A stretch of 56,029 nt of DNA, from positions 1-56,029 of the IMG/VR virus record IMGVR_UViG_3300050821_001245, one strand, 5' to 3'. Below are positions 1-56,029 of this stretch, one piece after another (the stretch's first letter is position 1; each line of letters starts with the position of its first letter). A model generated the notes under the pieces. It made no database searches, was not told where the DNA came from, and saw only the letters and a program-made list of their open reading frames with translations. Position numbers and translations under genes: made by a program. This DNA comes from a virus.

Positions 1-143
1 TGTGTCAGGGCAAATCTGTGCAGGTAGCCGTAAGCCTGTTCGGTCCAGTCCCAATGAATCCTGTCTGCATGATCGGCAGCGTCAGCTATGCCCTTGTCAC
101 GGGCTGCAAGAGCTTGCGCCATGTCCACAAGATCAAGCTGCAT
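1..143 (-). CDS. N-terminal part of a split phage protein (runs off left edge)
   Basis: An ATG at 143..141 opens a frame that runs off the left edge. It overlaps the stop of the upstream gene by one base (TAATG), as in a coupled operon. The 47 visible residues are acidic/Ala-rich with a DHADR motif and a WDWTEQAY segment. This matches the N-terminal half of a small phage protein whose C-terminal half, starting ISEDV, lies at the right edge (55832..56029). Joining the window ends needs one extra base to keep frame. Function unknown; the family recurs in rhizobial phages to my recollection. Confidence 0.75.
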   Translation of the reverse strand, partial: MQLDLVDMAQALAARDKGIADAADHADRIHWDWTEQAYGYLHRFALT

Positions 144-568
144 TATTCAGCCCGCGACAAGTAAGCATCAATCTGATCGGCAACCATTTCGGGAGTCACA
201 GCATCATGATCGGCGCGATGGCGTTCCTTACGCCACCACAAATGCCCGTCAGAAAACGTTTCTTTCGGAACCCATGACCGCCCTCCGAGAAAAATGCTTT
301 TTGCTTCTGCAAATGGCATGGAAAATGTGCGAGCCATGTAAGACGCAGCATTATCTATATTGGTCTTAGGAACCGACTCCCGCCAAAGACTGTGAGCTAG
401 CCCCATCGCACAACTTTCGCATCTGCTATAATCCCAAACAAAACCTTCAGGCCATGTATCGGGATGCCGAAGAACATAGCTCAAGGCGTGCAATGATGGT
501 TTGTTAAGATCGCGGAATAATGCGAGCGTTTCGTCGTTTTGAATGGACTGTTCTAGAACTTTCGTCAT
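143..568 (-). CDS. Conserved hypothetical phage protein
   Basis: 141 aa with a clear AAGGAAAAC ribosome-binding site before ATG 568. It has a CESC motif near residue 51, a Trp-rich C-terminal half (RSWVPKETF, HLWWRKE) and no membrane segment. The central motif LSYVLRHPDTWPEGFVWDY is typical of a family carried by phages of Alphaproteobacteria; no function is established. It sits in the leftward operon between the GcrA-like gene and the edge gene. A zinc- or iron-binding role for the cysteines is only a guess. Confidence 0.8.
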   Translation of the reverse strand: MTKVLEQSIQNDETLALFRDLNKPSLHALSYVLRHPDTWPEGFVWDYSRCESCAMGLAHSLWRESVPKTNIDNAASYMARTFSMPFAEAKSIFLGGRSWVPKETFSDGHLWWRKERHRADHDAVTPEMVADQIDAYLSRAE

Positions 569-580
569 GTTGTTTTCCTT

Positions 581-1057
581 TCAAGCTGCATTGGATTCCA
601 CCCGTCCAATGACCCTGTGCAGATGAAACAAGCACCACGACGAACCGCGAAACGTCTCGTGTCCGCAGTAGCGTGCGTTTTTTACGTCGTCATTGGTGAT
701 GTAGCGACAGTTACAAGGTTGCAATTCGTCAATCGTCAGATTGAGCGGATCAACCGAAACCGGCGCAGGGATAACAAATCGAGGCATTGCTAGTTTGGCT
801 TCTTTCTTGGCTTCGCGTATGTTGTGCTTTCGATCTTCGCGTGCTTGTCGTCTTGTTCGTCTGACCTGACGCTGTGAAACATATCCCGGCGGTTTCGCAA
901 CTGTGTTGTCCAGCCCAAGCCGTCTTGCCTTGCCGATCGCTGCGTTGCGCGTGCAACCAAGAAGCGCGCCGATTTCGGAATATTTCATATGTGCAGCGAC
1001 TAGCCGTTTCAATTCTTCAACCTGACTCTCAACCCAACTGCTTATCGCTGACATCAT
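581..1057 (-). CDS. gcrA-like: GcrA-family transcriptional regulator
   Basis: 158 aa. Residues 8-49 form a helix-turn-helix of the GcrA type: SWVESQVEELKRL, then a CTRNAAIGKARRLGL recognition helix. Residues 60-92 are a basic linker. Residues 113-150 hold a Cys/His cluster (C115, C117, C131, H133, C142, H145) resembling the conserved C-terminal region of GcrA proteins. In Alphaproteobacteria, GcrA binds sigma70-RNA polymerase and activates promoters carrying methylated GANTC sites. A phage copy could redirect the host cell-cycle regulon or drive phage promoters. Start overlaps the upstream stop (ATGATG), indicating coupling. Confidence 0.85.
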   Translation of the reverse strand: MMSAISSWVESQVEELKRLVAAHMKYSEIGALLGCTRNAAIGKARRLGLDNTVAKPPGYVSQRQVRRTRRQAREDRKHNIREAKKEAKLAMPRFVIPAPVSVDPLNLTIDELQPCNCRYITNDDVKNARYCGHETFRGSSWCLFHLHRVIGRVESNAA

Positions 1058-1386
1058 TCAGTCCTCATGTTCTTTGGCAACAAGTGATCGAACCAATCCC
1101 CGCTAATCACTTGTTGAATCAGTCTGTCTGAAACTTCATACATGGCTGCGAGCGCAACAATCTCTCCGGGATGGCCAGAGTAGAGCGCGCAAATTTCCAA
1201 GGCATCTTGCACGCTGATAAAGTGATGTAAGGTGTCGAGATGCGAGTAACCGGGGAGCGGATCGCCGCAGACTTTTGCGGTGTGGGTTGTGGGATTGAGA
1301 CGACGACGGATGGAGCGTTCACGTAAGACATATTCGGGAGGTCTGGCTTCTGGGTTTTCTTGTTCATGATGCAATGCCGCTCCCAT
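1054..1386 (-). CDS. Hypothetical phage protein
   Basis: 110 aa from ATG 1386, chosen over an upstream TTG because AAAGAGG lies at normal distance. The N-terminal third is Arg/Pro-rich; the C-terminal part (ALYSGHPGEIVALAAMYEVSDRLIQQVISGDWFDHL) looks like a helix-turn-helix of the kind that recognises a short repeat, with a VSDRLIQQVISGDW helix pair resembling small phage DNA-binding proteins. This is an inference from pattern only. Its stop overlaps the start of the GcrA-like gene. Confidence 0.65.
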   Translation of the reverse strand: MGAALHHEQENPEARPPEYVLRERSIRRRLNPTTHTAKVCGDPLPGYSHLDTLHHFISVQDALEICALYSGHPGEIVALAAMYEVSDRLIQQVISGDWFDHLLPKNMRTE

Positions 1387-1449
1387 GACTTGCCTCTTTG
1401 TTGATTTACACGAACGCAACTAAGCCTTATGTTGCAGGCATAACTTGAA

Positions 1450-1638
1450 TTACTTGGCGGTTCCCTCTCTCTGTCTTTCTTCCCATGCCTCCTTACGCAT
1501 GAATTGTTCCGCCGCCTTGTAGTTCTTTGGGTCGCGCGTGTCATTTGCCTCTGCGGTGCCACGGGGATCAAACGGCACTCGCGCGCCTGAGACAATTGTT
1601 TGCCTTGTGTTTTCTCGAATGCCAACTTTGCGCGCCAT
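1450..1638 (-). CDS. Small basic hypothetical protein
   Basis: 62 aa from ATG 1638, preceded by GAGGAAACG. Highly charged and without Cys; contains VPFDPRGTAEANDTRDPKNY and a helical Lys/Glu-rich tail (FMRKEAWEERQREG). No recognisable domain. An alternative upstream ATG at 1653 exists but has no ribosome-binding site. Confidence 0.6.
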   Translation of the reverse strand: MARKVGIRENTRQTIVSGARVPFDPRGTAEANDTRDPKNYKAAEQFMRKEAWEERQREGTAK

Positions 1639-1662
1639 AGCGTTTCCTCTCATATGCTTGAA

Positions 1663-1800
1663 TTAGTGCGGATGACCGAAGCCTTGAACGGTACTATGTC
1701 TTGCGCCATCACTGGCCATCGGTAATGAACCGCAGGCTTCGTTTCTGAAAGCCGTCCCATCCGCTAGACGACCGAATGGACCATTACCGATGTAACTCAT
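1663..1800 (-). CDS. Small hypothetical protein
   Basis: 45 aa. ATG 1800 overlaps the stop of the preceding membrane-protein frame as ATGA, which argues that both are translated. Gly-rich, with NGPFGRLADGTAF. No recognised family. A longer frame extends upstream to 2007 but overlaps the GcrA-type gene and is Cys/Trp-rich in a way typical of a shadow frame. Confidence 0.5.
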   Translation of the reverse strand: MSYIGNGPFGRLADGTAFRNEACGSLPMASDGARHSTVQGFGHPH

Positions 1801-1898
1801 TGCAGCAACCCGTGCGAAACTACCCTTCCAACCGAAACCAGCACACCAAATCCAACGCCAAGCGCACACGATGCCAGCGCAATGAAAATCACAAACAC
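1797..1898 (-). CDS. Possible single-pass membrane protein, start unclear
   Basis: The frame ending at 1797 encodes one strong hydrophobic segment (VFVIFIALASCALGVGFGVL) and ends in an ATGA overlap with the next gene. No ATG is available; GTG 1898 is the nearest in-frame start. The open frame extends about 30 codons further upstream under the 3' end of the GcrA-type gene. A frameshift in the run of C residues near 1950-1957 could have separated it from its true start. Confidence 0.35.
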   Translation of the reverse strand: MFVIFIALASCALGVGFGVLVSVGRVVSHGLLQ

Positions 1899-2140
1899 GT
1901 TGGACTTGAATTGCGTGGAAAGAACAGCGCCAGTCGAATCGCTCTCGGGGAGGGGGGATGAAAGAGCAGAACCGACCCGCCAATTCGCATTCGATAGGCA
2001 CGGCCAAGGATGGCGTTGCGCGTCACGCCAAGCTGGTCAGCAATAACACGGGCAGACAGGCCCTTTTCAAAGCCTTCCCGAATTGCCGCGTCCTTGTCAG
2101 GCGTCCATTCAGATTGACCGTTGGTCAAAGTCTCGCTCAT
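1889..2140 (-). CDS. GcrA-type helix-turn-helix protein, short form
   Basis: 83 aa from ATG 2140 with a strong GGAGGGGGAAGA ribosome-binding site. Residues 11-52 (EWTPDKDAAIREGF, then VTRNAILGRAYRMRIG) match the N-terminal HTH of GcrA proteins. The Cys/His C-terminal domain is absent; the last 25 residues are Pro/Phe/Arg-rich and may be out of the ancestral frame. It is the second GcrA-type domain in this operon. It could bind the same DNA sites as the full-length copy and compete with it, which is inference. Confidence 0.7.
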   Translation of the reverse strand: MSETLTNGQSEWTPDKDAAIREGFEKGLSARVIADQLGVTRNAILGRAYRMRIGGSVLLFHPPSPRAIRLALFFPRNSSPTCL

Positions 2141-2229
2141 TCTTCCCCCTCCGCAGGTAGATGAATCCAGCACAACGTCGCCAAAGCCGACAGGATGAAA
2201 TAGAGCTTGATGGCGAGTAAGAGAGTCAT
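2137..2229 (-). CDS. Tiny single-pass membrane protein
   Basis: 30 aa. ATG 2229 overlaps the repressor stop (ATGA) and its own stop overlaps the next start (ATGA). Residues 2-22 form one hydrophobic helix (LLLAIKLYFILSALATL) followed by a short acidic tail. The double coupling is the main support. Function unknown. Confidence 0.6.
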   Translation of the reverse strand: MTLLLAIKLYFILSALATLCWIHLPAEGEE

Positions 2230-2450
2230 TGTGGAACCTCAACTTGTTCTTGAGGTTCATCGTCTAAGTGCATGAAATCATTAGCAGTTACATGACCCTC
2301 GGTTGCCCTAGAGATACGTTCGGCCACGTCTTTTGACGGCCAGGATGTACCGTCGCAAAGCTGCGTAATCCGGCCCCCGCTCACGCCAATCATCTCGGCA
2401 AATTCGCCGCGCCGGATACGGGTCGATTTCAGGTAGTCAGCGAGCTTCAT
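2226..2450 (-). CDS. Cro/CI-type HTH repressor
   Basis: 74 aa from ATG 2450 with an AAAGGAAC ribosome-binding site; a longer frame to 2720 runs antisense over the next gene and is rejected. Residues 1-55 form a small HTH resembling YdaS/Cro-like proteins (MKLADYLKSTRIRRGEFAEMI, VSGGRITQLCDGTSWPSKD) in which GVSGGRITQLCDG is the turn and recognition helix. It lacks a cleavage or oligomerisation domain, so it is more Cro-like than CI-like. It faces a metallopeptidase gene across a 105-bp divergent region, the classic arrangement of a phage genetic switch. Confidence 0.8.
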   Translation of the reverse strand: MKLADYLKSTRIRRGEFAEMIGVSGGRITQLCDGTSWPSKDVAERISRATEGHVTANDFMHLDDEPQEQVEVPQ

Positions 2451-2555
2451 GGTTCCTTTACCTATAGTAAAAAAAAGATCAGCGCAACTGAAACTTTCGC
2501 TTGCAATCGTCTTTAACCCTGCTAAAACGGGTCCATCGAACAAGGGGAACGGGAA
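2451..2555. promoter_or_regulatory. Divergent control region between repressor and rightward early operon
   Basis: A 105-bp region separates the two divergently transcribed early operons. On the minus strand TTTACTATAGG upstream of the repressor offers a weak -10 (TACTAT). On the plus strand TTGCAA with TAAAAC 16 bp later is a weak promoter candidate. Both are below consensus, and no perfect operator dyad is visible. Assignment rests mainly on gene arrangement. Confidence 0.5.
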
Positions 2556-2936
2556 ATGACCAAATTGGCTCAACACGTCGCCCGAATCTGCAAGATTGAG
2601 GACATTGCCATTGAAGGTCACTCGCGCGGCGGTCGTGCCTACCGCCGAAAACGACTGATCAAAATCAGGCCGGTCAAAAGCGAAATCACCTACGCCGTTG
2701 CCCTGCACGAGATCGGTCACATCTTAGGCAAGCGCCAGTCTGGTACGCGCCTAGACCAAGAAGTCGGCGCATGGGAATGGGCTATAGAGCACGCGATCCG
2801 TTGGACGCTCCCGATGTCCCGCAAGATGCAGAAGTGTCTCCGCTCATACATGACCAAGGTCGAACGATCGCCGCATATGCGCAAGCCGGACACAAATCAT
2901 CCAATCCACTCACTCACTGGTTTCCTGCAATCATGA
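2556..2936 (+). CDS. IrrE/ImmA-like zinc metallopeptidase
   Basis: 126 aa with AAGGGGAACGGG before the ATG. The motif ALHEIGHILG (about residues 49-58) is an HExxH zinc site, followed by a downstream acidic helix (DQEVGAWEWAIEHA) supplying the third ligand or glutamate. This matches the small ImmA/IrrE peptidases that cleave or antagonise phage-type repressors. Its position opposite the HTH repressor supports a role in inactivating that repressor, though general family members also act elsewhere. Stop overlaps the next ATG (ATGA). Confidence 0.8.
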   Translation: MTKLAQHVARICKIEDIAIEGHSRGGRAYRRKRLIKIRPVKSEITYAVALHEIGHILGKRQSGTRLDQEVGAWEWAIEHAIRWTLPMSRKMQKCLRSYMTKVERSPHMRKPDTNHPIHSLTGFLQS

Positions 2937-3091
2937 CCCATCACCCCCTCCCCTATTCCTCTTTCTGCCCAACCTGTGAGCGCAGCAATACTGCGGACTG
3001 GATCGAGGAACGCGGCAGGTACGAATGCGATGCGTGCCAGCGGGAGCACAGGTGCGAGCGGAACGTGTGCGAAGCAGAACAGGCCGAGTGA
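2933..3091 (+). CDS. Small zinc-ribbon protein
   Basis: 52 aa beginning at the ATGA overlap with the metallopeptidase stop. CPTC at residues 12-15 and CDAC at 32-35 form a four-cysteine zinc ribbon; a further C41/C46 pair follows. No membrane segment. Likely a nucleic-acid or protein-binding zinc ribbon; no specific function known. Its stop overlaps the next start (TGATG). Confidence 0.65.
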   Translation: MTHHPLPYSSFCPTCERSNTADWIEERGRYECDACQREHRCERNVCEAEQAE

Positions 3092-3291
3092 TGTCAAACC
3101 ACCACAAACTGTTTTTGCCTTGGAAGGTGGTTCACAATTGGCGTGGCAAGATTGCCATTGTTGACAGCCGCAACAATGGACAGGACACGACAAGCGGTCG
3201 TGTTTGCAACATTGCGAGCGGCAAGGATGGTCGCGGCGACTTCATTGCAAACGAAATCGTTCGAACCATGAACGCGAGATTAGAGCTATGA
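3091..3291 (+). CDS. Hypothetical phage protein
   Basis: 66 aa starting at the TGATG overlap. The sequence (LPWKVVHNWRGKIAIVDSRN, then GDFIANEIVRTMN) looks like a small alpha/beta domain of a family I recall from phages of Rhizobiales, function unknown. Its stop overlaps the next ATG. Confidence 0.6.
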   Translation: MSNHHKLFLPWKVVHNWRGKIAIVDSRNNGQDTTSGRVCNIASGKDGRGDFIANEIVRTMNARLEL

Positions 3292-3539
3292 CCCTCCGCG
3301 ACCAGAACGGCTTCCAAGTAATCCTAGCCGAAACCGTCGATCCTATCGAGTATTTCATTCACGAACTTTGCGAGGTCGCAAAGGAACTGGAAGAAACAAC
3401 CCGCTCTGACGACGGTTGCGACAGTCTCTTGCCAGAAACAGAATTTGTTTTCTCCGCCGCCATCGCAATCAATCTTGCCTGCAACCGAATGAAGGAACGC
3501 GAAAACAAACTGCGACAAAACAATGCCAGTCAATCCTAA
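3288..3539 (+). CDS. Hypothetical phage protein
   Basis: 83 aa starting in an ATGA overlap. Predicted all-helical and acidic (FIHELCEVAKELEET) with a C-terminal Lys/Arg-rich helix. No recognised domain. It overlaps the next gene by 17 bases, typical of compact phage operons. Confidence 0.55.
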   Translation: MTLRDQNGFQVILAETVDPIEYFIHELCEVAKELEETTRSDDGCDSLLPETEFVFSAAIAINLACNRMKERENKLRQNNASQS

Positions 3540-4020
3540 GATCGTTAGCCAGCAAGTCTCGAATCTTCGCTTGCTCCATCCTGAGCTAGTCAATGATGAC
3601 GAAGCATGGATGCTGGCAATCGAAAGCGAAACCGATCTTAACAAGATACTCACTCAGATCGTACGCGCGATTGATGACGCCGCCGCTCTTGAGGATGGTA
3701 CAGTTGAACGTCTTGGAATGCTTGAAGCCCGCAAAGCGAGATTTGCACATCGGCAAAAAGCCTTGCGCGAACTCGCATTCAAGTTGATGGACGGTGCTGG
3801 CCTGCAAAGGATGGAATTACCAGAAGCGACCTTATCAATCCGAGCAGGTCAGCAACAGCTAGTCGGAGAATGCGACGCCAAGAAATTACCAGACGAGCTT
3901 TGCAAGATTTCTCGCGAACCGGATCGTAACAAGATCAAGCTTGCGTTGAAAGATGGCCAGACAGTGCCAGGTTTCAATCTGTCGAACTCACAAGCAACTC
4001 TCTCAATCCGGATCAAATGA
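3523..4020 (+). CDS. Gp157-family phage protein
   Basis: 165 aa. N-terminal half is a long helical or coiled-coil region; the C-terminal half carries the diagnostic Gp157 signature: LQRMELPEATLSIRAG, then KKLPDELCKISREPDRNKIKLALKDG and a final TLSIR strand. Siphovirus Gp157 proteins were described in Streptococcus phages as linked to phage resistance, and in many phages the gene sits beside recombination or SSB-type genes, as here. No catalytic motif is visible. Confidence 0.8.
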   Translation: MPVNPKIVSQQVSNLRLLHPELVNDDEAWMLAIESETDLNKILTQIVRAIDDAAALEDGTVERLGMLEARKARFAHRQKALRELAFKLMDGAGLQRMELPEATLSIRAGQQQLVGECDAKKLPDELCKISREPDRNKIKLALKDGQTVPGFNLSNSQATLSIRIK

Positions 4021-4021
4021 C

Positions 4022-4432
4022 ATGAAAATTTCTGATGCCTTCCCTTCCAACTACCTCAAGGCAGTTGACCTGCAAGACCGCAACATCATTGTGAAGATGG
4101 ACCGCGTTGAACGCGAAGAAATTGGCGACGATGAAAAGCCGGTGCTCTACTTCGTCGGCAAGGAAAAGGGCATGGTGCTCAACAAGACCAATGCGAATAA
4201 CATCGCTGTGGTTTACGGTGACGACACCGACGACTGGCGCGATAAGGAAATCGTTCTGTTCCCTGCTATGGTAGACTTTCAGGGTAGAACAGTTCAGGCC
4301 ATTCGCGTTCGTGCTCCACAAGCCAAGGACCGTCCGCGACAACAGCAACAGCGCGTTGCCGATCCGATCAGCAGCGGACCTGCACCACGTCAACACGTTT
4401 CTGGACTTCCTGACGACGACGTGCCTTTTTGA
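4022..4432 (+). CDS. SSB-like single-stranded DNA-binding protein (probable)
   Basis: 136 aa from ATG 4022, one base after the Gp157 stop. The N-terminal 100 residues are beta-rich (LYFVGKEKGMVLNKTN, EIVLFPAMVDFQGRTVQAIRV), compatible with an OB fold. A Gln/Arg/Pro-rich linker leads to the last six residues DDDVPF. That tail matches the SSB C-terminal peptide DDDIPF, which recruits host replication and repair proteins in bacteria. Its place beside Gp157 and an HNH nuclease fits DNA metabolism. The fold is inferred; the tail is seen directly. Confidence 0.65.
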   Translation: MKISDAFPSNYLKAVDLQDRNIIVKMDRVEREEIGDDEKPVLYFVGKEKGMVLNKTNANNIAVVYGDDTDDWRDKEIVLFPAMVDFQGRTVQAIRVRAPQAKDRPRQQQQRVADPISSGPAPRQHVSGLPDDDVPF

Positions 4433-4442
4433 GAACTAAGCA

Positions 4443-4886
4443 ATGAACAAGCCAGCGGCATTCCGAGCATCATTTAGCGATTTTAAGCTAGTGAAAACTC
4501 GCAAAATGGCTCAACTGATTTTTGAAGTGCCGCTGGAAGCTGTTGACGAAGCCTACAAGGTACTAGGTGGAATGCCCAACCCGTCCGAAGAACGATGGTT
4601 TGCGATAGCTCCGCTCAAGACCGAACCAGAGGTCACACGAGAAAAGAAATCCTGGAACGATCTACTGCCAAGCGCACAAGCTGCAATACGATGTGAAGAA
4701 CCAACGTTTCGAGCGTTTGTGCGTGAAATGCATCGTGAACATCATAGCGACGACATCGCACAATCCGTCCGAGACCTGTGCGAAGTCAACTCACGCAAAG
4801 ACCTGAATACTAATCATCAAGCCCGCGTACTTTGGACTCAACTCGACAACCAGTACCAAGCTTGGAAAGCCGCAGAACATGCCTAG
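4443..4886 (+). CDS. Conserved phage protein of the DNA-metabolism block
   Basis: 147 aa. The N-terminal domain (FKLVKTRKMAQLIFEVPLEAVDEAYKVLGGMP) is a family found next to SSB-like genes in alphaproteobacterial phages to my knowledge; the C-terminal half is helical (FRAFVREMHREHHSDDIAQSVRDL) with FVREMH resembling a nuclease- or DNA-binding helix. No catalytic motif recognised. Overlaps the HNH gene by 8 bases. Confidence 0.65.
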   Translation: MNKPAAFRASFSDFKLVKTRKMAQLIFEVPLEAVDEAYKVLGGMPNPSEERWFAIAPLKTEPEVTREKKSWNDLLPSAQAAIRCEEPTFRAFVREMHREHHSDDIAQSVRDLCEVNSRKDLNTNHQARVLWTQLDNQYQAWKAAEHA

Positions 4887-5352
4887 GCGAGAGTTCAGCA
4901 AGAAAGTTAAACGCGGCGCATTCCTGCGTTCCAATGGCTATTGCGAAAACGCAAAATGCGGCGCACGTCTAACAGTTGGAAAGTTCGCATACGATCATGA
5001 CATCGCAGATGGACTTGGCGGCGAACCAACACTCGAAAACTGCGTGGTTCTTTGCAAATCATGTCATGACGAGAAGACTCGCACCAATGACGTTCCTATC
5101 ATCGCAAAGACCAAACGAATTCAGGATCGAGAGCAAGGAATCCGCAAGCCATCAAGGCTTAGATCGGCAGGGTTTCGTAAGTCTGAACCGCAAAGAAGCG
5201 CAAGCAGACCAATCAACCGACTTAATTTTCCAAAACCAAACCCAAAACGCCACTCTTTGGGTTTGGGCCCGCGCCGGGAAGGTGATGCGACTTGGCGCGG
5301 GCAACATTTTTGTCTGACGACAGCCGTGCCGAATAACAGTCTAGAGAATTGA
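4879..5352 (+). CDS. HNH endonuclease
   Basis: 157 aa. Residues 1-75 are a complete HNH module: NGYCENAKCGARL (first Cys pair), FAYDHDIADGLGGEPTLENC (the DHD catalytic strand) and LCKSCH (second Cys pair plus His). Family members nick or cut DNA in recombination, packaging or defence. The Arg/Lys-rich tail (residues 95-157) continues through two strong hairpins at 5236..5302; homologues I recall end shortly after the equivalent of residue 115, so a lost stop or frameshift in the tail is possible. Confidence 0.85.
   Translation: MPRREFSKKVKRGAFLRSNGYCENAKCGARLTVGKFAYDHDIADGLGGEPTLENCVVLCKSCHDEKTRTNDVPIIAKTKRIQDREQGIRKPSRLRSAGFRKSEPQRSASRPINRLNFPKPNPKRHSLGLGPRREGDATWRGQHFCLTTAVPNNSLEN
5236..5302 (+). 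terminator. Two perfect back-to-back hairpins, terminator-like
   Basis: Hairpin 1: CCAAACCCAAA (5236..5246) pairs perfectly with TTTGGGTTTGG (5256..5266), 9-nt loop. Hairpin 2 begins on the very next base: GCCCGCGCC (5267..5275) pairs with GGCGCGGGC (5294..5302), followed by AACATTTTTG. The second has the GC stem and T run of a Rho-independent terminator or attenuator. Both lie within the 3' end of the HNH frame, before the gene at 5372. Confidence 0.65.
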
Positions 5353-5371
5353 ATGAACGAGGGGAAATTAC

Positions 5372-5821
5372 ATGAACAAGCGCAGACTTTTGAAACTTGC
5401 TGATCTGCTTGAGGCGGACGCGAAGAACAAGAAAGGCGTCTGTTTCGATCTTAATGTGGTCGCCGCGAAAATCGTTTCAAAAGGCGAGTATCGAAATCAT
5501 GCCGTTAAGGACGTGCCAACGGTTGATTGCCGAACCGCCGCATGTGCTGTCGGGCTTGCATGCATATCCGGCGCCTTCAAACGCCAAGGACTGACTTACA
5601 GAATCAATAGAGATTGGGGACTTGATCCGAAGTTTGGGCGCCGTGTTGGCTTTGACAAGGTGCCGACTGCGTTTTTTGAGATCACAGAAGACCAATCCGA
5701 CTTCCTCTTCATGCCGGAAAGTTACGAGGGCGCAACTACGGGTGCGACCGGAGAGCGCAAAGTAGCCACGCGTATTCGTGACTTCGTTGCTGGCCGCGCG
5801 ACTGTCAAGGATGCAGAATGA
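5372..5821 (+). CDS. Hypothetical protein
   Basis: 149 aa with GAGGGGAAATTAC before the ATG. N-terminal helical segment (RRLLKLADLLEADAKN), a Cys-containing centre (VDCRTAACAVGLAC, about residues 50-63) and a beta-rich C-terminal half. The C-rich centre resembles a region of phage proteins near DNA-metabolism genes, but I do not recognise the family. Stop overlaps the next ATG. Confidence 0.7.
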   Translation: MNKRRLLKLADLLEADAKNKKGVCFDLNVVAAKIVSKGEYRNHAVKDVPTVDCRTAACAVGLACISGAFKRQGLTYRINRDWGLDPKFGRRVGFDKVPTAFFEITEDQSDFLFMPESYEGATTGATGERKVATRIRDFVAGRATVKDAE

Positions 5822-6096
5822 ACATGAACAGCCGACGATTGGCAAACGCTACCGATCTAACCTGCAAGGGGGAGGGTCGTACCGGTCCGGGTAGCACCGG
5901 ATGCCAGTCGTCGGTTGCTGACGAACGACAAACAACTATGAGGAGTCGGCCAGTCCCCAATCCTGGTAGTACCGGGAGTCGTTTATCGGCAGCTGGCGAG
6001 CGACAAACAACCACGAGCGCTCTTGAACAAGCCCATGGTGGGCGTCGTTCGCCAGCATCATTTTTCTCATCGGGGGTTGCAAGATGCTGGAATTGA
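5818..6096 (+). CDS. Repeat-containing hypothetical protein
   Basis: 92 aa starting in an ATGA overlap and ending 13 bases inside the next gene. It contains two in-frame copies of a 25-residue unit with the shared pattern GSTGxxxSxAxERQTT. Several differences between the repeats are at third codon positions (agc/agt, gga/ggg, gaa/gag, act/acc), which favours real translation over a purely DNA-level element. Low-complexity, no recognised fold. Confidence 0.5.
   Translation: MNMNSRRLANATDLTCKGEGRTGPGSTGCQSSVADERQTTMRSRPVPNPGSTGSRLSAAGERQTTTSALEQAHGGRRSPASFFSSGVARCWN
5890..6056. repeat. 75-bp imperfect tandem repeat plus inverted copy
   Basis: GGTAGCACCGG (5890) and GGTAGTACCGG (5965), then GCTGACGAACGACAAACAAC (5917) and GCTGGCGAGCGACAAACAAC (5992), are both spaced exactly 75 bp. 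A third, inverted copy of the core, GTCGTTCGCCAGC, lies at 6044..6056 and pairs with 5992..6004 with one mismatch. The set could be protein-coding repeats, iteron-like protein-binding sites, or both. Confidence 0.6.
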
Positions 6097-6710
6097 TCAG
6101 CACCAAAGCCCTCCTGTCTCGCTCGAAATATGGCGGCGCTTGGTTAGATACTGGTTTATGGTGGCAGCGCCCCGAAGAAGTGGCGCTCAAGGCGCTGTGC
6201 GAAGATGAGGCCGAGCTAGAACGCTGCGCCGATGCTCTAGGACGCTCGCCTACAGCTATCGCTCATCGTGCGCGAGATACGGGCCTAATCCTTCCGCGTG
6301 AGTGGCGTGATGCCATCATAAAGAAGCGACCGCCGAAACCTCCGCGAGAGTTGCCACTACAATATCCCTACATCGTCAAAGTACGAGGCGAGCACGCCGA
6401 TTTGCTGGCAGTCAACGCGCTCGTCACGCGTGGCTTGCCCGATCATGTCCGCGCCGATGTTTGCCAAGAGATGATGCTGGCGCTTTGGCAGAAACAGACG
6501 ACCATCGAGGAATTGCAGAGTGATCCGGCTCTAGTCCGAAAATTCATCACCGGCTTCCGAAAGGCGAATCTTGAAGGCGGCGGATACGCCCTCTCGTTAG
6601 ATGTTCCGATGCGCGACGGGCGAAGCTGGTACGACGTTTTACCGGACAATTCGTCGGACGAGAATTATGACGATGACGACGAATGGGCGTCATTAACGGA
6701 GGGTGAATGA
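6084..6710 (+). CDS. Sigma-70-like / HTH regulatory protein
   Basis: 208 aa. Residues 32-72 look like a GcrA- or sigma-like HTH (LKALCEDEAELERCADALGR, SPTAIAHRARDTGL). Residues 115-140 (LVTRGLPDHVRADVCQEMMLALW) resemble sigma-70 region 2, and LSLDVPMRDGRSWYDVLPDN (about 171-190) resembles the SLDAPxxDDG..LxDLLPD stretch that follows region 3 in many sigma factors. The tail is strongly acidic. It likely binds host RNA polymerase to switch phage transcription. The homology is by motif only; region 4 is not evident. Confidence 0.6.
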   Translation: MLELISTKALLSRSKYGGAWLDTGLWWQRPEEVALKALCEDEAELERCADALGRSPTAIAHRARDTGLILPREWRDAIIKKRPPKPPRELPLQYPYIVKVRGEHADLLAVNALVTRGLPDHVRADVCQEMMLALWQKQTTIEELQSDPALVRKFITGFRKANLEGGGYALSLDVPMRDGRSWYDVLPDNSSDENYDDDDEWASLTEGE

Positions 6711-6802
6711 CGGACGATGAACGAGTCATGCTGAAACGCCGCGCCCAAATCTTGCGCGCAACCGCCGCTGACGGAACGAAGTTAGAAGAGGAAAATCGAT
6801 GA
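6707..6802 (+). CDS. Very small coupled protein
   Basis: 31 aa between two ATGA overlaps (6707..6710 and 6799..6802). Sequence is basic then acidic: MTDDERVMLKRRAQILRATA. Too short for domain assignment; the double coupling is the evidence. Confidence 0.45.
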   Translation: MTDDERVMLKRRAQILRATAADGTKLEEENR

Positions 6803-6996
6803 AGCATTTGGCTTTGATTATATTTCTCAGCACCACCGCACCTGCGATGGCAGAACTCCCGACATATCACGATGTCTACGATGCTTCCGGTCATGTAATC
6901 GCCTCTCATTGGACCTGTGAGACGAAACAATGCCGGAAGGATTGGCCGTATCTGCGCCATCATCGGCGCCCCGCTGACGGAACGAAGGGGGAGTAG
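6799..6996 (+). CDS. Small secreted protein
   Basis: 65 aa beginning in an ATGA overlap. Residues 1-18 are a Sec signal peptide (LALIIFLSTTAPAMA, cleavage after AMA). The mature part has two Cys (C40, C45) and Tyr/His-rich segments. An exported or periplasmic protein; function unknown. The 3' end repeats the GCTGACGGAACGAAG motif also present in the gene just before it, a short duplication. Confidence 0.6.
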   Translation: MKHLALIIFLSTTAPAMAELPTYHDVYDASGHVIASHWTCETKQCRKDWPYLRHHRRPADGTKGE

Positions 6997-7238
6997 ATGG
7001 CCAGCCTGTTCAAGCGCGTTGCCGACAAGCCGCACAAGCTGCCCAAGCGTTGGACGCTGCTATCATCCGTGCTGAACGCCAGAACCTAGTCCAAGACGTG
7101 CAGGAAATCGAGGACCGCGCCCGTGCGTTAGGGCTGCATGTCACCGCACATGCGATCAACCGCGCCAAGAATGCGCTCGGCTGGGAGATCGCAGGCAATA
7201 TCGAGCAGGCCGGTAAAGCATCGAGAGGCGAGAGATGA
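6997..7238 (+). pseudogene. Small helical protein gene, apparently frameshifted
   Basis: ATG 6997 follows an excellent GGGGGAG ribosome-binding site but its frame stops after 30 codons. From about 7005 another frame is open to 7238 and codes for a coherent helical protein (AAQAAQALDAAIIRAERQNL, then QEIEDRARALGLHVTAHAIN) whose only start is an unsupported TTG at 7050. A one-base slip near 7030 would fuse MASLFKRVADK to that frame. The stop overlaps the next ATG (ATGA). So a frameshift mutation, sequencing error or programmed shift is likely. Confidence 0.5.
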
Positions 7239-7426
7239 CCGATCATTCAAAGCCCGTAATTGAATGCACGCAAGCTGCCCCGTGGGACCGGATAACTCGC
7301 GGCCGAGTACGTCATCATGGAGCGCACGAAATCGGAGATCAGCAATCCGGCTGGCCGGGCGGTGACATCGTTAGAGTGCGGTGCCGTTGGTGCGGCCATG
7401 AATGGACTGAGGAATTGGCCCAATGA
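7235..7426 (+). CDS. Small zinc-binding hypothetical protein
   Basis: 63 aa starting in an ATGA overlap. A C-terminal CRWCGHEW motif suggests half of a zinc ribbon, with C11 or His residues as possible other ligands. Stop overlaps the next start. Function unknown. Confidence 0.6.
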   Translation: MTDHSKPVIECTQAAPWDRITRGRVRHHGAHEIGDQQSGWPGGDIVRVRCRWCGHEWTEELAQ

Positions 7427-8193
7427 CCACACCATCAAAGCCCGAAAACGAGCGGCTGCTATCTTTGGCTGATTCGATAGAGTCAGGGGCAGCTAACTTC
7501 TATCAGATTCACCATCTGATCGGTGATCAGCCCTCTCAAGTACCGCAGGCGCTTGTTGTGGCGGCATTGCGCGCCTTTGGCGCTGCTGCCCAATCAAAGC
7601 ACGAGGCTGTCGCGCCCTTTCCGCCGCCGCCTCACGGCTGGACCTGCTTCCATTGTGGCGAGACGTTCCACACGGTTGCTTCAGCGAGCGAACATTTCGG
7701 ATCAGCTGTAGCCGACAAGCCTGGCTGCGTCCTCAAGTCAGAGCGCGGATTGCTTGAGCATATCCGAGAAACCGAGTTGAAGCGCGATGAGCTTGAAGTT
7801 CGCCTAACTATGGCGAGGGTCGGTGGCGACAAGGTAATGGAGGATGAAGCGGTCGAACGCTTCTATGCTTGCCGCTCGGATTGGATGCATCGGCCGCTAT
7901 CATTCCCGCCACATGACCGCGTGTCGCAATGGAAGCCCGGCGATCTGCGTTGCGATACCTGCGACAACGGCATCGACAAAAGCTGGGTCGCTTGTCCCTA
8001 TTGCGGGTCACCGCAGTCACAGGAAGTCAAAGCCGAAGAACTGGCAGATCAACTCGCTGAAACAGTGTTCTTCAAGCCGCTTAGCGAGATGGACGACAGT
8101 CACGATGAATATGGTCCGTCTTGGACGAAGGATGATTTGCGCGAAGCAGCAACTACCATCCTCGCCAAGTACGACGTGAGGGCAAAGCGATGA
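7423..8193 (+). CDS. Zinc-finger phage protein
   Basis: 256 aa. Residues 1-58 are a helical domain. Residues 66-90 carry WTCFHCGETFHTVASASEHF, a C2H2-like finger found in rhizobial phage proteins. A second zinc site, CDTCDNGIDKSWVACPYC (about residues 185-202), is a four-Cys ribbon. The C-terminal part is an acidic helix region. Several domains suggest a nucleic-acid- or protein-binding adaptor; the actual role is not known. Confidence 0.7.
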   Translation: MTTPSKPENERLLSLADSIESGAANFYQIHHLIGDQPSQVPQALVVAALRAFGAAAQSKHEAVAPFPPPPHGWTCFHCGETFHTVASASEHFGSAVADKPGCVLKSERGLLEHIRETELKRDELEVRLTMARVGGDKVMEDEAVERFYACRSDWMHRPLSFPPHDRVSQWKPGDLRCDTCDNGIDKSWVACPYCGSPQSQEVKAEELADQLAETVFFKPLSEMDDSHDEYGPSWTKDDLREAATTILAKYDVRAKR

Positions 8194-8603
8194 GTGACGT
8201 TGACATTACGATTCGACTTCGCAATGCGGCGTGGGGGCATCACCAGAAGATGCGCGATGAAGCCGCCGACGCAATTGAAGCTCTGCGCGCTCAGGTCGAG
8301 GAAATGAATAACCAGAAGGACGACGCTTATGAAGAGCGAAACCAAGTGGTCGCGGCTCTTGCACGACTGTTTCCTTCTGGACTCGCTCGCACCAACATTC
8401 CTGGATGGTCCGCCGACTGGCACGGCTGTGTCTACATTGATCTCCCTACCGGCCAAGTGTCTTGGCATTACCACGATAGCCACTCCGCTTTCTTCGCCGG
8501 GTTGCCGCCTTACGCGGGTTCATGGGATGGACACGACACTCCGCAGAAGTACCGGCGCCTAGCAGCGCTTTCTTCATTCACATCGGACGAAAGCCATGGC
8601 TGA
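8190..8603 (+). CDS. Conserved hypothetical phage protein
   Basis: 137 aa, coupled by an ATGA overlap. Residues 20-60 form a coiled coil (DAIEALRAQVEEMNNQKDDA). Residues 70-128 are a Trp/His-rich domain (WSADWHGCVYIDLPTGQVSW, YHDSHSAFF) that I recognise as common in phages of Rhizobiales, with no assigned function. The C-terminus overlaps the next gene. Confidence 0.7.
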   Translation: MSDVDITIRLRNAAWGHHQKMRDEAADAIEALRAQVEEMNNQKDDAYEERNQVVAALARLFPSGLARTNIPGWSADWHGCVYIDLPTGQVSWHYHDSHSAFFAGLPPYAGSWDGHDTPQKYRRLAALSSFTSDESHG

Positions 8604-8841
8604 CCTGACCGGACCAATCGGATTTCAGCACATCGAGACCGCGCCTCGCGACGGCACGTTCATTCGGCTGCGCTTCCGTCCAGGTCTTTCGCGCGAAGAA
8701 CGCGAGGCCGTTGGTCAATGGCAAATCCATCCGCTTATGCCTGCCGGCGGCGCGTGGCTTGACCCGGAGGGATACTACATCACACCCGGCGCGCTCTTTT
8801 GGGCGCCACTCCCCGCAACTGACACAACAAAGGAACCATAA
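8596..8841 (+). CDS. DUF551-like small protein
   Basis: 81 aa. The phrase HIETAPRDGTFIRLRF and the later GALFWAPLP follow the pattern of small phage proteins with 'taPrDGt' and a terminal 'tHWmPLP' (DUF551-like). Function unknown. Only two bases separate it from the next gene. Confidence 0.6.
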   Translation: MADLTGPIGFQHIETAPRDGTFIRLRFRPGLSREEREAVGQWQIHPLMPAGGAWLDPEGYYITPGALFWAPLPATDTTKEP

Positions 8842-8843
8842 CA

Positions 8844-9050
8844 ATGGCACGCTCGAAGGACGCCCCGAAACCGCTGACCGCGCTAAAGCATGATTTCTAT
8901 GCGTCGGTAGATAACGTGATCGCCCAAGCCATCATGGTGATCCAGGCGAACGAATTTGCGCTCAAGCATGATCTAGTCAAGGAGCCGGCAAAAACCGAAA
9001 TGGCGAAGGTCACCGCCGCATTTCGTGCGGCCGTATTCACAGACGAATGA
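8844..9050 (+). CDS. Small hypothetical protein
   Basis: 68 aa; helical throughout (FYASVDNVIAQAIMVIQANE). Preceded by AAAGGAACC. Stop overlaps the next ATG (ATGA). No domain recognised. Confidence 0.6.
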   Translation: MARSKDAPKPLTALKHDFYASVDNVIAQAIMVIQANEFALKHDLVKEPAKTEMAKVTAAFRAAVFTDE

Positions 9051-9265
9051 TCGCACCTGAGAAAATCCCAACTACGCCTGACGCCTTCAAGTCGTGGATC
9101 GATGCTGCTTGCGTCTCGTGGTCCCCAGAGCTTATGACGCGGGCATATCATGCGTGGGAGGCGATGGCTGGTAAGCCACACCGCACTGTGGTAGATATCG
9201 ATACGTTCAAGGCGAGCTACGCGGAGCGGCTTCGGGTAGAGCACCGCAACAAGAGCGCGGCGTAG
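9047..9265 (+). CDS. Small hypothetical protein
   Basis: 72 aa beginning in an ATGA overlap. Two helices, with a Trp-rich central stretch (WIDAACVSWSPELMTRAYHAW). No domain recognised. Confidence 0.55.
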   Translation: MIAPEKIPTTPDAFKSWIDAACVSWSPELMTRAYHAWEAMAGKPHRTVVDIDTFKASYAERLRVEHRNKSAA

Positions 9266-9274
9266 GAGGGAACG

Positions 9275-9505
9275 ATGGATGATGGCGCGGAAGTGACGAG
9301 ACATGGTGTATTGGATATGCAGGTCTGTGTTCCGGCCGATTGGGATGACCACGCGGTCAAGCGGTTTGCCGATCGTGAGAACCTGTGCGGCACTTCAAAC
9401 GGCTGGTTCGTGCGGAAGGAAGGCGACAACGCGCTAGCCGGTTCGCCCGAGCGAGTGCCCTGCGATAGCCGGCCGGGCTTCGTCCACATTATGCTCGATG
9501 CCTGA
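9275..9505 (+). CDS. Conserved hypothetical phage protein
   Basis: 76 aa with GGAGGGAAC before ATG. The signature HGVLDMQVCVPADW, then CGTSNGWFVRKEGD and GFVHIMLDA, defines a family I recall widely in phages of Rhizobiales. Compact alpha/beta, no catalytic motif, function unknown. Confidence 0.7.
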   Translation: MDDGAEVTRHGVLDMQVCVPADWDDHAVKRFADRENLCGTSNGWFVRKEGDNALAGSPERVPCDSRPGFVHIMLDA

Positions 9506-9521
9506 CCGTCAAGGGAGATGA

Positions 9522-10265
9522 ATGATGAATATTGCCGCCCTTACGGGCTTTAGGTTTTTCGAGCGCCGCTATCCTCACGGATGGGAGCTCCGCCTCTCGT
9601 GGGCCGAAATCACTAGTGGGCTCGGCTGCGCCATTGCCTTGTGCCTGTTCGAGGAACATTTCTCCCTGCACATCCATCTCGGATGGCCGAATCTCTTTCT
9701 CAAGCTGCCGTTCCTACAACGCTGGCATCGCGACCCGCACGAGATGATGGAAAAGTGGGGCTTTTCCCTGCACCGCGCTGACGGCCATTTCAGTTGGGGC
9801 AGGCATACCAAAATCCTCCACTGGCCGTGGTCATGGGACTGGGTGCGAACATCGCTACTGCTGGCGGATGGTACTTGGTGTCACGAGACGTTGCGACGGC
9901 GTGCCGATTTTCCGAACTATCCGCTCGCGCGCTCTGAGAAAAAGCCGTGGGGAACGTTCTACAAGATCAAGGACGATCTGGCATGGAGCGAGACATATCC
10001 ATATCGCTATGTGCTTCGGAGCGGAGAGGTTCAAGAACGCGAGGCCACTGTCAAGGTTGAGGAACGCGAGTGGCGCTGGCGATGGTTCAAATGGTTGCCA
10101 TTCCCTCGAATGATCCGGCGCGTGATCGACGTTCATTTTAGCGACGAGGTTGGCGAACAATCCGGCTCATGGAAGGGCGGCACGATTGGCTGCGGCTATG
10201 ATCTGCGACCGCAGGAAATGCCGATCGAGGCGCTGCGGCGGATGGAAAACGAACGCAAGTTCTGA
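9522..10265 (+). CDS. Conserved hypothetical phage protein
   Basis: 247 aa with an AGGGAGATGA ribosome-binding site before the ATG pair. Trp- and His-rich (FSLHIHLGWPNLF, KILHWPWSWDW) with a conserved C-terminal block GGTIGCGYDLRPQEMPIEAL and RMENERKF. I recall this family in alphaproteobacterial phages, often in the early region, with no assigned role. No signal peptide or clear membrane segment. Confidence 0.7.
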   Translation: MMNIAALTGFRFFERRYPHGWELRLSWAEITSGLGCAIALCLFEEHFSLHIHLGWPNLFLKLPFLQRWHRDPHEMMEKWGFSLHRADGHFSWGRHTKILHWPWSWDWVRTSLLLADGTWCHETLRRRADFPNYPLARSEKKPWGTFYKIKDDLAWSETYPYRYVLRSGEVQEREATVKVEEREWRWRWFKWLPFPRMIRRVIDVHFSDEVGEQSGSWKGGTIGCGYDLRPQEMPIEALRRMENERKF

Positions 10266-10288
10266 CCGCTTTCATAGGGAGAGAATGA

Positions 10289-10726
10289 ATGTCGGAAACC
10301 GTGACGATCGAACTCAAGCGAACGACTTGCTGGTGCGGAACGCCGTTCGCTGTGCCGGCGCGGTTGCTCGAAAGCGCCCAGAATGCCGCTCATACCATCC
10401 ACTGCCCGCATGGGCACACCTTGACGTGGAAGGAAACTGAGGTTGACCGCCTGCGCCGCGAGCGCGACCGCCTGAAGCAGGACCAAGCGCGGTTAGAGGA
10501 CGAAAAGCGAGAGGCGTGGGCAACAGCTAATGCTCAAAAAGAGCGAGCTGAGAAGGCCGAGCGTCTCAAGAAACGGCTAGAGAAACGGGCATCCTCTGGC
10601 ACTTGCCCCTGCTGCAATCGGACCTTCGCGAACATGGCCGAGCACATGAAGCACCAGCACCCCGAGTTCGTTGCGGATGGCGGCGCTAAGGTTGTGCCGA
10701 TCAAACGCAAAGCCATTCATCAGTAG
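10289..10726 (+). CDS. Zinc-finger/coiled-coil phage protein
   Basis: 145 aa with AGGGAGAGA upstream. An N-terminal Cys site (CWCGTPF, later CPHGH) is followed by an approximately 60-residue coiled coil (about residues 50-105, rich in Glu/Lys/Arg) and a C-terminal C2H2 finger (CPCCNRTFANMAEHMKHQH). The architecture, finger-coil-finger, recurs in many phages. DNA binding is plausible but unproven. Confidence 0.75.
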   Translation: MSETVTIELKRTTCWCGTPFAVPARLLESAQNAAHTIHCPHGHTLTWKETEVDRLRRERDRLKQDQARLEDEKREAWATANAQKERAEKAERLKKRLEKRASSGTCPCCNRTFANMAEHMKHQHPEFVADGGAKVVPIKRKAIHQ

Positions 10727-10735
10727 CGACAGAGC

Positions 10736-11146
10736 ATGACCGTCACCGCCAAAATTCTTGCATTGACCGAACGACACCCGCAATTGTCGTCTCGGGCCAT
10801 CGCTGAGCGGCTGGGTTGCCATCATGCTTATGTGCGCACAGCCTGGCATCGGGCGGGAATATTTCGACGGAAACACGACCCGGCTGTTGTTTATGACCCA
10901 ATTGGAAAGATGACGATCATAGTTCAACGGGCGCTTGCAGAGCAACGAGATCGTCTTGTTGAGTTTGCTGAACAAAACGCGCGATTTCATGAAGCGCAGA
11001 TCGGAACAGCAAAACAGGCGAGAGTCATTCCAGAGCCGCAGCTATCGCAGTTCAAAGCCCAGCATTGGCGGATTTTGGCAAAGGCGATCAAGGAAAGCTG
11101 CAATCCGATTGATCCGTCACTCTCGAATGGAGAGCGTGGCGTATGA
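10736..11146 (+). CDS. HTH DNA-binding protein
   Basis: 136 aa. Residues 1-40 are a helix-turn-helix (ILALTERHPQLSSRAIAERL, GCHHAYVRTAWHRAGI) of the MarR/resolvase-like recognition type. The rest is helical and basic. A late-early regulator or recombination accessory protein is possible. Its stop overlaps the next ATG. Confidence 0.65.
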   Translation: MTVTAKILALTERHPQLSSRAIAERLGCHHAYVRTAWHRAGIFRRKHDPAVVYDPIGKMTIIVQRALAEQRDRLVEFAEQNARFHEAQIGTAKQARVIPEPQLSQFKAQHWRILAKAIKESCNPIDPSLSNGERGV

Positions 11147-11349
11147 GAGTTTCAGCGAGCTATCTTGAGCGGGTGGCAAGAGACTGGCAGCATGCATTTG
11201 AGGCCGCTCACGGCAAGCCTGCTCCTAGTATAATTTGGCAAAAAGGCTGGTTCGTAATCGAAAGCACTCGATGGCGTTATCGTCGTGCGGCCATTGAAGA
11301 AATGACTAAGACGCTGCGCAAGGGCTTCACCGAGCCACCGCATTCTTGA
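11143..11349 (+). CDS. Small hypothetical protein
   Basis: 68 aa starting in an ATGA overlap. Basic, Trp-rich (IIWQKGWFVIESTRWRYRRA), one alpha/beta unit. No recognised family. Confidence 0.6.
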   Translation: MRVSASYLERVARDWQHAFEAAHGKPAPSIIWQKGWFVIESTRWRYRRAAIEEMTKTLRKGFTEPPHS

Positions 11350-11364
11350 CCGATTAATGATCCG

Positions 11365-11625
11365 ATGAGCATCACCTTCTATTTCATAGGGACGGCGCTT
11401 CTTGCCGGCGCTCTTTATGCGATCGGCTGGTGGCGCGGCTATGACTGCGGTCGGGCTGAGGGATATAGGATCGGATGCAACCACGGGCTTGGGCATAGAT
11501 ATGTCAGCGTCAAGCAGAGGTGCGATTTTTTCGAAGCTGAATGCAAGAAACTCAGCCTCCGAATTCGTAATCAGCGGCTCGCCCTACGCCGCCGCATGGC
11601 GCAATTGGCGCAACCGCATTCTTGA
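11365..11625 (+). CDS. Small membrane protein, last gene of the rightward operon
   Basis: 86 aa. Residues 3-23 are a membrane helix (TFYFIGTALLAGALYAIGWW), followed by a Cys/Gly-rich stretch (YDCGRAEGYRIGCNHG) and a basic coiled-coil tail. The layout resembles phage inner-membrane accessory proteins such as Rz-like spanin components, but no lipoprotein partner overlaps it. Confidence 0.55.
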   Translation: MSITFYFIGTALLAGALYAIGWWRGYDCGRAEGYRIGCNHGLGHRYVSVKQRCDFFEAECKKLSLRIRNQRLALRRRMAQLAQPHS

Positions 11626-11679
11626 GCAGAGACAGCCGTAAGGCTCCGCTTTTGTGGGCAAGGATAGCTAATCCTCCGC
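11626..11679. terminator. Short convergent intergenic region, weak terminator candidates
   Basis: Between the rightward early operon and the end of the leftward late unit. Two short stems are visible: AGCC/GGCT followed by CCGCTTTTG, and AGGAT/ATCCT separated by AGCTA. Both are weak; convergence of two long operons is the main reason to expect a terminator here. Confidence 0.35.
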
Positions 11680-12360
11680 TCACGGTACCCAGTTCGCAAA
11701 TCCTATTGGAGAAGTTCCGATGTATGGTGAACTTCCAGTGTTCAAGGTCCAAGCATTGTTGGCTACGCCGCTAGTGCTTCCGAAGGTCGCATAGATGACG
11801 TATGGATTGCCCCCTGTTGTCAGGGCAATACCTCCAGTATTGGTTGATGGATTGGCTGGCGCGCTATTATTCCAATTCCCCGGCGTCCCACTGACTTTCT
11901 TGAACCAGATTGTATGATTGTCGAAATCTCCAGCAATACCAACAGTGTCACCAGACGCCAAGGCGATTGCCACGCCAGTATCAGCAAAGAATGCGATAAT
12001 CTTTCCGCTCTGTAACGGGTAGATTGCTGCGCCACCTCCTGCGCTGTCTCCCTGTGTGCTGAAGGATGTGGAATCCAGTGCAATGCCAATGGCGAAGTTT
12101 ATCCCTCCGGGATCAGCAGTGACAGTTGCCTCAGCGTAGAACTTGCCAGAGCTATGTCCGCTGGCATTAGCAAGACGAGCGCCTTGATTATTGCTGGTTG
12201 TGCCAGTGTTTGTTGCGGTAAGATTGCCGTTGGTCAGGGCAACTGCCGTTACCGTGCTGGTGTCAAATGTTGCTGTCTGAGGCTGGTGGCCGTGGATGAA
12301 TGCGGCCGAAGGTAGCGCCAGCAAAAGAAGAAGTATGGAAATATACAGGAAACGACGCAT
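11680..12360 (-). CDS. Exported SPRY-like virion or surface protein
   Basis: 226 aa with GGAGGATAG before ATG. Residues 1-20 form a Sec signal peptide (FLYISILLLLLALPSAAF). The mature part resembles a SPRY/concanavalin-like beta sandwich: SGKFYAEATVTADPGGINFA, GDTVGIAGDFDNHTIWFKK and a terminal YIGTSPIGFANWVP. Such domains bind ligands and occur in phage fibres. It is the last gene of the late unit. It lies in the same reading frame as the upstream gene, separated by a single TAG directly followed by its ATG. Confidence 0.7.
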   Translation of the reverse strand: MRRFLYISILLLLLALPSAAFIHGHQPQTATFDTSTVTAVALTNGNLTATNTGTTSNNQGARLANASGHSSGKFYAEATVTADPGGINFAIGIALDSTSFSTQGDSAGGGAAIYPLQSGKIIAFFADTGVAIALASGDTVGIAGDFDNHTIWFKKVSGTPGNWNNSAPANPSTNTGGIALTTGGNPYVIYATFGSTSGVANNAWTLNTGSSPYIGTSPIGFANWVP

Positions 12361-13296
12361 CTATCCTCCAATGATAAATCCGCCGCTTGATCCGCTGCTC
12401 GGTGCTGTAATCGTGATACCAGTGTTCAGACCATAATCTTGAGAACTTGTAGCAGCGAAAGTTCCTCCACCAGTCCACGTTGTATTCTTAAAACTTGTCC
12501 AAGATAAAGTGGGAGAATTGGCACTGCTAATCGTGGCAACAGCATTGGAAGTAATACCATCTGACGCGATCAAAATTGGGTTAGCAGCCGCCTGTGATGA
12601 CTCTATTAAGTTAGTGATCGTCGTTGTCACTCCATTTGGAAATAGAACACTATTTGGTGCAGTTATAGTAAGTGAAGCAAAAGTATTTGCACCAGAAATC
12701 TTTATACCGCCTCGTGCGCTGCCTCCAATTGTTAAAGCATTATAGGTCAAACCCCCTCCGTTAAAATTTACTGGAGAAGTCGAACTTCCAGTAATAGAAA
12801 TCGTTGAACTATTTGCATTAAAAGTTAGATTTGTAGTAACGCTCATGGTCCATGCGGCATTGCCCGCAGTAGTTCCATTCATAGTCCATGTACCATTACC
12901 CATTTTTAATGTTCTAGTTCCTGTACCAGTGCCACTGAAGGCATTATTTGCTACGCTCAATGTTACGTTGTTGTTATTAACGCTGAAATCAAGAACGCAT
13001 CCCGTTGTGGACGCCGTACAAGCTCCCATCGTGATTGATTGAACAGTGATGGTTGTGTTCACTGTGATGGTGCATGTCACACCTCCTGTGCAACTATTAG
13101 CATCGAGTGTAACAGTATCTCCTGAGCCTGGCACCGACGATCCGCCAGAACCTCCACTGGTCGTTGACCAGATCGAAGTTGTTGAGGCATCCCAAGTGCA
13201 AGTTGATGTGCAGGCAACAAGGAAACGTGCTGCTGCATGTGCCGAAACTGGTAGCAAGATAAACATTAGGATGAGTAGTGCAGCTAGGCATTTCAT
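12361..13296 (-). CDS. Exported beta-rich virion-associated protein
   Basis: 311 aa with GGGAG upstream. Residues 1-22 are a signal peptide (ALLILMFILLPVSAHA). The rest is Thr/Ser/Asn/Gly-rich and repetitive (short strands such as TVTLDANS, TITVNTTI, LTFNANSSTISI), typical of a beta-helix or beta-solenoid adhesin or fibre. The N-terminal repeats resemble the regularly spaced beta strands of phage tail-spike-type passengers. The TAG stop touches the next ATG. Confidence 0.65.
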   Translation of the reverse strand: MKCLAALLILMFILLPVSAHAAARFLVACTSTCTWDASTTSIWSTTSGGSGGSSVPGSGDTVTLDANSCTGGVTCTITVNTTITVQSITMGACTASTTGCVLDFSVNNNNVTLSVANNAFSGTGTGTRTLKMGNGTWTMNGTTAGNAAWTMSVTTNLTFNANSSTISITGSSTSPVNFNGGGLTYNALTIGGSARGGIKISGANTFASLTITAPNSVLFPNGVTTTITNLIESSQAAANPILIASDGITSNAVATISSANSPTLSWTSFKNTTWTGGGTFAATSSQDYGLNTGITITAPSSGSSGGFIIGG

Positions 13297-13323
13297 GACT
13301 TCACACTCCCAAAGTCACACAGG

Positions 13324-15915
13324 CTATTTCCATCCAATATTTACGTTCATCGCTGTTGCCGTCGCATTTGTCGTGTCAGTTGTTGCGTACCCCGAGGTCA
13401 CGCAAATGCTGATGCCAGTAGAGAAGGCCATTCCTTGATCCCACTGGTCCGCCAATCCGCCAACGCTAGTGCTGGCTGGAATGGCATTCGCATACACAAG
13501 GTTCGTTGCGGAGTTACAGCCATTGAAGCCGGTTGTCGCATTGTAGAGCCGAACGTAATTCACCGTTGCCGAGTTGTTGGTGATGCTGATTTTATAAACC
13601 TGACCAGCACCAGCCTTAATGACTGCATGATTGTCGGAAGCCGTCGGTTGCAGAAAAAATACTGACAAACCACCAGACGTGACTGGTGTTGGCTGAGCAT
13701 TAACTGAGAACGCCGTGTTGTCAGAAGCAATCGCAATGCGCTGCGAGCCAGAGGCCGTACCGTTGCCGGTGTTGACAGTCCCGCCAGCTACCTGCGCAAG
13801 GTTGACAGACTGATTCGTGGCAGTATTCGATACGATGTTCGCATTGACTGTCTTCGGGTCATAAGTGACCGGGACAGTATGACCAGTGATTGTAACCGTA
13901 CCAGCACTATAGGCCGAAATCCTCGCCCTGATTTGCTGGAATCCTGCTACCGGCATTTGCCAGACGGTGATACCGGATGCTGTCGTAGTTGTTGCAAGTG
14001 TCGAAGTGCCAATATTGACAGAAGTGATTGCAGTGAAATTGGTAGTGTCCTCCGATCCTTCAAAGTTGATCGTGGTTCCACCAGAACAAGACGCGCAATT
14101 CACCGTCAGGATCGCCGACGACATGCCGTTGACAGTCAGCACCGTGCCGTTGCCGCTTGCAACCGCAGCATTCTGCAACGTCGCGGTCACAGGGTCAGAA
14201 GCGTTCTGTGCAACTTTCAAATTCTTCAAGGAGTCAACTTGCAGTTGATCCCAAGTGGTGCCATTGAAGCCGTAGTTGTATGCAACGCTTGGCAGATTTG
14301 TCGAAGATGTTGCTACGCCAGAAGACGCATTCGAGGTTGCGCCAGTTGCCGTCACTGCGGGAGTATTTGTGATGAAGGCGTTGACGCTGGGAACCAGCAC
14401 TGCACCGGGCGACGTGCCATAGTTTGCCGCTGCACCAAGGGTGCTTCCAGCCCATGATGTGAAGCCATTCACCTGTGTTGCAAAGGTGCCAGTTCCAACA
14501 ACCGTTGCATTGAGGCTTGCTGCCGTTGCCTGTGACACCTGCACGGGCGTCATCGAAGTTACGCCTTGGACGGTCAGAACATTGGCAGATGCACTGCCAG
14601 CAGTACCGGGGGCCGACCCCGCAATGGTGCTAGTGTCCTGCGCCTGCGTCGTGCGGGGTGAACCCGTCCCGGTTGCGCCTGCGCCTGCCAGCAAGGCCAC
14701 GCCATTGACTGCGCCGAGATCGCCCCAAAGTGCGCCGTGCAAATCCGCGTTGATGGAGTTGGTTTGGCCGGTAGTGTAAGTATTGGTATTCCATGCGGTT
14801 GCATTGAGGGCGGGCGTGGCAGAGATGATTTGCAAATAGTTGACGTAATCACCGAAGGACACACTTTGCCCTTGTGAAGTCGCAGTGATGGCGCCGGCAA
14901 CAGTACCGGACGTATAGGTCACGTTCACACGGGAAAACCGGGCGCCTTGCGAACCTACCAGTAAGTAGTTGCCCGTTGTGGTCGCTCCAGTTGCTGCGGC
15001 TATATAGGCCGGAGGTGCCGATCCGAGATTGAGCAGAGGAACACTGACCCAGTTGCTGTTGTCGTTGGAAATCTGACCAATAACGCTCGCGACAAACGAT
15101 CCTGTCAGATTGAACTGAACTGAAGTTGATCCAACAAGAGCCAGCGCCGTTGATGTCGTGCTCGACGTGATCGAAAATGTTTGAGTGAGGTCAGGAGCAT
15201 TCACAAGCCACGGCGTAGTGTTCGGAGTATTTCCCGGCTGAACGGTCCAGGTTCCCGATTGTGTTGCCTGTACTGCAAAGGTACCCGCATTCGTGACCGC
15301 GCCAGTCCAGCCAGTCAGATTGCCTCCTGAAGTAATGCCGATGTAGGTTGCCGACGCTGGAACGGCCGAGCCTGTTGCACTGACGGAGGCATTCGAGCTG
15401 CTGCCACCACCTCCACCCCCGCCTGAGCCAGTAGGCAGTCCAGAACCACCAACCATGTTAACGGTTGTAGTCGAGGTCGATGTGATGCAAGTCAATTGGG
15501 TTGCAGCACCGACTGTAAAAGCGAACCAGCTATTCGGCGGTATCAATTGGTCGCTTGTCGTAGCCGACGCGCCAAGCTTGCAATAGGCGTTGTTGGTCGC
15601 CCCAGTATTGCTCGCAACAACAACAGTCCCAGCGGGAAGTGTCCCGGTAACACCGCCTGTCGTCACGCTGATTGGCGTGCCCGTGCTTTGAGTAGTGGGA
15701 AACCCCGTAATAGATGCGCTGACACTGGCATTGACCGGAAGCGGATTTGTAACCGAACAAGGGACAGCCTGACTGCTGCCGTTGAGGCACATATCAACTC
15801 TGCCATCAGCGTTGGAGCCTCCCGGCGTGACAAAGTTGTTCTGCGCACAAGCAATCTGCACCAAGCCAAACAGCCCAACGCAAACTCCCGCCATCAAGCG
15901 GATGAAGTTTTTCAT
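13324..15915 (-). CDS. Large exported fibre-like protein
   Basis: 863 aa with AGGAGACCGCA before ATG. Residues 1-24 are a Sec signal peptide (LMAGVCVGLFGLVQIACA). The mature protein is Thr/Ser/Ala/Gly-rich with a poly-Gly/Ser hinge near residues 164-173 and repeated short segments (TLNATVVGTGTFATQ, AVQATQSGTWTVQPG). These repeats and the Cys-poor, low-charge composition suggest an extended fibre or adhesin with stacked beta domains. The C-terminal 120 residues look like a separate globular domain with several Cys. It is the largest protein encoded here. Confidence 0.7.
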   Translation of the reverse strand: MKNFIRLMAGVCVGLFGLVQIACAQNNFVTPGGSNADGRVDMCLNGSSQAVPCSVTNPLPVNASVSASITGFPTTQSTGTPISVTTGGVTGTLPAGTVVVASNTGATNNAYCKLGASATTSDQLIPPNSWFAFTVGAATQLTCITSTSTTTVNMVGGSGLPTGSGGGGGGGSSSNASVSATGSAVPASATYIGITSGGNLTGWTGAVTNAGTFAVQATQSGTWTVQPGNTPNTTPWLVNAPDLTQTFSITSSTTSTALALVGSTSVQFNLTGSFVASVIGQISNDNSNWVSVPLLNLGSAPPAYIAAATGATTTGNYLLVGSQGARFSRVNVTYTSGTVAGAITATSQGQSVSFGDYVNYLQIISATPALNATAWNTNTYTTGQTNSINADLHGALWGDLGAVNGVALLAGAGATGTGSPRTTQAQDTSTIAGSAPGTAGSASANVLTVQGVTSMTPVQVSQATAASLNATVVGTGTFATQVNGFTSWAGSTLGAAANYGTSPGAVLVPSVNAFITNTPAVTATGATSNASSGVATSSTNLPSVAYNYGFNGTTWDQLQVDSLKNLKVAQNASDPVTATLQNAAVASGNGTVLTVNGMSSAILTVNCASCSGGTTINFEGSEDTTNFTAITSVNIGTSTLATTTTASGITVWQMPVAGFQQIRARISAYSAGTVTITGHTVPVTYDPKTVNANIVSNTATNQSVNLAQVAGGTVNTGNGTASGSQRIAIASDNTAFSVNAQPTPVTSGGLSVFFLQPTASDNHAVIKAGAGQVYKISITNNSATVNYVRLYNATTGFNGCNSATNLVYANAIPASTSVGGLADQWDQGMAFSTGISICVTSGYATTDTTNATATAMNVNIGWK

Positions 15916-15949
15916 TGCGGTCTCCTAGAGTTTGCGACGTTAGGCCAAT

Positions 15950-16162
15950 TCATGTCTTGGCGCATCTTTTTTTCTCTCGTGCTATTTCTTCTTCGCTCAT
16001 GCCGCGTTCTTTTGCCCATGCTACCGCAGCGGTCTCACCAAACGTTTCTATTGCAGTCTTGATGATCCAGCACGGATAATGCTTGGCTTTAGCTGCCGCA
16101 GGAAATACAAAAAACGAAATAGTAATTGCAGCAAATGCAATTACCCTCCAGTTGCAAGCCAT
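15950..16162 (-). CDS. Small exported Cys-containing protein
   Basis: 70 aa. Residues 1-25 are a signal peptide (IAFAAITISFFVFPAAAKA). The mature part is helical, with C31 and C67 and the stretch ERGMSEEEIAREKKRC. Start overlaps the 3' end of the M15-like gene by 22 bases. Function unknown; resembles small periplasmic proteins of rhizobia, which is memory only. Confidence 0.55.
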   Translation of the reverse strand: MACNWRVIAFAAITISFFVFPAAAKAKHYPCWIIKTAIETFGETAAVAWAKERGMSEEEIAREKKRCAKT

Positions 16163-16611
16163 GATTGACGCTCCACTTCGGCAGGACGTGTTCTGCTTGC
16201 AAAGCGAATTCTGTCACGACGGCGTTCGTGACCTGATCCTGTCCAGCCACCTATCTGCTCGTGACCGCTATCAGCATGTCGCCACTGTGCTCCTGAGACA
16301 GCCCCGCAACCATTGGCAATCGCAATTTCATTGGACGGCATTCGAGGCCGTGTCCGATTGCGAGCGTACTGATTGATGTCCAGCGCAAGTCCCATAGGAT
16401 GCAGGGAATGTCTCACGCTGCCATGCCTGCGGTATCCTCCCAAAAACCTTACAGGATAGCCCTGCCCTTCAAGACGATCCACAATGCACTGAAACGTAGA
16501 TACCGCCCTATCTGCTACTGTTGCGGTTGCCCCTGATCTTGCTTTCACAATTCCTGCATGGGCAGGGACAAGAACACAAACGAACACACCTGCAAAAGCT
16601 ATACGTCTCAT
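16141..16611 (-). CDS. Exported M15-like peptidase (D-Ala-D-Ala carboxypeptidase family)
   Basis: 156 aa from ATG 16611, GGGGGA upstream (TTG at 16617 less likely). Residues 1-19 are a signal peptide ending AHA. The zinc-site pattern of M15/extensin-like peptidases is present: RHSLHPMGLALDIN (H and D ligands), and later WRHADSGHEQIGGW with the third His region. The last 30 residues are Arg-rich. Unlike the two other wall enzymes at 21-22 kb it carries its own export signal. It presumably acts on peptidoglycan cross-links from the periplasm. Confidence 0.65.
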   Translation of the reverse strand: MRRIAFAGVFVCVLVPAHAGIVKARSGATATVADRAVSTFQCIVDRLEGQGYPVRFLGGYRRHGSVRHSLHPMGLALDINQYARNRTRPRMPSNEIAIANGCGAVSGAQWRHADSGHEQIGGWTGSGHERRRDRIRFASRTRPAEVERQSWLATGG

Positions 16612-16613
16612 TT

Positions 16614-16670
16614 TCAAATTCCCCCAAACAAAACGAGGAAGATAAGGACGATCATAACAAGACCGATCAT
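16614..16670 (-). CDS. Possible 18-residue hydrophobic micropeptide
   Basis: ATG 16670 follows a near-perfect ribosome-binding site GGAGGAATAGGG and encodes MIGLVMIVLIFLVLFGGI, stopping 2 bases before the M15-like start. Its sequence is like the C-terminal helix of the 54-aa membrane protein at 17614. It could be a coupled leader for the M15 gene. Very short, so uncertain. Confidence 0.35.
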   Translation of the reverse strand: MIGLVMIVLIFLVLFGGI

Positions 16671-16704
16671 CCCTATTCCTCCACTTACAATTGATGACGA
16701 AGGC

Positions 16705-17154
16705 TTAAGAAACCGGAACCGGCTTCCTCTCTTCGACAACCGGCACTTTCTTAGGCTGTGCGGCAGCGGCAGCCTTCGCAGACGCTTCGGCGTGCGTTGC
16801 ATCAAGAGCGTCCTTTTCCATCTCCTGCTTGTGAGCAAGTTCACGCGAAGCGGCGTTACGCTTCTGCGATTCGTTGTAGTCCTCGATCGAGAAATATCCC
16901 TGCGCCCGAACGTTGTGCAGATGATTTCTGCGAGCAGAGGCAACCGCCTCAACTGCCTGTTTTGCAGTCAACAAAATTTCGACTTGCCCAACGTCGGCAA
17001 TCGCAGGCTGCGCCAACGTGATGAGTTTTCCGGACACCGGATCAAGCGCAACTGCCTTGAGTCCGAACTGTGAAACTTCGACTTCACAGGCCGGTTCAAC
17101 TTTCAAGGCACCGAATTCTGTACCCTGACGGGCTACGTCTTCTTTGGTAAACAT
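16705..17154 (-). CDS. Hypothetical structural or late protein
   Basis: 149 aa with AGAAGGAACC before ATG. N-terminal two thirds are alpha/beta (VEVSQFGLKAVALDPVSGKL); the C-terminal third is an Ala/Glu/Lys-rich coiled coil with a Pro/Val tail (PKKVPVVEERKPVPVS). No domain recognised. Confidence 0.6.
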   Translation of the reverse strand: MFTKEDVARQGTEFGALKVEPACEVEVSQFGLKAVALDPVSGKLITLAQPAIADVGQVEILLTAKQAVEAVASARRNHLHNVRAQGYFSIEDYNESQKRNAASRELAHKQEMEKDALDATHAEASAKAAAAAQPKKVPVVEERKPVPVS

Positions 17155-17208
17155 GGGAAGGTTCCTTCTAGGTTAGTGTTGTCAGACTTACTATACTCTA
17201 TTGTCAGT

Positions 17209-17355
17209 TCATCCTCCACATCCCTTGCAGATTGGATTAGGTGGAGGTCCAGCAGGAGGTAACGCATCCGGTTCTAATGCGCCGTTGTGGTAGTGATAGT
17301 GTGCGGGAACGTTCGACCCCGCATCCGCGTCAATGAAAAACGCGCCCCAAGCCAC
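17209..17355 (-). CDS. Small Pro/His-rich protein
   Basis: 48 aa from GTG 17355. It overlaps the upstream membrane protein's 3' end. Sequence: hydrophobic AWGAFFID start, HYHYHNG centre and Pro-rich LPPAGPPPNPICKGCGG tail with a CxxC. The codon pattern and clean reading frame support it, but the ribosome-binding site is weak. Confidence 0.45.
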   Translation of the reverse strand: MAWGAFFIDADAGSNVPAHYHYHNGALEPDALPPAGPPPNPICKGCGG

Positions 17356-17494
17356 CGATCAGTTCAGAGGCGATCCAGAACGTGATTGCCAACCAACCAA
17401 AATGAACGCGAGTAGGGGTTGGCGGATTATAGGCAGCGGCAAAGACGGCGAACACAAACGCAAACGCCAAAAGGATCAACCCGAGATTCTGCAT
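17330..17494 (-). CDS. Small two-helix membrane protein
   Basis: 54 aa from ATG 17494 with a GGAG site. Two hydrophobic helices (GLILLAFAFVFAVFAAAY and HFGWLAITFWIASELIGGL) separated by NPPTPTRV. This pattern recurs in the lysis region of rhizobial phages to my recollection. It may be a holin or antiholin component; that is inference. Confidence 0.6.
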   Translation of the reverse strand: MQNLGLILLAFAFVFAVFAAAYNPPTPTRVHFGWLAITFWIASELIGGLGRVFH

Positions 17495-17497
17495 TTT

Positions 17498-17617
17498 TCA
17501 TCTCCATTGATATTCCCACCGAAGCTCGCTCAGCGCGTGCTCAGTGCCGAGAACTCCGCACATGATGGTGAAGCCTAGCAGGAACGCCAGAACCCGGCGC
17601 TTGATGGTCTCACTCAT
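17498..17617 (-). CDS. Small single-pass membrane protein
   Basis: 39 aa. ATG 17617 overlaps the preceding stop (ATGA). One membrane helix (VLAFLLGFTIMCGVLG) after a short basic N-terminus, then a charged tail ending WEYQWR. Function unknown. Confidence 0.55.
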   Translation of the reverse strand: MSETIKRRVLAFLLGFTIMCGVLGTEHALSELRWEYQWR

Positions 17618-17778
17618 ATGTGCCCGAACAGAACAAGGATAAGAACGATGACAAGGATCAGCCCAAGACCTCCTGTGCCATAGTGTCCGTACCCGTAGCC
17701 GTACCCACCACCGAATCCGCTGAAACCTCCAAGCAAGGCGATCACAAGGATGATAAGAACGATCGTTCCAATAGACAT
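17614..17778 (-). CDS. DUF3309-like Gly/Tyr-rich membrane protein
   Basis: 54 aa from ATG 17778 with AGGAGAACTCTC upstream. Two membrane helices flank a Gly/Tyr-rich loop (FGGGYGYGYGHYG). This is the layout of DUF3309, small proteins of Alphaproteobacteria (helix, G-Y loop, GGLGLILVIVLILVL helix). A host-derived gene captured into the phage lysis or membrane block is likely; function unknown. Confidence 0.65.
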   Translation of the reverse strand: MSIGTIVLIILVIALLGGFSGFGGGYGYGYGHYGTGGLGLILVIVLILVLFGHI

Positions 17779-17792
17779 GAGAGTTCTCCTTT

Positions 17793-18497
17793 TTACCCGT
17801 GACCACGCATAACCATGATCGTGACTAGGATAGAAATGACAGGAGAAGCGATTGCAGCAACCGCCATCACAACGGCGAGAAGCCGCGCGTTGCTGTCCTG
17901 CCTTCCCATCGTCTGACCGCCAGTTCTATTTTCTGTTGCCTGAATTGCGGAAAGAGTCGTAGATACCTTTGCTGTCGTGGCATCCTGCGACAACCTTATT
18001 TCATTCATGTCGCGAGTTAGCCTAGCCAGCGCATCTGACATCACTGGATCAGCAACGCTACTCTTTCCTGCCTGTGTAAACTGATAGGCTTCCAGCTTGC
18101 CGACGCGGGTATCGAATGTTCCTTGGATTTGCACAAGCTGCGTAGACACGAGAGTTGATGTAGTGCGAACCGACTCCGCAAGCATATCTCTGATGGTGTT
18201 CTGAAACTCCTGCCTAGTCTGCGCAAGCTGATCTATCCGAGAAGTCTCAGCGGTTCGCTGGGCATTCTGGAATGCAACTGTTGAATCCGAGAGTATTTTT
18301 ACATGATCCCGGACTGCCGATATTTCGGACAGAAGCAATTCCTTGAGGGAATCCCGCTGTGAATCTTGGTACTTGCTTTCAGCCCTGACGAGATCAAGAA
18401 CGTTCTTTGTCGGGTCGATTGTGGGGCGTCCGGCGTAATCAACAGGTATTCCCGAGATGCCGTTCGCCTCCTCAATCGAAGAACGAGTATTTTTCAC
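17793..18497 (-). CDS. Coiled-coil protein with C-terminal membrane anchor
   Basis: 234 aa from GTG 18497, which overlaps the lipoprotein stop as GTGA; a longer frame upstream is Cys/Arg-rich and antisense-like, so rejected. Residues 35-190 form a long coiled coil without Cys. A C-terminal membrane helix (LLAVVMAVAAIASPVISILVTIMVM) ends in RGHG. Coupled after a lipoprotein gene, this could act like a spanin or a membrane scaffold for lysis. It has no domain I recognise. Confidence 0.65.
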   Translation of the reverse strand: MKNTRSSIEEANGISGIPVDYAGRPTIDPTKNVLDLVRAESKYQDSQRDSLKELLLSEISAVRDHVKILSDSTVAFQNAQRTAETSRIDQLAQTRQEFQNTIRDMLAESVRTTSTLVSTQLVQIQGTFDTRVGKLEAYQFTQAGKSSVADPVMSDALARLTRDMNEIRLSQDATTAKVSTTLSAIQATENRTGGQTMGRQDSNARLLAVVMAVAAIASPVISILVTIMVMRGHG

Positions 18498-18862
18498 CGC
18501 GTAAAAGTTCCAGAGATTGCAACCGGACCAACGTTCGGGACACGAACGACGGCAACATTGACCGCCATCTGATTGACGATGCTTCGCCGTCTGGCACTCA
18601 GAACTTTTGGCTGCGGAGCAGCCGCAATCGCTGCACAGATGGACTCCGCAATCGACGCTGCGGCTGGCACAACAGAACTCACGCCGGGAATGAATGCAGC
18701 GATCGTTCCAACGGTCGGAATGAAGCCGCACACTAGATTTGCATCCGCCTGAACTTCAGCCTCAATTGCCGAGACTGTTGCTGCGTTGAATACTCCGGTT
18801 GTGCCGCAACTCGCGAGTAGAAGCGTTGAGGATGCGGCAATAATGGTGAAAATCCTCTTCAT
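18494..18862 (-). CDS. Outer-membrane-type lipoprotein
   Basis: 122 aa. Signal peptide with a lipobox LLASC (cleavage before C19), giving a lipid-anchored mature protein rich in Ala/Ser/Val/Pro. A hydrophobic Gly-rich region (FIPTVGTIAAFIPGVSSVVP) follows. In a lysis block a lipoprotein plus a membrane-anchored coiled coil (the next gene) recalls the o-spanin/i-spanin pair. That is inferred from layout, not sequence similarity. Confidence 0.7.
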   Translation of the reverse strand: MKRIFTIIAASSTLLLASCGTTGVFNAATVSAIEAEVQADANLVCGFIPTVGTIAAFIPGVSSVVPAAASIAESICAAIAAAPQPKVLSARRRSIVNQMAVNVAVVRVPNVGPVAISGTFTR

Positions 18863-19032
18863 TTTGTATTCTCCTTCTGTTGAACGTTGACGATAGCCGT
18901 TGCTATCGCAGTCACAAATGCAAGTAGCGCATCGTCTGACACCATCGAAGAATCAAACGACGAATAGTCGTCAAGAGACTTTCGGCCAGCCTCAAATCCG
19001 GCTTCTAGTTGTTCCTTGGTTGGTTGAATCAT
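18859..19032 (-). CDS. Small hypothetical protein
   Basis: 57 aa beginning in an ATGA overlap with the intein-bearing gene and ending in an ATGA overlap with the lipoprotein gene. Acidic N-terminus with EQLEAGFEAGRKSLDDYSS, then an Ala/Val-rich helix. It shows no domain match. Confidence 0.6.
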   Translation of the reverse strand: MIQPTKEQLEAGFEAGRKSLDDYSSFDSSMVSDDALLAFVTAIATAIVNVQQKENTK

Positions 19033-20735
19033 TGCTGAAGTCCTTTCAGGTATCTCGACAAATCATCGGAACTAAACCCTTCCGGGGTTAGTTTCGTGTT
19101 GCTGTTCAACGCCTCAAGGGACAGATACGAAAGTCCTTCATCCATATACACACCAACCCATCTTGGCGTTGCTTCCTGAACTCTGCCCCATGTGATGAAT
19201 AAAAAATTTCCGTTTTCATTGCGACCGACACAGTTGTGTACAAAGATGCCAGAGCTAACTGCAAAGTTGTGATACTTGGAAACCTCCATATCATACACAT
19301 CGAAGCGTCCGATACGTTCCTCGATGGCCACAACCTTATGATTGGCTAGATTTTGTATCGCGATTTTCCGTATCTTCTCAGCATACTCTGGATCAGAAGC
19401 AATTTTCGCTATTTTAGCTGCCTGCGCGATCTTAATGTGTTTCTTCCTATCGCTATTTGAAAAATTTACAGGACCATAAAGCAAACCGCTCTTTCTTGAT
19501 GCCTCTAAATTGTAAAATCCTTTGGCTCGGTGCTCTCGAAGTTTGCTGTTTGTCTTCAGATGAAGCACATGTCTTTTCCTAAATTCTGGGTTTTCCCAGT
19601 TCTTTATCATAGTCTCTCTGGACTTGGCTTTTCCTTCTTCTGATGTTGCATATCGTTTCAGCAAATCCGTCGATTCATTGTGAAGTTCGGTATGCTCTTG
19701 CCAAGACATCAACTGAAGATTGTCCGGAGAATTGTTTCTTTTGTTAAAATCTTTATGGTGTACGACGGCACAACGCTTCTTAGGTGAGGCTACAATTCTA
19801 TGCGTGTATTGCCATCTTTGAGAGGCTGGATGCATAGTCTCTTCATAACCAGACATTTCTTTCTTTGTGGAGAGCTGTCTGTATAATGGCATAAGAGACT
19901 GACCAACAACCAAAGAGCTAGCTTCGGCAAAGTTGCCAGATCGAAGCATTATAAAATGATCCGGCGTGCAGTCTAAGAACTCTCCGTTGTCTAGAAAAAT
20001 CCGGATAACCTTAGCGTCTTCTTTCGTGCGTCTAATGTTGGTAGCTAATGCCGGAACTACGTTTTGGCTTTCATCTAAAGAATAAACCCACTGCTCCGTA
20101 CCAACTAAATCTTTAATAGGAACTTCAGAGCCGTTCAGTAAGCTTATTTTTGTATCACCAGAAAGACATGGGACGTAATGACCTCCGACTGTCGTGTCAC
20201 CCGCAACAATATCCCACGGTTCTCCCGCGTCGAACTGCGCTTCTGCGCTTGACGGAATCTGAAAGCCACAACCACAAGCACCGAACAGCCAAGTAGCTAG
20301 TGCGAGTTCGTCAAGATCACCCACACGAAGCGCAGCATAAGCGTCTATCTTGTGACGTGCTCCAGTCGCATCAAGGATGCCAGTTTTCTGACGATATGCG
20401 GCGGCAACCTGCATATCGGTTCCCTGATCGGAATCAGGCTTTGCAGGATCATATCCGGTAACGGCGCTATAGTCCGAAAGAACGTCCTTAACTGTGAACC
20501 GTGAACGTGGCTGACCACCTACCATTGTCCAAAGCATGTGCTCGTGTGCAGCCCCGGCAAAGACACAGCAACTAACCGAATCATTCCCTAATCCGTGCCA
20601 GTTTCCATCAGCCATGAGATTTTCATGACCGAATGCCTTCGGAGGCGTTGGCAGAACATCGGCGTTGAAAACCATCGCAAACTTCAATGCGACAGTATTT
20701 CGCGCGGGCGTCTTTCCAAGTTTGTAGTTTATCAC
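19029..20735 (-). CDS. Papain-like cysteine peptidase interrupted by an intein
   Basis: 568-codon precursor. Extein (residues 1-189 and 502-568) resembles a phage C1/C39-like peptidase fold: NDSVSCCVFAGAAHEH carries the presumed nucleophile (C56 or C57) and TVGGHYVP the presumed His186, followed after splicing by CVGRNENGNFLFITWG, where the TWG resembles the NSWG of papain-like enzymes. The intein (residues 190-501) would excise to join HYVP to CVG. The host protein sits between the holin-like gene and the lipoprotein gene. Its substrate is unknown; wall-peptide or virion-protein cleavage are possible. Confidence 0.8.
   Translation of the reverse strand: MINYKLGKTPARNTVALKFAMVFNADVLPTPPKAFGHENLMADGNWHGLGNDSVSCCVFAGAAHEHMLWTMVGGQPRSRFTVKDVLSDYSAVTGYDPAKPDSDQGTDMQVAAAYRQKTGILDATGARHKIDAYAALRVGDLDELALATWLFGACGCGFQIPSSAEAQFDAGEPWDIVAGDTTVGGHYVPCLSGDTKISLLNGSEVPIKDLVGTEQWVYSLDESQNVVPALATNIRRTKEDAKVIRIFLDNGEFLDCTPDHFIMLRSGNFAEASSLVVGQSLMPLYRQLSTKKEMSGYEETMHPASQRWQYTHRIVASPKKRCAVVHHKDFNKRNNSPDNLQLMSWQEHTELHNESTDLLKRYATSEEGKAKSRETMIKNWENPEFRKRHVLHLKTNSKLREHRAKGFYNLEASRKSGLLYGPVNFSNSDRKKHIKIAQAAKIAKIASDPEYAEKIRKIAIQNLANHKVVAIEERIGRFDVYDMEVSKYHNFAVSSGIFVHNCVGRNENGNFLFITWGRVQEATPRWVGVYMDEGLSYLSLEALNSNTKLTPEGFSSDDLSRYLKGLQQ
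19233..20168 (-). other. Intein with embedded HNH homing endonuclease
   Basis: Residues 190-501 of the peptidase precursor (312 aa). Splicing block A is CLSGDTKISL at the start; block B is CTPDHF with TPDH (257-260); block F/G is DVYDMEVSKYHNFAV...GIFVHN followed by Cys502 (+1 nucleophile). The His-Asn end and Cys start are intact, so splicing should work. An HNH endonuclease lies at 326-352 (VVHHKDFNKRNNSPDNLQL with following H348). The insert is visibly AT-richer than its flanks. Confidence 0.85.
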
Positions 20736-21088
20736 GCTGTTGTGCCCTTCGCGATTTGTTCAACCTTGGCGGCATCTCCCGGAATTGGAGAAACCTTGGA
20801 GGCGGAAGCATCATCTGACACAGCAACCGCTGCCAATGCTTGAGTTGCTTGTCTGTTAACGGTGACGGACGTAACACCAGGCATTGCAGCAACAGCTTTG
20901 ACCGTTGCACTCTGACTGGTTACAACAGCAAGAACCGAAGCAAGAATGGAGTTAGCGAGACTGGCAACCGAGATTGCCGTCTTGGCAACGTTAGGTCCAA
21001 ATAGATCGGTCAATTGAGACGCAGAACCAATCAGCACGCCAAGGATGGCGATGATGATTGCCATAACCTGATTTCCATTGAGATTCAT
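20732..21088 (-). CDS. Holin-like membrane protein
   Basis: 118 aa. Residues 8-28 form a membrane helix (VMAIIIAILGVLIGSASQLTD) and a second hydrophobic stretch follows (ISVASLANSILASVLAVVTSQ), leading to a soluble domain with the recurring phrase VKAVAAMPGVTSVTVN. This matches a holin-like family I recall in rhizobial phages. It directly precedes the peptidase gene and follows the two wall hydrolases, as expected for a lysis cassette. Confidence 0.65.
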   Translation of the reverse strand: MNLNGNQVMAIIIAILGVLIGSASQLTDLFGPNVAKTAISVASLANSILASVLAVVTSQSATVKAVAAMPGVTSVTVNRQATQALAAVAVSDDASASKVSPIPGDAAKVEQIAKGTTA

Positions 21089-21118
21089 GATGCTATTCCT
21101 TTTCCAAAAGAAGAAGTG

Positions 21119-21610
21119 TTATTCGTGCGCCCACTGAAAGTGCATCGGGTCTTGTCGGCTGTGAAAATCACCGCCCCAGAACGCACCTTGTTTCTTGAAT
21201 GCCGCAATGACTACCGGAGGCATATGACTTATCTGACTGCGGTTCATTGGATTGTGTTCAGGGTCTAGGTCGATCGCCGCCGCAAAGGCGTGACAGGACA
21301 AACGGGACGATCCACGAATCGGACGATAGTTGAAACATCCTCCATACCACTGCATATTTATGGCGTTGATAACGTCTTGGCTTTTTCCGTAGTACGCCCA
21401 GATGTCAGAAAACACTGCATTCATCGCCTCCAAGGTCTTGGCATGAACCTGGAATTTGGTAATCGGAGTGATGTGTCCATTGTCGTCCTTGTAAGACATT
21501 TGCCAAGGCGGCGTGAACGTCACCAGATTATCAATCGGCCAATGAGGATGACTAGGATCGCCATAAAATGCAGTAAGAGCTGACGTGTCGTCGTGAGGCC
21601 AATCTGTCAT
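21119..21610 (-). CDS. M15-type peptidoglycan peptidase
   Basis: 163 aa. Matches the D-alanyl-D-alanine carboxypeptidase/L-Ala-D-Glu peptidase fold of phage endolysins: SCHAFAAAIDLDPEHNPM carries the H and D zinc ligands, and the C-terminal DPMHFQWAHE carries the second catalytic His. There is no signal peptide. It directly follows the GH108 muramidase gene (stop/start adjacent at 21610/21611), so the two likely form a combined endolysin system. Confidence 0.8.
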   Translation of the reverse strand: MTDWPHDDTSALTAFYGDPSHPHWPIDNLVTFTPPWQMSYKDDNGHITPITKFQVHAKTLEAMNAVFSDIWAYYGKSQDVINAINMQWYGGCFNYRPIRGSSRLSCHAFAAAIDLDPEHNPMNRSQISHMPPVVIAAFKKQGAFWGGDFHSRQDPMHFQWAHE

Positions 21611-22168
21611 TTACGTTCCAATCATCGCAATCGCGCGTGCAGTAGCCCGTACATTCCGAGCAGACCAACCCTTGCCATAGCCGGTTTTCGTAATCGGGCT
21701 AGGATTCCAATTCGGGCTTGTGTGTTTGACCGCTATCCAAGCGGCGCTTAAGGCCGTCACCAAGGCTTTAGGGTCGGTCGTAGCAACCTTTACCAAGGTG
21801 TCTGCATCTACAACCCCAGTCAGGGGAAACATCCCTAGCGCCAGTTGCAGGGCGTTTGGACCGCCTGTAAGGCCAAGATTAACCGAAACGTCTAGCAGCC
21901 GGTAGTCTACCCCTCCCGGAAGGTCGTTGAAACGAAGCGGTTCCGCAAAGGCGGCGGTATAGAACGCATCTACGGTTGCCGGTGTAAGGGCTTTCAGATC
22001 GTCTATCGTGGCTGGTGGTAGACCTAATTTCTTGCGGTAGTCGGACAGGGCGGTGATGGAAACGCCAAATCTCGATCCGTGGCCGGGTTCCCCTGCACTT
22101 ATATTCAGTTCTTCGCCCTCATCTTCTCGAATATACGCAAGCGAAATGGCAAGGTTTTTTTGCATCAC
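21611..22168 (-). CDS. GH108-type endolysin (muramidase)
   Basis: 185 aa. N-terminal IREDEGEELNISAGEPGHGSRFGVS matches the glycoside hydrolase 108 catalytic region, with E16 or E19 near the usual catalytic Glu; the C-terminal part (LLDVSVNLGLTGGPNALQLALG, then VVDADTL) matches the putative peptidoglycan-binding domain 3 seen in these enzymes. GH108 enzymes cleave the glycan strand. There is no signal peptide, so it depends on the holin. Start overlaps the upstream fibre gene (ATGA). Confidence 0.8.
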   Translation of the reverse strand: MMQKNLAISLAYIREDEGEELNISAGEPGHGSRFGVSITALSDYRKKLGLPPATIDDLKALTPATVDAFYTAAFAEPLRFNDLPGGVDYRLLDVSVNLGLTGGPNALQLALGMFPLTGVVDADTLVKVATTDPKALVTALSAAWIAVKHTSPNWNPSPITKTGYGKGWSARNVRATARAIAMIGT

Positions 22169-24069
22169 GAGCCGTAATGTTCTTCCGCTTCAATCCACCC
22201 GCCCGCTCCATTACCTCCACCACTACCGCTTGCTCCAGCCGATCCACCACTACCGCCAGTCCCAACAGCAAACGTATAGGTTCCTGCTGGAGCTGAAATG
22301 CTTGTGTCGCACTCTGCGCCAGAACCACCGCCGCCGCCTGTGTTAGCGGTTGCACTCGCGCTAAGACCGGCACCACCGCCGCCGCCTCCCGTGTTGGTGC
22401 CAGCGTTATTTCCAGCACCGGCTCCTGAGTTTCCGCCGCCTTCACCGCCACCCATACCGCCGCCTACGTTAGTCGAACCTGAAACCGCCGTCGCTGATGC
22501 ACCACCTGAGAATCCTGCGCGAGGAATATCGCATGTGCCACTACCAGTGACTCCACCACCGGCCCCGCCTGCATTTGATCCGCCCCCGGCTCCACCACTA
22601 GCCTGATAAACCGGAGTTGTGCAGGCTGCGCCTGACGTGTTCAGACAAGTGTTGTTGCCACCCGTTCCGCCACCTAAACCTCCACCACTTCCGGCACCAC
22701 CGCCGCCGCCGCCCTTTATTCGGAATTTGACCCAAATGACATTGGCTGGTGTGGTGTAGGTTCCCGAACCGTTAGCTCCAAAACCTCCGCTGTGAGATGT
22801 TCCAGTAACGTAGGAAGTCGTCGGATTGGTACGGCGCGCTGCCGTTAAGCCCAACGTTCCGGCAGCAATAGACAGACCATTTCCGGGAACAACTTCGCCT
22901 AGCGTTCCTGCATTGTTGTATTCTATATCGCCGCTTGTTCCGCTCGTGATGCTCGTGGTTCCAACCGCTATAGCAGAGGCTACCGATCCCGATGCCTGTA
23001 GTTGTCCAGAACCGTTGACCGTGATTGTCGAGTTGTCGATTTTGACCGCAGCATATTGCGTCGTGCTGGTGGAAAGATTGACTGACGTACCACCGATCTG
23101 AAACGTTCCGCTCGCGTTCAATGTGCCGGGCACAGTGACAACTCCAGCGGTTGTCATCGTGACCTGATTGCTTGTTCCAATCTTTGCGCTGTCAGCCCCT
23201 ATAGCCCAAGAATTTGTTAATGTGACATTGGAGCCGGGTGAAGATGCTATAAAGTATGAACCGAAATAGTTCGTAAACACCGTCGCGCTTGACGCAGCAA
23301 TTGTATTGCCGCCCCACAAGTCAGTATAGGCCGTTGCAACCGTACCGCTGGACGACGTGTCGGTTAAGGTAGCCGCAATGTTCTTGTATCGAATTCCGCT
23401 CGTGGTCCAAGCGGCGGCAGAGATGTTTCCAGCAAGTCCAAAACTCGTGCTTGTGACCGTTGTTGCTCCGGTGAAATTACTAGTCCCGGAATAGGTATTG
23501 TTTCCTGATAGCGTGATGCCGCCGCCCACAGTCCCCGATAGTGTCGGAGACGCGCTCATAACGACGTTCCCGCTCCCGGTTACGGTGTATTCCCCAATCA
23601 CTCCAGAATTGTCGAACAGAACCTTTGTATTTGCTCCGCTGACAATCGTTGTTGTTCCGATTGTAATTGATGAAGCAGTCGCAACGATCGAACAGGTTGA
23701 ACCAAGCGTGCAGGTTACGCCGTTGACTGTTGTTGCCGGGTTTACGAGGTCAGCATTGGTCACAAGACCAGTCGCCGTGAATGACGTTGTAACCGTAGCC
23801 CCACCCGAAAGCGTCTGAAGGGCTGTCCAGTTATGTGCCGTTCCTAACAGGCCAAGACATGCCCACGACGACGTATAGTACGGAACTGAATCGTTGGTTG
23901 CGCAAAGACCCTGCTGCATCACCGATGCAATTGTCGTATCGGTTGGCGCGCGAGCGCTTGAAGTGCCATTTCCGATTACATGACCGGACGGAATGATTTG
24001 TGCCGAAACCGGAATTGACGACAGGATCGTCAGGAACAGAGCACAAATGATGCTGCGATATGTTTTCAT
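22165..24069 (-). CDS. Exported Gly-rich fibre or receptor-binding protein
   Basis: 634 aa from ATG 24069 (an upstream GTG is possible). Residues 1-24 are a signal peptide (SIICALFLTILSSIPVSA). The middle is a Thr/Ser/Val-rich repeat region like trimeric fibres (SGNNTYSGTSNFTGATTV). The C-terminal 200 residues are extremely Gly-rich (GGGGGGAGSGGGLGGGTGG and similar), a composition seen in polyglycine-helix fibre tips that bind bacterial surfaces. The Gly-rich end sits at the C-terminus where the tip would be. Stop overlaps the endolysin start. Confidence 0.7.
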   Translation of the reverse strand: MKTYRSIICALFLTILSSIPVSAQIIPSGHVIGNGTSSARAPTDTTIASVMQQGLCATNDSVPYYTSSWACLGLLGTAHNWTALQTLSGGATVTTSFTATGLVTNADLVNPATTVNGVTCTLGSTCSIVATASSITIGTTTIVSGANTKVLFDNSGVIGEYTVTGSGNVVMSASPTLSGTVGGGITLSGNNTYSGTSNFTGATTVTSTSFGLAGNISAAAWTTSGIRYKNIAATLTDTSSSGTVATAYTDLWGGNTIAASSATVFTNYFGSYFIASSPGSNVTLTNSWAIGADSAKIGTSNQVTMTTAGVVTVPGTLNASGTFQIGGTSVNLSTSTTQYAAVKIDNSTITVNGSGQLQASGSVASAIAVGTTSITSGTSGDIEYNNAGTLGEVVPGNGLSIAAGTLGLTAARRTNPTTSYVTGTSHSGGFGANGSGTYTTPANVIWVKFRIKGGGGGGAGSGGGLGGGTGGNNTCLNTSGAACTTPVYQASGGAGGGSNAGGAGGGVTGSGTCDIPRAGFSGGASATAVSGSTNVGGGMGGGEGGGNSGAGAGNNAGTNTGGGGGGAGLSASATANTGGGGGSGAECDTSISAPAGTYTFAVGTGGSGGSAGASGSGGGNGAGGWIEAEEHYGS

Positions 24070-24070
24070 G

Positions 24071-24628
24071 CTAGACATACCAGCCGCCACTTGTCAGGGG
24101 AAACAACGTCTTTTTCCCGTAGTTGATGTCGATCAAAGCAACTCCATTTGCGATCGACGCCGCTGCTGAAAATCCGTCGATTGTCTCTCCCGCAGCAGGA
24201 ACGAACGTAATGTTGTTGGCGTTGGCGTCGCCCTTGTAGTCCTTCACAGTCACAGGCAATCCGGCTCGGCTGGCAGAAGTTGGCAAGTCGATATTGGTTG
24301 CTGCTCCTACCGCCTTGTTCATCAGGATAGTGATATCGGATGCCGCAACTGGAACGTCGCCCGCAGCCGTCACAATGCGATAGATGTTCTGGGTTGCTGC
24401 GGATAACTGAGCGAGAGAGATAACCGTATATTGACCCGTAACCGTGTTGAAAATAACGACTTCACTCTTTGTTGGGTCAACAATCTGCGCACTTTGCTGA
24501 AGCGCAGGGTAGTTAGGCTGGATCGTCCAAATGCCGTTCTGTTTGGAAACAACAATGAACGCAAGACCCTTTACCAGGGCCGGGAAAGGCGCTCCGATAT
24601 TTGTTCGGATATTAGCTGGCAAGGTCAT
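24071..24628 (-). CDS. Virion protein, fibre- or hub-associated
   Basis: 185 aa. N-terminal GAPFPALVKGLAFIVVSKQNG and the C-terminal beta pattern (GAATNIDLPTSASRAGLPV, GDANANNITFVPAAGETIDG) match phage fibre-knob or head-decoration-type beta domains. The second part is like the C-terminal domain of many phage tail proteins in which the TIDG phrase recurs. No signal peptide. Overlaps the upstream gene by 4 bases. Confidence 0.6.
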   Translation of the reverse strand: MTLPANIRTNIGAPFPALVKGLAFIVVSKQNGIWTIQPNYPALQQSAQIVDPTKSEVVIFNTVTGQYTVISLAQLSAATQNIYRIVTAAGDVPVAASDITILMNKAVGAATNIDLPTSASRAGLPVTVKDYKGDANANNITFVPAAGETIDGFSAAASIANGVALIDINYGKKTLFPLTSGGWYV

Positions 24629-25338
24629 GGCAGACCAAACGGATTAGAGGAAGATGCCACGGCAAACGGAGCGGTAGATACTCCACCGCCAATCATCGGC
24701 AACTTGCCGACAAAGATTTGCCGTGTGTCGGCTCCATTGTAGAGCGCAAGAGACGCCATGTAAGTCTTGTTACGAAGCTTCTGCATGGTAGATGCCGGAA
24801 CCCTTATTTGTATCTTTCCCAACCCGATCATTGTGATTCCGGTGCCAAGTTGTGCTGTAATCAAAGATATACAATCGTCACTGCCGACCATGAATGATTG
24901 TGTTCCATAGCCGTCACTCGAATGACTGTTTTGGCTTCTGATTTCAAAATCAAACGAACTTCCAATCTGACAAACCAAGACACCAGTTGAAGCAACGTAA
25001 CTCGTGACCGTACCATTCATGCTATTCAGGCCAGTCTGCGTGTCCGAAATCGTGACCTGATCGCCCGCAAGAATGCCGAGGTTTGTCCCGACATTAAGCG
25101 TAACAGCCTGCAATTCGTTGTTGATCGGATAGTCCGGAATCGTCAGTTTCGTTATTGAAGTTGTAGCAATCGCACCATCAACAACCGTCCATGCGCTGCT
25201 TGTGAATGGTCCGGGAGCCGCACGAGTACATCCCGTTAAATCTATTGCTTCTCCTGTGTCATCATCGAACAATCCAACCGTGATTAGAAAATCCTCACGG
25301 TTGGAAAATATCGGAAGAAGAACGGGCCAAGCATACAT
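24625..25338 (-). CDS. Virion protein, baseplate/fibre-assembly like
   Basis: 237 aa. Begins LLPIFSNREDFLITVGLFDDDTGEAIDLTG, a pattern seen at the N-terminus of phage BppU-like or fibre-attachment proteins. Beta-rich throughout, Gly/Ser-rich at the C-terminus. No catalytic motif. Sits between two fibre genes in the tail module. Confidence 0.55.
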   Translation of the reverse strand: MYAWPVLLPIFSNREDFLITVGLFDDDTGEAIDLTGCTRAAPGPFTSSAWTVVDGAIATTSITKLTIPDYPINNELQAVTLNVGTNLGILAGDQVTISDTQTGLNSMNGTVTSYVASTGVLVCQIGSSFDFEIRSQNSHSSDGYGTQSFMVGSDDCISLITAQLGTGITMIGLGKIQIRVPASTMQKLRNKTYMASLALYNGADTRQIFVGKLPMIGGGVSTAPFAVASSSNPFGLP

Positions 25339-25341
25339 CGT

Positions 25342-26388
25342 TCAAAGCTTCAAATATGTCGTGATGAGAAGCGACGACATGAATGTTGGAAGTAGGGTGT
25401 TAGTTCCTCCTAGAGGAGTTGAACCGGACGCTGTTATGCCGGTGAAAGCATTGTTAATAACAATTCCAGTTGCTCCGAAAGGAGCAGAGAATGGGCCATT
25501 CGCAAGCGCACCAGAAGATGTGCCCCCAAATGTTCCACCTGAAACTCCATGCGAATGACCAGGATCGTTAATAGATACCGTCGTTGGCAACGTGACGGCA
25601 GGAAGATTAGCTTGCGCAATAGATGTCGTATTGTTTAGAGCCGAACCAAGAGTTGTCGCATTTCCTGCCCCAAACGTTGCGCTCGTATAGCGCCCCGCCG
25701 CGCTGCTTCCCATGTCGTCAAGACCTGAAAGAACACGACCTCTGCCGTCCGGCAGAGCGATGGTCTTGTTTGCAGTAAAGTCCGAAAGACCTGAAACACC
25801 GCGACCACCTGACACGACAAGGTTAGGATCAGACCCCCACAGATAGATAAACAATGCTTGAGTGTCGGCATTTGCACGTTCCGTTGCTCCTGACGCCGCA
25901 CTTCCTATCGTTCGTCCATTCGCTCTGACAAATCCTGTAAGCGGACCCGTGCCGTATTTTACCTTGATGTCACCTGTGGCAAGGATGGTTGTTGGATCAA
26001 CTGTGCCACCGCCGCCCCCGCCACCACTCGACGGTCCAAGAACCTGCATGGTTACGTCGAGAATGACGCCACCAGCATTGTCGGTCAGACGAACATGGAT
26101 CAGGCCATCTGCGAGCCAAAAAAGCGGCACGCGGCCAGTTTGATCGCACTGAACCGGATTCGGAAGTGGGTTGGTCAGTCCAAAATCAGCAAAAGCATTT
26201 TGTGGTGACGCAACCGTTCCTGCAACATAGAAATAGAGCAGACACCCTGCGAGCGGTTGACCATTGATGTCTGACTGTTGAACAAGGGAAAGCGGAAGTG
26301 TGCCCGCAGCCTGCACAGGTCCAGTAAACAGCATTCCTGCTGCAAACAGAGCGGTGCATAAGGTTTTAAGGCGCTTCAAGAATTGCAT
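25342..26388 (-). CDS. Exported tail fibre with collar-type C-terminus
   Basis: 348 aa with GAGAAGCAG before ATG. Residues 1-27 form a signal peptide ending VQAAG. Residues 33-110 are a beta domain, then a poly-Gly hinge (residues 122-128). The C-terminal part resembles phage tail-collar/fibre-tip proteins (FTANKTIALPDGRGRVLSGLDD, SIAQANLPAVTLP, DPGHSHGVSGG). A phage tail-collar type domain with a Sec signal is unusual. It lies next to the ejection-protein genes in a P22-like tail module. Confidence 0.7.
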   Translation of the reverse strand: MQFLKRLKTLCTALFAAGMLFTGPVQAAGTLPLSLVQQSDINGQPLAGCLLYFYVAGTVASPQNAFADFGLTNPLPNPVQCDQTGRVPLFWLADGLIHVRLTDNAGGVILDVTMQVLGPSSGGGGGGGTVDPTTILATGDIKVKYGTGPLTGFVRANGRTIGSAASGATERANADTQALFIYLWGSDPNLVVSGGRGVSGLSDFTANKTIALPDGRGRVLSGLDDMGSSAAGRYTSATFGAGNATTLGSALNNTTSIAQANLPAVTLPTTVSINDPGHSHGVSGGTFGGTSSGALANGPFSAPFGATGIVINNAFTGITASGSTPLGGTNTLLPTFMSSLLITTYLKL

Positions 26389-26448
26389 CTGCTTCTCTAT
26401 GTATCAGACATGCGATTTGTCTTTACGATTTGGCTCGCGTTCGCGTGG

Positions 26449-28497
26449 TTAGCGATTGATTATCCGATCGGTCCTTGTGTTTTCTTCCTGAGCGGGTGCG
26501 GCTACTGGACCTTGTATCGCACGCATCAAATCCTGCGGAGACATCGTAATTCCGATGTCTTTCAGGTTCGTTGATAGATTGCGAGAAGCAAGAGACATTC
26601 GGGCGATTGCTCTCGTCCTTGGCGTTGTCTCGAAAGCTTGAGCCGCGTTCTGATAATCTTCCATCACCTTACTGATAATCGGCATTTGTTTGGCAATCTT
26701 GCGAGCTTGTGCCGCATGGCTCATAGCCTTTGGTCCAGCCGCAGCAGCAAGTCCTGCCGCTTCACCAACGCCCATAGGCAAACCAACCGCGCCACCAACA
26801 GCATGGCCAACCAAGCTTCCAACCACCATTCCAACCTGGCTTCCGATATGATCTAGAGCCTTCGCCGCAAACGTCGCAGTATTTGACCAATTAGCTCCCG
26901 CTTGCGGAACTTCGATCTTCCGCATTACGTCAGCGTATTTCTTCAACATATCTCGTTCCGGTTCGCTGAACATACGCGCAGCCATTTCCTTGCCATCAAC
27001 GTTAAGGAACTTGTTCAACCTCTGCGCAACCTTGCCAGCACCAAAATCCGTAACACCTTCCCCGGATTCCGTCAGACGCGCAAATAACCCTTGCTTGATG
27101 GCAGACCATTCCGGTGACTGTTCTCCGAACATTGTCTTTAGACGACTGACAACACCGGCATTGAGACTAGATGGATTAACGCCAGACGCCCCATACATGA
27201 AATCCGCAACATCGTTTCCTATTGCTGCTGGATTGTTCCCCTTGCCTATAATTCGCTCGATAACTCGGCCAATGGGGTCATTCTTTCCTGCGGAAAATGC
27301 TCTCTTGTAATCAGCATGAGACGCCCGAGCATCGTTCCACGCCTTGACTGCACGAGGATCACCATTAAACAATCCAGAGTTAACTGCTTGGTCAATGTGA
27401 TCGTCAAAAGCATCAAGAACCGCCTTTGCGGCTCTACCGTCAGCCGCGTTACCACTTGCAAAAGCGTCACTGCGAAACGTCGAAAGACGCCTTCGCATTT
27501 GGTCAACGCCCTTAAGATCAACACCGACAATTGATTTTGCATTTGGTTGTCCGAATGGATCGGCTCGGTTCTGTATTTTTAACTTTCCAACACGTTTATC
27601 AATGTCCTTAATTGCTTGTGACGCGAACGGAGTTAGCTTGTCATCAATGATGATTGGTTCATCACGCGCAGATAGATCAGACTTGATTTTTTGCGGCATT
27701 CCCTCGAAGGCACCCGCATGAATTTCACCAGGATAGGAGCGAGCTGTTTCGTATGCAGTCCCAACATCGGCCTTGCGCTGCGCCGCCATGCGCTGCATGG
27801 ATTGCGAGACAACATCTCCAGCCTCTTGCGGTGTTTTCGCTACTTGTTGTCCGAAAGGGTCAAGACCTTCCTTGATACCTTGCCGCGCGCCCGTAAGCTG
27901 TGATTCCTGCTGCGTCCTGAAATCTTCCGCGACACGTTGAGCAGGTGGCCCGGATTGGCCACGCAACGCCGCCTGTTCACGCTGGATTGCCGAAAGGTCG
28001 CCCGTTCTTTGACCTTCGCTTAGAGTAACGCCAAGCGGACCTTCTTCGGGCAAAGTTGCCGCGCCACCAATCCTAGGGATTCTCTTTGGAATTGGCATCG
28101 CAAGTGATGCAGCAAAGTCGGCATATTCTGAAGGAATCCCGGTCACTCCTTCAACCGGCTTGCCAATGAGAGTGTCAATCCCTGCGGATATAGGAGAACC
28201 GAGATAAGATAAGCCGCCAACCGCAGTGTTAACAGCACCTCTAGCCATCTGCCCCGGTTCACCGGATTCCAATTGCTCAATACCGCGCCCGGTTTGTTCC
28301 AGACCTTCGTTCTTCATCCTCTCATAAGTTTCTGGATAACTCGTGATCGGTTGAGCTAACTTACCAATGGCCTGTTTAATGATGCTAGGCTCAGGTGACG
28401 TTCCAGTGTGCTGTTCAAGTGCTTCAGCCGCCATTTCAGGATTGTCCGCTTCAACGCGGAACTTCTTTCCATCATGTTCGACGTTATAGATCGGCAT
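26449..28497 (-). CDS. Ejection (internal virion) protein, large
   Basis: 682 aa. Starts MPIYNVEHDGKKFRVEADN, then a long helical protein with a membrane-like Gly/Ala-rich segment (about residues 565-610, VGMVVGSLVGHAVGGAVG). This composition fits P22 gp16/gp20-type DNA-ejection proteins packaged in the capsid and injected through the envelope. Contains coiled-coil regions and no Cys. Gene order next to the second ejection protein supports this. Low sequence conservation makes it an inference. Confidence 0.6.
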   Translation of the reverse strand: MPIYNVEHDGKKFRVEADNPEMAAEALEQHTGTSPEPSIIKQAIGKLAQPITSYPETYERMKNEGLEQTGRGIEQLESGEPGQMARGAVNTAVGGLSYLGSPISAGIDTLIGKPVEGVTGIPSEYADFAASLAMPIPKRIPRIGGAATLPEEGPLGVTLSEGQRTGDLSAIQREQAALRGQSGPPAQRVAEDFRTQQESQLTGARQGIKEGLDPFGQQVAKTPQEAGDVVSQSMQRMAAQRKADVGTAYETARSYPGEIHAGAFEGMPQKIKSDLSARDEPIIIDDKLTPFASQAIKDIDKRVGKLKIQNRADPFGQPNAKSIVGVDLKGVDQMRRRLSTFRSDAFASGNAADGRAAKAVLDAFDDHIDQAVNSGLFNGDPRAVKAWNDARASHADYKRAFSAGKNDPIGRVIERIIGKGNNPAAIGNDVADFMYGASGVNPSSLNAGVVSRLKTMFGEQSPEWSAIKQGLFARLTESGEGVTDFGAGKVAQRLNKFLNVDGKEMAARMFSEPERDMLKKYADVMRKIEVPQAGANWSNTATFAAKALDHIGSQVGMVVGSLVGHAVGGAVGLPMGVGEAAGLAAAAGPKAMSHAAQARKIAKQMPIISKVMEDYQNAAQAFETTPRTRAIARMSLASRNLSTNLKDIGITMSPQDLMRAIQGPVAAPAQEENTRTDRIINR

Positions 28498-30254
28498 TAC
28501 CTGACCTCTTGAACACGAGCGCCGTTAGGCATCGTGATCCAACCCTGAGCATCAGGTGTAGAACCTTGACCCTTGTTCTTTCCAAAGAAGCTTCGTGTTT
28601 CAGGTTCAAGCATTTTGTCGAACTCAGAAACATCGAGTCCTGTCGCGGGAACGAATTGCCGTCTCAAGCCGCCCAACTGCCCAACCAACAATGGCTTGAT
28701 AACCTTGTTGATGACATCGCCGATTTGTGACGGGCTTCGGGCACGATTGAAGGCATCTGCCGCTTCCTGACGTTCATCCTTGGTGCCAGCCCCTGCAATA
28801 CCAAGCGCCTTGATGATTTCAGAACCAACGATCTGTTTTGCGCTGTCGAAATCTGTTGGTGCGGACGAACCAGTTTCCGCTGCCCATCGTTGAGAGATTT
28901 CGTTAAATACTCGGATGTTTCCGTTCTTCAATGCGTCGGCAAGGTCTTGCATCGTTCCCAAATGCGAAACAACAACATTGAGCGACCTAATAGTGTTGCC
29001 CTGCGGCCCAGACATGAACCTCTGAATACCAACCTGCTGAGCTTTGAACTGCTGCCATTGTGACGGCAGCGTGCTCATGTCGATATTTCGCTGTACCGCT
29101 AGATCGGCAGCTTCGTTTTGGATAGCAGCCCGCTCTTGCGGGTTACGTTGTGAGGATGGCGGAAGTGTTCCGGTCTTTAGATAGCGTTCGGCAGCAGCTC
29201 GTAAGGCGTCAGGTGACAAATTGGTCTGACTTCCCGCAACAACTTGGCCCGTTGCCGGAGTAATCATTCCGCCCAAAGGCACTGGCTTTGGCGTGAATGC
29301 CGTTACAATTCGTTCCTTGGCAGCATCCAACGGAGCAACTCTTGCGCTATCAAATCCAGGTTGCCGAAGCAGATAATCCCGTCTTCGGTCTATCTGCGAA
29401 ATGACCTGCGTGGCTTCTTCAGGAGACTTGATAGGCTGGTTATTGAACGGGTTTATCGCGGGCAAGCCAAATGGTTGCGGAGCAGGTGCTTGCGGCTGCT
29501 CTGTTGGTGCCTGTTGCTGCGGCTTTGGTGCCGGCGTTCCTGCTCCGGCTGAAGGCGGAAGATTCTTCAAATCCTGGAATGCGTCACCTACTCTCGACTT
29601 AGGAGTTAAAGGACCGCCGCCCTGTGGCGTGTCAGATGGAGCGTACTTCTGTAACAATCCGTTAGCTCGCAATAGCTGACCGGGCGTCAACTGCGCATTG
29701 GGATCAATACCCATAACTTGCGCTATCTTCGCAATTGTCTGTCCCGTCGTTTGATCTTGGTTTGGCAGTCGATCAGTAACTAAAGATGCAACCGTTCCAC
29801 TTCCTGAATCACCCTGCGGTGAATCTGCTCTAGGTGGTGGCAGAGGACGTGCAGGAACGGACGCAGGTGCAGGACCACTTGACGGCGATGGTTGCTGAGA
29901 TTGGCCACCGCCCTGACCTCCGTAAAGGTCAATCCCTGCCGCCTGTTGCTGTGCTGCGAGCGGCGCAATCTGCCAAATGTCCTTAATGTCTCCATACTTG
30001 GCCAGCGTGGAAATCATTGCGCCATAATCAGGAACACCATTCTTCATCGGAATGCCGCCCTTGAACGCTTGCGCTACGTCTAACTGTTGCTGTCCTTGCT
30101 GCAAGAGTTGCTTGTTACGGTCGCGTTCCTGCCGCTCCATCTCAAGCTTGTATGGATCGTCCTGTCCCCAGTTTGCAAAATTCTGAAACGACAACAGAGG
30201 TGCGGCGTAGCTAACGCCTCCGGGAGCATTCACCGCTGACGAAAATTCAGACAT
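28497..30254 (-). CDS. Ejection (internal virion) protein
   Basis: 585 aa. Long Gln/Pro/Ala-rich region (about residues 110-280, with PQGGGPLTP and APTEQPQAPAPQ) between helical ends, and a C-terminal helical segment (LVGQLGGLRRQFVPATG). It overlaps the next ejection gene by one base. The composition and position match P22-like ejection proteins; exact equivalence (gp20 versus gp16) cannot be decided from the sequence. Confidence 0.6.
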   Translation of the reverse strand: MSEFSSAVNAPGGVSYAAPLLSFQNFANWGQDDPYKLEMERQERDRNKQLLQQGQQQLDVAQAFKGGIPMKNGVPDYGAMISTLAKYGDIKDIWQIAPLAAQQQAAGIDLYGGQGGGQSQQPSPSSGPAPASVPARPLPPPRADSPQGDSGSGTVASLVTDRLPNQDQTTGQTIAKIAQVMGIDPNAQLTPGQLLRANGLLQKYAPSDTPQGGGPLTPKSRVGDAFQDLKNLPPSAGAGTPAPKPQQQAPTEQPQAPAPQPFGLPAINPFNNQPIKSPEEATQVISQIDRRRDYLLRQPGFDSARVAPLDAAKERIVTAFTPKPVPLGGMITPATGQVVAGSQTNLSPDALRAAAERYLKTGTLPPSSQRNPQERAAIQNEAADLAVQRNIDMSTLPSQWQQFKAQQVGIQRFMSGPQGNTIRSLNVVVSHLGTMQDLADALKNGNIRVFNEISQRWAAETGSSAPTDFDSAKQIVGSEIIKALGIAGAGTKDERQEAADAFNRARSPSQIGDVINKVIKPLLVGQLGGLRRQFVPATGLDVSEFDKMLEPETRSFFGKNKGQGSTPDAQGWITMPNGARVQEVR

Positions 30255-30287
30255 TCAACTCGTCCCGTTTACGCATTTTCCTCGTCC

Positions 30288-31001
30288 TTAAACGAGCAAT
30301 ACACGAGATCGAGCAAAATCAATTGGGTCTGCAATTGATTTTTCGAGATTACATTTGATGCACAGTATTTGAAGATTTTTCCTATCATTCATCCCACCTT
30401 TCGAAATTGCCTTGATATGATCAACGTGAAAGTTCACGCCCTTGATCTTAATTCTACAATACGCACATCGATGTTTTTGCGAATTCAAGATTTCAAATAT
30501 ATCATTCGCAGTATGACTACCATTTAGAAGAAACCCACGTCTGCGCTTCGCCCATGTTCGCACAGCGACAGGATGTTCTTTCTTCCATCTAGATGAACTC
30601 GTTAGAACGCGGTCTCTATTTTTTTGATACCACGACTTTGAGTTGCGCTTACAGCGCTCAGCGTTCTCCTTGTTCCATCTGATGTTATTAGCTAACTTCT
30701 TTTTCTTATTTCTTGAGGCCCAATTCGCAGTCGTTTGCCGCGATTGATCTGGATTTTTTATTCGCCACTTTCGACGATACTCCCGCATTTTATGCGGGTT
30801 GTCGTCCGACCACCTTTTCTTGTTTTCTTGATAATGCGCCTTGTTGTTTTTATAGTGTAGTTTCCGATACGCTATGGAGCATTCAATACACATGCCGTTG
30901 CTTGTGTATCTAGGAGATAGATGTCCGTTTTTGCATGGACTTCCTGTAAAGTAATGCGCAGAAGCTGCTGATCGAGCGTCTTGTTGAGAGATGATTTCCA
31001 T
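30288..31001 (-). CDS. Free-standing HNH homing endonuclease
   Basis: 237 aa. N-terminal zinc module SPCKNGHLSPRYTSNGMCIEC, a middle Lys/Arg/Asn/Tyr-rich region of repeated WxxxN..R motifs (DNA-binding repeats), and a C-terminal HNH: CAYCRIKIKGVNFHVDHI, SKGGMNDRKNLQILC, IKCN. The gene is AT-richer than its neighbours. It sits between two virion genes without overlap, as expected for a mobile nuclease inserted at a gene boundary. Confidence 0.85.
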   Translation of the reverse strand: MEIISQQDARSAASAHYFTGSPCKNGHLSPRYTSNGMCIECSIAYRKLHYKNNKAHYQENKKRWSDDNPHKMREYRRKWRIKNPDQSRQTTANWASRNKKKKLANNIRWNKENAERCKRNSKSWYQKNRDRVLTSSSRWKKEHPVAVRTWAKRRRGFLLNGSHTANDIFEILNSQKHRCAYCRIKIKGVNFHVDHIKAISKGGMNDRKNLQILCIKCNLEKSIADPIDFARSRVLLV

Positions 31002-31013
31002 CTCTAATAAATA

Positions 31014-31985
31014 TCATATAAACTCCTGAAGCTCAGCCGCAAACCGGGTCGCCAGGTTATAATCCACGGCTTTGAACCCACCGATTTCTTTCACGGCTTC
31101 TGGATTCGTCTTTTCAACGTCTTGGGCCATGAGTCCAATCCTCCATATCGGATCGCCAATATACCGATATTTGTAAATGTCTTGTCCGTCGTATAGCTCC
31201 CCAACTTTCTCAGCGTCCTCTTTAAGTCTCTTGTCCGAGAACATTCCAAACAACGCTCCAGCACCGGAACTAAGTGCAGAACCAGCCGCTCCAAGAGCGT
31301 TGCCGCCAAGTGTGCCACCACCCGCAGTTTTCAACCCGCCAATGCCACCGAGGGCGTTCCAGAAGTTTCCGCTTGCGTTGTTGTTGGCAAGAGTAGCATT
31401 AGCGTTTGCGTTTCCCGCTCCTGTAAATGTATTCCAGTCAAGACCGGCAAGGCTGCTACCAAGGCCAGTATCAATATTGGCCTGTCCCTGTCCTAGTCCG
31501 GTATAGATGTTTCCGATACCAGCCGCAGTCGTGTTGGATTGCCCAAGGAACGGCTGAAGCTGACCAACATAGTTGTTATAGGTCTGGTCGGCCAAACCCT
31601 GATTGAACTTCGACAGGTCCACCAATTGATTTCCGGAAGCGTTCTTTCCACTCGCAGCTTCAGCCGCATTGATGGCGTCGTTTCCTGCGCCCTGCGCCAA
31701 CTGGTATCCCGGCGTGCTTCGCAATGTACTGAGTGCGCCCGCGCTTCCACCCGGACCAAATCCAAGGACGTTTTCTAGTTGCTGGACGCCAGCATTGGAA
31801 ACATCCCTGTTTTGCAAGTACGGTTGAAGTGCCGCCGTGTAATTCGTCGTAAGAGCATTTCCGGCGTTTGTGGCTCCCGTATTCAGGTCACCGCGCGCCC
31901 ATATGTTGCCCTGCTGCAAGCCCTGTATTTGCTGTTGTGCTGCATCGTTTGCATTCTTGTTCGTGAAGGCATCAAAGATTGACAT
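31014..31985 (-). CDS. Internal virion protein with peptidase-S74-type chaperone domain
   Basis: About 323 aa from ATG 31985 (TGATG overlap with upstream stop). N-terminal 240 residues are Asn/Gly/Ala/Gln-rich and helical, like P22 gp7-type ejection proteins. The last 75 residues (FSDKRLKEDAEKVG, WRIGLMAQDVEK, AVDYNLATRFA) match the intramolecular chaperone domain of peptidase family S74, normally found on phage fibres, which folds a trimer and then cleaves itself off. Its occurrence on an ejection-type protein here is notable. Confidence 0.7.
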   Translation of the reverse strand: MSIFDAFTNKNANDAAQQQIQGLQQGNIWARGDLNTGATNAGNALTTNYTAALQPYLQNRDVSNAGVQQLENVLGFGPGGSAGALSTLRSTPGYQLAQGAGNDAINAAEAASGKNASGNQLVDLSKFNQGLADQTYNNYVGQLQPFLGQSNTTAAGIGNIYTGLGQGQANIDTGLGSSLAGLDWNTFTGAGNANANATLANNNASGNFWNALGGIGGLKTAGGGTLGGNALGAAGSALSSGAGALFGMFSDKRLKEDAEKVGELYDGQDIYKYRYIGDPIWRIGLMAQDVEKTNPEAVKEIGGFKAVDYNLATRFAAELQEFI

Positions 31986-32215
31986 CACGTCACCCTTATT
32001 TGTAACACGGAACCGTTTCGGTATGCGGAGCCAACAGCAACGCCAGCCGCAGCCGCCGCACCATCATTTGCTGCATTAACCAACTGATTTAGACTTCCAC
32101 CGAACAAAGCCAACGCATCCAACTGTGCCATGTACTGTGCAAACAGGATCGTTGGCCTTCCCTGTTTATCAACAAGAGGAAACGAAGGATTGAACTTGGT
32201 TTTCGTCAGAGCCAT
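31985..32215 (-). CDS. Small virion-associated protein
   Basis: 76 aa. NPSFPLVDKQGRPTILFAQYM then an Ala/Asn-rich helix ending in a beta tail (SVLQIRVT). The ending and length resemble the small tail accessory protein next to P22-like gp10. Overlaps its upstream neighbour by one base and the ejection gene by one base. Function unassigned. Confidence 0.6.
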   Translation of the reverse strand: MALTKTKFNPSFPLVDKQGRPTILFAQYMAQLDALALFGGSLNQLVNAANDGAAAAAGVAVGSAYRNGSVLQIRVT

Positions 32216-33927
32216 TACGCGCCAACCTCACGCGGGTCGCTCGATTGCGTGCCACCAAGAAATCCGACATAGACCGGATCGGTTACGTCAAGACGCCAAC
32301 GATCACCAATCGGCCCCGACAATCCCATGTGTTTGACTGACGCTCTTGCCCGTTTGATATTCTTTTGCGTTCCGAGCTGGCGCAGCAATGGATTGCCATA
32401 ACTATCTCCACCATCCTTGGAAATCGAAATAGCGACTTGAGGATTGATCGCTTCCGGTGGAGAGGTGATGTCGATGACAGTTCCGCCCGACACATAGGCA
32501 TGAACTAATGCCGTTCCGGTCAATTCAACATGCGTCGCATCTACAACTACCAACGGAAACGTTCCATTTGCTTCCGTGGTCCCCACAATTCCAGATATGG
32601 TTCCGAAGTCTCCAGCCCTGACTTGAGAAGTCTTGTCCACTGTCAGTCTGACCACGCCGCCAGTTCCCAGAGAAGCTCCCGTTACATTCATCAGGAAATT
32701 GCCAACCGCTATTCCAACTCCCATGTCGAAATTGAAATCTGCCCTAGCAATGCGAAGTTGCTGAGGGAATGCCGCGACCGGGCCGGATTCCATCCTCCAC
32801 AATTGCGGCGCTCCGTTTTCGGAGAAGTTGGTTTCATCATGGAATAGCAGGTTGCCGCTCTGAGTATCTCCAATGAGCCATTTGTTGAATGCCGGATGAC
32901 CTAGCATGGCTCGCCATCGAACATAGACACCACCAACCAAAGATGACCTCTCATTCCACTTCTGCGTTCCAAGATTGAATTCCCATGACCAGGTATTCGA
33001 TGACAGGTGCCAGAATTTCTTACCGCCCGCCGTGTAGCATCCCGCAACAAGCGGATTTCCTGCATTGGATTCAATTTGAATAAGTTTATCAAGATCAGGT
33101 GGTGACACCTTGACCGGAGCAAGAGAGCCAGCCGTTAGCCAGTAAACACCTGAATCCTGTGCTGCCCATAACAGTTCCGAAAATCCTGTTTCAAACCCTG
33201 CGATTGCCGATGGCTGGATCAGACCATATTCCAGAACGGTCAAACGATTGTAAGGGAATGACGGTGCAGGTGTTGCAGCGTCCTGCCAGACTTCGCATGA
33301 TCCTGTTGTGAACAGCAGCAGCAATCCAGAGAACGCAATCCCTCTAAGCAACATCACATCCGACTTGGATTGAACTGTAATGAACGTCAGAGAGTTCAAC
33401 ACGAGAGAATTTAACGCCGTTGCAAAAACCCGTCCATCTCCGATCGTGAAGAAGAAATATCCATCTTGGAAACAAACCGAATTCGGTTGAGGTAGATTGC
33501 CGCCTCCAGTGTAGAGTGCCGGTGCGCCTCCAGTAGATAACTGATACGATCCGTTATCGACATCAACGGCAACAACATCAGGCAATGCTGCTTGATTACG
33601 AGCTATTGAAACTGGCTTGGTTCCTGGAAATGCTCCAAGCGACGTTGTAACTCCGTTTGCATCAACCGTCGTGACGTTGTTGTTGAAGACCTCATATGAT
33701 TTGTTGACGACGATCAATCCGCCGCGATACCCGTTCTGTGCTGTAATTCCGAACTGGGACAGACCGGACGATCTTCGCCAGACTTGCAGAGACGGTCCTG
33801 TTGTTCGAGCACCTTCGCCTAACGGTTCTGCATAGCAATTGACGAGCCTACCCGCGCCTTCCTGTGAATTACGTCCCGGAAACGAAGACAACGGAAACGG
33901 AATCGCGACTGGCTTTCCCGTAGCCAT
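32215..33927 (-). CDS. P22 gp10-like tail hub / packaged DNA stabilisation protein
   Basis: 570 aa. The N-terminus MATGKPVAIPFPLSSFPGRN, then GAGRLVNCYAEPLGEGARTTG, is characteristic of the phage-stabilisation family (P22 p10), which seals the portal channel after packaging and forms the tail hub. The middle carries FVGGVYVRWRAMLGHPAFNKWLIGDTQ-type beta-propeller-like strands (here abbreviated to the WRAMLGHPAFNKWLIGD core). Located directly after the gp4-like gene, as in P22. Confidence 0.8.
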   Translation of the reverse strand: MATGKPVAIPFPLSSFPGRNSQEGAGRLVNCYAEPLGEGARTTGPSLQVWRRSSGLSQFGITAQNGYRGGLIVVNKSYEVFNNNVTTVDANGVTTSLGAFPGTKPVSIARNQAALPDVVAVDVDNGSYQLSTGGAPALYTGGGNLPQPNSVCFQDGYFFFTIGDGRVFATALNSLVLNSLTFITVQSKSDVMLLRGIAFSGLLLLFTTGSCEVWQDAATPAPSFPYNRLTVLEYGLIQPSAIAGFETGFSELLWAAQDSGVYWLTAGSLAPVKVSPPDLDKLIQIESNAGNPLVAGCYTAGGKKFWHLSSNTWSWEFNLGTQKWNERSSLVGGVYVRWRAMLGHPAFNKWLIGDTQSGNLLFHDETNFSENGAPQLWRMESGPVAAFPQQLRIARADFNFDMGVGIAVGNFLMNVTGASLGTGGVVRLTVDKTSQVRAGDFGTISGIVGTTEANGTFPLVVVDATHVELTGTALVHAYVSGGTVIDITSPPEAINPQVAISISKDGGDSYGNPLLRQLGTQKNIKRARASVKHMGLSGPIGDRWRLDVTDPVYVGFLGGTQSSDPREVGA

Positions 33928-34323
33928 TTAGAAAAACTCGCCTCTGAAGCGTTCGTAAGTGGGCTTGCCTCGCGTCATGATTTTCAAGGACTTCGCAGCC
34001 GTGCCCGCTCCGACTTCAACATTGCCAACCCCACCAAGACCTTTATTGACCAGAACTGTGTAATGGTCGGGGTTTGATCCAAACTTGGTTGCACATTCGC
34101 CAGCTACAATGTCAGCCAAATCAGAGAACCAAGAACCCGGAATATTGTCCGGGTCAGATACATAGACGATTTCCAGACCGGCAAGCTTGCGAAAGATGCT
34201 ATCCAGCTTTTCCTGAACGAAGTTGAAATCCTCCGGGTCTACAGGCTGACCTGAAGCGACCACGCCAAGATTGGCGAGTGATTCGTTAATCAGGTCTATT
34301 GAGGTTCGGAACGGTGTAGCCAT
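33928..34323 (-). CDS. P22 gp4-like tail accessory protein
   Basis: 131 aa. Helical, with LINESLANLGVVASGQ and the acidic DPEDFNFVQEKLDSIF segment, then ECATKFG, followed by a C-terminal basic tail (GKPTYERFRGEFF). This agrees with P22 gp4, the portal-bound adaptor that also possesses muramidase-like activity in P22; catalytic residues cannot be confirmed here. It lies one base from the gp10-like gene. Confidence 0.75.
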   Translation of the reverse strand: MATPFRTSIDLINESLANLGVVASGQPVDPEDFNFVQEKLDSIFRKLAGLEIVYVSDPDNIPGSWFSDLADIVAGECATKFGSNPDHYTVLVNKGLGGVGNVEVGAGTAAKSLKIMTRGKPTYERFRGEFF

Positions 34324-34327
34324 CTAA

Positions 34328-34810
34328 TCAACCCGGCATTGACGACTTGCGCAGTTCGGCGCGCTTGGGCTGATAAAGCGAATTCATGAAGTCGATGTCA
34401 TCGGAGCCAACCTCGCATTGCTCACGAAGGACTTCTTCCGCTATCCATCGTTGGTCCAGAGCTTCAGCGGATTTCATGGTCTTGAGCCATGCCGCAAACC
34501 AAACGCGATATTGTTCCGAGTTCTTCGGCAACGGGGTTTCCTCGCGCGTTGCTACAGAATCGGAGTTTGGATTGAAATCGCCAACCTTGAAAAACTTGTT
34601 TCCCTTGGCCTGTTCGATCAGGTCGGGATTCATCACCGTCTTTGGAACGTTGGCATAGAAATGATGACCTCGCCAGACAACCATTGTCGGGTCTTCCGGA
34701 CCCGGTAGGTAAGTCACCTGTTCCGCTTTTGATGGATCGTTCTTCGGGGGACGACCCGGACCACGCTTGACTGGCGCAGTCTGCTCAACATTCGTATCGG
34801 TGTCTGACAT
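34328..34810 (-). CDS. Hypothetical head-associated protein with AT-hook-like motif
   Basis: 160 aa with CAGGAGAAG upstream. The N-terminus has KRGPGRPPKNDPS, matching an AT-hook (GRPPK) for minor-groove DNA binding. The rest is alpha/beta with FKVGDFNPNSD and a helical C-terminus (YRVWFAAWLKTMKSAEALDQ). In position it corresponds to head-completion proteins between coat and gp4. DNA binding is inferred from the motif. Confidence 0.6.
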   Translation of the reverse strand: MSDTDTNVEQTAPVKRGPGRPPKNDPSKAEQVTYLPGPEDPTMVVWRGHHFYANVPKTVMNPDLIEQAKGNKFFKVGDFNPNSDSVATREETPLPKNSEQYRVWFAAWLKTMKSAEALDQRWIAEEVLREQCEVGSDDIDFMNSLYQPKRAELRKSSMPG

Positions 34811-34830
34811 GACTTCTCCTGTTGACCTAA

Positions 34831-34867
34831 AACAAAAAGTCCCCAGCGCAGACTTGCCACGCCGGGG
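34831..34867 (-). terminator. Rho-independent terminator in the structural module
   Basis: On the minus strand CCCCGGCGTG, a 7-nt loop and TGCGCTGGGG form a stem of about ten pairs including G-T wobbles, followed by ACTTTTTGTTTT. It follows the secreted-protein gene (34879) and precedes the AT-hook protein gene, so it would reduce transcription downstream of the coat protein block. Confidence 0.7.
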
Positions 34868-34878
34868 TTACACTAGTC

Positions 34879-35409
34879 TCAATGGTCGTTATTGGCTTGA
34901 AACTCAATAACGCACGTTGCTTTTCCGGCAGTCGCCGCCGTACCCGTCTGCGTGTACTTCGCATAAAGGGTAACGTCAGCAACGCTAGTCAGCGACTCGC
35001 CAAGAACAGCAGTGTTCGTGATCGAGTAGTAACCAGTCGTTCCCGGAGTGATCGAGTTACCGGCGCCAGAAGCGGCGATAATCTCGTTGGCGTTTGCAGC
35101 CGTCGTTCCGAGCGTGACAACGTTGGTCGAAACCGCATTGAATGCCGTCAGCACATAGCAAGAAACGCTAGAGATGTAGCTGTGCTGCTTCAGCACGCCA
35201 AAGCGAGGCGGCGCGGTTGTCGATCCGATGAACGGATCGTTGAAGTTGATCGTCACGCGATAGTAGATCGTTTGCTGCGTTGATTCCTGACGAGCAACGA
35301 TGATCCTTGTCGGATCGTCGGTAATCGCCAGAGCAGCGCCGATAGTGCCGAGCGTCAGAAACGCTGCAACACCGATATTCAGGAGCTTCTTGTTCATGAT
35401 GTTTCTCAT
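34879..35409 (-). CDS. Exported virion-associated protein
   Basis: 176 aa from ATG 35409; AAGGAG lies 7 bases upstream of this ATG, better than ATG 35415. Residues 1-28 are a Sec signal peptide (LLNIGVAAFLTLGTIGAALA). The mature protein is beta-rich and Thr/Ala-rich with two Cys (SSVSCYVLTAF, KATCVIEF) that may form a disulfide. It lies directly downstream of the coat gene, where decoration proteins normally sit. A decoration-like protein that carries a signal peptide is unexpected. Confidence 0.65.
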   Translation of the reverse strand: MRNIMNKKLLNIGVAAFLTLGTIGAALAITDDPTRIIVARQESTQQTIYYRVTINFNDPFIGSTTAPPRFGVLKQHSYISSVSCYVLTAFNAVSTNVVTLGTTAANANEIIAASGAGNSITPGTTGYYSITNTAVLGESLTSVADVTLYAKYTQTGTAATAGKATCVIEFQANNDH

Positions 35410-35420
35410 TGTCATGCTCC

Positions 35421-36581
35421 TTATGAATCCGCCACGGCGGCAAAGAAGCCAGTGTACACGCCCCAGTCCTTGAAGTTACCGGCAGCGTTTTTCTTGGCAA
35501 CCTTGGCCACACCGTAAGCCATCTTGATACCCGCACCACGGAGGAACTGATAGTCATCCTCCTTGAGGAAGGTAGGCGTCGGCATCTTGCCCCAGCACCA
35601 ACCAACGGCTGACTGACCGCAGAGGAATGCAGGAGCAACCTGAATTCCACCTGTGCCAGCGTTGGTGTAGAACACCGGCAAACGGAGCGACAGTTCGGGA
35701 ATTTCCCGGATGATCACGCCGTTGTAGAGCAGGTCGCCATCCACGAAGATCGGGTTCTTCAGGTAGCCCTGATTTTCCCGAGCGCGTGAGTTCTGGTTAG
35801 CCGTCTTGATGTCGGTGTCGTTCTGTGCATCGCGGAACTGTTCCTGACCCACAAACAACACAAACCATTCCGTGCCATTTTCCTTCAACTTGAAGGGACG
35901 AATACGCGGGTTGGCTTTCTTGGCCGACCGCTTCATGCGGTTGACCAAAGCGCCCGATAACGTCATGGCAGTCGTGATATTCGCCATTGACGACGCGAAG
36001 TTGCCGGCAACGAGGTTAGTGTTGGAAGAACCGATCAGAATGCGATCCGCATTGTCGGTAATCCAGGTATTGCGTTGGGCTGCGGTTGCGGCATCAAACA
36101 GGATACCGTTGACCCGTTGACCATCGGTCGAGCCAAGTCCGGCAGGAGACGATTCAGACGGCACCGCATAAAGCGCGTCGCAGATTTCGTCACGCTGCTT
36201 TTCCTTGCCCCAATCGGTCAGCATGGGCTTTGCTTCGGCCCACAGATCGATCGAGGATTTCTGCTCTTCTGCGTTGTTGATGACAATCGCGTTCCGCGAC
36301 CAGTCGATCCACACACGCATTCCGTAGTTGTCAAGGGCTTCTTCGTTGCCACGGAGCGGGCCGGAGCCGACGCCGTTGGCATTAAGGCGAGCCATCAACG
36401 GAAGGTTGATTTGTTCGCCACCGTTTTTGCCGCCCTTGTCGAGATCGGAAATCACCCGAATAATCGAGTTGATCGCCGTTCCCATGTAAGGCGAGAACAG
36501 GTTCTCGCGGACGTATTCGTGGAAGACTTCCTTCCTGAATACGATCAGTTTGTTGTTACTGGTGACAGTTGTCACTGCCAT
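35421..36581 (-). CDS. Major coat protein, N4 gp56/DUF4043 type
   Basis: 386 aa. The N-terminus MAVTTVTSNNKLIVFRKEV with NLFSPYMGTAINSIIRVISD and the run SRNAIVINNAEEQKSSIDLWAE resemble the N4-gp56/DUF4043 capsid family (HK97 fold). The centre includes RPFKLKENGTEWFVLFVGQE, conserved in this family. N4 gp56 is 401 aa, similar to this length. The scaffold gene lies just upstream, as expected. Confidence 0.8.
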   Translation of the reverse strand: MAVTTVTSNNKLIVFRKEVFHEYVRENLFSPYMGTAINSIIRVISDLDKGGKNGGEQINLPLMARLNANGVGSGPLRGNEEALDNYGMRVWIDWSRNAIVINNAEEQKSSIDLWAEAKPMLTDWGKEKQRDEICDALYAVPSESSPAGLGSTDGQRVNGILFDAATAAQRNTWITDNADRILIGSSNTNLVAGNFASSMANITTAMTLSGALVNRMKRSAKKANPRIRPFKLKENGTEWFVLFVGQEQFRDAQNDTDIKTANQNSRARENQGYLKNPIFVDGDLLYNGVIIREIPELSLRLPVFYTNAGTGGIQVAPAFLCGQSAVGWCWGKMPTPTFLKEDDYQFLRGAGIKMAYGVAKVAKKNAAGNFKDWGVYTGFFAAVADS

Positions 36582-36677
36582 GTGCGTGTTCCTTTGCAGG
36601 CCCGCGCACTGTCAAACCCAAGATTCAGTTCTTAAACGCCGTGACGTGTCACGACGGAACGTCTTGCAGAAGCTTAA

Positions 36678-37751
36678 TCAGCGCCAGGCTGAATTGAAAA
36701 CTGCGCTATCGGAATCGTCGTATTGATGCGGATCAGCATCGGCTCGAAGATTTGAGCCTTGTGCTCCGTTCAACGATTTCGGCAAGCGAACTGCGGTTCT
36801 GGGATTGCCATCATCACCCCGATTGGCTTCCGCGCGAAGATCAGCCAGAAGCTGCTTGCGGAATTCAGGGTCTTTCATCAAGGCTTCGCGGGTTTCGGCT
36901 TGAACCTTTGTGCGGAAAGCTGTCGGATCATCTCCGACTTCCGCCAAGGTCTTGTTGCGTTTGTGCCAGCCCACCAACGCCTCGCCGGGATTTGGCGAAT
37001 TGTAGATGCGCCGCACGGTCATCTGATCGTCGGGATTTCTCGGATCGAGCGTGGAGATTTGCTTAAATGCTTCCTCAAAGTCGCCCTTGTGGAAAGCATG
37101 AGCAATCGCCATTGAAGTCTCCACACGCTGATTTGCAATCTGCTCATCTCGTCTGGATAGCTCGGTCCTGAATCCATTCGTCAGATGGTCAACAAAACCT
37201 TTCGGGTCTTCAAACAGGTCGGGAGCTTCGACTTTGGGTTGGGGTTCTACCGGCTTCGGAGCAACCTGCGGCGCTCGCCGCAAATCGTCTATCTGCCGTA
37301 ACGCCAGATCAAGCTTGCCGGACAACGTTGTAAAGTCGTTGTTCAGCTTTTCGTTTTGGCCTTTGAGTGTGTCACGCTCTGCTTGCGCAACTCGTGCTTT
37401 CTCATTGGCTTCGCGAAGCTTGCCGGACGGCACACGGCCTTCCGGTTGTTCTGGCTTGACCGTCTCGGCTTTGACCGGCTCTTTCGGTTCGGTCTTTGCT
37501 TCTTCGGTCTTTAGAACCTCTTGCTCTTCGTCTTCACCTTCGGATTCTTCCGAGCCTTCGGTTTCATCAACCTCGTCCTCGTCGTTATCGTCGGGTTCGT
37601 GCTGACCTTCCAGGCCCTCGCCCATTTGTTCAATGGTACGATCGCCTGTCTCGTCCTGCACAGTCTCTTCCTGTCCGAACGCTTCGGTAAAGATTTCCTT
37701 TTCAGTAGCCGCGATTGCGGCACCGAGCGCGTCGATTTCCTGCATAGCCAT
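36678..37751 (-). CDS. Scaffolding protein (probable)
   Basis: 357 aa from ATG 37751 with GAGG upstream (GTG 37766 less likely). Strongly acidic N-terminal half (DDNDEDEVDETEGSEESEG), Lys/Glu/Pro-rich linker, coiled coil at about residues 105-160 (REANEKARVAQAERDTLKGQ), and an amphipathic C-terminus. This is the layout of phage scaffolds that bind the inner coat surface. Position between portal-block genes and coat supports it. Confidence 0.75.
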   Translation of the reverse strand: MAMQEIDALGAAIAATEKEIFTEAFGQEETVQDETGDRTIEQMGEGLEGQHEPDDNDEDEVDETEGSEESEGEDEEQEVLKTEEAKTEPKEPVKAETVKPEQPEGRVPSGKLREANEKARVAQAERDTLKGQNEKLNNDFTTLSGKLDLALRQIDDLRRAPQVAPKPVEPQPKVEAPDLFEDPKGFVDHLTNGFRTELSRRDEQIANQRVETSMAIAHAFHKGDFEEAFKQISTLDPRNPDDQMTVRRIYNSPNPGEALVGWHKRNKTLAEVGDDPTAFRTKVQAETREALMKDPEFRKQLLADLRAEANRGDDGNPRTAVRLPKSLNGAQGSNLRADADPHQYDDSDSAVFNSAWR

Positions 37752-37762
37752 GATGGCAAACC

Positions 37763-37876
37763 TCACTTACATTCGCGGTTTCGTTCGCGAGGACGGCAAT
37801 CCACATTCACGCCGGGATTGAAATTAAGCGTTGCGCCGTATGGAGGACGCCTGCCGCGCGCTGTATCGTAGCGCAT
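37763..37876 (-). CDS. Possible 37-residue basic protein
   Basis: ATG 37876 opens a 38-codon frame with TARGRRPPYGATLNFNPG and a basic Cys-containing tail (RPRERNRECK). The stop lies within a few bases of the scaffold start. The ribosome-binding site is poor and nothing supports it beyond composition; reported with low weight. Confidence 0.35.
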   Translation of the reverse strand: MRYDTARGRRPPYGATLNFNPGVNVDCRPRERNRECK

Positions 37877-37890
37877 ACGAAACTGTTAGC

Positions 37891-38211
37891 TTAGCTAAAC
37901 CAGTTGCCAAGCATATTCCTGATTCGGTTGGAGATGGACTGGTTCTCTTGTTTGGCGCGGGCTAAAGCGCCCGCAAATGTGTGCGGAGTAGCCGCAGCGA
38001 TCCATTCCATGTGATTGCGGAAGTTCATGGAGCGACGTGTTGCCCACTTGGGAGAATAGTTCTCTCCAACATAATTGCAATATTGGCGGGCAAGACAAAT
38101 GCGAGCGTTGTGATAGGTGTAAGTCTCTTCTCCACGATGATTCTCAAGCCACGCGATGAAGTGTGGCATTGTCATCGGCTTCAGTTTTTCCCACTGCGGA
38201 TTGTAGAGCAT
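37891..38211 (-). CDS. Paralogous hypothetical protein, copy A
   Basis: 106 aa. Starts MLYNPQWEKLKPMTMPHFIAWLE, nearly identical in pattern to a second copy at 45579. The rest is helical with a Cys (ICLARQYC) and Trp/His pattern (NFRNHMEWIAAATPHTFAGAL). No domain recognised. The two copies flank the block between terminase-side and portal-side genes, indicating an ancestral duplication. Confidence 0.7.
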   Translation of the reverse strand: MLYNPQWEKLKPMTMPHFIAWLENHRGEETYTYHNARICLARQYCNYVGENYSPKWATRRSMNFRNHMEWIAAATPHTFAGALARAKQENQSISNRIRNMLGNWFS

Positions 38212-38226
38212 TGACTGTCTATCCTG

Positions 38227-38538
38227 TTAATGGGTCGGATGTTCTTCGGTCTTGTCTTGCTGCTGTGGGGCATGCGCGTACAGCTCAATCGCCTTGTCGA
38301 TTGCATCGCGCAAGCCCTGTGCGGCTGACGGAGAACATCGCAAGTGAGCGGTGCAAACCATATCGGCTTGCACACTGCCGTCAGGACGCGGCTGCATCAT
38401 ACGGGCTGATAGTTCCAGTTCGATGATACCCTGCAATGCGCCAAACACCGGAATTCCATCGAAATAGACAACCGGCGCTGTCGTGGCGTTCTTCATCATC
38501 GAAGGCGACGCAGGAGCGCGTTTTCCATTGAGCGACAT
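38227..38538 (-). CDS. Hypothetical phage protein
   Basis: 103 aa. Residues 20-80 form a beta-alpha domain (APVVYFDGIPVFGALQGIIE, then MVCTAHLRCSPSAAQGLRDAID) and the tail is Gln/His-rich. I recall this pattern from other phages of this group; it may be a small head or assembly protein. No catalytic motif. Confidence 0.6.
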   Translation of the reverse strand: MSLNGKRAPASPSMMKNATTAPVVYFDGIPVFGALQGIIELELSARMMQPRPDGSVQADMVCTAHLRCSPSAAQGLRDAIDKAIELYAHAPQQQDKTEEHPTH

Positions 38539-38540
38539 GA

Positions 38541-38831
38541 TTACTTCTTTTCTCCGTCTGTCTGTGCGGGCTTCGCGGCTTCCGTTTCCTGCCGTTGCAT
38601 GTCCTGCGCCAAGCTGTTGAGTTCCTTGACCTGCAATTCAAATCCGTGCGCTGTCATCGTATTTGCGTCTGCCGCCGTTCTGACGTTATACCAGAATTGC
38701 GCTGCGAGAAATGCGCGCTTGAGTGTTGCAACCTGTTCTGCCGTGAAGGTGTAAGTCGTATTTGCTGGCGGTTGCTGTGCATAGACTGGTGTGATTGCTA
38801 CCAAAAACAAGGCAATGACGAAACGTTGCAT
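38541..38831 (-). CDS. Small exported helical protein
   Basis: 96 aa with AAGGAGCCTC before ATG. Residues 1-19 are a signal peptide (FVIALFLVAITPVYAQ). The mature part is helical with an Ala/Thr-rich middle and Lys/Glu-rich tail. It sits between portal and hypothetical genes, so its export is unexpected for a head-module gene. No domain recognised. Confidence 0.65.
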   Translation of the reverse strand: MQRFVIALFLVAITPVYAQQPPANTTYTFTAEQVATLKRAFLAAQFWYNVRTAADANTMTAHGFELQVKELNSLAQDMQRQETEAAKPAQTDGEKK

Positions 38832-38840
38832 TGAGGCTCC

Positions 38841-40856
38841 TTATCTTCTGAATTGAGGCGGCGGAAACTGGAAAGGCAACTGCATCTGTTGCGGTGGCGG
38901 TGGTCCTTGAGGCTGTCCCGGAATTCCCTGTTGCTGTTGCGGTGGTTGTGAAGCCTGCGACACCTCTCGCAACGTATTGGCGACAAACTGTGCTGCGCTC
39001 AAATGTGTATCAGCCATTGCACCGTGCGCGTTGGCCATCTTCTCGGTTGCTGTTGCTCTTGCCTGTTCTGCACTGGCCAAGGTCTTTTCAACTTCGGCCG
39101 CTGTCTTAGCATTCTTTCCAGCCATACCCTCGACTTGCAGTTTCTTGACGACTTGCTGCAACGGGTCTTGCGGTGGCGGTTTCGGAGCCATCATCTGCAA
39201 CAGTCGGGTTTTCTCCGACCGGGGCAGGGTTGACATTTCAATGATGACTTGCGGCGGGAAGGTGCCCGGTGGATAACCTCGTAATGCGTCCGAAGTCTCC
39301 TGCATCATCGAGGCAATGTCCGGACCTTCCTCTAGGATAATATCAACGTCCAGCGAACCAACCGCGTTGACAATCATCGGCCTGCCGAACGGGTCCATAT
39401 CCAATCCGTTGAGCTTTAAGAACTGCGCCAAGCCTTCGTTGTTGTTGACCCTAATCCATCTCTCTGCCGTCCAGTGCCGTTGCACCGCGTTCCAGATACC
39501 TCTGTAAACCTCAAGTTTCCATGCCCGATAGGACAGGCTGAACGGTCCAAGTTCGGCCATGCCGGGTTGACGTAGCAACTCAATTGCCCGACCTGACAGG
39601 TTGCCGATCGGGCCCGCACCAGTCATCGCCGCTATGTTGGAATTGGCAAAACCGTCCAGCTCGTTCTTGGCGTCCTCAGTGAACGCAGAGAACACCGCAA
39701 TATCCGGCTTGGTATCATCAAACTTGAATTGCTTGCCGGGATTGATTTCCATAAATCCGTCGTGGCGAGCGGCTTCACGTCTGGAAATCTCAACATCATC
39801 AACCGCGCCTTTTTCCGATATGATGCGACGGGAGTTAGCTAACGCCAGCGTCTTTGACTTGCCCTGGTTAAGCGCGTCCTGCGGACCTTTCAGGTTTCGG
39901 ACAAGTCCGTAGCGGTCGCCATCGTGGTCCACCGCACAGGAGAACATCCGGAACGAACGATCACTCTTGCCCTTGTCGTCTTTGAATGGAGAAATCCCCT
40001 GATCCAGCAACACCGTTGAAACGTAGAACGCCCAACACCAATTGCCTTTGTGCTTGTACCAGTGCTCGACCAACCGAAGCCGCTTGGTAGTCGTTACTAC
40101 CCATTTGTACTCCCGATCTGCGTTCGTCGTTAGATCGCTATCGCCTTCAACCAGACCGCGAAGCAATTCTTCCTTGTCGGGGAACAATTCAATCGCGGCA
40201 TCTACATCAAGCCATTTGGCAATGCCTTCATAGCGAGCGTCCTTGAAATCCAGCCGATACGACTTCGGATCATAGAAGTATTCATCTCCAATGACCCAAG
40301 GTAATGCAATGTCCGGATCGCCTTTGTCGCCTTGCGTTAGAACCAATTGAACGCCGGCAATGCCATCAATGCTCGCCTGCAACAGACACCACGGATCAAT
40401 CGTCTTGAACTCATTGGCGTCCAGAACGTAGCGCACCGACTGCGTTGCAATCTCTGCGCCCTGTTCGGACTTTGGCGTGCGAGGTAATGCTTTCGGGTCT
40501 GACCTCTGGCGCTCAAGCAATCCGACAATGCCATTGAGTTTACGCGCAACCCGGTTCCAGGTCTGGATTGGTTGGTGTCTTGCGCGAAGGATTCGGATTT
40601 GTTCCGCTGTCCACATCGCACCATGATAGTAATGCCGGGAGTCTTTCTGTTCCTCGATTTCATCAACCTTCGTATCGAGGTAGTTGATGTATTGCTGACG
40701 CAACGTTCGGACGGGAAGGAACTGTTCCTTGTCATCATCCCCGACAACAGCCTCTCGCTTGTCCTCAACCGGATTGTTGTCCTGAGCAATCAACGGTGAA
40801 AGCCGCGCTCTGTCGGCGCGTTCCAGTTCAAGCGGTGAGATTTCGGAAAGCGGCAT
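38841..40856 (-). CDS. P22-type portal protein
   Basis: 671 aa from ATG 40856 (AAGACC upstream; longer frame rejected). N-terminal helical region, then RHYYHGAMWTAEQIRILRAR, PIQTWNRVARKLNGIVGLL and SIDGIAGVQLVL follow the pattern of the P22 gp1 portal family. A long helical region and a Gln/Pro-rich tail (QPPQQQQGIPGQPQGPPPPQ) end the protein. Close in length to P22 gp1 (725 aa). It has the downstream portal/coat order of podoviruses. Confidence 0.8.
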   Translation of the reverse strand: MPLSEISPLELERADRARLSPLIAQDNNPVEDKREAVVGDDDKEQFLPVRTLRQQYINYLDTKVDEIEEQKDSRHYYHGAMWTAEQIRILRARHQPIQTWNRVARKLNGIVGLLERQRSDPKALPRTPKSEQGAEIATQSVRYVLDANEFKTIDPWCLLQASIDGIAGVQLVLTQGDKGDPDIALPWVIGDEYFYDPKSYRLDFKDARYEGIAKWLDVDAAIELFPDKEELLRGLVEGDSDLTTNADREYKWVVTTTKRLRLVEHWYKHKGNWCWAFYVSTVLLDQGISPFKDDKGKSDRSFRMFSCAVDHDGDRYGLVRNLKGPQDALNQGKSKTLALANSRRIISEKGAVDDVEISRREAARHDGFMEINPGKQFKFDDTKPDIAVFSAFTEDAKNELDGFANSNIAAMTGAGPIGNLSGRAIELLRQPGMAELGPFSLSYRAWKLEVYRGIWNAVQRHWTAERWIRVNNNEGLAQFLKLNGLDMDPFGRPMIVNAVGSLDVDIILEEGPDIASMMQETSDALRGYPPGTFPPQVIIEMSTLPRSEKTRLLQMMAPKPPPQDPLQQVVKKLQVEGMAGKNAKTAAEVEKTLASAEQARATATEKMANAHGAMADTHLSAAQFVANTLREVSQASQPPQQQQGIPGQPQGPPPPQQMQLPFQFPPPQFRR

Positions 40857-40857
40857 T

Positions 40858-41097
40858 TCAGGTCTTTGACATTTTCGACATTGCGCGCGGTGAAATCCGG
40901 CCCATCTTCGCAAGCCGTCCTGCGTGCTTTGCGACTTCCTTCATTTCTTCCGCGTGCGTCATTGCCATATTCTTGACTTCCGCCATCAGCTTCTTGTCGC
41001 CCACTATCTCGCCAGCACGTTTCATTGTTTGCATCGCGTCGTGGACTTCCCAATGTCTATCGGGATGGCTGATCGGAACAGACTTACGCTTTGCCAT
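40858..41097 (-). CDS. Small helical protein with SHOCT-like tail
   Basis: 79 aa from ATG 41097 with AGGAGAA upstream. Helical and basic, ends GRLAKMGRISPRAMSKMSKT. That tail shares a pattern (K/L-x-K-x-G-x-[IV]-S-x-[KR]) with three other proteins of this block. Function unknown; lies directly before the portal gene (two bases between stop and ATG). Confidence 0.6.
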   Translation of the reverse strand: MAKRKSVPISHPDRHWEVHDAMQTMKRAGEIVGDKKLMAEVKNMAMTHAEEMKEVAKHAGRLAKMGRISPRAMSKMSKT

Positions 41098-41287
41098 TGG
41101 GTTCTCCTGCAAAGACGAAACTCTTGCGATACTTCTGTCCTGTGTTGTCAATCGCAATCCCCGTGCAATGGACTTTCTTGCCAATGCGGCGGGTGTAGGT
41201 TGACAACAGCCGCGCCTTGTTTTCTGCCGCCCATGCGTGAAGCTTTGGCTTGGCTTCGATTTCGTATTCCATGACGGTCTTGGTCAA
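41084..41287 (-). CDS. Small hypothetical protein
   Basis: 67 aa from TTG 41287, which overlaps the upstream stop (TTGA) with GAGAAG at proper distance; ATG 41272 is the alternative. Basic alpha/beta sequence: YTRRIGKKVHCTGIAIDNTG. No recognised domain. Confidence 0.5.
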   Translation of the reverse strand: MTKTVMEYEIEAKPKLHAWAAENKARLLSTYTRRIGKKVHCTGIAIDNTGQKYRKSFVFAGEPNGKA

Positions 41288-41607
41288 ATGGTCTTCTCGA
41301 TTTCATCAATCATGGCCCGTATCCAAGAAATACGGCCTTTGATTTCCTCTGAAATCTCAGTGTAGAGATGCAGGATAGGACGTTCACCAATTCCCAACCC
41401 CTGCTTACCTCTTTCGTCAGAGACCGCTTGTGGTGTTGGACCGCTAAGACGATCTCGAATCCGCGTCAGGCGAACATGGATTGTATCAAGATGCTCAACC
41501 GCTGACTGAAACGAATGTAATCGAGCACGAAGTTCAGGCTGTGTCTTTGGAGAACCTTCGGCTGTGATCTGTTGGTATTGTCCTGTCGCTGATGCATACT
41601 TTTCCAT
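41284..41607 (-). CDS. Hypothetical helical protein
   Basis: 107 aa from ATG 41607 with AAAGGAAAGACC upstream. Two long helices (SFQSAVEHLDTIHVRLTRIR and LHLYTEISEEIKGRISWIRA) suggest a coiled-coil hairpin. Position between the ATP-grasp gene and the portal. Probably a structural or assembly helper; inferred. Confidence 0.6.
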   Translation of the reverse strand: MEKYASATGQYQQITAEGSPKTQPELRARLHSFQSAVEHLDTIHVRLTRIRDRLSGPTPQAVSDERGKQGLGIGERPILHLYTEISEEIKGRISWIRAMIDEIEKTI

Positions 41608-41626
41608 TGGTCTTTCCTTTCCTGTT

Positions 41627-42994
41627 TTAGACTGAATTCCTACGTCCATCCGAACGTTCGCTCGCCATCATCTTGTCGTACTGCTTATCCGAAATCTTTC
41701 CCTTGGCCTTCAACGCTTCCGCACGCTGTTCAGCCTTCGACTTCGGTTTGTCCGGCCCCAGGATTTTGTCCAGTTGTTCCTTTGCCATATCGAGCGCATC
41801 GATCGGCTTGTCCAGCGAATGCCCGTCCACCATTTCGGCCAGACGTTTGCATTCCTCGATTGCTTCGTCGGCGGTATCGCCCATCGCAACCACAGCTCCT
41901 ATTTCAGGCGAGCCGGTCCATTGTGGAATGACGTAGTATTCGCCTTCGATCATTGTCATGTTGCGAAGCTTGACGTTCTCTCGAATGGCTTCCGGAAATG
42001 AAATGTGCTGCCAGTTCTGATCTGCCCATTCCGAAATCAGCAATAGCTCAGCGCCCCATTTCGACTTGAACTCGGGTTCAATCAAAATGCCGTCTGCGCC
42101 ATACCAAATGATGTCGGCAAGATTACTAATCATCATTTGATAGAGTTCACTGGGCGGGCTGCCGGCCCTGGTCGTGGGGTCTATTAAATACGCCCCTCCA
42201 TCCTCTGTGCAGCGAACCTCAGTCGATATGAAGCCTCGATAACCATAGTCCTTCAGCGTTGGCTTGAGTAGATCATTGACCTTGCGCACGGGTTCTGGAA
42301 GATCAGCGTAGCGCGTCGTCTTGAGGACGTAAGCCTCATCCTTGATTTCGACGCCAGTCATCGCCCCCTTCGGATACCTGCCATCAATGCAATAACCGTC
42401 GTATCCGGTTTCAATCGCAGGGTTGATGCCCTGTTCAACGATGAACTCCATGATCTTTTTCTTGGCACCGAGGTTGTGTTCAAGTTCGTCCAAGCGCGGT
42501 TCGGCCAGCTCATAAGTCTTGGCGTGGAATGTTTCCATGTCGCCGCGCGTAGCAGAAATCTTCACCCACTGGTCATCGTGTTTCTTCAAGAACTCCCGCA
42601 ACGGATCAAGTCCGGTAATGACTTCATAAGGTCCGATGTCGATACCGATCGACTTGCAATGTTCCTTGGACGCCACGCGGTCGAGTTCGAGTTCCTCGCC
42701 CATGCGGCAACCCCAGACGCGCTTACCCATCTTCACAAGATGTTCTTGAAGTTCTCCTTCGTAAACGTCTGGGAAAACCCACAAGTCGATTTCATCGAAG
42801 TAGGGCCAAGGTGATGCTACGCGCTCAATGCCTTTGATGCCTTGCCCGATACGCAAAGCATTACTTTTCGGGTAGCCATTCGTCCATGCGGCGTAATATA
42901 GGACACGCCCAAAGTGCTTGGACAACGTGATTGCAATTTCAAGAAACAATCCATTGTCTACAACGCAAATTGTGCGGTCCTTGTGCGATTCCAT
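41627..42994 (-). CDS. ATP-grasp family ligase
   Basis: 455 aa from ATG 42994 (start two bases after the upstream stop; the in-frame GTG 43012 lacks a site). N-terminal Rossmann-like part (TICVVDNGLFLEIAITLSKH), central ATP-grasp core (VKISATRGDMETFHAKTYEL, MEFIVEQGINPAIETGYDG) with the acidic end STEVRCTEDGGAYLIDPTTRAG; the E...D/N metal-binding pattern of ATP-grasp enzymes is present. C-terminal SPEIGAVVAMGDTADEAIEEC resembles the final domain of PurD-like and carboxylate-amine ligases. The tail ALKAKGKISDKQYDKMM is SHOCT-like. Substrate unknown. Confidence 0.7.
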   Translation of the reverse strand: MESHKDRTICVVDNGLFLEIAITLSKHFGRVLYYAAWTNGYPKSNALRIGQGIKGIERVASPWPYFDEIDLWVFPDVYEGELQEHLVKMGKRVWGCRMGEELELDRVASKEHCKSIGIDIGPYEVITGLDPLREFLKKHDDQWVKISATRGDMETFHAKTYELAEPRLDELEHNLGAKKKIMEFIVEQGINPAIETGYDGYCIDGRYPKGAMTGVEIKDEAYVLKTTRYADLPEPVRKVNDLLKPTLKDYGYRGFISTEVRCTEDGGAYLIDPTTRAGSPPSELYQMMISNLADIIWYGADGILIEPEFKSKWGAELLLISEWADQNWQHISFPEAIRENVKLRNMTMIEGEYYVIPQWTGSPEIGAVVAMGDTADEAIEECKRLAEMVDGHSLDKPIDALDMAKEQLDKILGPDKPKSKAEQRAEALKAKGKISDKQYDKMMASERSDGRRNSV

Positions 42995-42996
42995 CT

Positions 42997-43179
42997 TCAC
43001 CGCGCCTCGCACAATTGCGATAGACGATCCTCAACCCAACGCTTCGTCCATTCAACCCGTTCGTCGCTGATGCAGGAAATCGGGATCACAGCAAATTCCA
43101 TTTCAAATGCGCCAATGTCGCATCGCTTGCAACGGAAGGTGTATGGGTCAATGTCGTGCTTGCGATAGGCCGGTTTCAT
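42997..43179 (-). CDS. Small zinc-ribbon-like protein
   Basis: 60 aa. ATG 43179 overlaps the DHH gene stop (ATGA). CKRC at residues 17-20 and C35 form a possible zinc site (DIDPYTFRCKRCDIGAF, VIPISC). Close coupling to the ATP-grasp gene suggests they act together. No family match. Confidence 0.6.
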   Translation of the reverse strand: MKPAYRKHDIDPYTFRCKRCDIGAFEMEFAVIPISCISDERVEWTKRWVEDRLSQLCEAR

Positions 43180-44060
43180 GTTTCGATGTTTTTGTGCGCG
43201 TGTCCGATCGTCGTAAATCCCGCCGCATTCTTATGACCGCCACCGCCGAATTGACGAGCTATGGCGCTAACATCAAAGTTTCCTCGTGATCGAAGCGAGT
43301 ATTGAAACTTACCATTCTCAACCTCAAAATAGCACGCCGCGAAGTCAATGCCTTCCGCAAGCTCGCCAGCGACTTCGCTCGCAGCAAAATACGGAGCGTT
43401 GCTAATCTTGCAAATCATACCGCCCAAGACGGCCCTGTAGGAACTGCGTTTCAGTTCCTCAACGCGAAGTCGGTAATAGCGTTGGATGCTCTCACCTTGG
43501 GCTATCAAGCTATCAGCACCAGCTAGGACTAGATCGTCCCATATGGCAAAGTCTTGGGGATAGGAACGCAACGCTATCGTGAATTCGTCACCGTCAGGAA
43601 GTGACTTGCGCCATAAATCTCGATCCTAAACGTATTCGATAAAGTCAGGACGTTCACCACCGACAAAGAAATCCCAAGCCAAGGCCGCACCGCTGCGCTC
43701 CATATCAAATAGGGCATACATCGTTCCAGAGATGCCCTCGCAAGTGTCCTGATAGACGTTTTCGAGATGTCGCCTCCATCCGGGTCCGAACGGCTTCCGC
43801 AGGTCTGCCAAGTCCTCCTGCGCCGTCTTGTGATGGTCCAAGATCAAGATCGACTTGGCAAACTTCGCCATCACGTCCAGCACGGGACGCTTGTAGCTGA
43901 AGTCCACAAAGATCACGTCTCGACCTTCATACGACGGCGGGTTCTCCTGGTAGACTCCGGGATAGAATTCAACATCCCCTAATGCTTTACGGACGCACCA
44001 TGCTGCTGCAAAACCATCGTCACAGCCGCCGTGGTAAATGCAAAGTGGTTGAGGAATCAT
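43176..44060 (-). pseudogene. DHH-family phosphoesterase, interrupted by in-frame TAG
   Basis: The DHH and DHHA1 halves lie in one frame but are separated by a TAG at codon 145 (43626..43628). N-half (144 aa): HGGCDDGFAAAW, VIFVDFSYKRPV and LILDHHKTA, the metal-binding motifs of the DHH superfamily (RecJ/NrnA type). After the stop the frame continues DRDLWRKSLPDGDEF to a C-half ending GNFDVSAIARQFGGGGHKNAAGF, the DHHA1 GGGH motif. In relatives I recall, the stop position is Glu or Gln (YVxDRDLW). Full length 294 aa. Nonsense mutation, error or recoding; the C-half has ATA/TTG-type starts only. Confidence 0.75.
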
Positions 44061-44446
44061 GTAAGCCTTAAACTCCTAAAGAACCGTTCGTTCACACTGC
44101 ACTCAAGACCAAACTCTCTCGCCGTCACATCGACCTTGATGTGAATGAATTCCTTGCACGAACAGATAAACAAATAGGCTCCGTCGTGATCGGGCCAGGT
44201 ATCGAGCGCGAGAAAGCTTTCCGTAATGGGAAGAACAATCGTATGGCCGTTGCCGCCCTTGCCTTCGATTGGATAGTGCCAGATGGCAGGATCGGCAACC
44301 GAGTTCATTCCGATGGCTTCGGCCAACCGATATAGAAACGAAATCCATCGTGTTGGTGATAGCTTGCCCTTCAGCACGACGCCGAAGGCTATCATCCGTT
44401 CGCCTAGTTCGGGTTCTATCTGGTGCAGAGCGAATGGCTCGGCCAT
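44057..44446 (-). CDS. AdoMet-decarboxylase-like protein
   Basis: 129 aa from ATG 44446, one base after the upstream stop. The core ITESFLALDTWPDHDGAYLF followed by ICSC matches the SpeH/AdoMetDC signature ESHLTIHTWPE...DvFtCG. Ser77 and Cys97 are spaced exactly 20 residues apart, as catalytic Ser63 and Cys83 in the Thermotoga enzyme; the equivalent of His68 is Asp82 and the ESH histidine is Phe78. So the self-cleavage Ser and the active-site Cys are kept while a catalytic His is changed. Length is normal for the prokaryotic proenzyme (about 120-130). Confidence 0.6.
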   Translation of the reverse strand: MAEPFALHQIEPELGERMIAFGVVLKGKLSPTRWISFLYRLAEAIGMNSVADPAIWHYPIEGKGGNGHTIVLPITESFLALDTWPDHDGAYLFICSCKEFIHIKVDVTAREFGLECSVNERFFRSLRLT

Positions 44447-44447
44447 C

Positions 44448-44747
44448 TCAGTAGTTTTCACCACTGCCGAGATATTGCTTTGCAGCTTTCTCGGAAATCA
44501 TTCCTCGCTTGGCCATGTTGCTTGCCTGTTTCGGCATGTCGGATTCTTGCGGCTGTTCTGGTTCATCTTCAACGCCAGCTTTGCGAACGAACAAATCGCA
44601 GAGGTCGTGGCCGTCTATCGCGCCTTCCACGACATGACAAGTTCCGGTTTCACCTTCGCCGTGTTCGTAGTGCATACAGGCATAGCAAACGTCGCCGCCC
44701 TGACGGTAGCGGGTTTCTTCCTTGGTGTGCATCTGTTCGTCAGGCAT
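44448..44747 (-). CDS. HiPIP-like Cys-rich protein with SHOCT-like tail
   Basis: 99 aa. Cys pattern CYACMHYEHGEGETGTC then GHDLC (C21, C24, C37, C50) is like a high-potential iron-sulfur protein or a zinc knuckle, C-x2-C-x12-C-x12-C, also found in small phage proteins. Tail MAKRGMISEKAAKQYLGSG carries the block's shared C-terminal motif. Directly upstream of the AdoMetDC-like gene with one base gap. Metal type cannot be told from sequence. Confidence 0.6.
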   Translation of the reverse strand: MPDEQMHTKEETRYRQGGDVCYACMHYEHGEGETGTCHVVEGAIDGHDLCDLFVRKAGVEDEPEQPQESDMPKQASNMAKRGMISEKAAKQYLGSGENY

Positions 44748-44754
44748 CAGTTGA

Positions 44755-44907
44755 TTAACCGCAGGTCGATAGAATTAGAGCGTGAGAGATGGTAACTGGC
44801 GTGCAATGCCGATACTTTCCAAATGAAAGGCTTATCCCTACTGCAACTCCAACAGCGACCAGCAAGAGCAGACATTCTCGAAGCATATCAAAATCACGTC
44901 GCGTCAT
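44755..44907 (-). CDS. Small single-pass membrane protein
   Basis: 50 aa beginning in an ATGA overlap with the gene at 44904. Charged N-terminus (TRRDFDMLREC), one hydrophobic helix (LLLLVAVGVAVGISLSF), then a His/Cys-rich tail. Real by coupling and hydropathy; function unknown. Confidence 0.55.
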   Translation of the reverse strand: MTRRDFDMLRECLLLLVAVGVAVGISLSFGKYRHCTPVTISHALILSTCG

Positions 44908-45191
44908 GTCGTCTTATCCCGCCTCACTTCACGAAAGAGACGCCCGCCGATTTCAAACTCATCGCTGCCATTGATGCGATAAAAGCGAAATACTTGGCGT
45001 AGCGAGCCCTCGTTTGAATCCACGCGCCACCACACGCCGTTTTGATCGATGACAACACTCACTCCGTGAAACACTGATCCTTTATCGAATTTCGGACCAG
45101 GACGTGTCGGATCACCGGCGTCTTCAAAAGCGCGCTTTCCGTCCGCGTCGTACCAATCAGACTCGGTCTGGCGTTCCTTAGGAATAGGCAT
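44904..45191 (-). CDS. Hypothetical protein
   Basis: 95 aa. Beta-rich with PGPKFDKGSVFHGVSVVIDQ and WWRVDSNEGSLRQVFRFYR. No cysteines or membrane helix. One base from the upstream stop; ends in an ATGA overlap with the next membrane protein. No recognised family. Confidence 0.6.
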   Translation of the reverse strand: MPIPKERQTESDWYDADGKRAFEDAGDPTRPGPKFDKGSVFHGVSVVIDQNGVWWRVDSNEGSLRQVFRFYRINGSDEFEIGGRLFREVRRDKTT

Positions 45192-45192
45192 A

Positions 45193-45420
45193 TCAATACC
45201 CGCTCAAGTGCTTCTTCGCGGCCTTCTCTGAAACCATTCCCCGTTTCATCGCACGCTTGACATGCTTGCGCTTCGTCTCATTGCCCTTGTTGATACCTGC
45301 GGGATTCTTCTTTCCAGGCTTGGCAGATACGTCCATGTTCGGAGGTCTTGGCATTTCACACTCCGGTTTGCCGCGAAAGGCTACGGACTTGTTGTTGGGG
45401 GAAACTGTGCTCTCAGCCAT
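45193..45420 (-). CDS. Small basic protein with SHOCT-like tail
   Basis: 75 aa. Lys/Asn/Gly/Pro-rich (KPGKKNPAGINKGNETKRK) and ending MKRGMVSEKAAKKHLSGY, the same C-terminal motif as in the genes at 44448, 41627 and 40858. Highly positive charge suggests binding to nucleic acid or to acidic capsid or scaffold surfaces. Confidence 0.6.
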   Translation of the reverse strand: MAESTVSPNNKSVAFRGKPECEMPRPPNMDVSAKPGKKNPAGINKGNETKRKHVKRAMKRGMVSEKAAKKHLSGY

Positions 45421-45565
45421 GTGCCGCCATTATGCCTAACACGATAGCAACGATGGCAGCTACGATGGTGACGATATTTATAGTCAGGACAAGCCTTGGC
45501 CAGAACGGAGACCAGATGTTGATGCCTAACCAAGTATCATCAGTTGGATAATGTTTCTCAGCCAT
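45413..45565 (-). CDS. Small single-pass membrane protein
   Basis: 50 aa from ATG 45565; overlaps the next start by 8 bases. TDDTWLGINIWSPFWPRL followed by a membrane helix (LTINIVTIVAAIVAIVLGIMA). The start lies within repeated ATGGCTGA sequence (45577, 45565, 45420), so the start is not certain. Function unknown. Confidence 0.5.
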   Translation of the reverse strand: MAEKHYPTDDTWLGINIWSPFWPRLVLTINIVTIVAAIVAIVLGIMAAHG

Positions 45566-45578
45566 GTGCTATCAGCCA

Positions 45579-45878
45579 TCAGAACAGATTGCGAATGCGA
45601 TTGAACAACGAACGGTTCCTGTGTCTGGCCCGCGCTAGAGCACCTTCAAACGTGTGGGGGTGTTCTGCCGCAATATGTTCCATTTGATTGCGGAACCGAA
45701 GGGAATAGTTGACAGCAGGAATGTACTTTTCACCTACCGAATCACAATACTGGCGCGCAAGGCATATGCGCATATTGCAATATTTGTAGTCAGTTTCTCC
45801 GGGAAACCGTTCAAGCCACGCAATGAAGTGCGGCAGCGTCATTGGCTTCAGCTTTTCCCACTTCGGATTGTAGAGCAT
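45579..45878 (-). CDS. Paralogous hypothetical protein, copy B
   Basis: 99 aa. Starts MLYNPKWEKLKPMTLPHF, matching copy A at 37891. Shared positions include AWLE, ICLARQYC, FRN.ME.IAA..PHTF.GALARA and SxxNRIRNxxxxF. Overlaps the upstream stop by one base. A gene duplication, with copies about 7.4 kb apart in the same direction. Confidence 0.7.
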   Translation of the reverse strand: MLYNPKWEKLKPMTLPHFIAWLERFPGETDYKYCNMRICLARQYCDSVGEKYIPAVNYSLRFRNQMEHIAAEHPHTFEGALARARHRNRSLFNRIRNLF

Positions 45879-46003
45879 CAGCGTTCGTCCTTCTCGTATT
45901 GCCGCCAGTTGTTGACTTCGTACAATGCGACGCTGGTAATCACGGCGATAACCAGAATGAACGCGGCAATTCCTAGCGCAAAGCTGATCGGATCAAAGCC
46001 CAT
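45878..46003 (-). CDS. Small single-pass membrane protein
   Basis: 41 aa from ATG 46003 (weak GAGACAAG site). One membrane helix (FALGIAAFILVIAVITSVALY) followed by a charged tail. Overlaps the previous membrane-protein gene by 11 bases. Like many tiny proteins here, no known function. Confidence 0.5.
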   Translation of the reverse strand: MGFDPISFALGIAAFILVIAVITSVALYEVNNWRQYEKDER

Positions 46004-46106
46004 CGTTCTTGTCTCGAATCGACACAATGGTTTCAACAGCAAGGTAGAACAGGATAACAGCAACGAAGAATAGACCGCCAATCCAGAGCAGAACGGTTAG
46101 GTTCAT
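45993..46106 (-). CDS. Tiny membrane protein
   Basis: 37 aa starting in an ATGA overlap with the interrupted zinc-ribbon gene. One membrane helix (VLLWIGGLFFVAVILFYLAV). Coupled to both neighbours. It could be an antiholin- or immunity-type protein; no evidence selects between these. Confidence 0.55.
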   Translation of the reverse strand: MNLTVLLWIGGLFFVAVILFYLAVETIVSIRDKNDGL

Positions 46107-46291
46107 GATAGTTTGTGTTCTTTCTCGTCGCCGGTTTCGGAACCATCAGAATGTCTGAACGGAAAACCGGCAGAATTCTCGAATGGATATGCAAAGAAAA
46201 ACCTGTCGCAGTTCGGACAATAGCGATGAGTGTTGTATTGCCTGAGTTCTTCCTGATCGCCTATCCAGCCACACTTTCATTGAAGTTTCAT
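46103..46291 (-). pseudogene. Zinc-ribbon protein with in-frame TGA at codon 5
   Basis: ATG 46291 follows AGAGGCC and opens a 63-codon frame whose fifth codon is TGA (46277..46279); the frame is otherwise open and ends in an ATGA overlap with the next gene. The sequence after the stop is a clean zinc protein: KCGWIGDQEEL, then HRYCPNCDRFFFAYP. With Trp at position 5 the start would read MKLQWKCGW. No other start codon lies in this frame downstream. Conservation of gene ends suggests the coding frame is under selection or only recently lost. Confidence 0.6.
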
Positions 46292-46296
46292 GGCCT

Positions 46297-46509
46297 CTAA
46301 TCCGTGTTGATGGCAACCAGCATTGTCACGCCAAACACCGCACACGATCCAAACAGGATCGCCAATGCAGGATCAGCAAAAGCCCATTGCAACAGTATCG
46401 ACCTTGCATCCCACATGGTTCTAAGAACGAGATAGATGAACGAACCGATCGCAACGAGAGCAGAGGCAATGAGAAACCCCGCAATGCTGGAATCCCTGAT
46501 GATCTTCAA
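46297..46509 (-). CDS. Two-helix membrane protein
   Basis: 70 aa from TTG 46509, where AGGGGAC precedes the start. Two membrane helices (IAGFLIASALVAIGSFIYLVL and LAILFGSCAVFGVTMLVAI). Longer frame upstream is a shadow of the next gene. Belongs to the cluster of small membrane genes that separates portal and terminase blocks. Confidence 0.5.
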   Translation of the reverse strand: MKIIRDSSIAGFLIASALVAIGSFIYLVLRTMWDARSILLQWAFADPALAILFGSCAVFGVTMLVAINTD

Positions 46510-46877
46510 GTCCCCTGCCTCACAGTAACATAAATTGGAACCGCCCGACCTCGAAAGACTGCCCATGCATCCTTCAGCCGGGGAAAACCTCTCATTTTCC
46601 ATATGGCTGTCGGGTCGATATTCTTCCCGAGAATTTCAAGCCGATGCGCTGCGTTGTTCAGCAGGCAACGTTGAATGTCACCGCCGAGCATGGTCCTGCT
46701 GTCGATGTTGATGGACGCCTTGAGCGCCCAGATCAAGTCATCCAGTGGCATCGCATAGGAAAGGCGATCAGTGATGTTACGCATCCGGTCGATCATGTAG
46801 GGATCGGCAGTGTCATCAACTCCAGCGGTCCACTTGCCGGGATTGGGTGTCGTTAGGCAGCAGCGAAGCGCTCGCAT
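46506..46877 (-). CDS. Hypothetical protein
   Basis: 123 aa. Cys-containing N-terminus (RALRCCLTTPN), then DDTADPYMIDRMRNITDRLS and LDDLIWALKASINIDSRTM. No signal peptide. Located right after the O-antigen ligase-like gene. Could be an accessory of that protein; no family recognised. Confidence 0.55.
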   Translation of the reverse strand: MRALRCCLTTPNPGKWTAGVDDTADPYMIDRMRNITDRLSYAMPLDDLIWALKASINIDSRTMLGGDIQRCLLNNAAHRLEILGKNIDPTAIWKMRGFPRLKDAWAVFRGRAVPIYVTVRQGT

Positions 46878-47087
46878 CTAATCTCCACGCCCCGCATAAA
46901 TCTTGAGCCTGATTGCAGGTCCGTTCCGGAACCGCTCGTTATACGGATAGATCGCCGCAGCCTTCTTCAACTCAACCATGCTGTCTTGCAAAGGCATCTG
47001 CGGCTGCCAGCCTTTCGCGTAATGGACTTCCGCCAGCGATAACCAGGTTGCGAACGTCAGCACCACGACCAACAAGGAACCCCGCAC
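46878..47087 (-). CDS. Small membrane or periplasmic protein after the O-antigen ligase-like gene
   Basis: 69 aa from GTG 47087 (start uncertain; a longer frame overlaps the ligase-like gene and is a shadow). N-terminal helix LLVVVLTFATWLSLAEVHYA, then KKAAAIYPYNERFRNGPAIRL. The last part is like TPR-type C-terminal regions of O-antigen ligase-family proteins, so the gene may be a detached part of the same system. Confidence 0.45.
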   Translation of the reverse strand: MRGSLLVVVLTFATWLSLAEVHYAKGWQPQMPLQDSMVELKKAAAIYPYNERFRNGPAIRLKIYAGRGD

Positions 47088-48132
47088 AACATGATCCCAT
47101 GAGGACGGTTGCCGGGTCGTGGAATGGACTGGCAAAGAGCGAAAGAACTCCGAGCGCGGCGAGAACCGCACGCATCGCATGACCGCTAGAGCGCCATACG
47201 AAAACGCTGAACAGAACACCAAGAGCAAGGCCACCAGCCCCGCCAGACCAAGCAAGATCAAGCCACTCGTTATGTGGATGGTCCGGACGAGAATTCGCCA
47301 GATCGAAGTAATGAGCGTGCGTCGGGAAACTTTCCCAAAACGAACCAAGGCCGTGACCATAGACTGTCAATCCTGCAATCGTGTCGCGCCAGAGGTTGAA
47401 GTGTTCGCCTGTCGAACCATCGAATCCCCTAAGCAGGACCACGATCAACGCGCCGACAATAGCGAACACCAATGGCAATGCCAGAAGCGCCTGAACGGCC
47501 GGAACCTTGCGCCACATTACAGGCTTGATTGTCAACACCAAAATCCCGGCAACCACCGCTATCCACGCCGCTCGTGAATTGGTCAGCAACAGCGACGGTA
47601 ATAGAACCGGCACAAGCACCCAAAGACGACAAGCGACCACACCGACAAGAACAAGACTAGCAGCGCCAGCAAGCCGACCGGGATTAAAGAATAGACCACC
47701 ATAGCCACCATCTAGCGTCTCAATCCCGTTCCATCCCGTCCATTGCATCAGCACAACCATGCTGGACAGGAAAATCCCGAACGAAGCTCCAATCACAAGA
47801 GGCCGAAGGTCCGTCAGCGTCGATCCGATCGCAAACGCACTTGCAATCACTGCAAGCTTGAAAGCGCAATCAATGCCATCAAGACGTCCTTCGGACCAGA
47901 TCAGGCTTAGCAACAACCAACCGATAAGAACCAGACTCGTCCAATGTGCCGGTGTAAATCGAACCTTCGGAGCAAAGAACAACCAAACTGACAGCAACGC
48001 TCCGACAATCCATCGTGGCGTTGTGGCGACGCCTGAAATGCCAGGCCAGTAAGCTGCCATCAGGGCAAACCCGAACAGGCTAGAAACGAGGCCAACCGTC
48101 GAAGTCTGCTCGTTCGTCAGCACAGGTTTCAT
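46972..48132 (-). CDS. O-antigen ligase/polymerase-like membrane protein (Wzy/WaaL superfamily)
   Basis: 386 aa from ATG 48132 with AGAGGACC at normal distance (ATG 48198 rejected for lack of a site and large overlap). About ten membrane helices by inspection. The central region resembles the Wzy_C domain: FFNPGRLAGAASLVLVGVVA, LLTNSRAAWIAVVAGILVL and the periplasmic loop RDTIAGLTVYGHGLGSFWES with AHYFDLANSRPDHPHNEWL; RP.HPHNEWLDLAWSGG is the classic HN.. loop of WaaL/Wzy proteins. These enzymes join or polymerise O-antigen units. In a phage it may alter the host's surface polysaccharide. Confidence 0.75.
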   Translation of the reverse strand: MKPVLTNEQTSTVGLVSSLFGFALMAAYWPGISGVATTPRWIVGALLSVWLFFAPKVRFTPAHWTSLVLIGWLLLSLIWSEGRLDGIDCAFKLAVIASAFAIGSTLTDLRPLVIGASFGIFLSSMVVLMQWTGWNGIETLDGGYGGLFFNPGRLAGAASLVLVGVVACRLWVLVPVLLPSLLLTNSRAAWIAVVAGILVLTIKPVMWRKVPAVQALLALPLVFAIVGALIVVLLRGFDGSTGEHFNLWRDTIAGLTVYGHGLGSFWESFPTHAHYFDLANSRPDHPHNEWLDLAWSGGAGGLALGVLFSVFVWRSSGHAMRAVLAALGVLSLFASPFHDPATVLMGSCCAGFLVGRGADVRNLVIAGGSPLRERLAAADAFARQHG

Positions 48133-48346
48133 GGTCCTCTGCGTATTCGCGCCAGTCGTCGGGGTTGTCGGGGTCTTCGTCGTCAGGTTCGTCTCCAATC
48201 AAAGGCAATGGTTGCGACGCCACGATCTTATACATCGGTGGACGGTAGTTTGAACGAGCTGCGCAGATGAAGTCCCAGTTCCCAATCAAGGCTGGCGGCA
48301 ACACGAGATAGAGCGGGAGATCGCGCTTAGGATCGGTCAAGTACAT
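48080..48346 (-). CDS. Hypothetical acidic protein
   Basis: 88 aa. Pro-rich beta N-terminal half (YLVLPPALIGNWDFICA) and an acidic tail (IGDEPDDEDPDNPDDWREYAED). Overlaps the ligase-like gene by 53 bases and the next by 20 bases. No signal peptide or domain. It lies between two coupled genes, which argues for translation. Confidence 0.5.
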   Translation of the reverse strand: MYLTDPKRDLPLYLVLPPALIGNWDFICAARSNYRPPMYKIVASQPLPLIGDEPDDEDPDNPDDWREYAEDHETCADERADFDGWPRF

Positions 48347-48692
48347 TTCCTGCCTTCCGCCGATACCAAGTCCGTCTCGACATGCCTTCCGCTTCCCAAG
48401 GCTTCTGTGCGGTTAGCGTCTTGTTCCGTTCCGACGCGAGAGGACGGCGGAAGGGAAGTTTAGCTTCTCGCGGGTTGGGGCGATGTTCCTTACCGGATTG
48501 CGGCTTGTCTATTTCTTCCGTTTGCCGCGCTATGGAGGCCTCGCGGGCCGTGCCACCTGTTGCCGGGTCCGTCTCTACCGATAATCCAACCGCCGACTTC
48601 CGCATCCTTATGGGATCGCGAGAACTGCTTAGCGACGGGCAGGCACCTAGCCGATGCCGCTCGCCGCAAATCTTGCACTTCGGAAAGTCCAT
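48327..48692 (-). CDS. Zinc-knuckle protein with HTH-like tail
   Basis: 121 aa. CKICGERHRLGAC (residues 6-18) is a CCHC-type zinc knuckle. The long middle is charged and low-complexity. The end EAEGMSRRTWYRRKAG resembles the recognition helix of resolvase-like HTH (GMSRRTWYRR), so it may bind DNA. One-base overlap (TGATG) with the upstream small gene. Its place next to the terminase suggests a packaging accessory, unproven. Confidence 0.65.
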   Translation of the reverse strand: MDFPKCKICGERHRLGACPSLSSSRDPIRMRKSAVGLSVETDPATGGTAREASIARQTEEIDKPQSGKEHRPNPREAKLPFRRPLASERNKTLTAQKPWEAEGMSRRTWYRRKAGNVLDRS

Positions 48693-48868
48693 CAGGCAGA
48701 GGTCGGAACGGGCGGCTCAACCGCAATTCCGATCTTGGCGAACTCGCGGACGAAGTAGAGCCTGTCGTCATGCGACAGTTCCTTGAGTTCGGCCTGAAAC
48801 TCAGAAAGCGTCTGTCCCGGCTTCTTGCCGAAATATTGCATCATCGCCTTGATGAAAGAAGTCGCCAT
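48692..48868 (-). CDS. Small protein of the packaging module
   Basis: 58 aa. GGAGGGACGTA precedes ATG 48868. Helical: MMQYFGKKPGQTLSEFQAEL, then DDRLYFVREFAKIG. This motif (KPGQTLSEF.AELK.L...DR.YF..EFAKIG) is a family I recall next to phage terminases. Its overlap with the downstream gene supports it. Function unknown. Confidence 0.7.
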   Translation of the reverse strand: MATSFIKAMMQYFGKKPGQTLSEFQAELKELSHDDRLYFVREFAKIGIAVEPPVPTSA

Positions 48869-48900
48869 TACGTCCCTCCACTAATCGTGCTGAATTGCAC

Positions 48901-48940
48901 TGGCACAGTATGGCACAATACGGCACAAAATGGCATCAAG
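48901..48940. repeat. Four direct 10-bp repeats (TGGCACAnTA type)
   Basis: TGGCACAGTA, TGGCACAATA, CGGCACAAAA and TGGCATCAAG follow one another at exactly 10-bp spacing, in the 77-bp gap between the small packaging gene and the terminase large subunit. A 10-bp period places each copy on the same face of the DNA helix, as in arrays of sites for a cooperatively binding protein. No coding frame uses this gap. Confidence 0.7.
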
Positions 48941-48945
48941 TTATG

Positions 48946-50430
48946 TTACAGCGTCACCACCGAATCCGCATCTGAGAACCGTTCATCTGCCGCCTCGCGG
49001 TAGGGATCGCGCTTCAGGTTTTCCTCTTTCTTCGGCTTTCGGCCTGCCGTCATCATGTCAAGAAGCTGGCCAACAAGTCCTAGCGCGTCAACCTGATCAT
49101 CGTGTTTGCCAGCAGGAAAGGCCAACAGTTCGCTTCGCAATTCCGGATACCAAGGCGAATTGATCGGGACGTAAAGCCCTTCCAAAGCCATCCGGCCACG
49201 AATGGATTGCGCTCTAACCGACTTGTCGCCTCGTGTCGGGAAGTCCTGCCTTGCAACGTAAGCCTTGCGCTCGTGTTGCCTCTTGCTCAGGAACGGACCA
49301 ACACCGGCTTTGATCTGGCCCTTTTCTTCGGCCCAACCCATCGGTTTCCATTCGATGACAAGATCGCAGAACGCCTCAACCCATTCGTCCGATGCTGTTT
49401 GCGCTCGCCAGAGGTCCAACAGGTAAATCCGTTCCTCCGGATCAACTCCGACAATGACATGAACGGTATAGTCACCACCGTCATCAGTCACCGCATAGTC
49501 CGACGCGCCATAGATTGTTAGCGTCTTGCGGTCAGGTGCTTTGTCGTAAGGTCGCAGCCAATCGGCCTTGAAGTATTCTCCGGTTTCAGGCGTTGGCCGC
49601 TGTTGATAAAGAGCGGACCAATCACGAGGTCCGACAGCACGCCGCTTCCTTGCAAGTTCCTCAATGCTTTCCCATTCGGGCCAAAGCGGGTCGCCTATCT
49701 GGCGTCCAAGCGGGTCGTTTTCTTCGGCCAAGGCAGGAAGCGAGATGATTTCCCATTGATCGCCGCCGCTTTGCATGTCGGCTAGCAACCGTCCGGACAA
49801 ATCTTCTTCATGCCAACGGGTTTGAATGAGAACGATCCGGCCACCAGGTTTCAACCGAGTGTATAGGTCCGATTGATACCATTCCCAAACTCTTTCGCGA
49901 ACAAGTTCGGAATCAGCGTCCTCGCGACTTCTGACAGGATCGTCTATAACGACCAGATCGGCCCTGCGACCCGTGATTGCCCCGCCAACACCAGCAGCGA
50001 AGTATTCGCCATCACGCGACGTTTCCCATCGGCCAGCTGCTTGATTGTCGGGCGCGAGCGAAACCCCAAGAACAAGTTCATGTTCGGCAATGAGATTGCG
50101 AACCCGACGCCCCCACTTCTCCGCTAGTTCCGCCGTGTGAGACGCCGCAATAACGCAATGATCTGGATGCTGTGCGAAGTGCCAAGGTGCATAGAGGATG
50201 CTGGCATAGGTAGATTTCGCCGCACCAGGCGGCATGAACACGGCGAGCCGGTCACAGTATCCCGTCGAAACCCGTTCCAGCTTGTCGATCAAGAGTTGAT
50301 GATGCGCGGCGGGCTGGAACCCGACGTATTGGCACCACCTAGTTAAGCTGCGACGTATCGAGCGACGGCGCAGTAGCGTTGTCGCCGCTTCCTGTGGCGA
50401 TATGTGCGAGTACATCGTCGCTGACATCAT
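48946..50430 (-). CDS. terL: Terminase large subunit
   Basis: 494 aa. Walker A-type motif MPPGAAKST (residues 66-74) and Walker B ADLVVIDDPV (about 157-166; acidic pair D163-D164) define the ATPase; GRIVLIQTRWHEEDLSGRLL and the C-terminal SDYAVTDDGGDYTVHVIVGV region fit the nuclease domain with its metal-binding acids. It packages phage DNA into procapsids at the portal. Start assumed at ATG 50430, overlapping the small subunit by 92 bases; ATG 50415 is also possible. Confidence 0.9.
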   Translation of the reverse strand: MMSATMYSHISPQEAATTLLRRRSIRRSLTRWCQYVGFQPAAHHQLLIDKLERVSTGYCDRLAVFMPPGAAKSTYASILYAPWHFAQHPDHCVIAASHTAELAEKWGRRVRNLIAEHELVLGVSLAPDNQAAGRWETSRDGEYFAAGVGGAITGRRADLVVIDDPVRSREDADSELVRERVWEWYQSDLYTRLKPGGRIVLIQTRWHEEDLSGRLLADMQSGGDQWEIISLPALAEENDPLGRQIGDPLWPEWESIEELARKRRAVGPRDWSALYQQRPTPETGEYFKADWLRPYDKAPDRKTLTIYGASDYAVTDDGGDYTVHVIVGVDPEERIYLLDLWRAQTASDEWVEAFCDLVIEWKPMGWAEEKGQIKAGVGPFLSKRQHERKAYVARQDFPTRGDKSVRAQSIRGRMALEGLYVPINSPWYPELRSELLAFPAGKHDDQVDALGLVGQLLDMMTAGRKPKKEENLKRDPYREAADERFSDADSVVTL

Positions 50431-50677
50431 CAGCCCGTTTCACACCAATCTGGCCGGAATGTTCGATCGAAGCCAACCGTGCGTGCATGTAGGGCGCGGC
50501 GGCTTTTGCCGCATCCATTCTGACATCGCGCGTAACCTTGTCATCCCTGAGGATCGACAGAAGATAGTCCAGAGGCGTTATTCCGGAAGCCAAGGCTTGT
50601 GCCCTAGCTTCAGCGGAAATCAGATTGTGACCGCCCTTTGGCCTTCCTGCACCTGGTCTAGCGCCGCCTGCTGGCAT
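50339..50677 (-). CDS. terS: Terminase small subunit (probable)
   Basis: 112 aa with AGGAATT before ATG. GARPGAGRPKGGHN at the N-terminus and ITPLDYLLSILRDD, RMDAAKAAAPYMHARL in the middle match small terminase-like proteins of podoviruses, which bind pac or cos sites and recruit the large subunit. The AT-hook-like GRPKG may contact DNA. Its 3' end overlaps the large-subunit start. Confidence 0.75.
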   Translation of the reverse strand: MPAGGARPGAGRPKGGHNLISAEARAQALASGITPLDYLLSILRDDKVTRDVRMDAAKAAAPYMHARLASIEHSGQIGVKRADDVSDDVLAHIATGSGDNATAPSLDTSQLN

Positions 50678-50712
50678 TAGCTTGAATTCCTGAAAAACTA
50701 TCGCGTTTTTGA

Positions 50713-51234
50713 TTATTTTTTGATTTTCGGAGGCGGGATTTCAAACCCCAGTTCTTTGGCCCGTTCGGCTAAGCGTTTTATGGCCTGATCTTCAATCTCG
50801 GCATAACGTTCGGATGTTATGCGATTGAGTTCTTCGAGGTTCCAACCGAAGATAGTTTCAGGCACGCGCCCGCCTGCGGGTGAATGAGGTTTCACCGGCA
50901 TATCCGGATATTGCGTTGATTTGGTTGGAGATGTCAACGGGGCAGTGTCCTCTGCAACGGGAACAGAACCATTTCTGCGCGGCGATCGCATGGCAATACT
51001 GGTTTCGACACGCGCTACGAATTCGCGCGCTATAGCGTGCAATCTGTCGGCAAAGTCATGCAGGCTATCCAATGATACTTCCATAGTCGAATGCCGATGG
51101 TCACAAGAAACGCACACGCGCTTTCGCCTGATTGACGGCAAACCCCAAAACACCGAAGGACGGCTATCTGTCACCTTCAGCTTTGCTCCACATGACGGGC
51201 ATGGGAGAGCGTAATTATCTAGCGCACTGGGCAT
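50713..51234 (-). CDS. NrdR-like zinc-ribbon protein
   Basis: 173 aa with AGGAAACG upstream. N-terminal CPSCGAKLKVTDSRPS then IRRKRVCVSCDHRHSTMEV is the zinc ribbon seen in NrdR (VVDSRP and IRRRR.C). The ATP-cone domain of real NrdR is missing. The rest is a helical segment and an unstructured linker; the tail (LAERAKELGFEIPPPKIKK) is basic. A phage regulator that binds nucleic acid is likely. Confidence 0.7.
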   Translation of the reverse strand: MPSALDNYALPCPSCGAKLKVTDSRPSVFWGLPSIRRKRVCVSCDHRHSTMEVSLDSLHDFADRLHAIAREFVARVETSIAMRSPRRNGSVPVAEDTAPLTSPTKSTQYPDMPVKPHSPAGGRVPETIFGWNLEELNRITSERYAEIEDQAIKRLAERAKELGFEIPPPKIKK

Positions 51235-51252
51235 ATGACGTTTCCTGCCGTT

Positions 51253-51771
51253 CTAAGCCGCCCTGACGAGACTTTCCGGAAGGGTAGCTATTCTGGCCTC
51301 CCCTAAGATTTTGCAGCCCACGAGCTTCCCCTTTGAACTAATCACGGTCGCAAGCATGTTGGAAAATTCGCCTTCCATGATCCGAATTCGGGCGCCTACA
51401 GGGATTGTGCCCTGTTCGATTTCGTCCCATTCGCCTCGAAGGTATCGGATTAGCAGGTCATCAACCCATTTGGACGGGAACGGGATTGGATTGCCAAGTC
51501 GGGTTATCATGCCGTCGATGCCGATCGCTGTCCGAACTTGCGAGAAACTTTGTTGCGGATGGTCTACGTCCACGAACAGGTATCGGCCTAGAATTGGCCT
51601 CTCTACCGGACGTTTGACCCTTGCGTGAGTGGCCCATTTACGGGTTTTGGGGAAGAAAGTTCGGAAACCCAATCGGTTGAGGTCTAGTTCGGCTCTGCGA
51701 TGGTTGTTTGATCGTACCGTGGCGCAGTACCATTGCGAGGTCGGGGAAAGAGCGATGCTTTTGGGGGACAT
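51253..51771 (-). CDS. NusG-like transcription elongation/antitermination factor
   Basis: 172 aa with AGGAAACCCC before ATG. N-terminal NGN-like domain: WYCATVRSNNHRRAELDLNRL, TFFPKTRKWATH, RPILGRYLFVDVDHP. C-terminal KOW-like domain: IPVGARIRIMEGEFSNMLAT, then KGKLVGCKI. NusG/RfaH-type factors bind RNA polymerase and help it through terminators. At the head of the long late unit a phage copy fits antitermination. Similar domain lengths to NusG (about 180 aa). Confidence 0.85.
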   Translation of the reverse strand: MSPKSIALSPTSQWYCATVRSNNHRRAELDLNRLGFRTFFPKTRKWATHARVKRPVERPILGRYLFVDVDHPQQSFSQVRTAIGIDGMITRLGNPIPFPSKWVDDLLIRYLRGEWDEIEQGTIPVGARIRIMEGEFSNMLATVISSKGKLVGCKILGEARIATLPESLVRAA

Positions 51772-51779
51772 GGGGTTTC

Positions 51780-52301
51780 CTAGCTGAATTTCCGTTTGTT
51801 CAATTCGACCAACTCGGAACTTACTATTGCCAAGCCCTCGCGCGGAGCGTCAACAGAAGAGGTAATTGTTTTACTAATGTGAGTAGGTTCAGCCGTGCTT
51901 GGTTCGCCGCTTCCTATTGTGCTGAAGGTTTGCTTCGTTTTTGCTTCAAGTTTGATTGAGTTTCCCTTCTTGATTGATCGGGCCATTCCCGACCTTAGAC
52001 CGCCCCGCCGGCCAGCTAATTGCCTTTGAGTGTATACCTTCTCGGCCTTCTCAATTTCCGCTGACGCTCGTGTTTGCGAGCCGTCATCGTTGAAAAAGGC
52101 ATTGATTGTCGGTGCGATCTTGTTCCAGTCGCGCAAGGACATCTTTGCGATGCTGGCGCGCTTGGCGGATTCTAAGGGGATGGAACCGTGTACCCAACAC
52201 TCTTGAAGCAACAGGAAATACGCGCCGTGCTCAAGTGTCGTCAAAGACTTGGTGTCCTTGTCGTAATCGCCCATGTAGAAAGCGATCCAAGCGCGGCTCA
52301 T
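51780..52301 (-). CDS. DUF1376 (YdaU-like) protein, possible replication initiator
   Basis: 173 aa. Residues 3-90 match DUF1376: WIAFYMGDYDKDTKSLTTLE, HGAYFLLLQECWVHGSIP, then SLRDWNKIAPTINAFF. These N-terminal domains occur in phage proteins linked to replication and often act as winged-helix DNA binders. The C-terminal half is Lys/Ser-rich linker with no helicase motif. It is the best replication-initiator candidate in this genome, by context only. Confidence 0.7.
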   Translation of the reverse strand: MSRAWIAFYMGDYDKDTKSLTTLEHGAYFLLLQECWVHGSIPLESAKRASIAKMSLRDWNKIAPTINAFFNDDGSQTRASAEIEKAEKVYTQRQLAGRRGGLRSGMARSIKKGNSIKLEAKTKQTFSTIGSGEPSTAEPTHISKTITSSVDAPREGLAIVSSELVELNKRKFS

Positions 52302-52319
52302 TTGGCCCCCGAGAATAAA

Positions 52320-52691
52320 CTAGCGATCATATTCGCCGCCCATCCATCCGATTGTGCGTTTGGCCTCATGATCGTAAAGCCCATCTTCGGCCCGATCAGC
52401 GCCGCGATATGCCAATTGGACACCTTCGTGGTTGTTCAATTTCTCGAATAGTTCAGCGCAGCTCACTAAGTCGATCCTCGCGGAGATTAAGGCGGTTTCC
52501 AATTTCCTGATTCGGCGCGTTAAGCGCGGGATATCGTCTTCGGTCCATTCAGGCGGAGCGACGCCGCTTGGCCATTCAATCTCCCGATGCTCGATGCCGT
52601 CTATGACCTTCGCCAAATATTCGGCGGCCCATTGCATGAGTGCGGAGTGAACCGACTTGAGGTCAGATTTGACAGTTATGCCTAGCCTCAT
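52320..52691 (-). CDS. Hypothetical protein
   Basis: 123 aa. Helical: RIRKLETALISARIDLVSCA, and tail EAKRTIGWMGGEYDR. The Trp/Gly-rich C-terminus and the arrangement after the Dcm-like gene do not identify a family. TAAATG joins it to the upstream gene. Confidence 0.6.
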   Translation of the reverse strand: MRLGITVKSDLKSVHSALMQWAAEYLAKVIDGIEHREIEWPSGVAPPEWTEDDIPRLTRRIRKLETALISARIDLVSCAELFEKLNNHEGVQLAYRGADRAEDGLYDHEAKRTIGWMGGEYDR

Positions 52692-53414
52692 TTATTCCGC
52701 CGCTAGCTTGAACTCGCCGAGCATCACGCTCGACCATTGCTGCGCGATCGCCCTTGCGATCCCGGCATAGGTGATGGAGCGATCGGCCCAGCGATCATCT
52801 GAAGGCGTCAGCTTGTTTTGACCGCCACCGGTCTGATTGGCCCAGCGCTCGACCATCCTGCCTGAGCCGCGCGGCCACTCGACCATGCGGCCAGGTACGC
52901 GCAGCGCCGGATCGATCGCAAGCTTCGGCCAACCGCGGAGCCACAGACACGTCCACTTGCTGGCGTCGTCGCCAAACCAGTTAGGCTGGATAATCTGATC
53001 GGCTGGCCGTATCCGCGTGCCGATCGCACCGCGCGGGTTTTCGAGGCCAACGAGCGGGATGCCGCAGCCGAGCAGACGGCGCACATCATCAAGCGCGAGT
53101 TCTCTGGCCGCCCGCCTGGCTGCTCCCACGAGCGTTCCCGGCTTGACCTTCTGATGATAGCCGACACCGGGATAGCGAGCGTAATCAGGGTCGCTGTAAG
53201 CCCATTCGGCCGAGTTGGTCAGGTAGGTACATTCGGGATGGAAGATCGCGCCGTCCCAGCCGTTGTCCAGATGGTCAAAGACGTTGCCCTGAATGTGGAA
53301 GGGGCTGCTATCGAGCGACGGCAGCAAGTCGCAGGACCAAGCCTCGATACCGACCGCTCGCATGGCGCGTCGCACAACGCCTGAAAACTCCATCCCGGCT
53401 AGAAAACGGGGCAT
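52692..53414 (-). CDS. DNA cytosine-methyltransferase-like protein
   Basis: 240 aa with AAGGGGGTTTTT before ATG. N-terminal FLAGMEFSGVVRRAMRAVGI and AWSCDLLP carry the SAM-binding FxG region; HPECTYLTNSAEW holds the catalytic Cys, where typical enzymes have PPCTYL (the second Pro is Glu here). A second motif, GLENPRGAIG, corresponds to the ENPRG/ENV motif. This family is often annotated as phage DNA methyltransferase. It may protect phage DNA against host restriction or shape regulation. Confidence 0.7.
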   Translation of the reverse strand: MPRFLAGMEFSGVVRRAMRAVGIEAWSCDLLPSLDSSPFHIQGNVFDHLDNGWDGAIFHPECTYLTNSAEWAYSDPDYARYPGVGYHQKVKPGTLVGAARRAARELALDDVRRLLGCGIPLVGLENPRGAIGTRIRPADQIIQPNWFGDDASKWTCLWLRGWPKLAIDPALRVPGRMVEWPRGSGRMVERWANQTGGGQNKLTPSDDRWADRSITYAGIARAIAQQWSSVMLGEFKLAAE

Positions 53415-53424
53415 AAAAACCCCC

Positions 53425-53454
53425 TTGACATCACCGGGCCAATGGCCCTATATT
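53425..53454 (+). promoter_or_regulatory. Near-consensus sigma70-type promoter with embedded dyad
   Basis: TTGACA at 53425..53430 is a perfect -35; TATATT at 53449..53454 is a good -10 after an 18-bp spacer. The spacer contains GGGCCAATGGCCC (53436..53448), arms GGGCC and GGCCC around AAT, which could serve as an operator or be a site for a cytosine methyltransferase. It would drive the two plus-strand genes at 53498. Confidence 0.7.
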
Positions 53455-53497
53455 GATCCCATCGCAAGGGCAATCCTGCCCGGTGATGGAGAGCAAA

Positions 53498-53773
53498 ATG
53501 CCCCACGACGAAGCAACGATTCAGTTTCTTGCCGGCCAGTTCGCGGACCTGATCCACGACAACATGACCCCCGAACAGTTTGAAGAAATCAAGCGCCTTA
53601 ACCGCACCGAATATGCGGGCGGCGAAATCTGCGCGACGCATGACTTCATAGACGCGAACGAAGTGATGGAAGCCGCGTTCAAGCAGGCTTTCGGTCGCAG
53701 CCCTGACGGCGACTACGATATGCAACTCTGGAACAAGGCTTGGGATGCAGCCAAGAAGGGCTGGCTCTCGTGA
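53498..53773 (+). CDS. Hypothetical protein under the plus-strand promoter
   Basis: 91 aa from ATG 53498 (GGAGAG upstream; an upstream ATG at 53486 is also possible). Helical and acidic (LAGQFADLIHDNMTPEQFEE) with DFIDANEVMEAAFKQAF and WDAAKKGWLS at the C-terminus. Stop overlaps the next gene (GTGA). No recognised family; its own strong promoter suggests early or constitutive expression. Confidence 0.65.
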   Translation: MPHDEATIQFLAGQFADLIHDNMTPEQFEEIKRLNRTEYAGGEICATHDFIDANEVMEAAFKQAFGRSPDGDYDMQLWNKAWDAAKKGWLS

Positions 53774-53973
53774 CCTCCGACGAATACCGCAAGACGATTG
53801 ACAAGCTCGGGCTGACCCAAGGGGGCGCGGCCCGATTGCTTGGCGTCGACGAACGCACGTCGCGGCGCTGGGCCAATGGTGAGCGTGACATTCCGCCGCC
53901 AGCGCAACGCTTCCTGCGCTACCTGATCGCGACGAAGCGATCGGGAGAATACGCAATGAAGTTGCTCGGCTAG
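53770..53973 (+). CDS. Small XRE-type HTH regulator
   Basis: 67 aa from GTG 53770, coupled to the upstream stop (GTGA). YRKTIDKLGLTQGGAARLLG then VDERTSRRWANGERDIPPPA is a lambda-repressor-like HTH with a clear recognition helix (RTSRRWANG). It could repress the nearby divergent region or the promoter at 53425. Ends 3 bases from the convergent minus gene. Confidence 0.75.
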   Translation: MTSDEYRKTIDKLGLTQGGAARLLGVDERTSRRWANGERDIPPPAQRFLRYLIATKRSGEYAMKLLG

Positions 53974-53976
53974 TCA

Positions 53977-54510
53977 TCATTTGCCCTCCGAGAATGCGGT
54001 GTCGAATAGCGACAAGCCGTGCGTCGTCATCGGATTGGCCGGGATTGCTTCAGGCATATCGGCCGGCAGCAATTGCAGCGCCAGCAATCCGCCCTTTGTC
54101 TCACCGGCTTCACGAAAGCCCGCGAGCCTCCATGTGCGACCCCACGTCTCGACGCCGCGTTGTTTGATCGGGCGAACCTTGGAACGGTCGATAAAGGTCA
54201 CGAGGCCGAGCGGTGGCGCATCACCATAGTAGGCTCGTGTCGCCGCAACAGCCTGCCGGATCAATTCTGAGGCTTGCCCAGCACCCTCCGAGCGGAAGGC
54301 AGAACAGACCCACGCGCCCGGCCAAGCGTGCTTGACGTACTCTGCAAAGGGCCACGACGTAATCCAAAAAGCATTGCCGCATTCGGACAAAAGCACGAGA
54401 CATCGGCCGGGCGGCACGAATTGAGGCGTGCCGGGCTTCTGCCGGTTGTAGTGCCGATCCGCTATGCGCGCGGCAGCTGGATCGGCTCTATGAGAAAGGC
54501 ACCATCTCAT
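53977..54510 (-). CDS. GNAT-fold-like protein, possible Mom-type DNA-modification enzyme
   Basis: 177 aa. FRSEGAGQASELIRQAV (about residues 72-88) matches the GNAT motif A loop R-x-x-G-x-G/A and following helix that binds acetyl-CoA. The N-terminus (ADPAAARIADRHYNRQKPG, then FVPPGRCLVLLSECGNAFW) resembles a family I recall as conserved in phages. A Mom-like role in modifying adenine in DNA is suggested by the GNAT-type loop and neighbouring DNA methyltransferases; this is a hypothesis. Confidence 0.5.
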   Translation of the reverse strand: MRWCLSHRADPAAARIADRHYNRQKPGTPQFVPPGRCLVLLSECGNAFWITSWPFAEYVKHAWPGAWVCSAFRSEGAGQASELIRQAVAATRAYYGDAPPLGLVTFIDRSKVRPIKQRGVETWGRTWRLAGFREAGETKGGLLALQLLPADMPEAIPANPMTTHGLSLFDTAFSEGK

Positions 54511-54758
54511 AGTGAATCCAGATAGTTTTTTCGGTCGAAGGCTTCGATCTCGGCGGGAGTTGGTGAAGACATTTTGTTGAGCACTTCGCGCGCTACGGTC
54601 GCCGGCGCGGCGCAGCCTTCCGCGATCATCATCAACACGACGCCGTATTTATCGATATGTCTTTGCATACGCTTCTCGCGAGACGAGATGCAGGACGACG
54701 GCACAACGTTAGCGAGTTCAAGATAGAGTTTGCACAGCGTCTCAAGTTCCATGTTCAT
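54507..54758 (-). CDS. Hypothetical protein
   Basis: 83 aa starting in an ATGA overlap. Helical, with ELANVVPSSCISSREKRMQR and VLMMIAEGCAAPATVAREVL (HTH-like spacing but weak). No recognised family. Confidence 0.55.
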   Translation of the reverse strand: MNMELETLCKLYLELANVVPSSCISSREKRMQRHIDKYGVVLMMIAEGCAAPATVAREVLNKMSSPTPAEIEAFDRKNYLDSL

Positions 54759-55003
54759 TCAAACCCTCCGATACTCACTGAGATGGCGTATTCTACATCT
54801 CTCTGAAGATTCTGCGTGACCAGCTTGCCGTGTCTGCCAAGGTCCGTCAGTTCGATGGACTCGTAGTAGGCAATCTGATCCGCAAAGACCTTGCGGACGG
54901 CACCAATCAAGCGTTGATTTGCGCTGGTTGAAGTACCGAGCGTTGGACATTCAGATCGCATATGATTTCCGCCGCATCGGCTGCAAACGATCGTCATGTT
55001 CAT
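54755..55003 (-). CDS. Zinc-knuckle hypothetical protein
   Basis: 82 aa. CSRCGGNHMRSEC (residues 7-19) is a CCHC zinc knuckle similar to that of the gene at 48327. The rest is a helical region and a beta end (VEYAISVSIGG). ATGA overlaps at both ends. Likely nucleic-acid-binding by motif. Confidence 0.6.
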   Translation of the reverse strand: MNMTIVCSRCGGNHMRSECPTLGTSTSANQRLIGAVRKVFADQIAYYESIELTDLGRHGKLVTQNLQRDVEYAISVSIGGFE

Positions 55004-55254
55004 TCTACTTGCTTAACAAGAACTTCCTCAACCTGCGTTGCAACGACCAGCGCAGCTCTAGCCTGCCCCATCAATAGCTTCGCATTGGCTTCTGCCGCTT
55101 CGTTATCAACACCATATCCACAGACCTGAATACGGTAGTAACCTATGTCGGTGTACCAGGTTAGTTTGGCTTCGGCCTCGACTTCACGCTGTCTGGTGAA
55201 GCCATGACGGGTGAAGGTGAAGGAGGTCATACGGGTGAAGGTGAAGGAGGTCAT
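55000..55254 (-). CDS. Hypothetical protein with duplicated start
   Basis: 84 aa. The first 24 bases (encoding MTSFTFTR) are exactly repeated in tandem, giving two ATGs at 55254 and 55230, each followed by the same codons. The mature-like remainder is a small beta-alpha domain (KLTWYTDIGYYRIQVCGYGV, then AKLLMGQARAALVVATQVEE). Starts in an ATGA overlap with the methyltransferase stop. Function unknown. Confidence 0.6.
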   Translation of the reverse strand: MTSFTFTRMTSFTFTRHGFTRQREVEAEAKLTWYTDIGYYRIQVCGYGVDNEAAEANAKLLMGQARAALVVATQVEEVLVKQVE

Positions 55255-55835
55255 GCCGCCGCCTCACCAAACTTATTCGTTTCGTTACCCCATACGGTCC
55301 AGCCGGGACGCTGCTGGCGGGCAAATAATTCGAGGTAGGGGCCAGCGACTAGCCGCTCGATACGCTCATGGATGCCATCTGGCTTGCGGCTGTGTTGTCT
55401 GCGGGATTCTTGGAATACTTGGCGAACGTCAGCGTTTAGTCGCTTAGGTTTTCCGCGTGTACCCAATAGACAGACTTCAGAGTTTGCCCGCGTCCAAAAT
55501 CCGAGCCCTATGCTATCCTTGAAATCATCTGGAAACAGCGGCAATGAATTTCCTTTGATCCAGCAAAACCCGCAAGTTTTATATTCAAAACCCCACTTTT
55601 CCATCACCCGCAGGCCATCCAAAAGCATCGGCCATGTGATCCACAGAAAAAGAACGGAATCCTCAGCCGTTATCTCATTTACGGGAACTGCCGAAATCTC
55701 CGATGTTTGCATTGTAGGATAGGGCTGTTCGCCACGGCACGGTACCGCGCGGACGCTATTGAACATCGTAAATCCCCAAGGCGGATCAGCCAAAATCGCC
55801 CCGAAGTGATTGCGCGGGAGTCCGTCGAACGTCAT
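55251..55835 (-). CDS. MT-A70 family adenine DNA methyltransferase
   Basis: 194 aa from ATG 55835 (GAGGCGAAGC upstream; overlaps the previous stop as ATGA). GAILADPPWGF holds the DPPW catalytic motif (residues 17-20) of the N6-adenine family; further on FLWITWPMLLDGLRVMEKWGF and GFCWIKGN are the typical MT-A70 phrases, and GLGFWTRANSEVCLLGTRGKP is its conserved C-terminal block. Phage enzymes of this family methylate DNA adenine; the target sequence is unknown. Confidence 0.85.
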   Translation of the reverse strand: MTFDGLPRNHFGAILADPPWGFTMFNSVRAVPCRGEQPYPTMQTSEISAVPVNEITAEDSVLFLWITWPMLLDGLRVMEKWGFEYKTCGFCWIKGNSLPLFPDDFKDSIGLGFWTRANSEVCLLGTRGKPKRLNADVRQVFQESRRQHSRKPDGIHERIERLVAGPYLELFARQQRPGWTVWGNETNKFGEAAA

Positions 55836-56029
55836 GCTTCGCCTCGATAGATCAGAGATTTCCAGCGAGGACAAATTGACCAATGCCTAAGTTTGGATCG
55901 CCCTGTGCCACACAGGGAAATCAATCCTGACTTTGCGGCTCTGCGATAGACGCTACCCCAGCTCCGCAAAGTCGGTGGCTGTGGAAACCCATCTAACTTG
56001 CTGGCGTCACTGACATCTTCAGATATGAA
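55832..56029 (-). CDS. C-terminal part of a split phage protein (runs in from right edge)
   Basis: The minus frame enters at the right edge and codes 65 residues to TGA at 55832. ISEDVSDASKLDGFPQPPTL, then WGSVYRRAAKSG match the C-terminal half of a known small phage protein type. It is the second half of the gene begun at 143..1. Stop overlaps the methyltransferase ATG (ATGA), continuing the operon across the window edges. Confidence 0.7.
   Translation of the reverse strand, partial: FISEDVSDASKLDGFPQPPTLRSWGSVYRRAAKSGLISLCGTGRSKLRHWSICPRWKSLIYRGEA

Follow-up and report, generated by a model that had tools for sequence, protein, structure and literature searches.

A predicted HNH class-1 intein in a papain-like, lysis-associated phage peptidase whose relatives carry putative inteins of unrelated types at the presumed catalytic cysteine

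Introduction

Inteins reside mostly in proteins of replication, packaging, and nucleotide metabolism. Class-1 inteins with an HNH endonuclease, exemplified by those of phage RNR, phage TerL, and bacterial GyrB and by the NCBIfam model RtcB_rel_intein2 (NF052663), combine blocks A, B, F, and G with an HNH domain. In the accessible part of a study of mycobacteriophage inteins, those of TerL and other proteins occupy several independent sites in active centres, carry homing endonucleases, and are sporadically distributed; the exteins named there are terminases, RDF, nucleotidyltransferases, and others, with no peptidases or lysis proteins among them (PMC5050341). Native intein sites average 8.3 Å from active-site residues, compared with 21.1 Å for other Cys, Ser, and Thr residues (PMC3359363), and insertion beside active sites is typical of inteins according to both sources (PMC5050341, PMC3359363), in agreement with what a first-pass annotation of the present locus had assumed.

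We describe here a locus from IMG/VR virus record IMGVR_UViG_3300050821_001245 (the window, meaning the whole stretch of 56,029 nucleotides that was analysed). With high confidence we propose that it encodes an HNH class-1 intein within a papain-like peptidase of a lysis cluster, and that this intein splices to leave an intact enzyme and homes into empty alleles; the sequence evidence consists of intein motifs, an exact junction, intein-free relatives, same-site alleles, and a shared tract consistent with recent transfer. The arrangement is of a well-known kind, but we have not found a papain-like lysis-cluster peptidase reported before as the host: our literature search turned up no papain-like or lysis peptidase that carries an intein, which is weak evidence, subscription papers lying mostly outside the search. 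The locus would thus extend the range of intein hosts to a papain-like, lysis-associated phage peptidase, and its main interest lies in the apparent presence of unrelated inteins at both catalytic residues of one family.

Results and Discussion

Anatomy of the precursor and its intein

The precursor is an uninterrupted 568-codon frame on the minus strand (19029..20735), which begins with GTG and whose start overlaps the stop of an upstream gene for a small membrane protein (GTGA). Homologue alignments and a structural model assign residues 1-189 (20169..20735, minus strand) to the N-extein, which holds the presumed oxyanion Asn51, the presumed catalytic Cys57, and His186 (in GGHYVP); Pfam and NCBIfam profiles assign residues 190-501 (19233..20168, minus strand; 312 residues, 936 bp) to the intein; and residues 502-568 with the stop codon (19029..19232, minus strand) form the C-extein, which starts at the +1 Cys502 and contains an invariant ITW516G motif. 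The first-pass annotation had placed an intein in this frame four residues past His186, and the numbering proves exact (His186, Tyr, Val, Pro, Cys190): the junction reads GGH186-Y-V-P189|C190...H500-N501|C502-V-G, and the joined flanks read GGHYVPCVGRN.

All the splicing residues are visible (C190, T257-P-D-H260, H489, H500, N501, and the +1 C502), and the profiles bear out the annotation with scores above their cut-offs. Specifically, i) the N-terminal splicing half, or Hint region (19854..20168, minus strand; its boundary with the endonuclease is approximate), matches TIGR01445 intein_Nterm over residues 190-263, beginning exactly at residue 190 (3.5e-10), and Pfam Intein_splicing (2e-17; 63.9 bits against a cut-off of 35.8), with block A as C190-LSGDTKISLLNG and block B as T257-P-D-H260; ii) the endonuclease insert (19344..19853, minus strand, bounds approximate) matches Pfam HNH_3 over residues 323-348 (1.3e-6, above cut-off) and several PHROG HNH endonuclease families, and its HNH motif is complete, V-H326-H327-x-D-x-N...N-N-S-P-x-N-L...H348...H352 (HHxDxNxxNNSPxNL..H..H), followed by a basic helical tail; and iii) the C-terminal splicing half (19233..19343, minus strand), with blocks F and G reading VYDMEV-SKYH489-NFAVSSGIFVH500-N501, matches TIGR01443 intein_Cterm over residues 479-502 (2.8e-7), like TIGR01445 beyond its curated cut-off. 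The splicing motifs of a class-1 intein are thus all present (a block A Cys, a block B TxxH, and a C-terminal His-Asn followed by a +1 Cys), and the insertion is missing from homologous exteins. Solved inteins (DnaE, RadA, and PolC) match both ends of a two-sequence profile, the best at 7.2e-7. A structural model of the precursor (pLDDT 66.5 overall) predicts the extein parts well and the intein part with low confidence, so that the intein fold rests on the sequence profiles. Judged from the sequence, a chance match is excluded.

The closest named model is RtcB_rel_intein2 (2.3e-42 over residues 185-502), and tblastn matches include inteins in phage ribonucleotide reductase, phage terminase, and plasmid gyrB. 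The window's intein shares the blocks and the HNH domain of these elements, but it has an insertion site of its own in a papain-like peptidase, and the extein parts of the RtcB model are unmatched. A related intein also lies in a phage protein that is itself unrelated and, judged by eye, resembles a portal protein (L013:2509-4632; L numbers denote our loci).

By analogy with this class, C190 would attack the scissile bond after translation, the chain would move to C502, N501 would cyclise, and the exteins would be ligated at HYVP-CVG, giving an intact 256-residue peptidase of the phrog_19005 family. We consider it very likely that this particular copy splices. A decayed intein in a dead gene would be compatible with the origin of the record, a metagenomic virus contig in which splicing is predicted from sequence alone, but is quite improbable: all 568 codons are open, every motif and HNH residue is kept, and same-site relatives at 50% identity retain the same residues. 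A self-splicing intron was considered and rejected, the frame being open throughout and positions 17000-24000 matching no Rfam family.

Intein-free relatives and the empty site

We surveyed the family by scans that yielded about 100 viral contigs and 25 genome loci; the survey is incomplete because its largest scan covers the best 80 of 242 relatives. Among the matches listed, the intein is missing from about 120 related loci, and wherever the site is readable no insert interrupts the His motif, bar four loci that carry an intein at either the His or the Cys site (L012, L048, L062, and L064). The exact empty site HY[VI]PC occurs in at least 10 loci. The closest empty relative among the matches listed, L063 (62% identity over 252 residues), reads GGHYIPCVGRNSAGNF (GGHYIPCVGRN), and GGHYVPCVGR is found in L053, L054, L012, and a Rhizobiales MAG (L098). 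The intein-free homologues that the first-pass annotation had proposed to look for therefore exist and confirm the insertion point, and the spliced junction HYVPCVG that it had predicted stands unbroken in several of them.

These relatives also bear on whether the segment might be a native, fixed Hint-type autoprocessing domain that cleaves and does not splice. A Pfam Hint module does give a weak match that falls short of its cut-off (5.5e-5; 23.3 vs 29.7 bits), but almost all homologues do without the segment and run continuously across the exact junction, while the +1 Cys, penultimate His, and terminal Asn are all in place and an HNH endonuclease is carried along; we regard such a domain as extremely improbable and retain the reading as a mobile intein.

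At the +1 position, 9 of 75 aligned members have Cys and the others mostly Val, Leu, Ala, or Ile, so that only part of the family could be invaded at the His site with no change of residue. An intein-only scan found no carriers beyond L062 and L064 among the matches listed; searches by sequence pattern brought up no additional carrier at either the His or the Cys site. Among annotated phages the extein has a single distant match, MW202816.1, named as a cysteine protease; the remaining matches are inteins in other proteins. Another relative, L003, appeared to stop at GGHYVP as though an assembly had broken at an intein; this candidate was rejected, since the full record has an unbroken 265-residue frame and the stop was a retrieval artefact. 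A search across the order of Methylobacterium jeotgali, covering 397 genomes, found no intein-bearing prophages; one genome of that order has an intein-like N-terminal splicing region in a 957-residue frame (L142, G182:C30:139940-140218).

The host protein

The extein matches phrog_19005, a family of unknown function, end to end (9.5e-33); members that we examined are mostly free of inteins, and the PHROGs annotation is not that of a peptidase. An AlphaFold model of intein-free L063, built with 75 intein-free sequences, is of high quality (pLDDT 94.5, pTM 0.92). Its best PDB match is xylellain (Foldseek 2e-10; VIA-align Z 21.2, 2.7 Å, 211 residues), and papain-type enzymes and zymogens, procathepsins included, follow at Z 16-19. 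In this model the insertion point comes after residue 185, within the strand (178-189) that bears His182. Four residues, Asn47, Cys53, His182, and Trp200 in L063 numbering, are the same in all 75 members; by order and spacing we take them to be the counterparts of papain Gln19, Cys25, His159, and Trp177.

With xylellain and the cathepsin/papain enzymes (MEROPS C1) the host protein thus shares the predicted fold, the invariant Cys, His, and Trp, and an amide residue at Cys-6, but it differs in its low identity (about 15%), in having Asn in place of the oxyanion Gln, in the papain Asn175 position, where 69 of 75 members have Val or Ile and one has Asp, and in that Pfam, Peptidase_C1 included, gave no match for three intein-free members. 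The protein is therefore predicted to have a papain-like fold but is not assigned to standard C1 membership, the catalytic Asn (in most members) and the oxyanion Gln of C1 being replaced. The earlier description as papain-like stands as regards the fold; catalysis is uncertain because the papain Asn175 position is Val or Ile in most members. On balance we think it probable that the spliced protein is an active peptidase.

Same-site alleles and mobility

An intein occupies exactly this site in two further virus contigs, L062 (3300048762_000055) and L064 (3300038457_000033); it is 50% identical to that of the window, has the same key residues, block B T257-P-D-H260 among them, and contains an additional helix-turn-helix-like segment. 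The two contigs are largely unrelated in the stretches compared, yet they share a tract of 2,250 bp with a single mismatch (L062 3310-5559; L064 offset by +9) that contains the intein (L062 3547-4644). Before the tract, the two contigs are 66-80% identical over the 5′ part of the gene and show no relationship further upstream; past the tract, identity is 73-95% and then ceases. The tract looks like the product of recent homing or co-conversion. An extein tree places the window with L063, which is free of the intein (SH-aLRT 100), and groups L062/L064 with the likewise intein-free L032/L057; a single clade of window, L062, and L064 is rejected (p-AU 0.023). In both the window and L062 the G+C content of the intein is 10 to 15 points below that of the N-extein (41.6% vs 52.4% in the window; 45.9% vs 61.3% in L062).

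The nearest relative of L062 with an empty site among the matches listed, L032, carries Ile at +1; over the first 60 bases past the insertion it is 75% identical to L062, as against 98-100% at 180-300 bases, a pattern suggestive of, and no more than suggestive of, entry of the +1 Cys of L062 together with the intein. At the DNA level, the endonuclease would cut empty alleles at an HY[VI]PC-type site, and repair would copy the intein and its flanks into the cut allele; that the endonuclease of the window's intein is active we consider likely.

The same-site alleles are few, namely the window and two others among the matches listed, and L062 and L064 may reflect one recent transfer or ordinary phage recombination. 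Ordinary phage mosaicism, in the form of lysis-module exchange independent of any endonuclease, is a possible though less favoured source of the shared tract: homology on both sides (66-95% identity) would suffice for generalised recombination, but the tract covers the entire intein with flanks on each side, and intein carriers are scattered over the extein tree. The choice between mosaicism and homing concerns how the intein moves, not whether it is one. The first-pass annotation had taken the HNH nuclease as a sign of mobility, and this idea gains support from an allelic intein common to two divergent contigs in a near-identical tract and from the extein tree; the window's intein is, on this comparative evidence, probably mobile.

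The virus record of L062 also has, in a separate 1184-residue frame (G007:C1:20776-20934), a weak match (2.6e-4) to the N-terminal half of the intein, possibly a second intein in that phage.

Unrelated inteins at the catalytic cysteine

Two other members carry inserts at the presumed catalytic Cys. In L012 (IMGVR_UViG_3300037342_000011) a 335-residue intein (L012:3157-4161; Intein_splicing 2.8e-12, intein_Cterm 4.5e-5) is placed between NDKYGC and CVWAGAAHE, and the His site is empty (HYVPCVGRN). Since the insertion directly precedes the presumed catalytic Cys, that residue would itself be the +1 splicing nucleophile. In L048 (IMGVR_UViG_3300022745_000628) a 348-residue insert (L048:1954-2997; LAGLIDADG_3 2.2e-5) lies one residue before the catalytic Cys and ends in ISGN|CCVWAGAAHE, with Gly and not His as the penultimate residue; intein-splicing profiles gave no match to this insert, and we assign it as an intein by its position, its motif-like ends, and its homologues.

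Three different intein types, those of the window, L012, and L048, thus appear to have reached two catalytic residues of phrog_19005-type peptidases. Clustering at catalytic residues is expected in kind, given the TerL precedent and the distances cited above; the new part, to our knowledge, is the host protein. Within this one small family, a same-site allele that bears traces of recent transfer can be set against empty sites at 50-62% identity and against the unrelated inteins at the catalytic Cys, a natural comparison that makes homing and the idea of an active-site refuge directly testable. L012, with its catalytic Cys as +1 nucleophile, would be a clean model for splicing-dependent activation of an enzyme. 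We raise as an unlikely further step that the family is a repeated target at its catalytic residues whose inteins, if splicing is slow or conditional, serve as built-in zymogen switches for lysis; were this true, catalytic competence in L012 would arise only at the last splicing step.

Lysis context and the timing of splicing

Upstream of the peptidase gene and in the same direction lie genes for a small protein that is hydrophobic near its N-terminus (20732..21088, minus strand; no family match, and holin-like by position and composition only), an M15 peptidase endolysin (21119..21610, minus strand; Pfam Peptidase_M15_4 3.9e-14, phrog_17001 endolysin 3.2e-20), and a GH108 muramidase-type endolysin (21611..22168, minus strand; Pfam Glyco_hydro_108 2e-9, phrog_315 endolysin 1.5e-10). 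In L062 the peptidase gene is likewise preceded by an M15-type lysin-like frame with a peptidoglycan-binding-like start and by a small membrane-type frame, both recognised by eye. Endolysin families are the commonest PHROG matches among the neighbours of relatives, and in L045 (2260-3966) a 569-residue frame joins a phage lysozyme and PG_binding_1 to a papain-like domain fused behind them. From context, namely the adjacent pair of endolysin genes and the lysozyme fusion in one relative, a role for the peptidase in host lysis is probable, where the mature enzyme may cleave peptides; for phrog_19005 this suggests the function of a papain-like peptidase in lysis.

The first-pass annotation had gone further and suggested that the precursor is inactive, so that lysis or maturation could be timed by splicing. 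Such a timer, in which a late-infection condition triggers splicing and releases the activity, would accord with the lysis cluster and with the L063 model, in which the intein splits the strand bearing the catalytic His, and three reports describe inteins elsewhere that splice conditionally (PMC6195587, PMC5790916, PMC7360933). The evidence nevertheless leaves this proposal unsupported, and we consider it highly doubtful: the presumed catalytic Cys57 and His186 both lie within the N-extein; we found no regulatory feature, and the sequence gives no sign of conditional splicing; five phage terminase inteins assayed elsewhere spliced rapidly (PMC5050341); and nearly all relatives function free of the intein, from which it follows that timing is not a general need and that the protein's function does not depend on the intein. 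A mobile intein that splices to the intact enzyme remains our preferred reading.

Elsewhere in the window, positions 38841-40913 encode a P22-like portal protein (Pfam P22_portal 3.8e-79), which suggests a P22-type podovirus.
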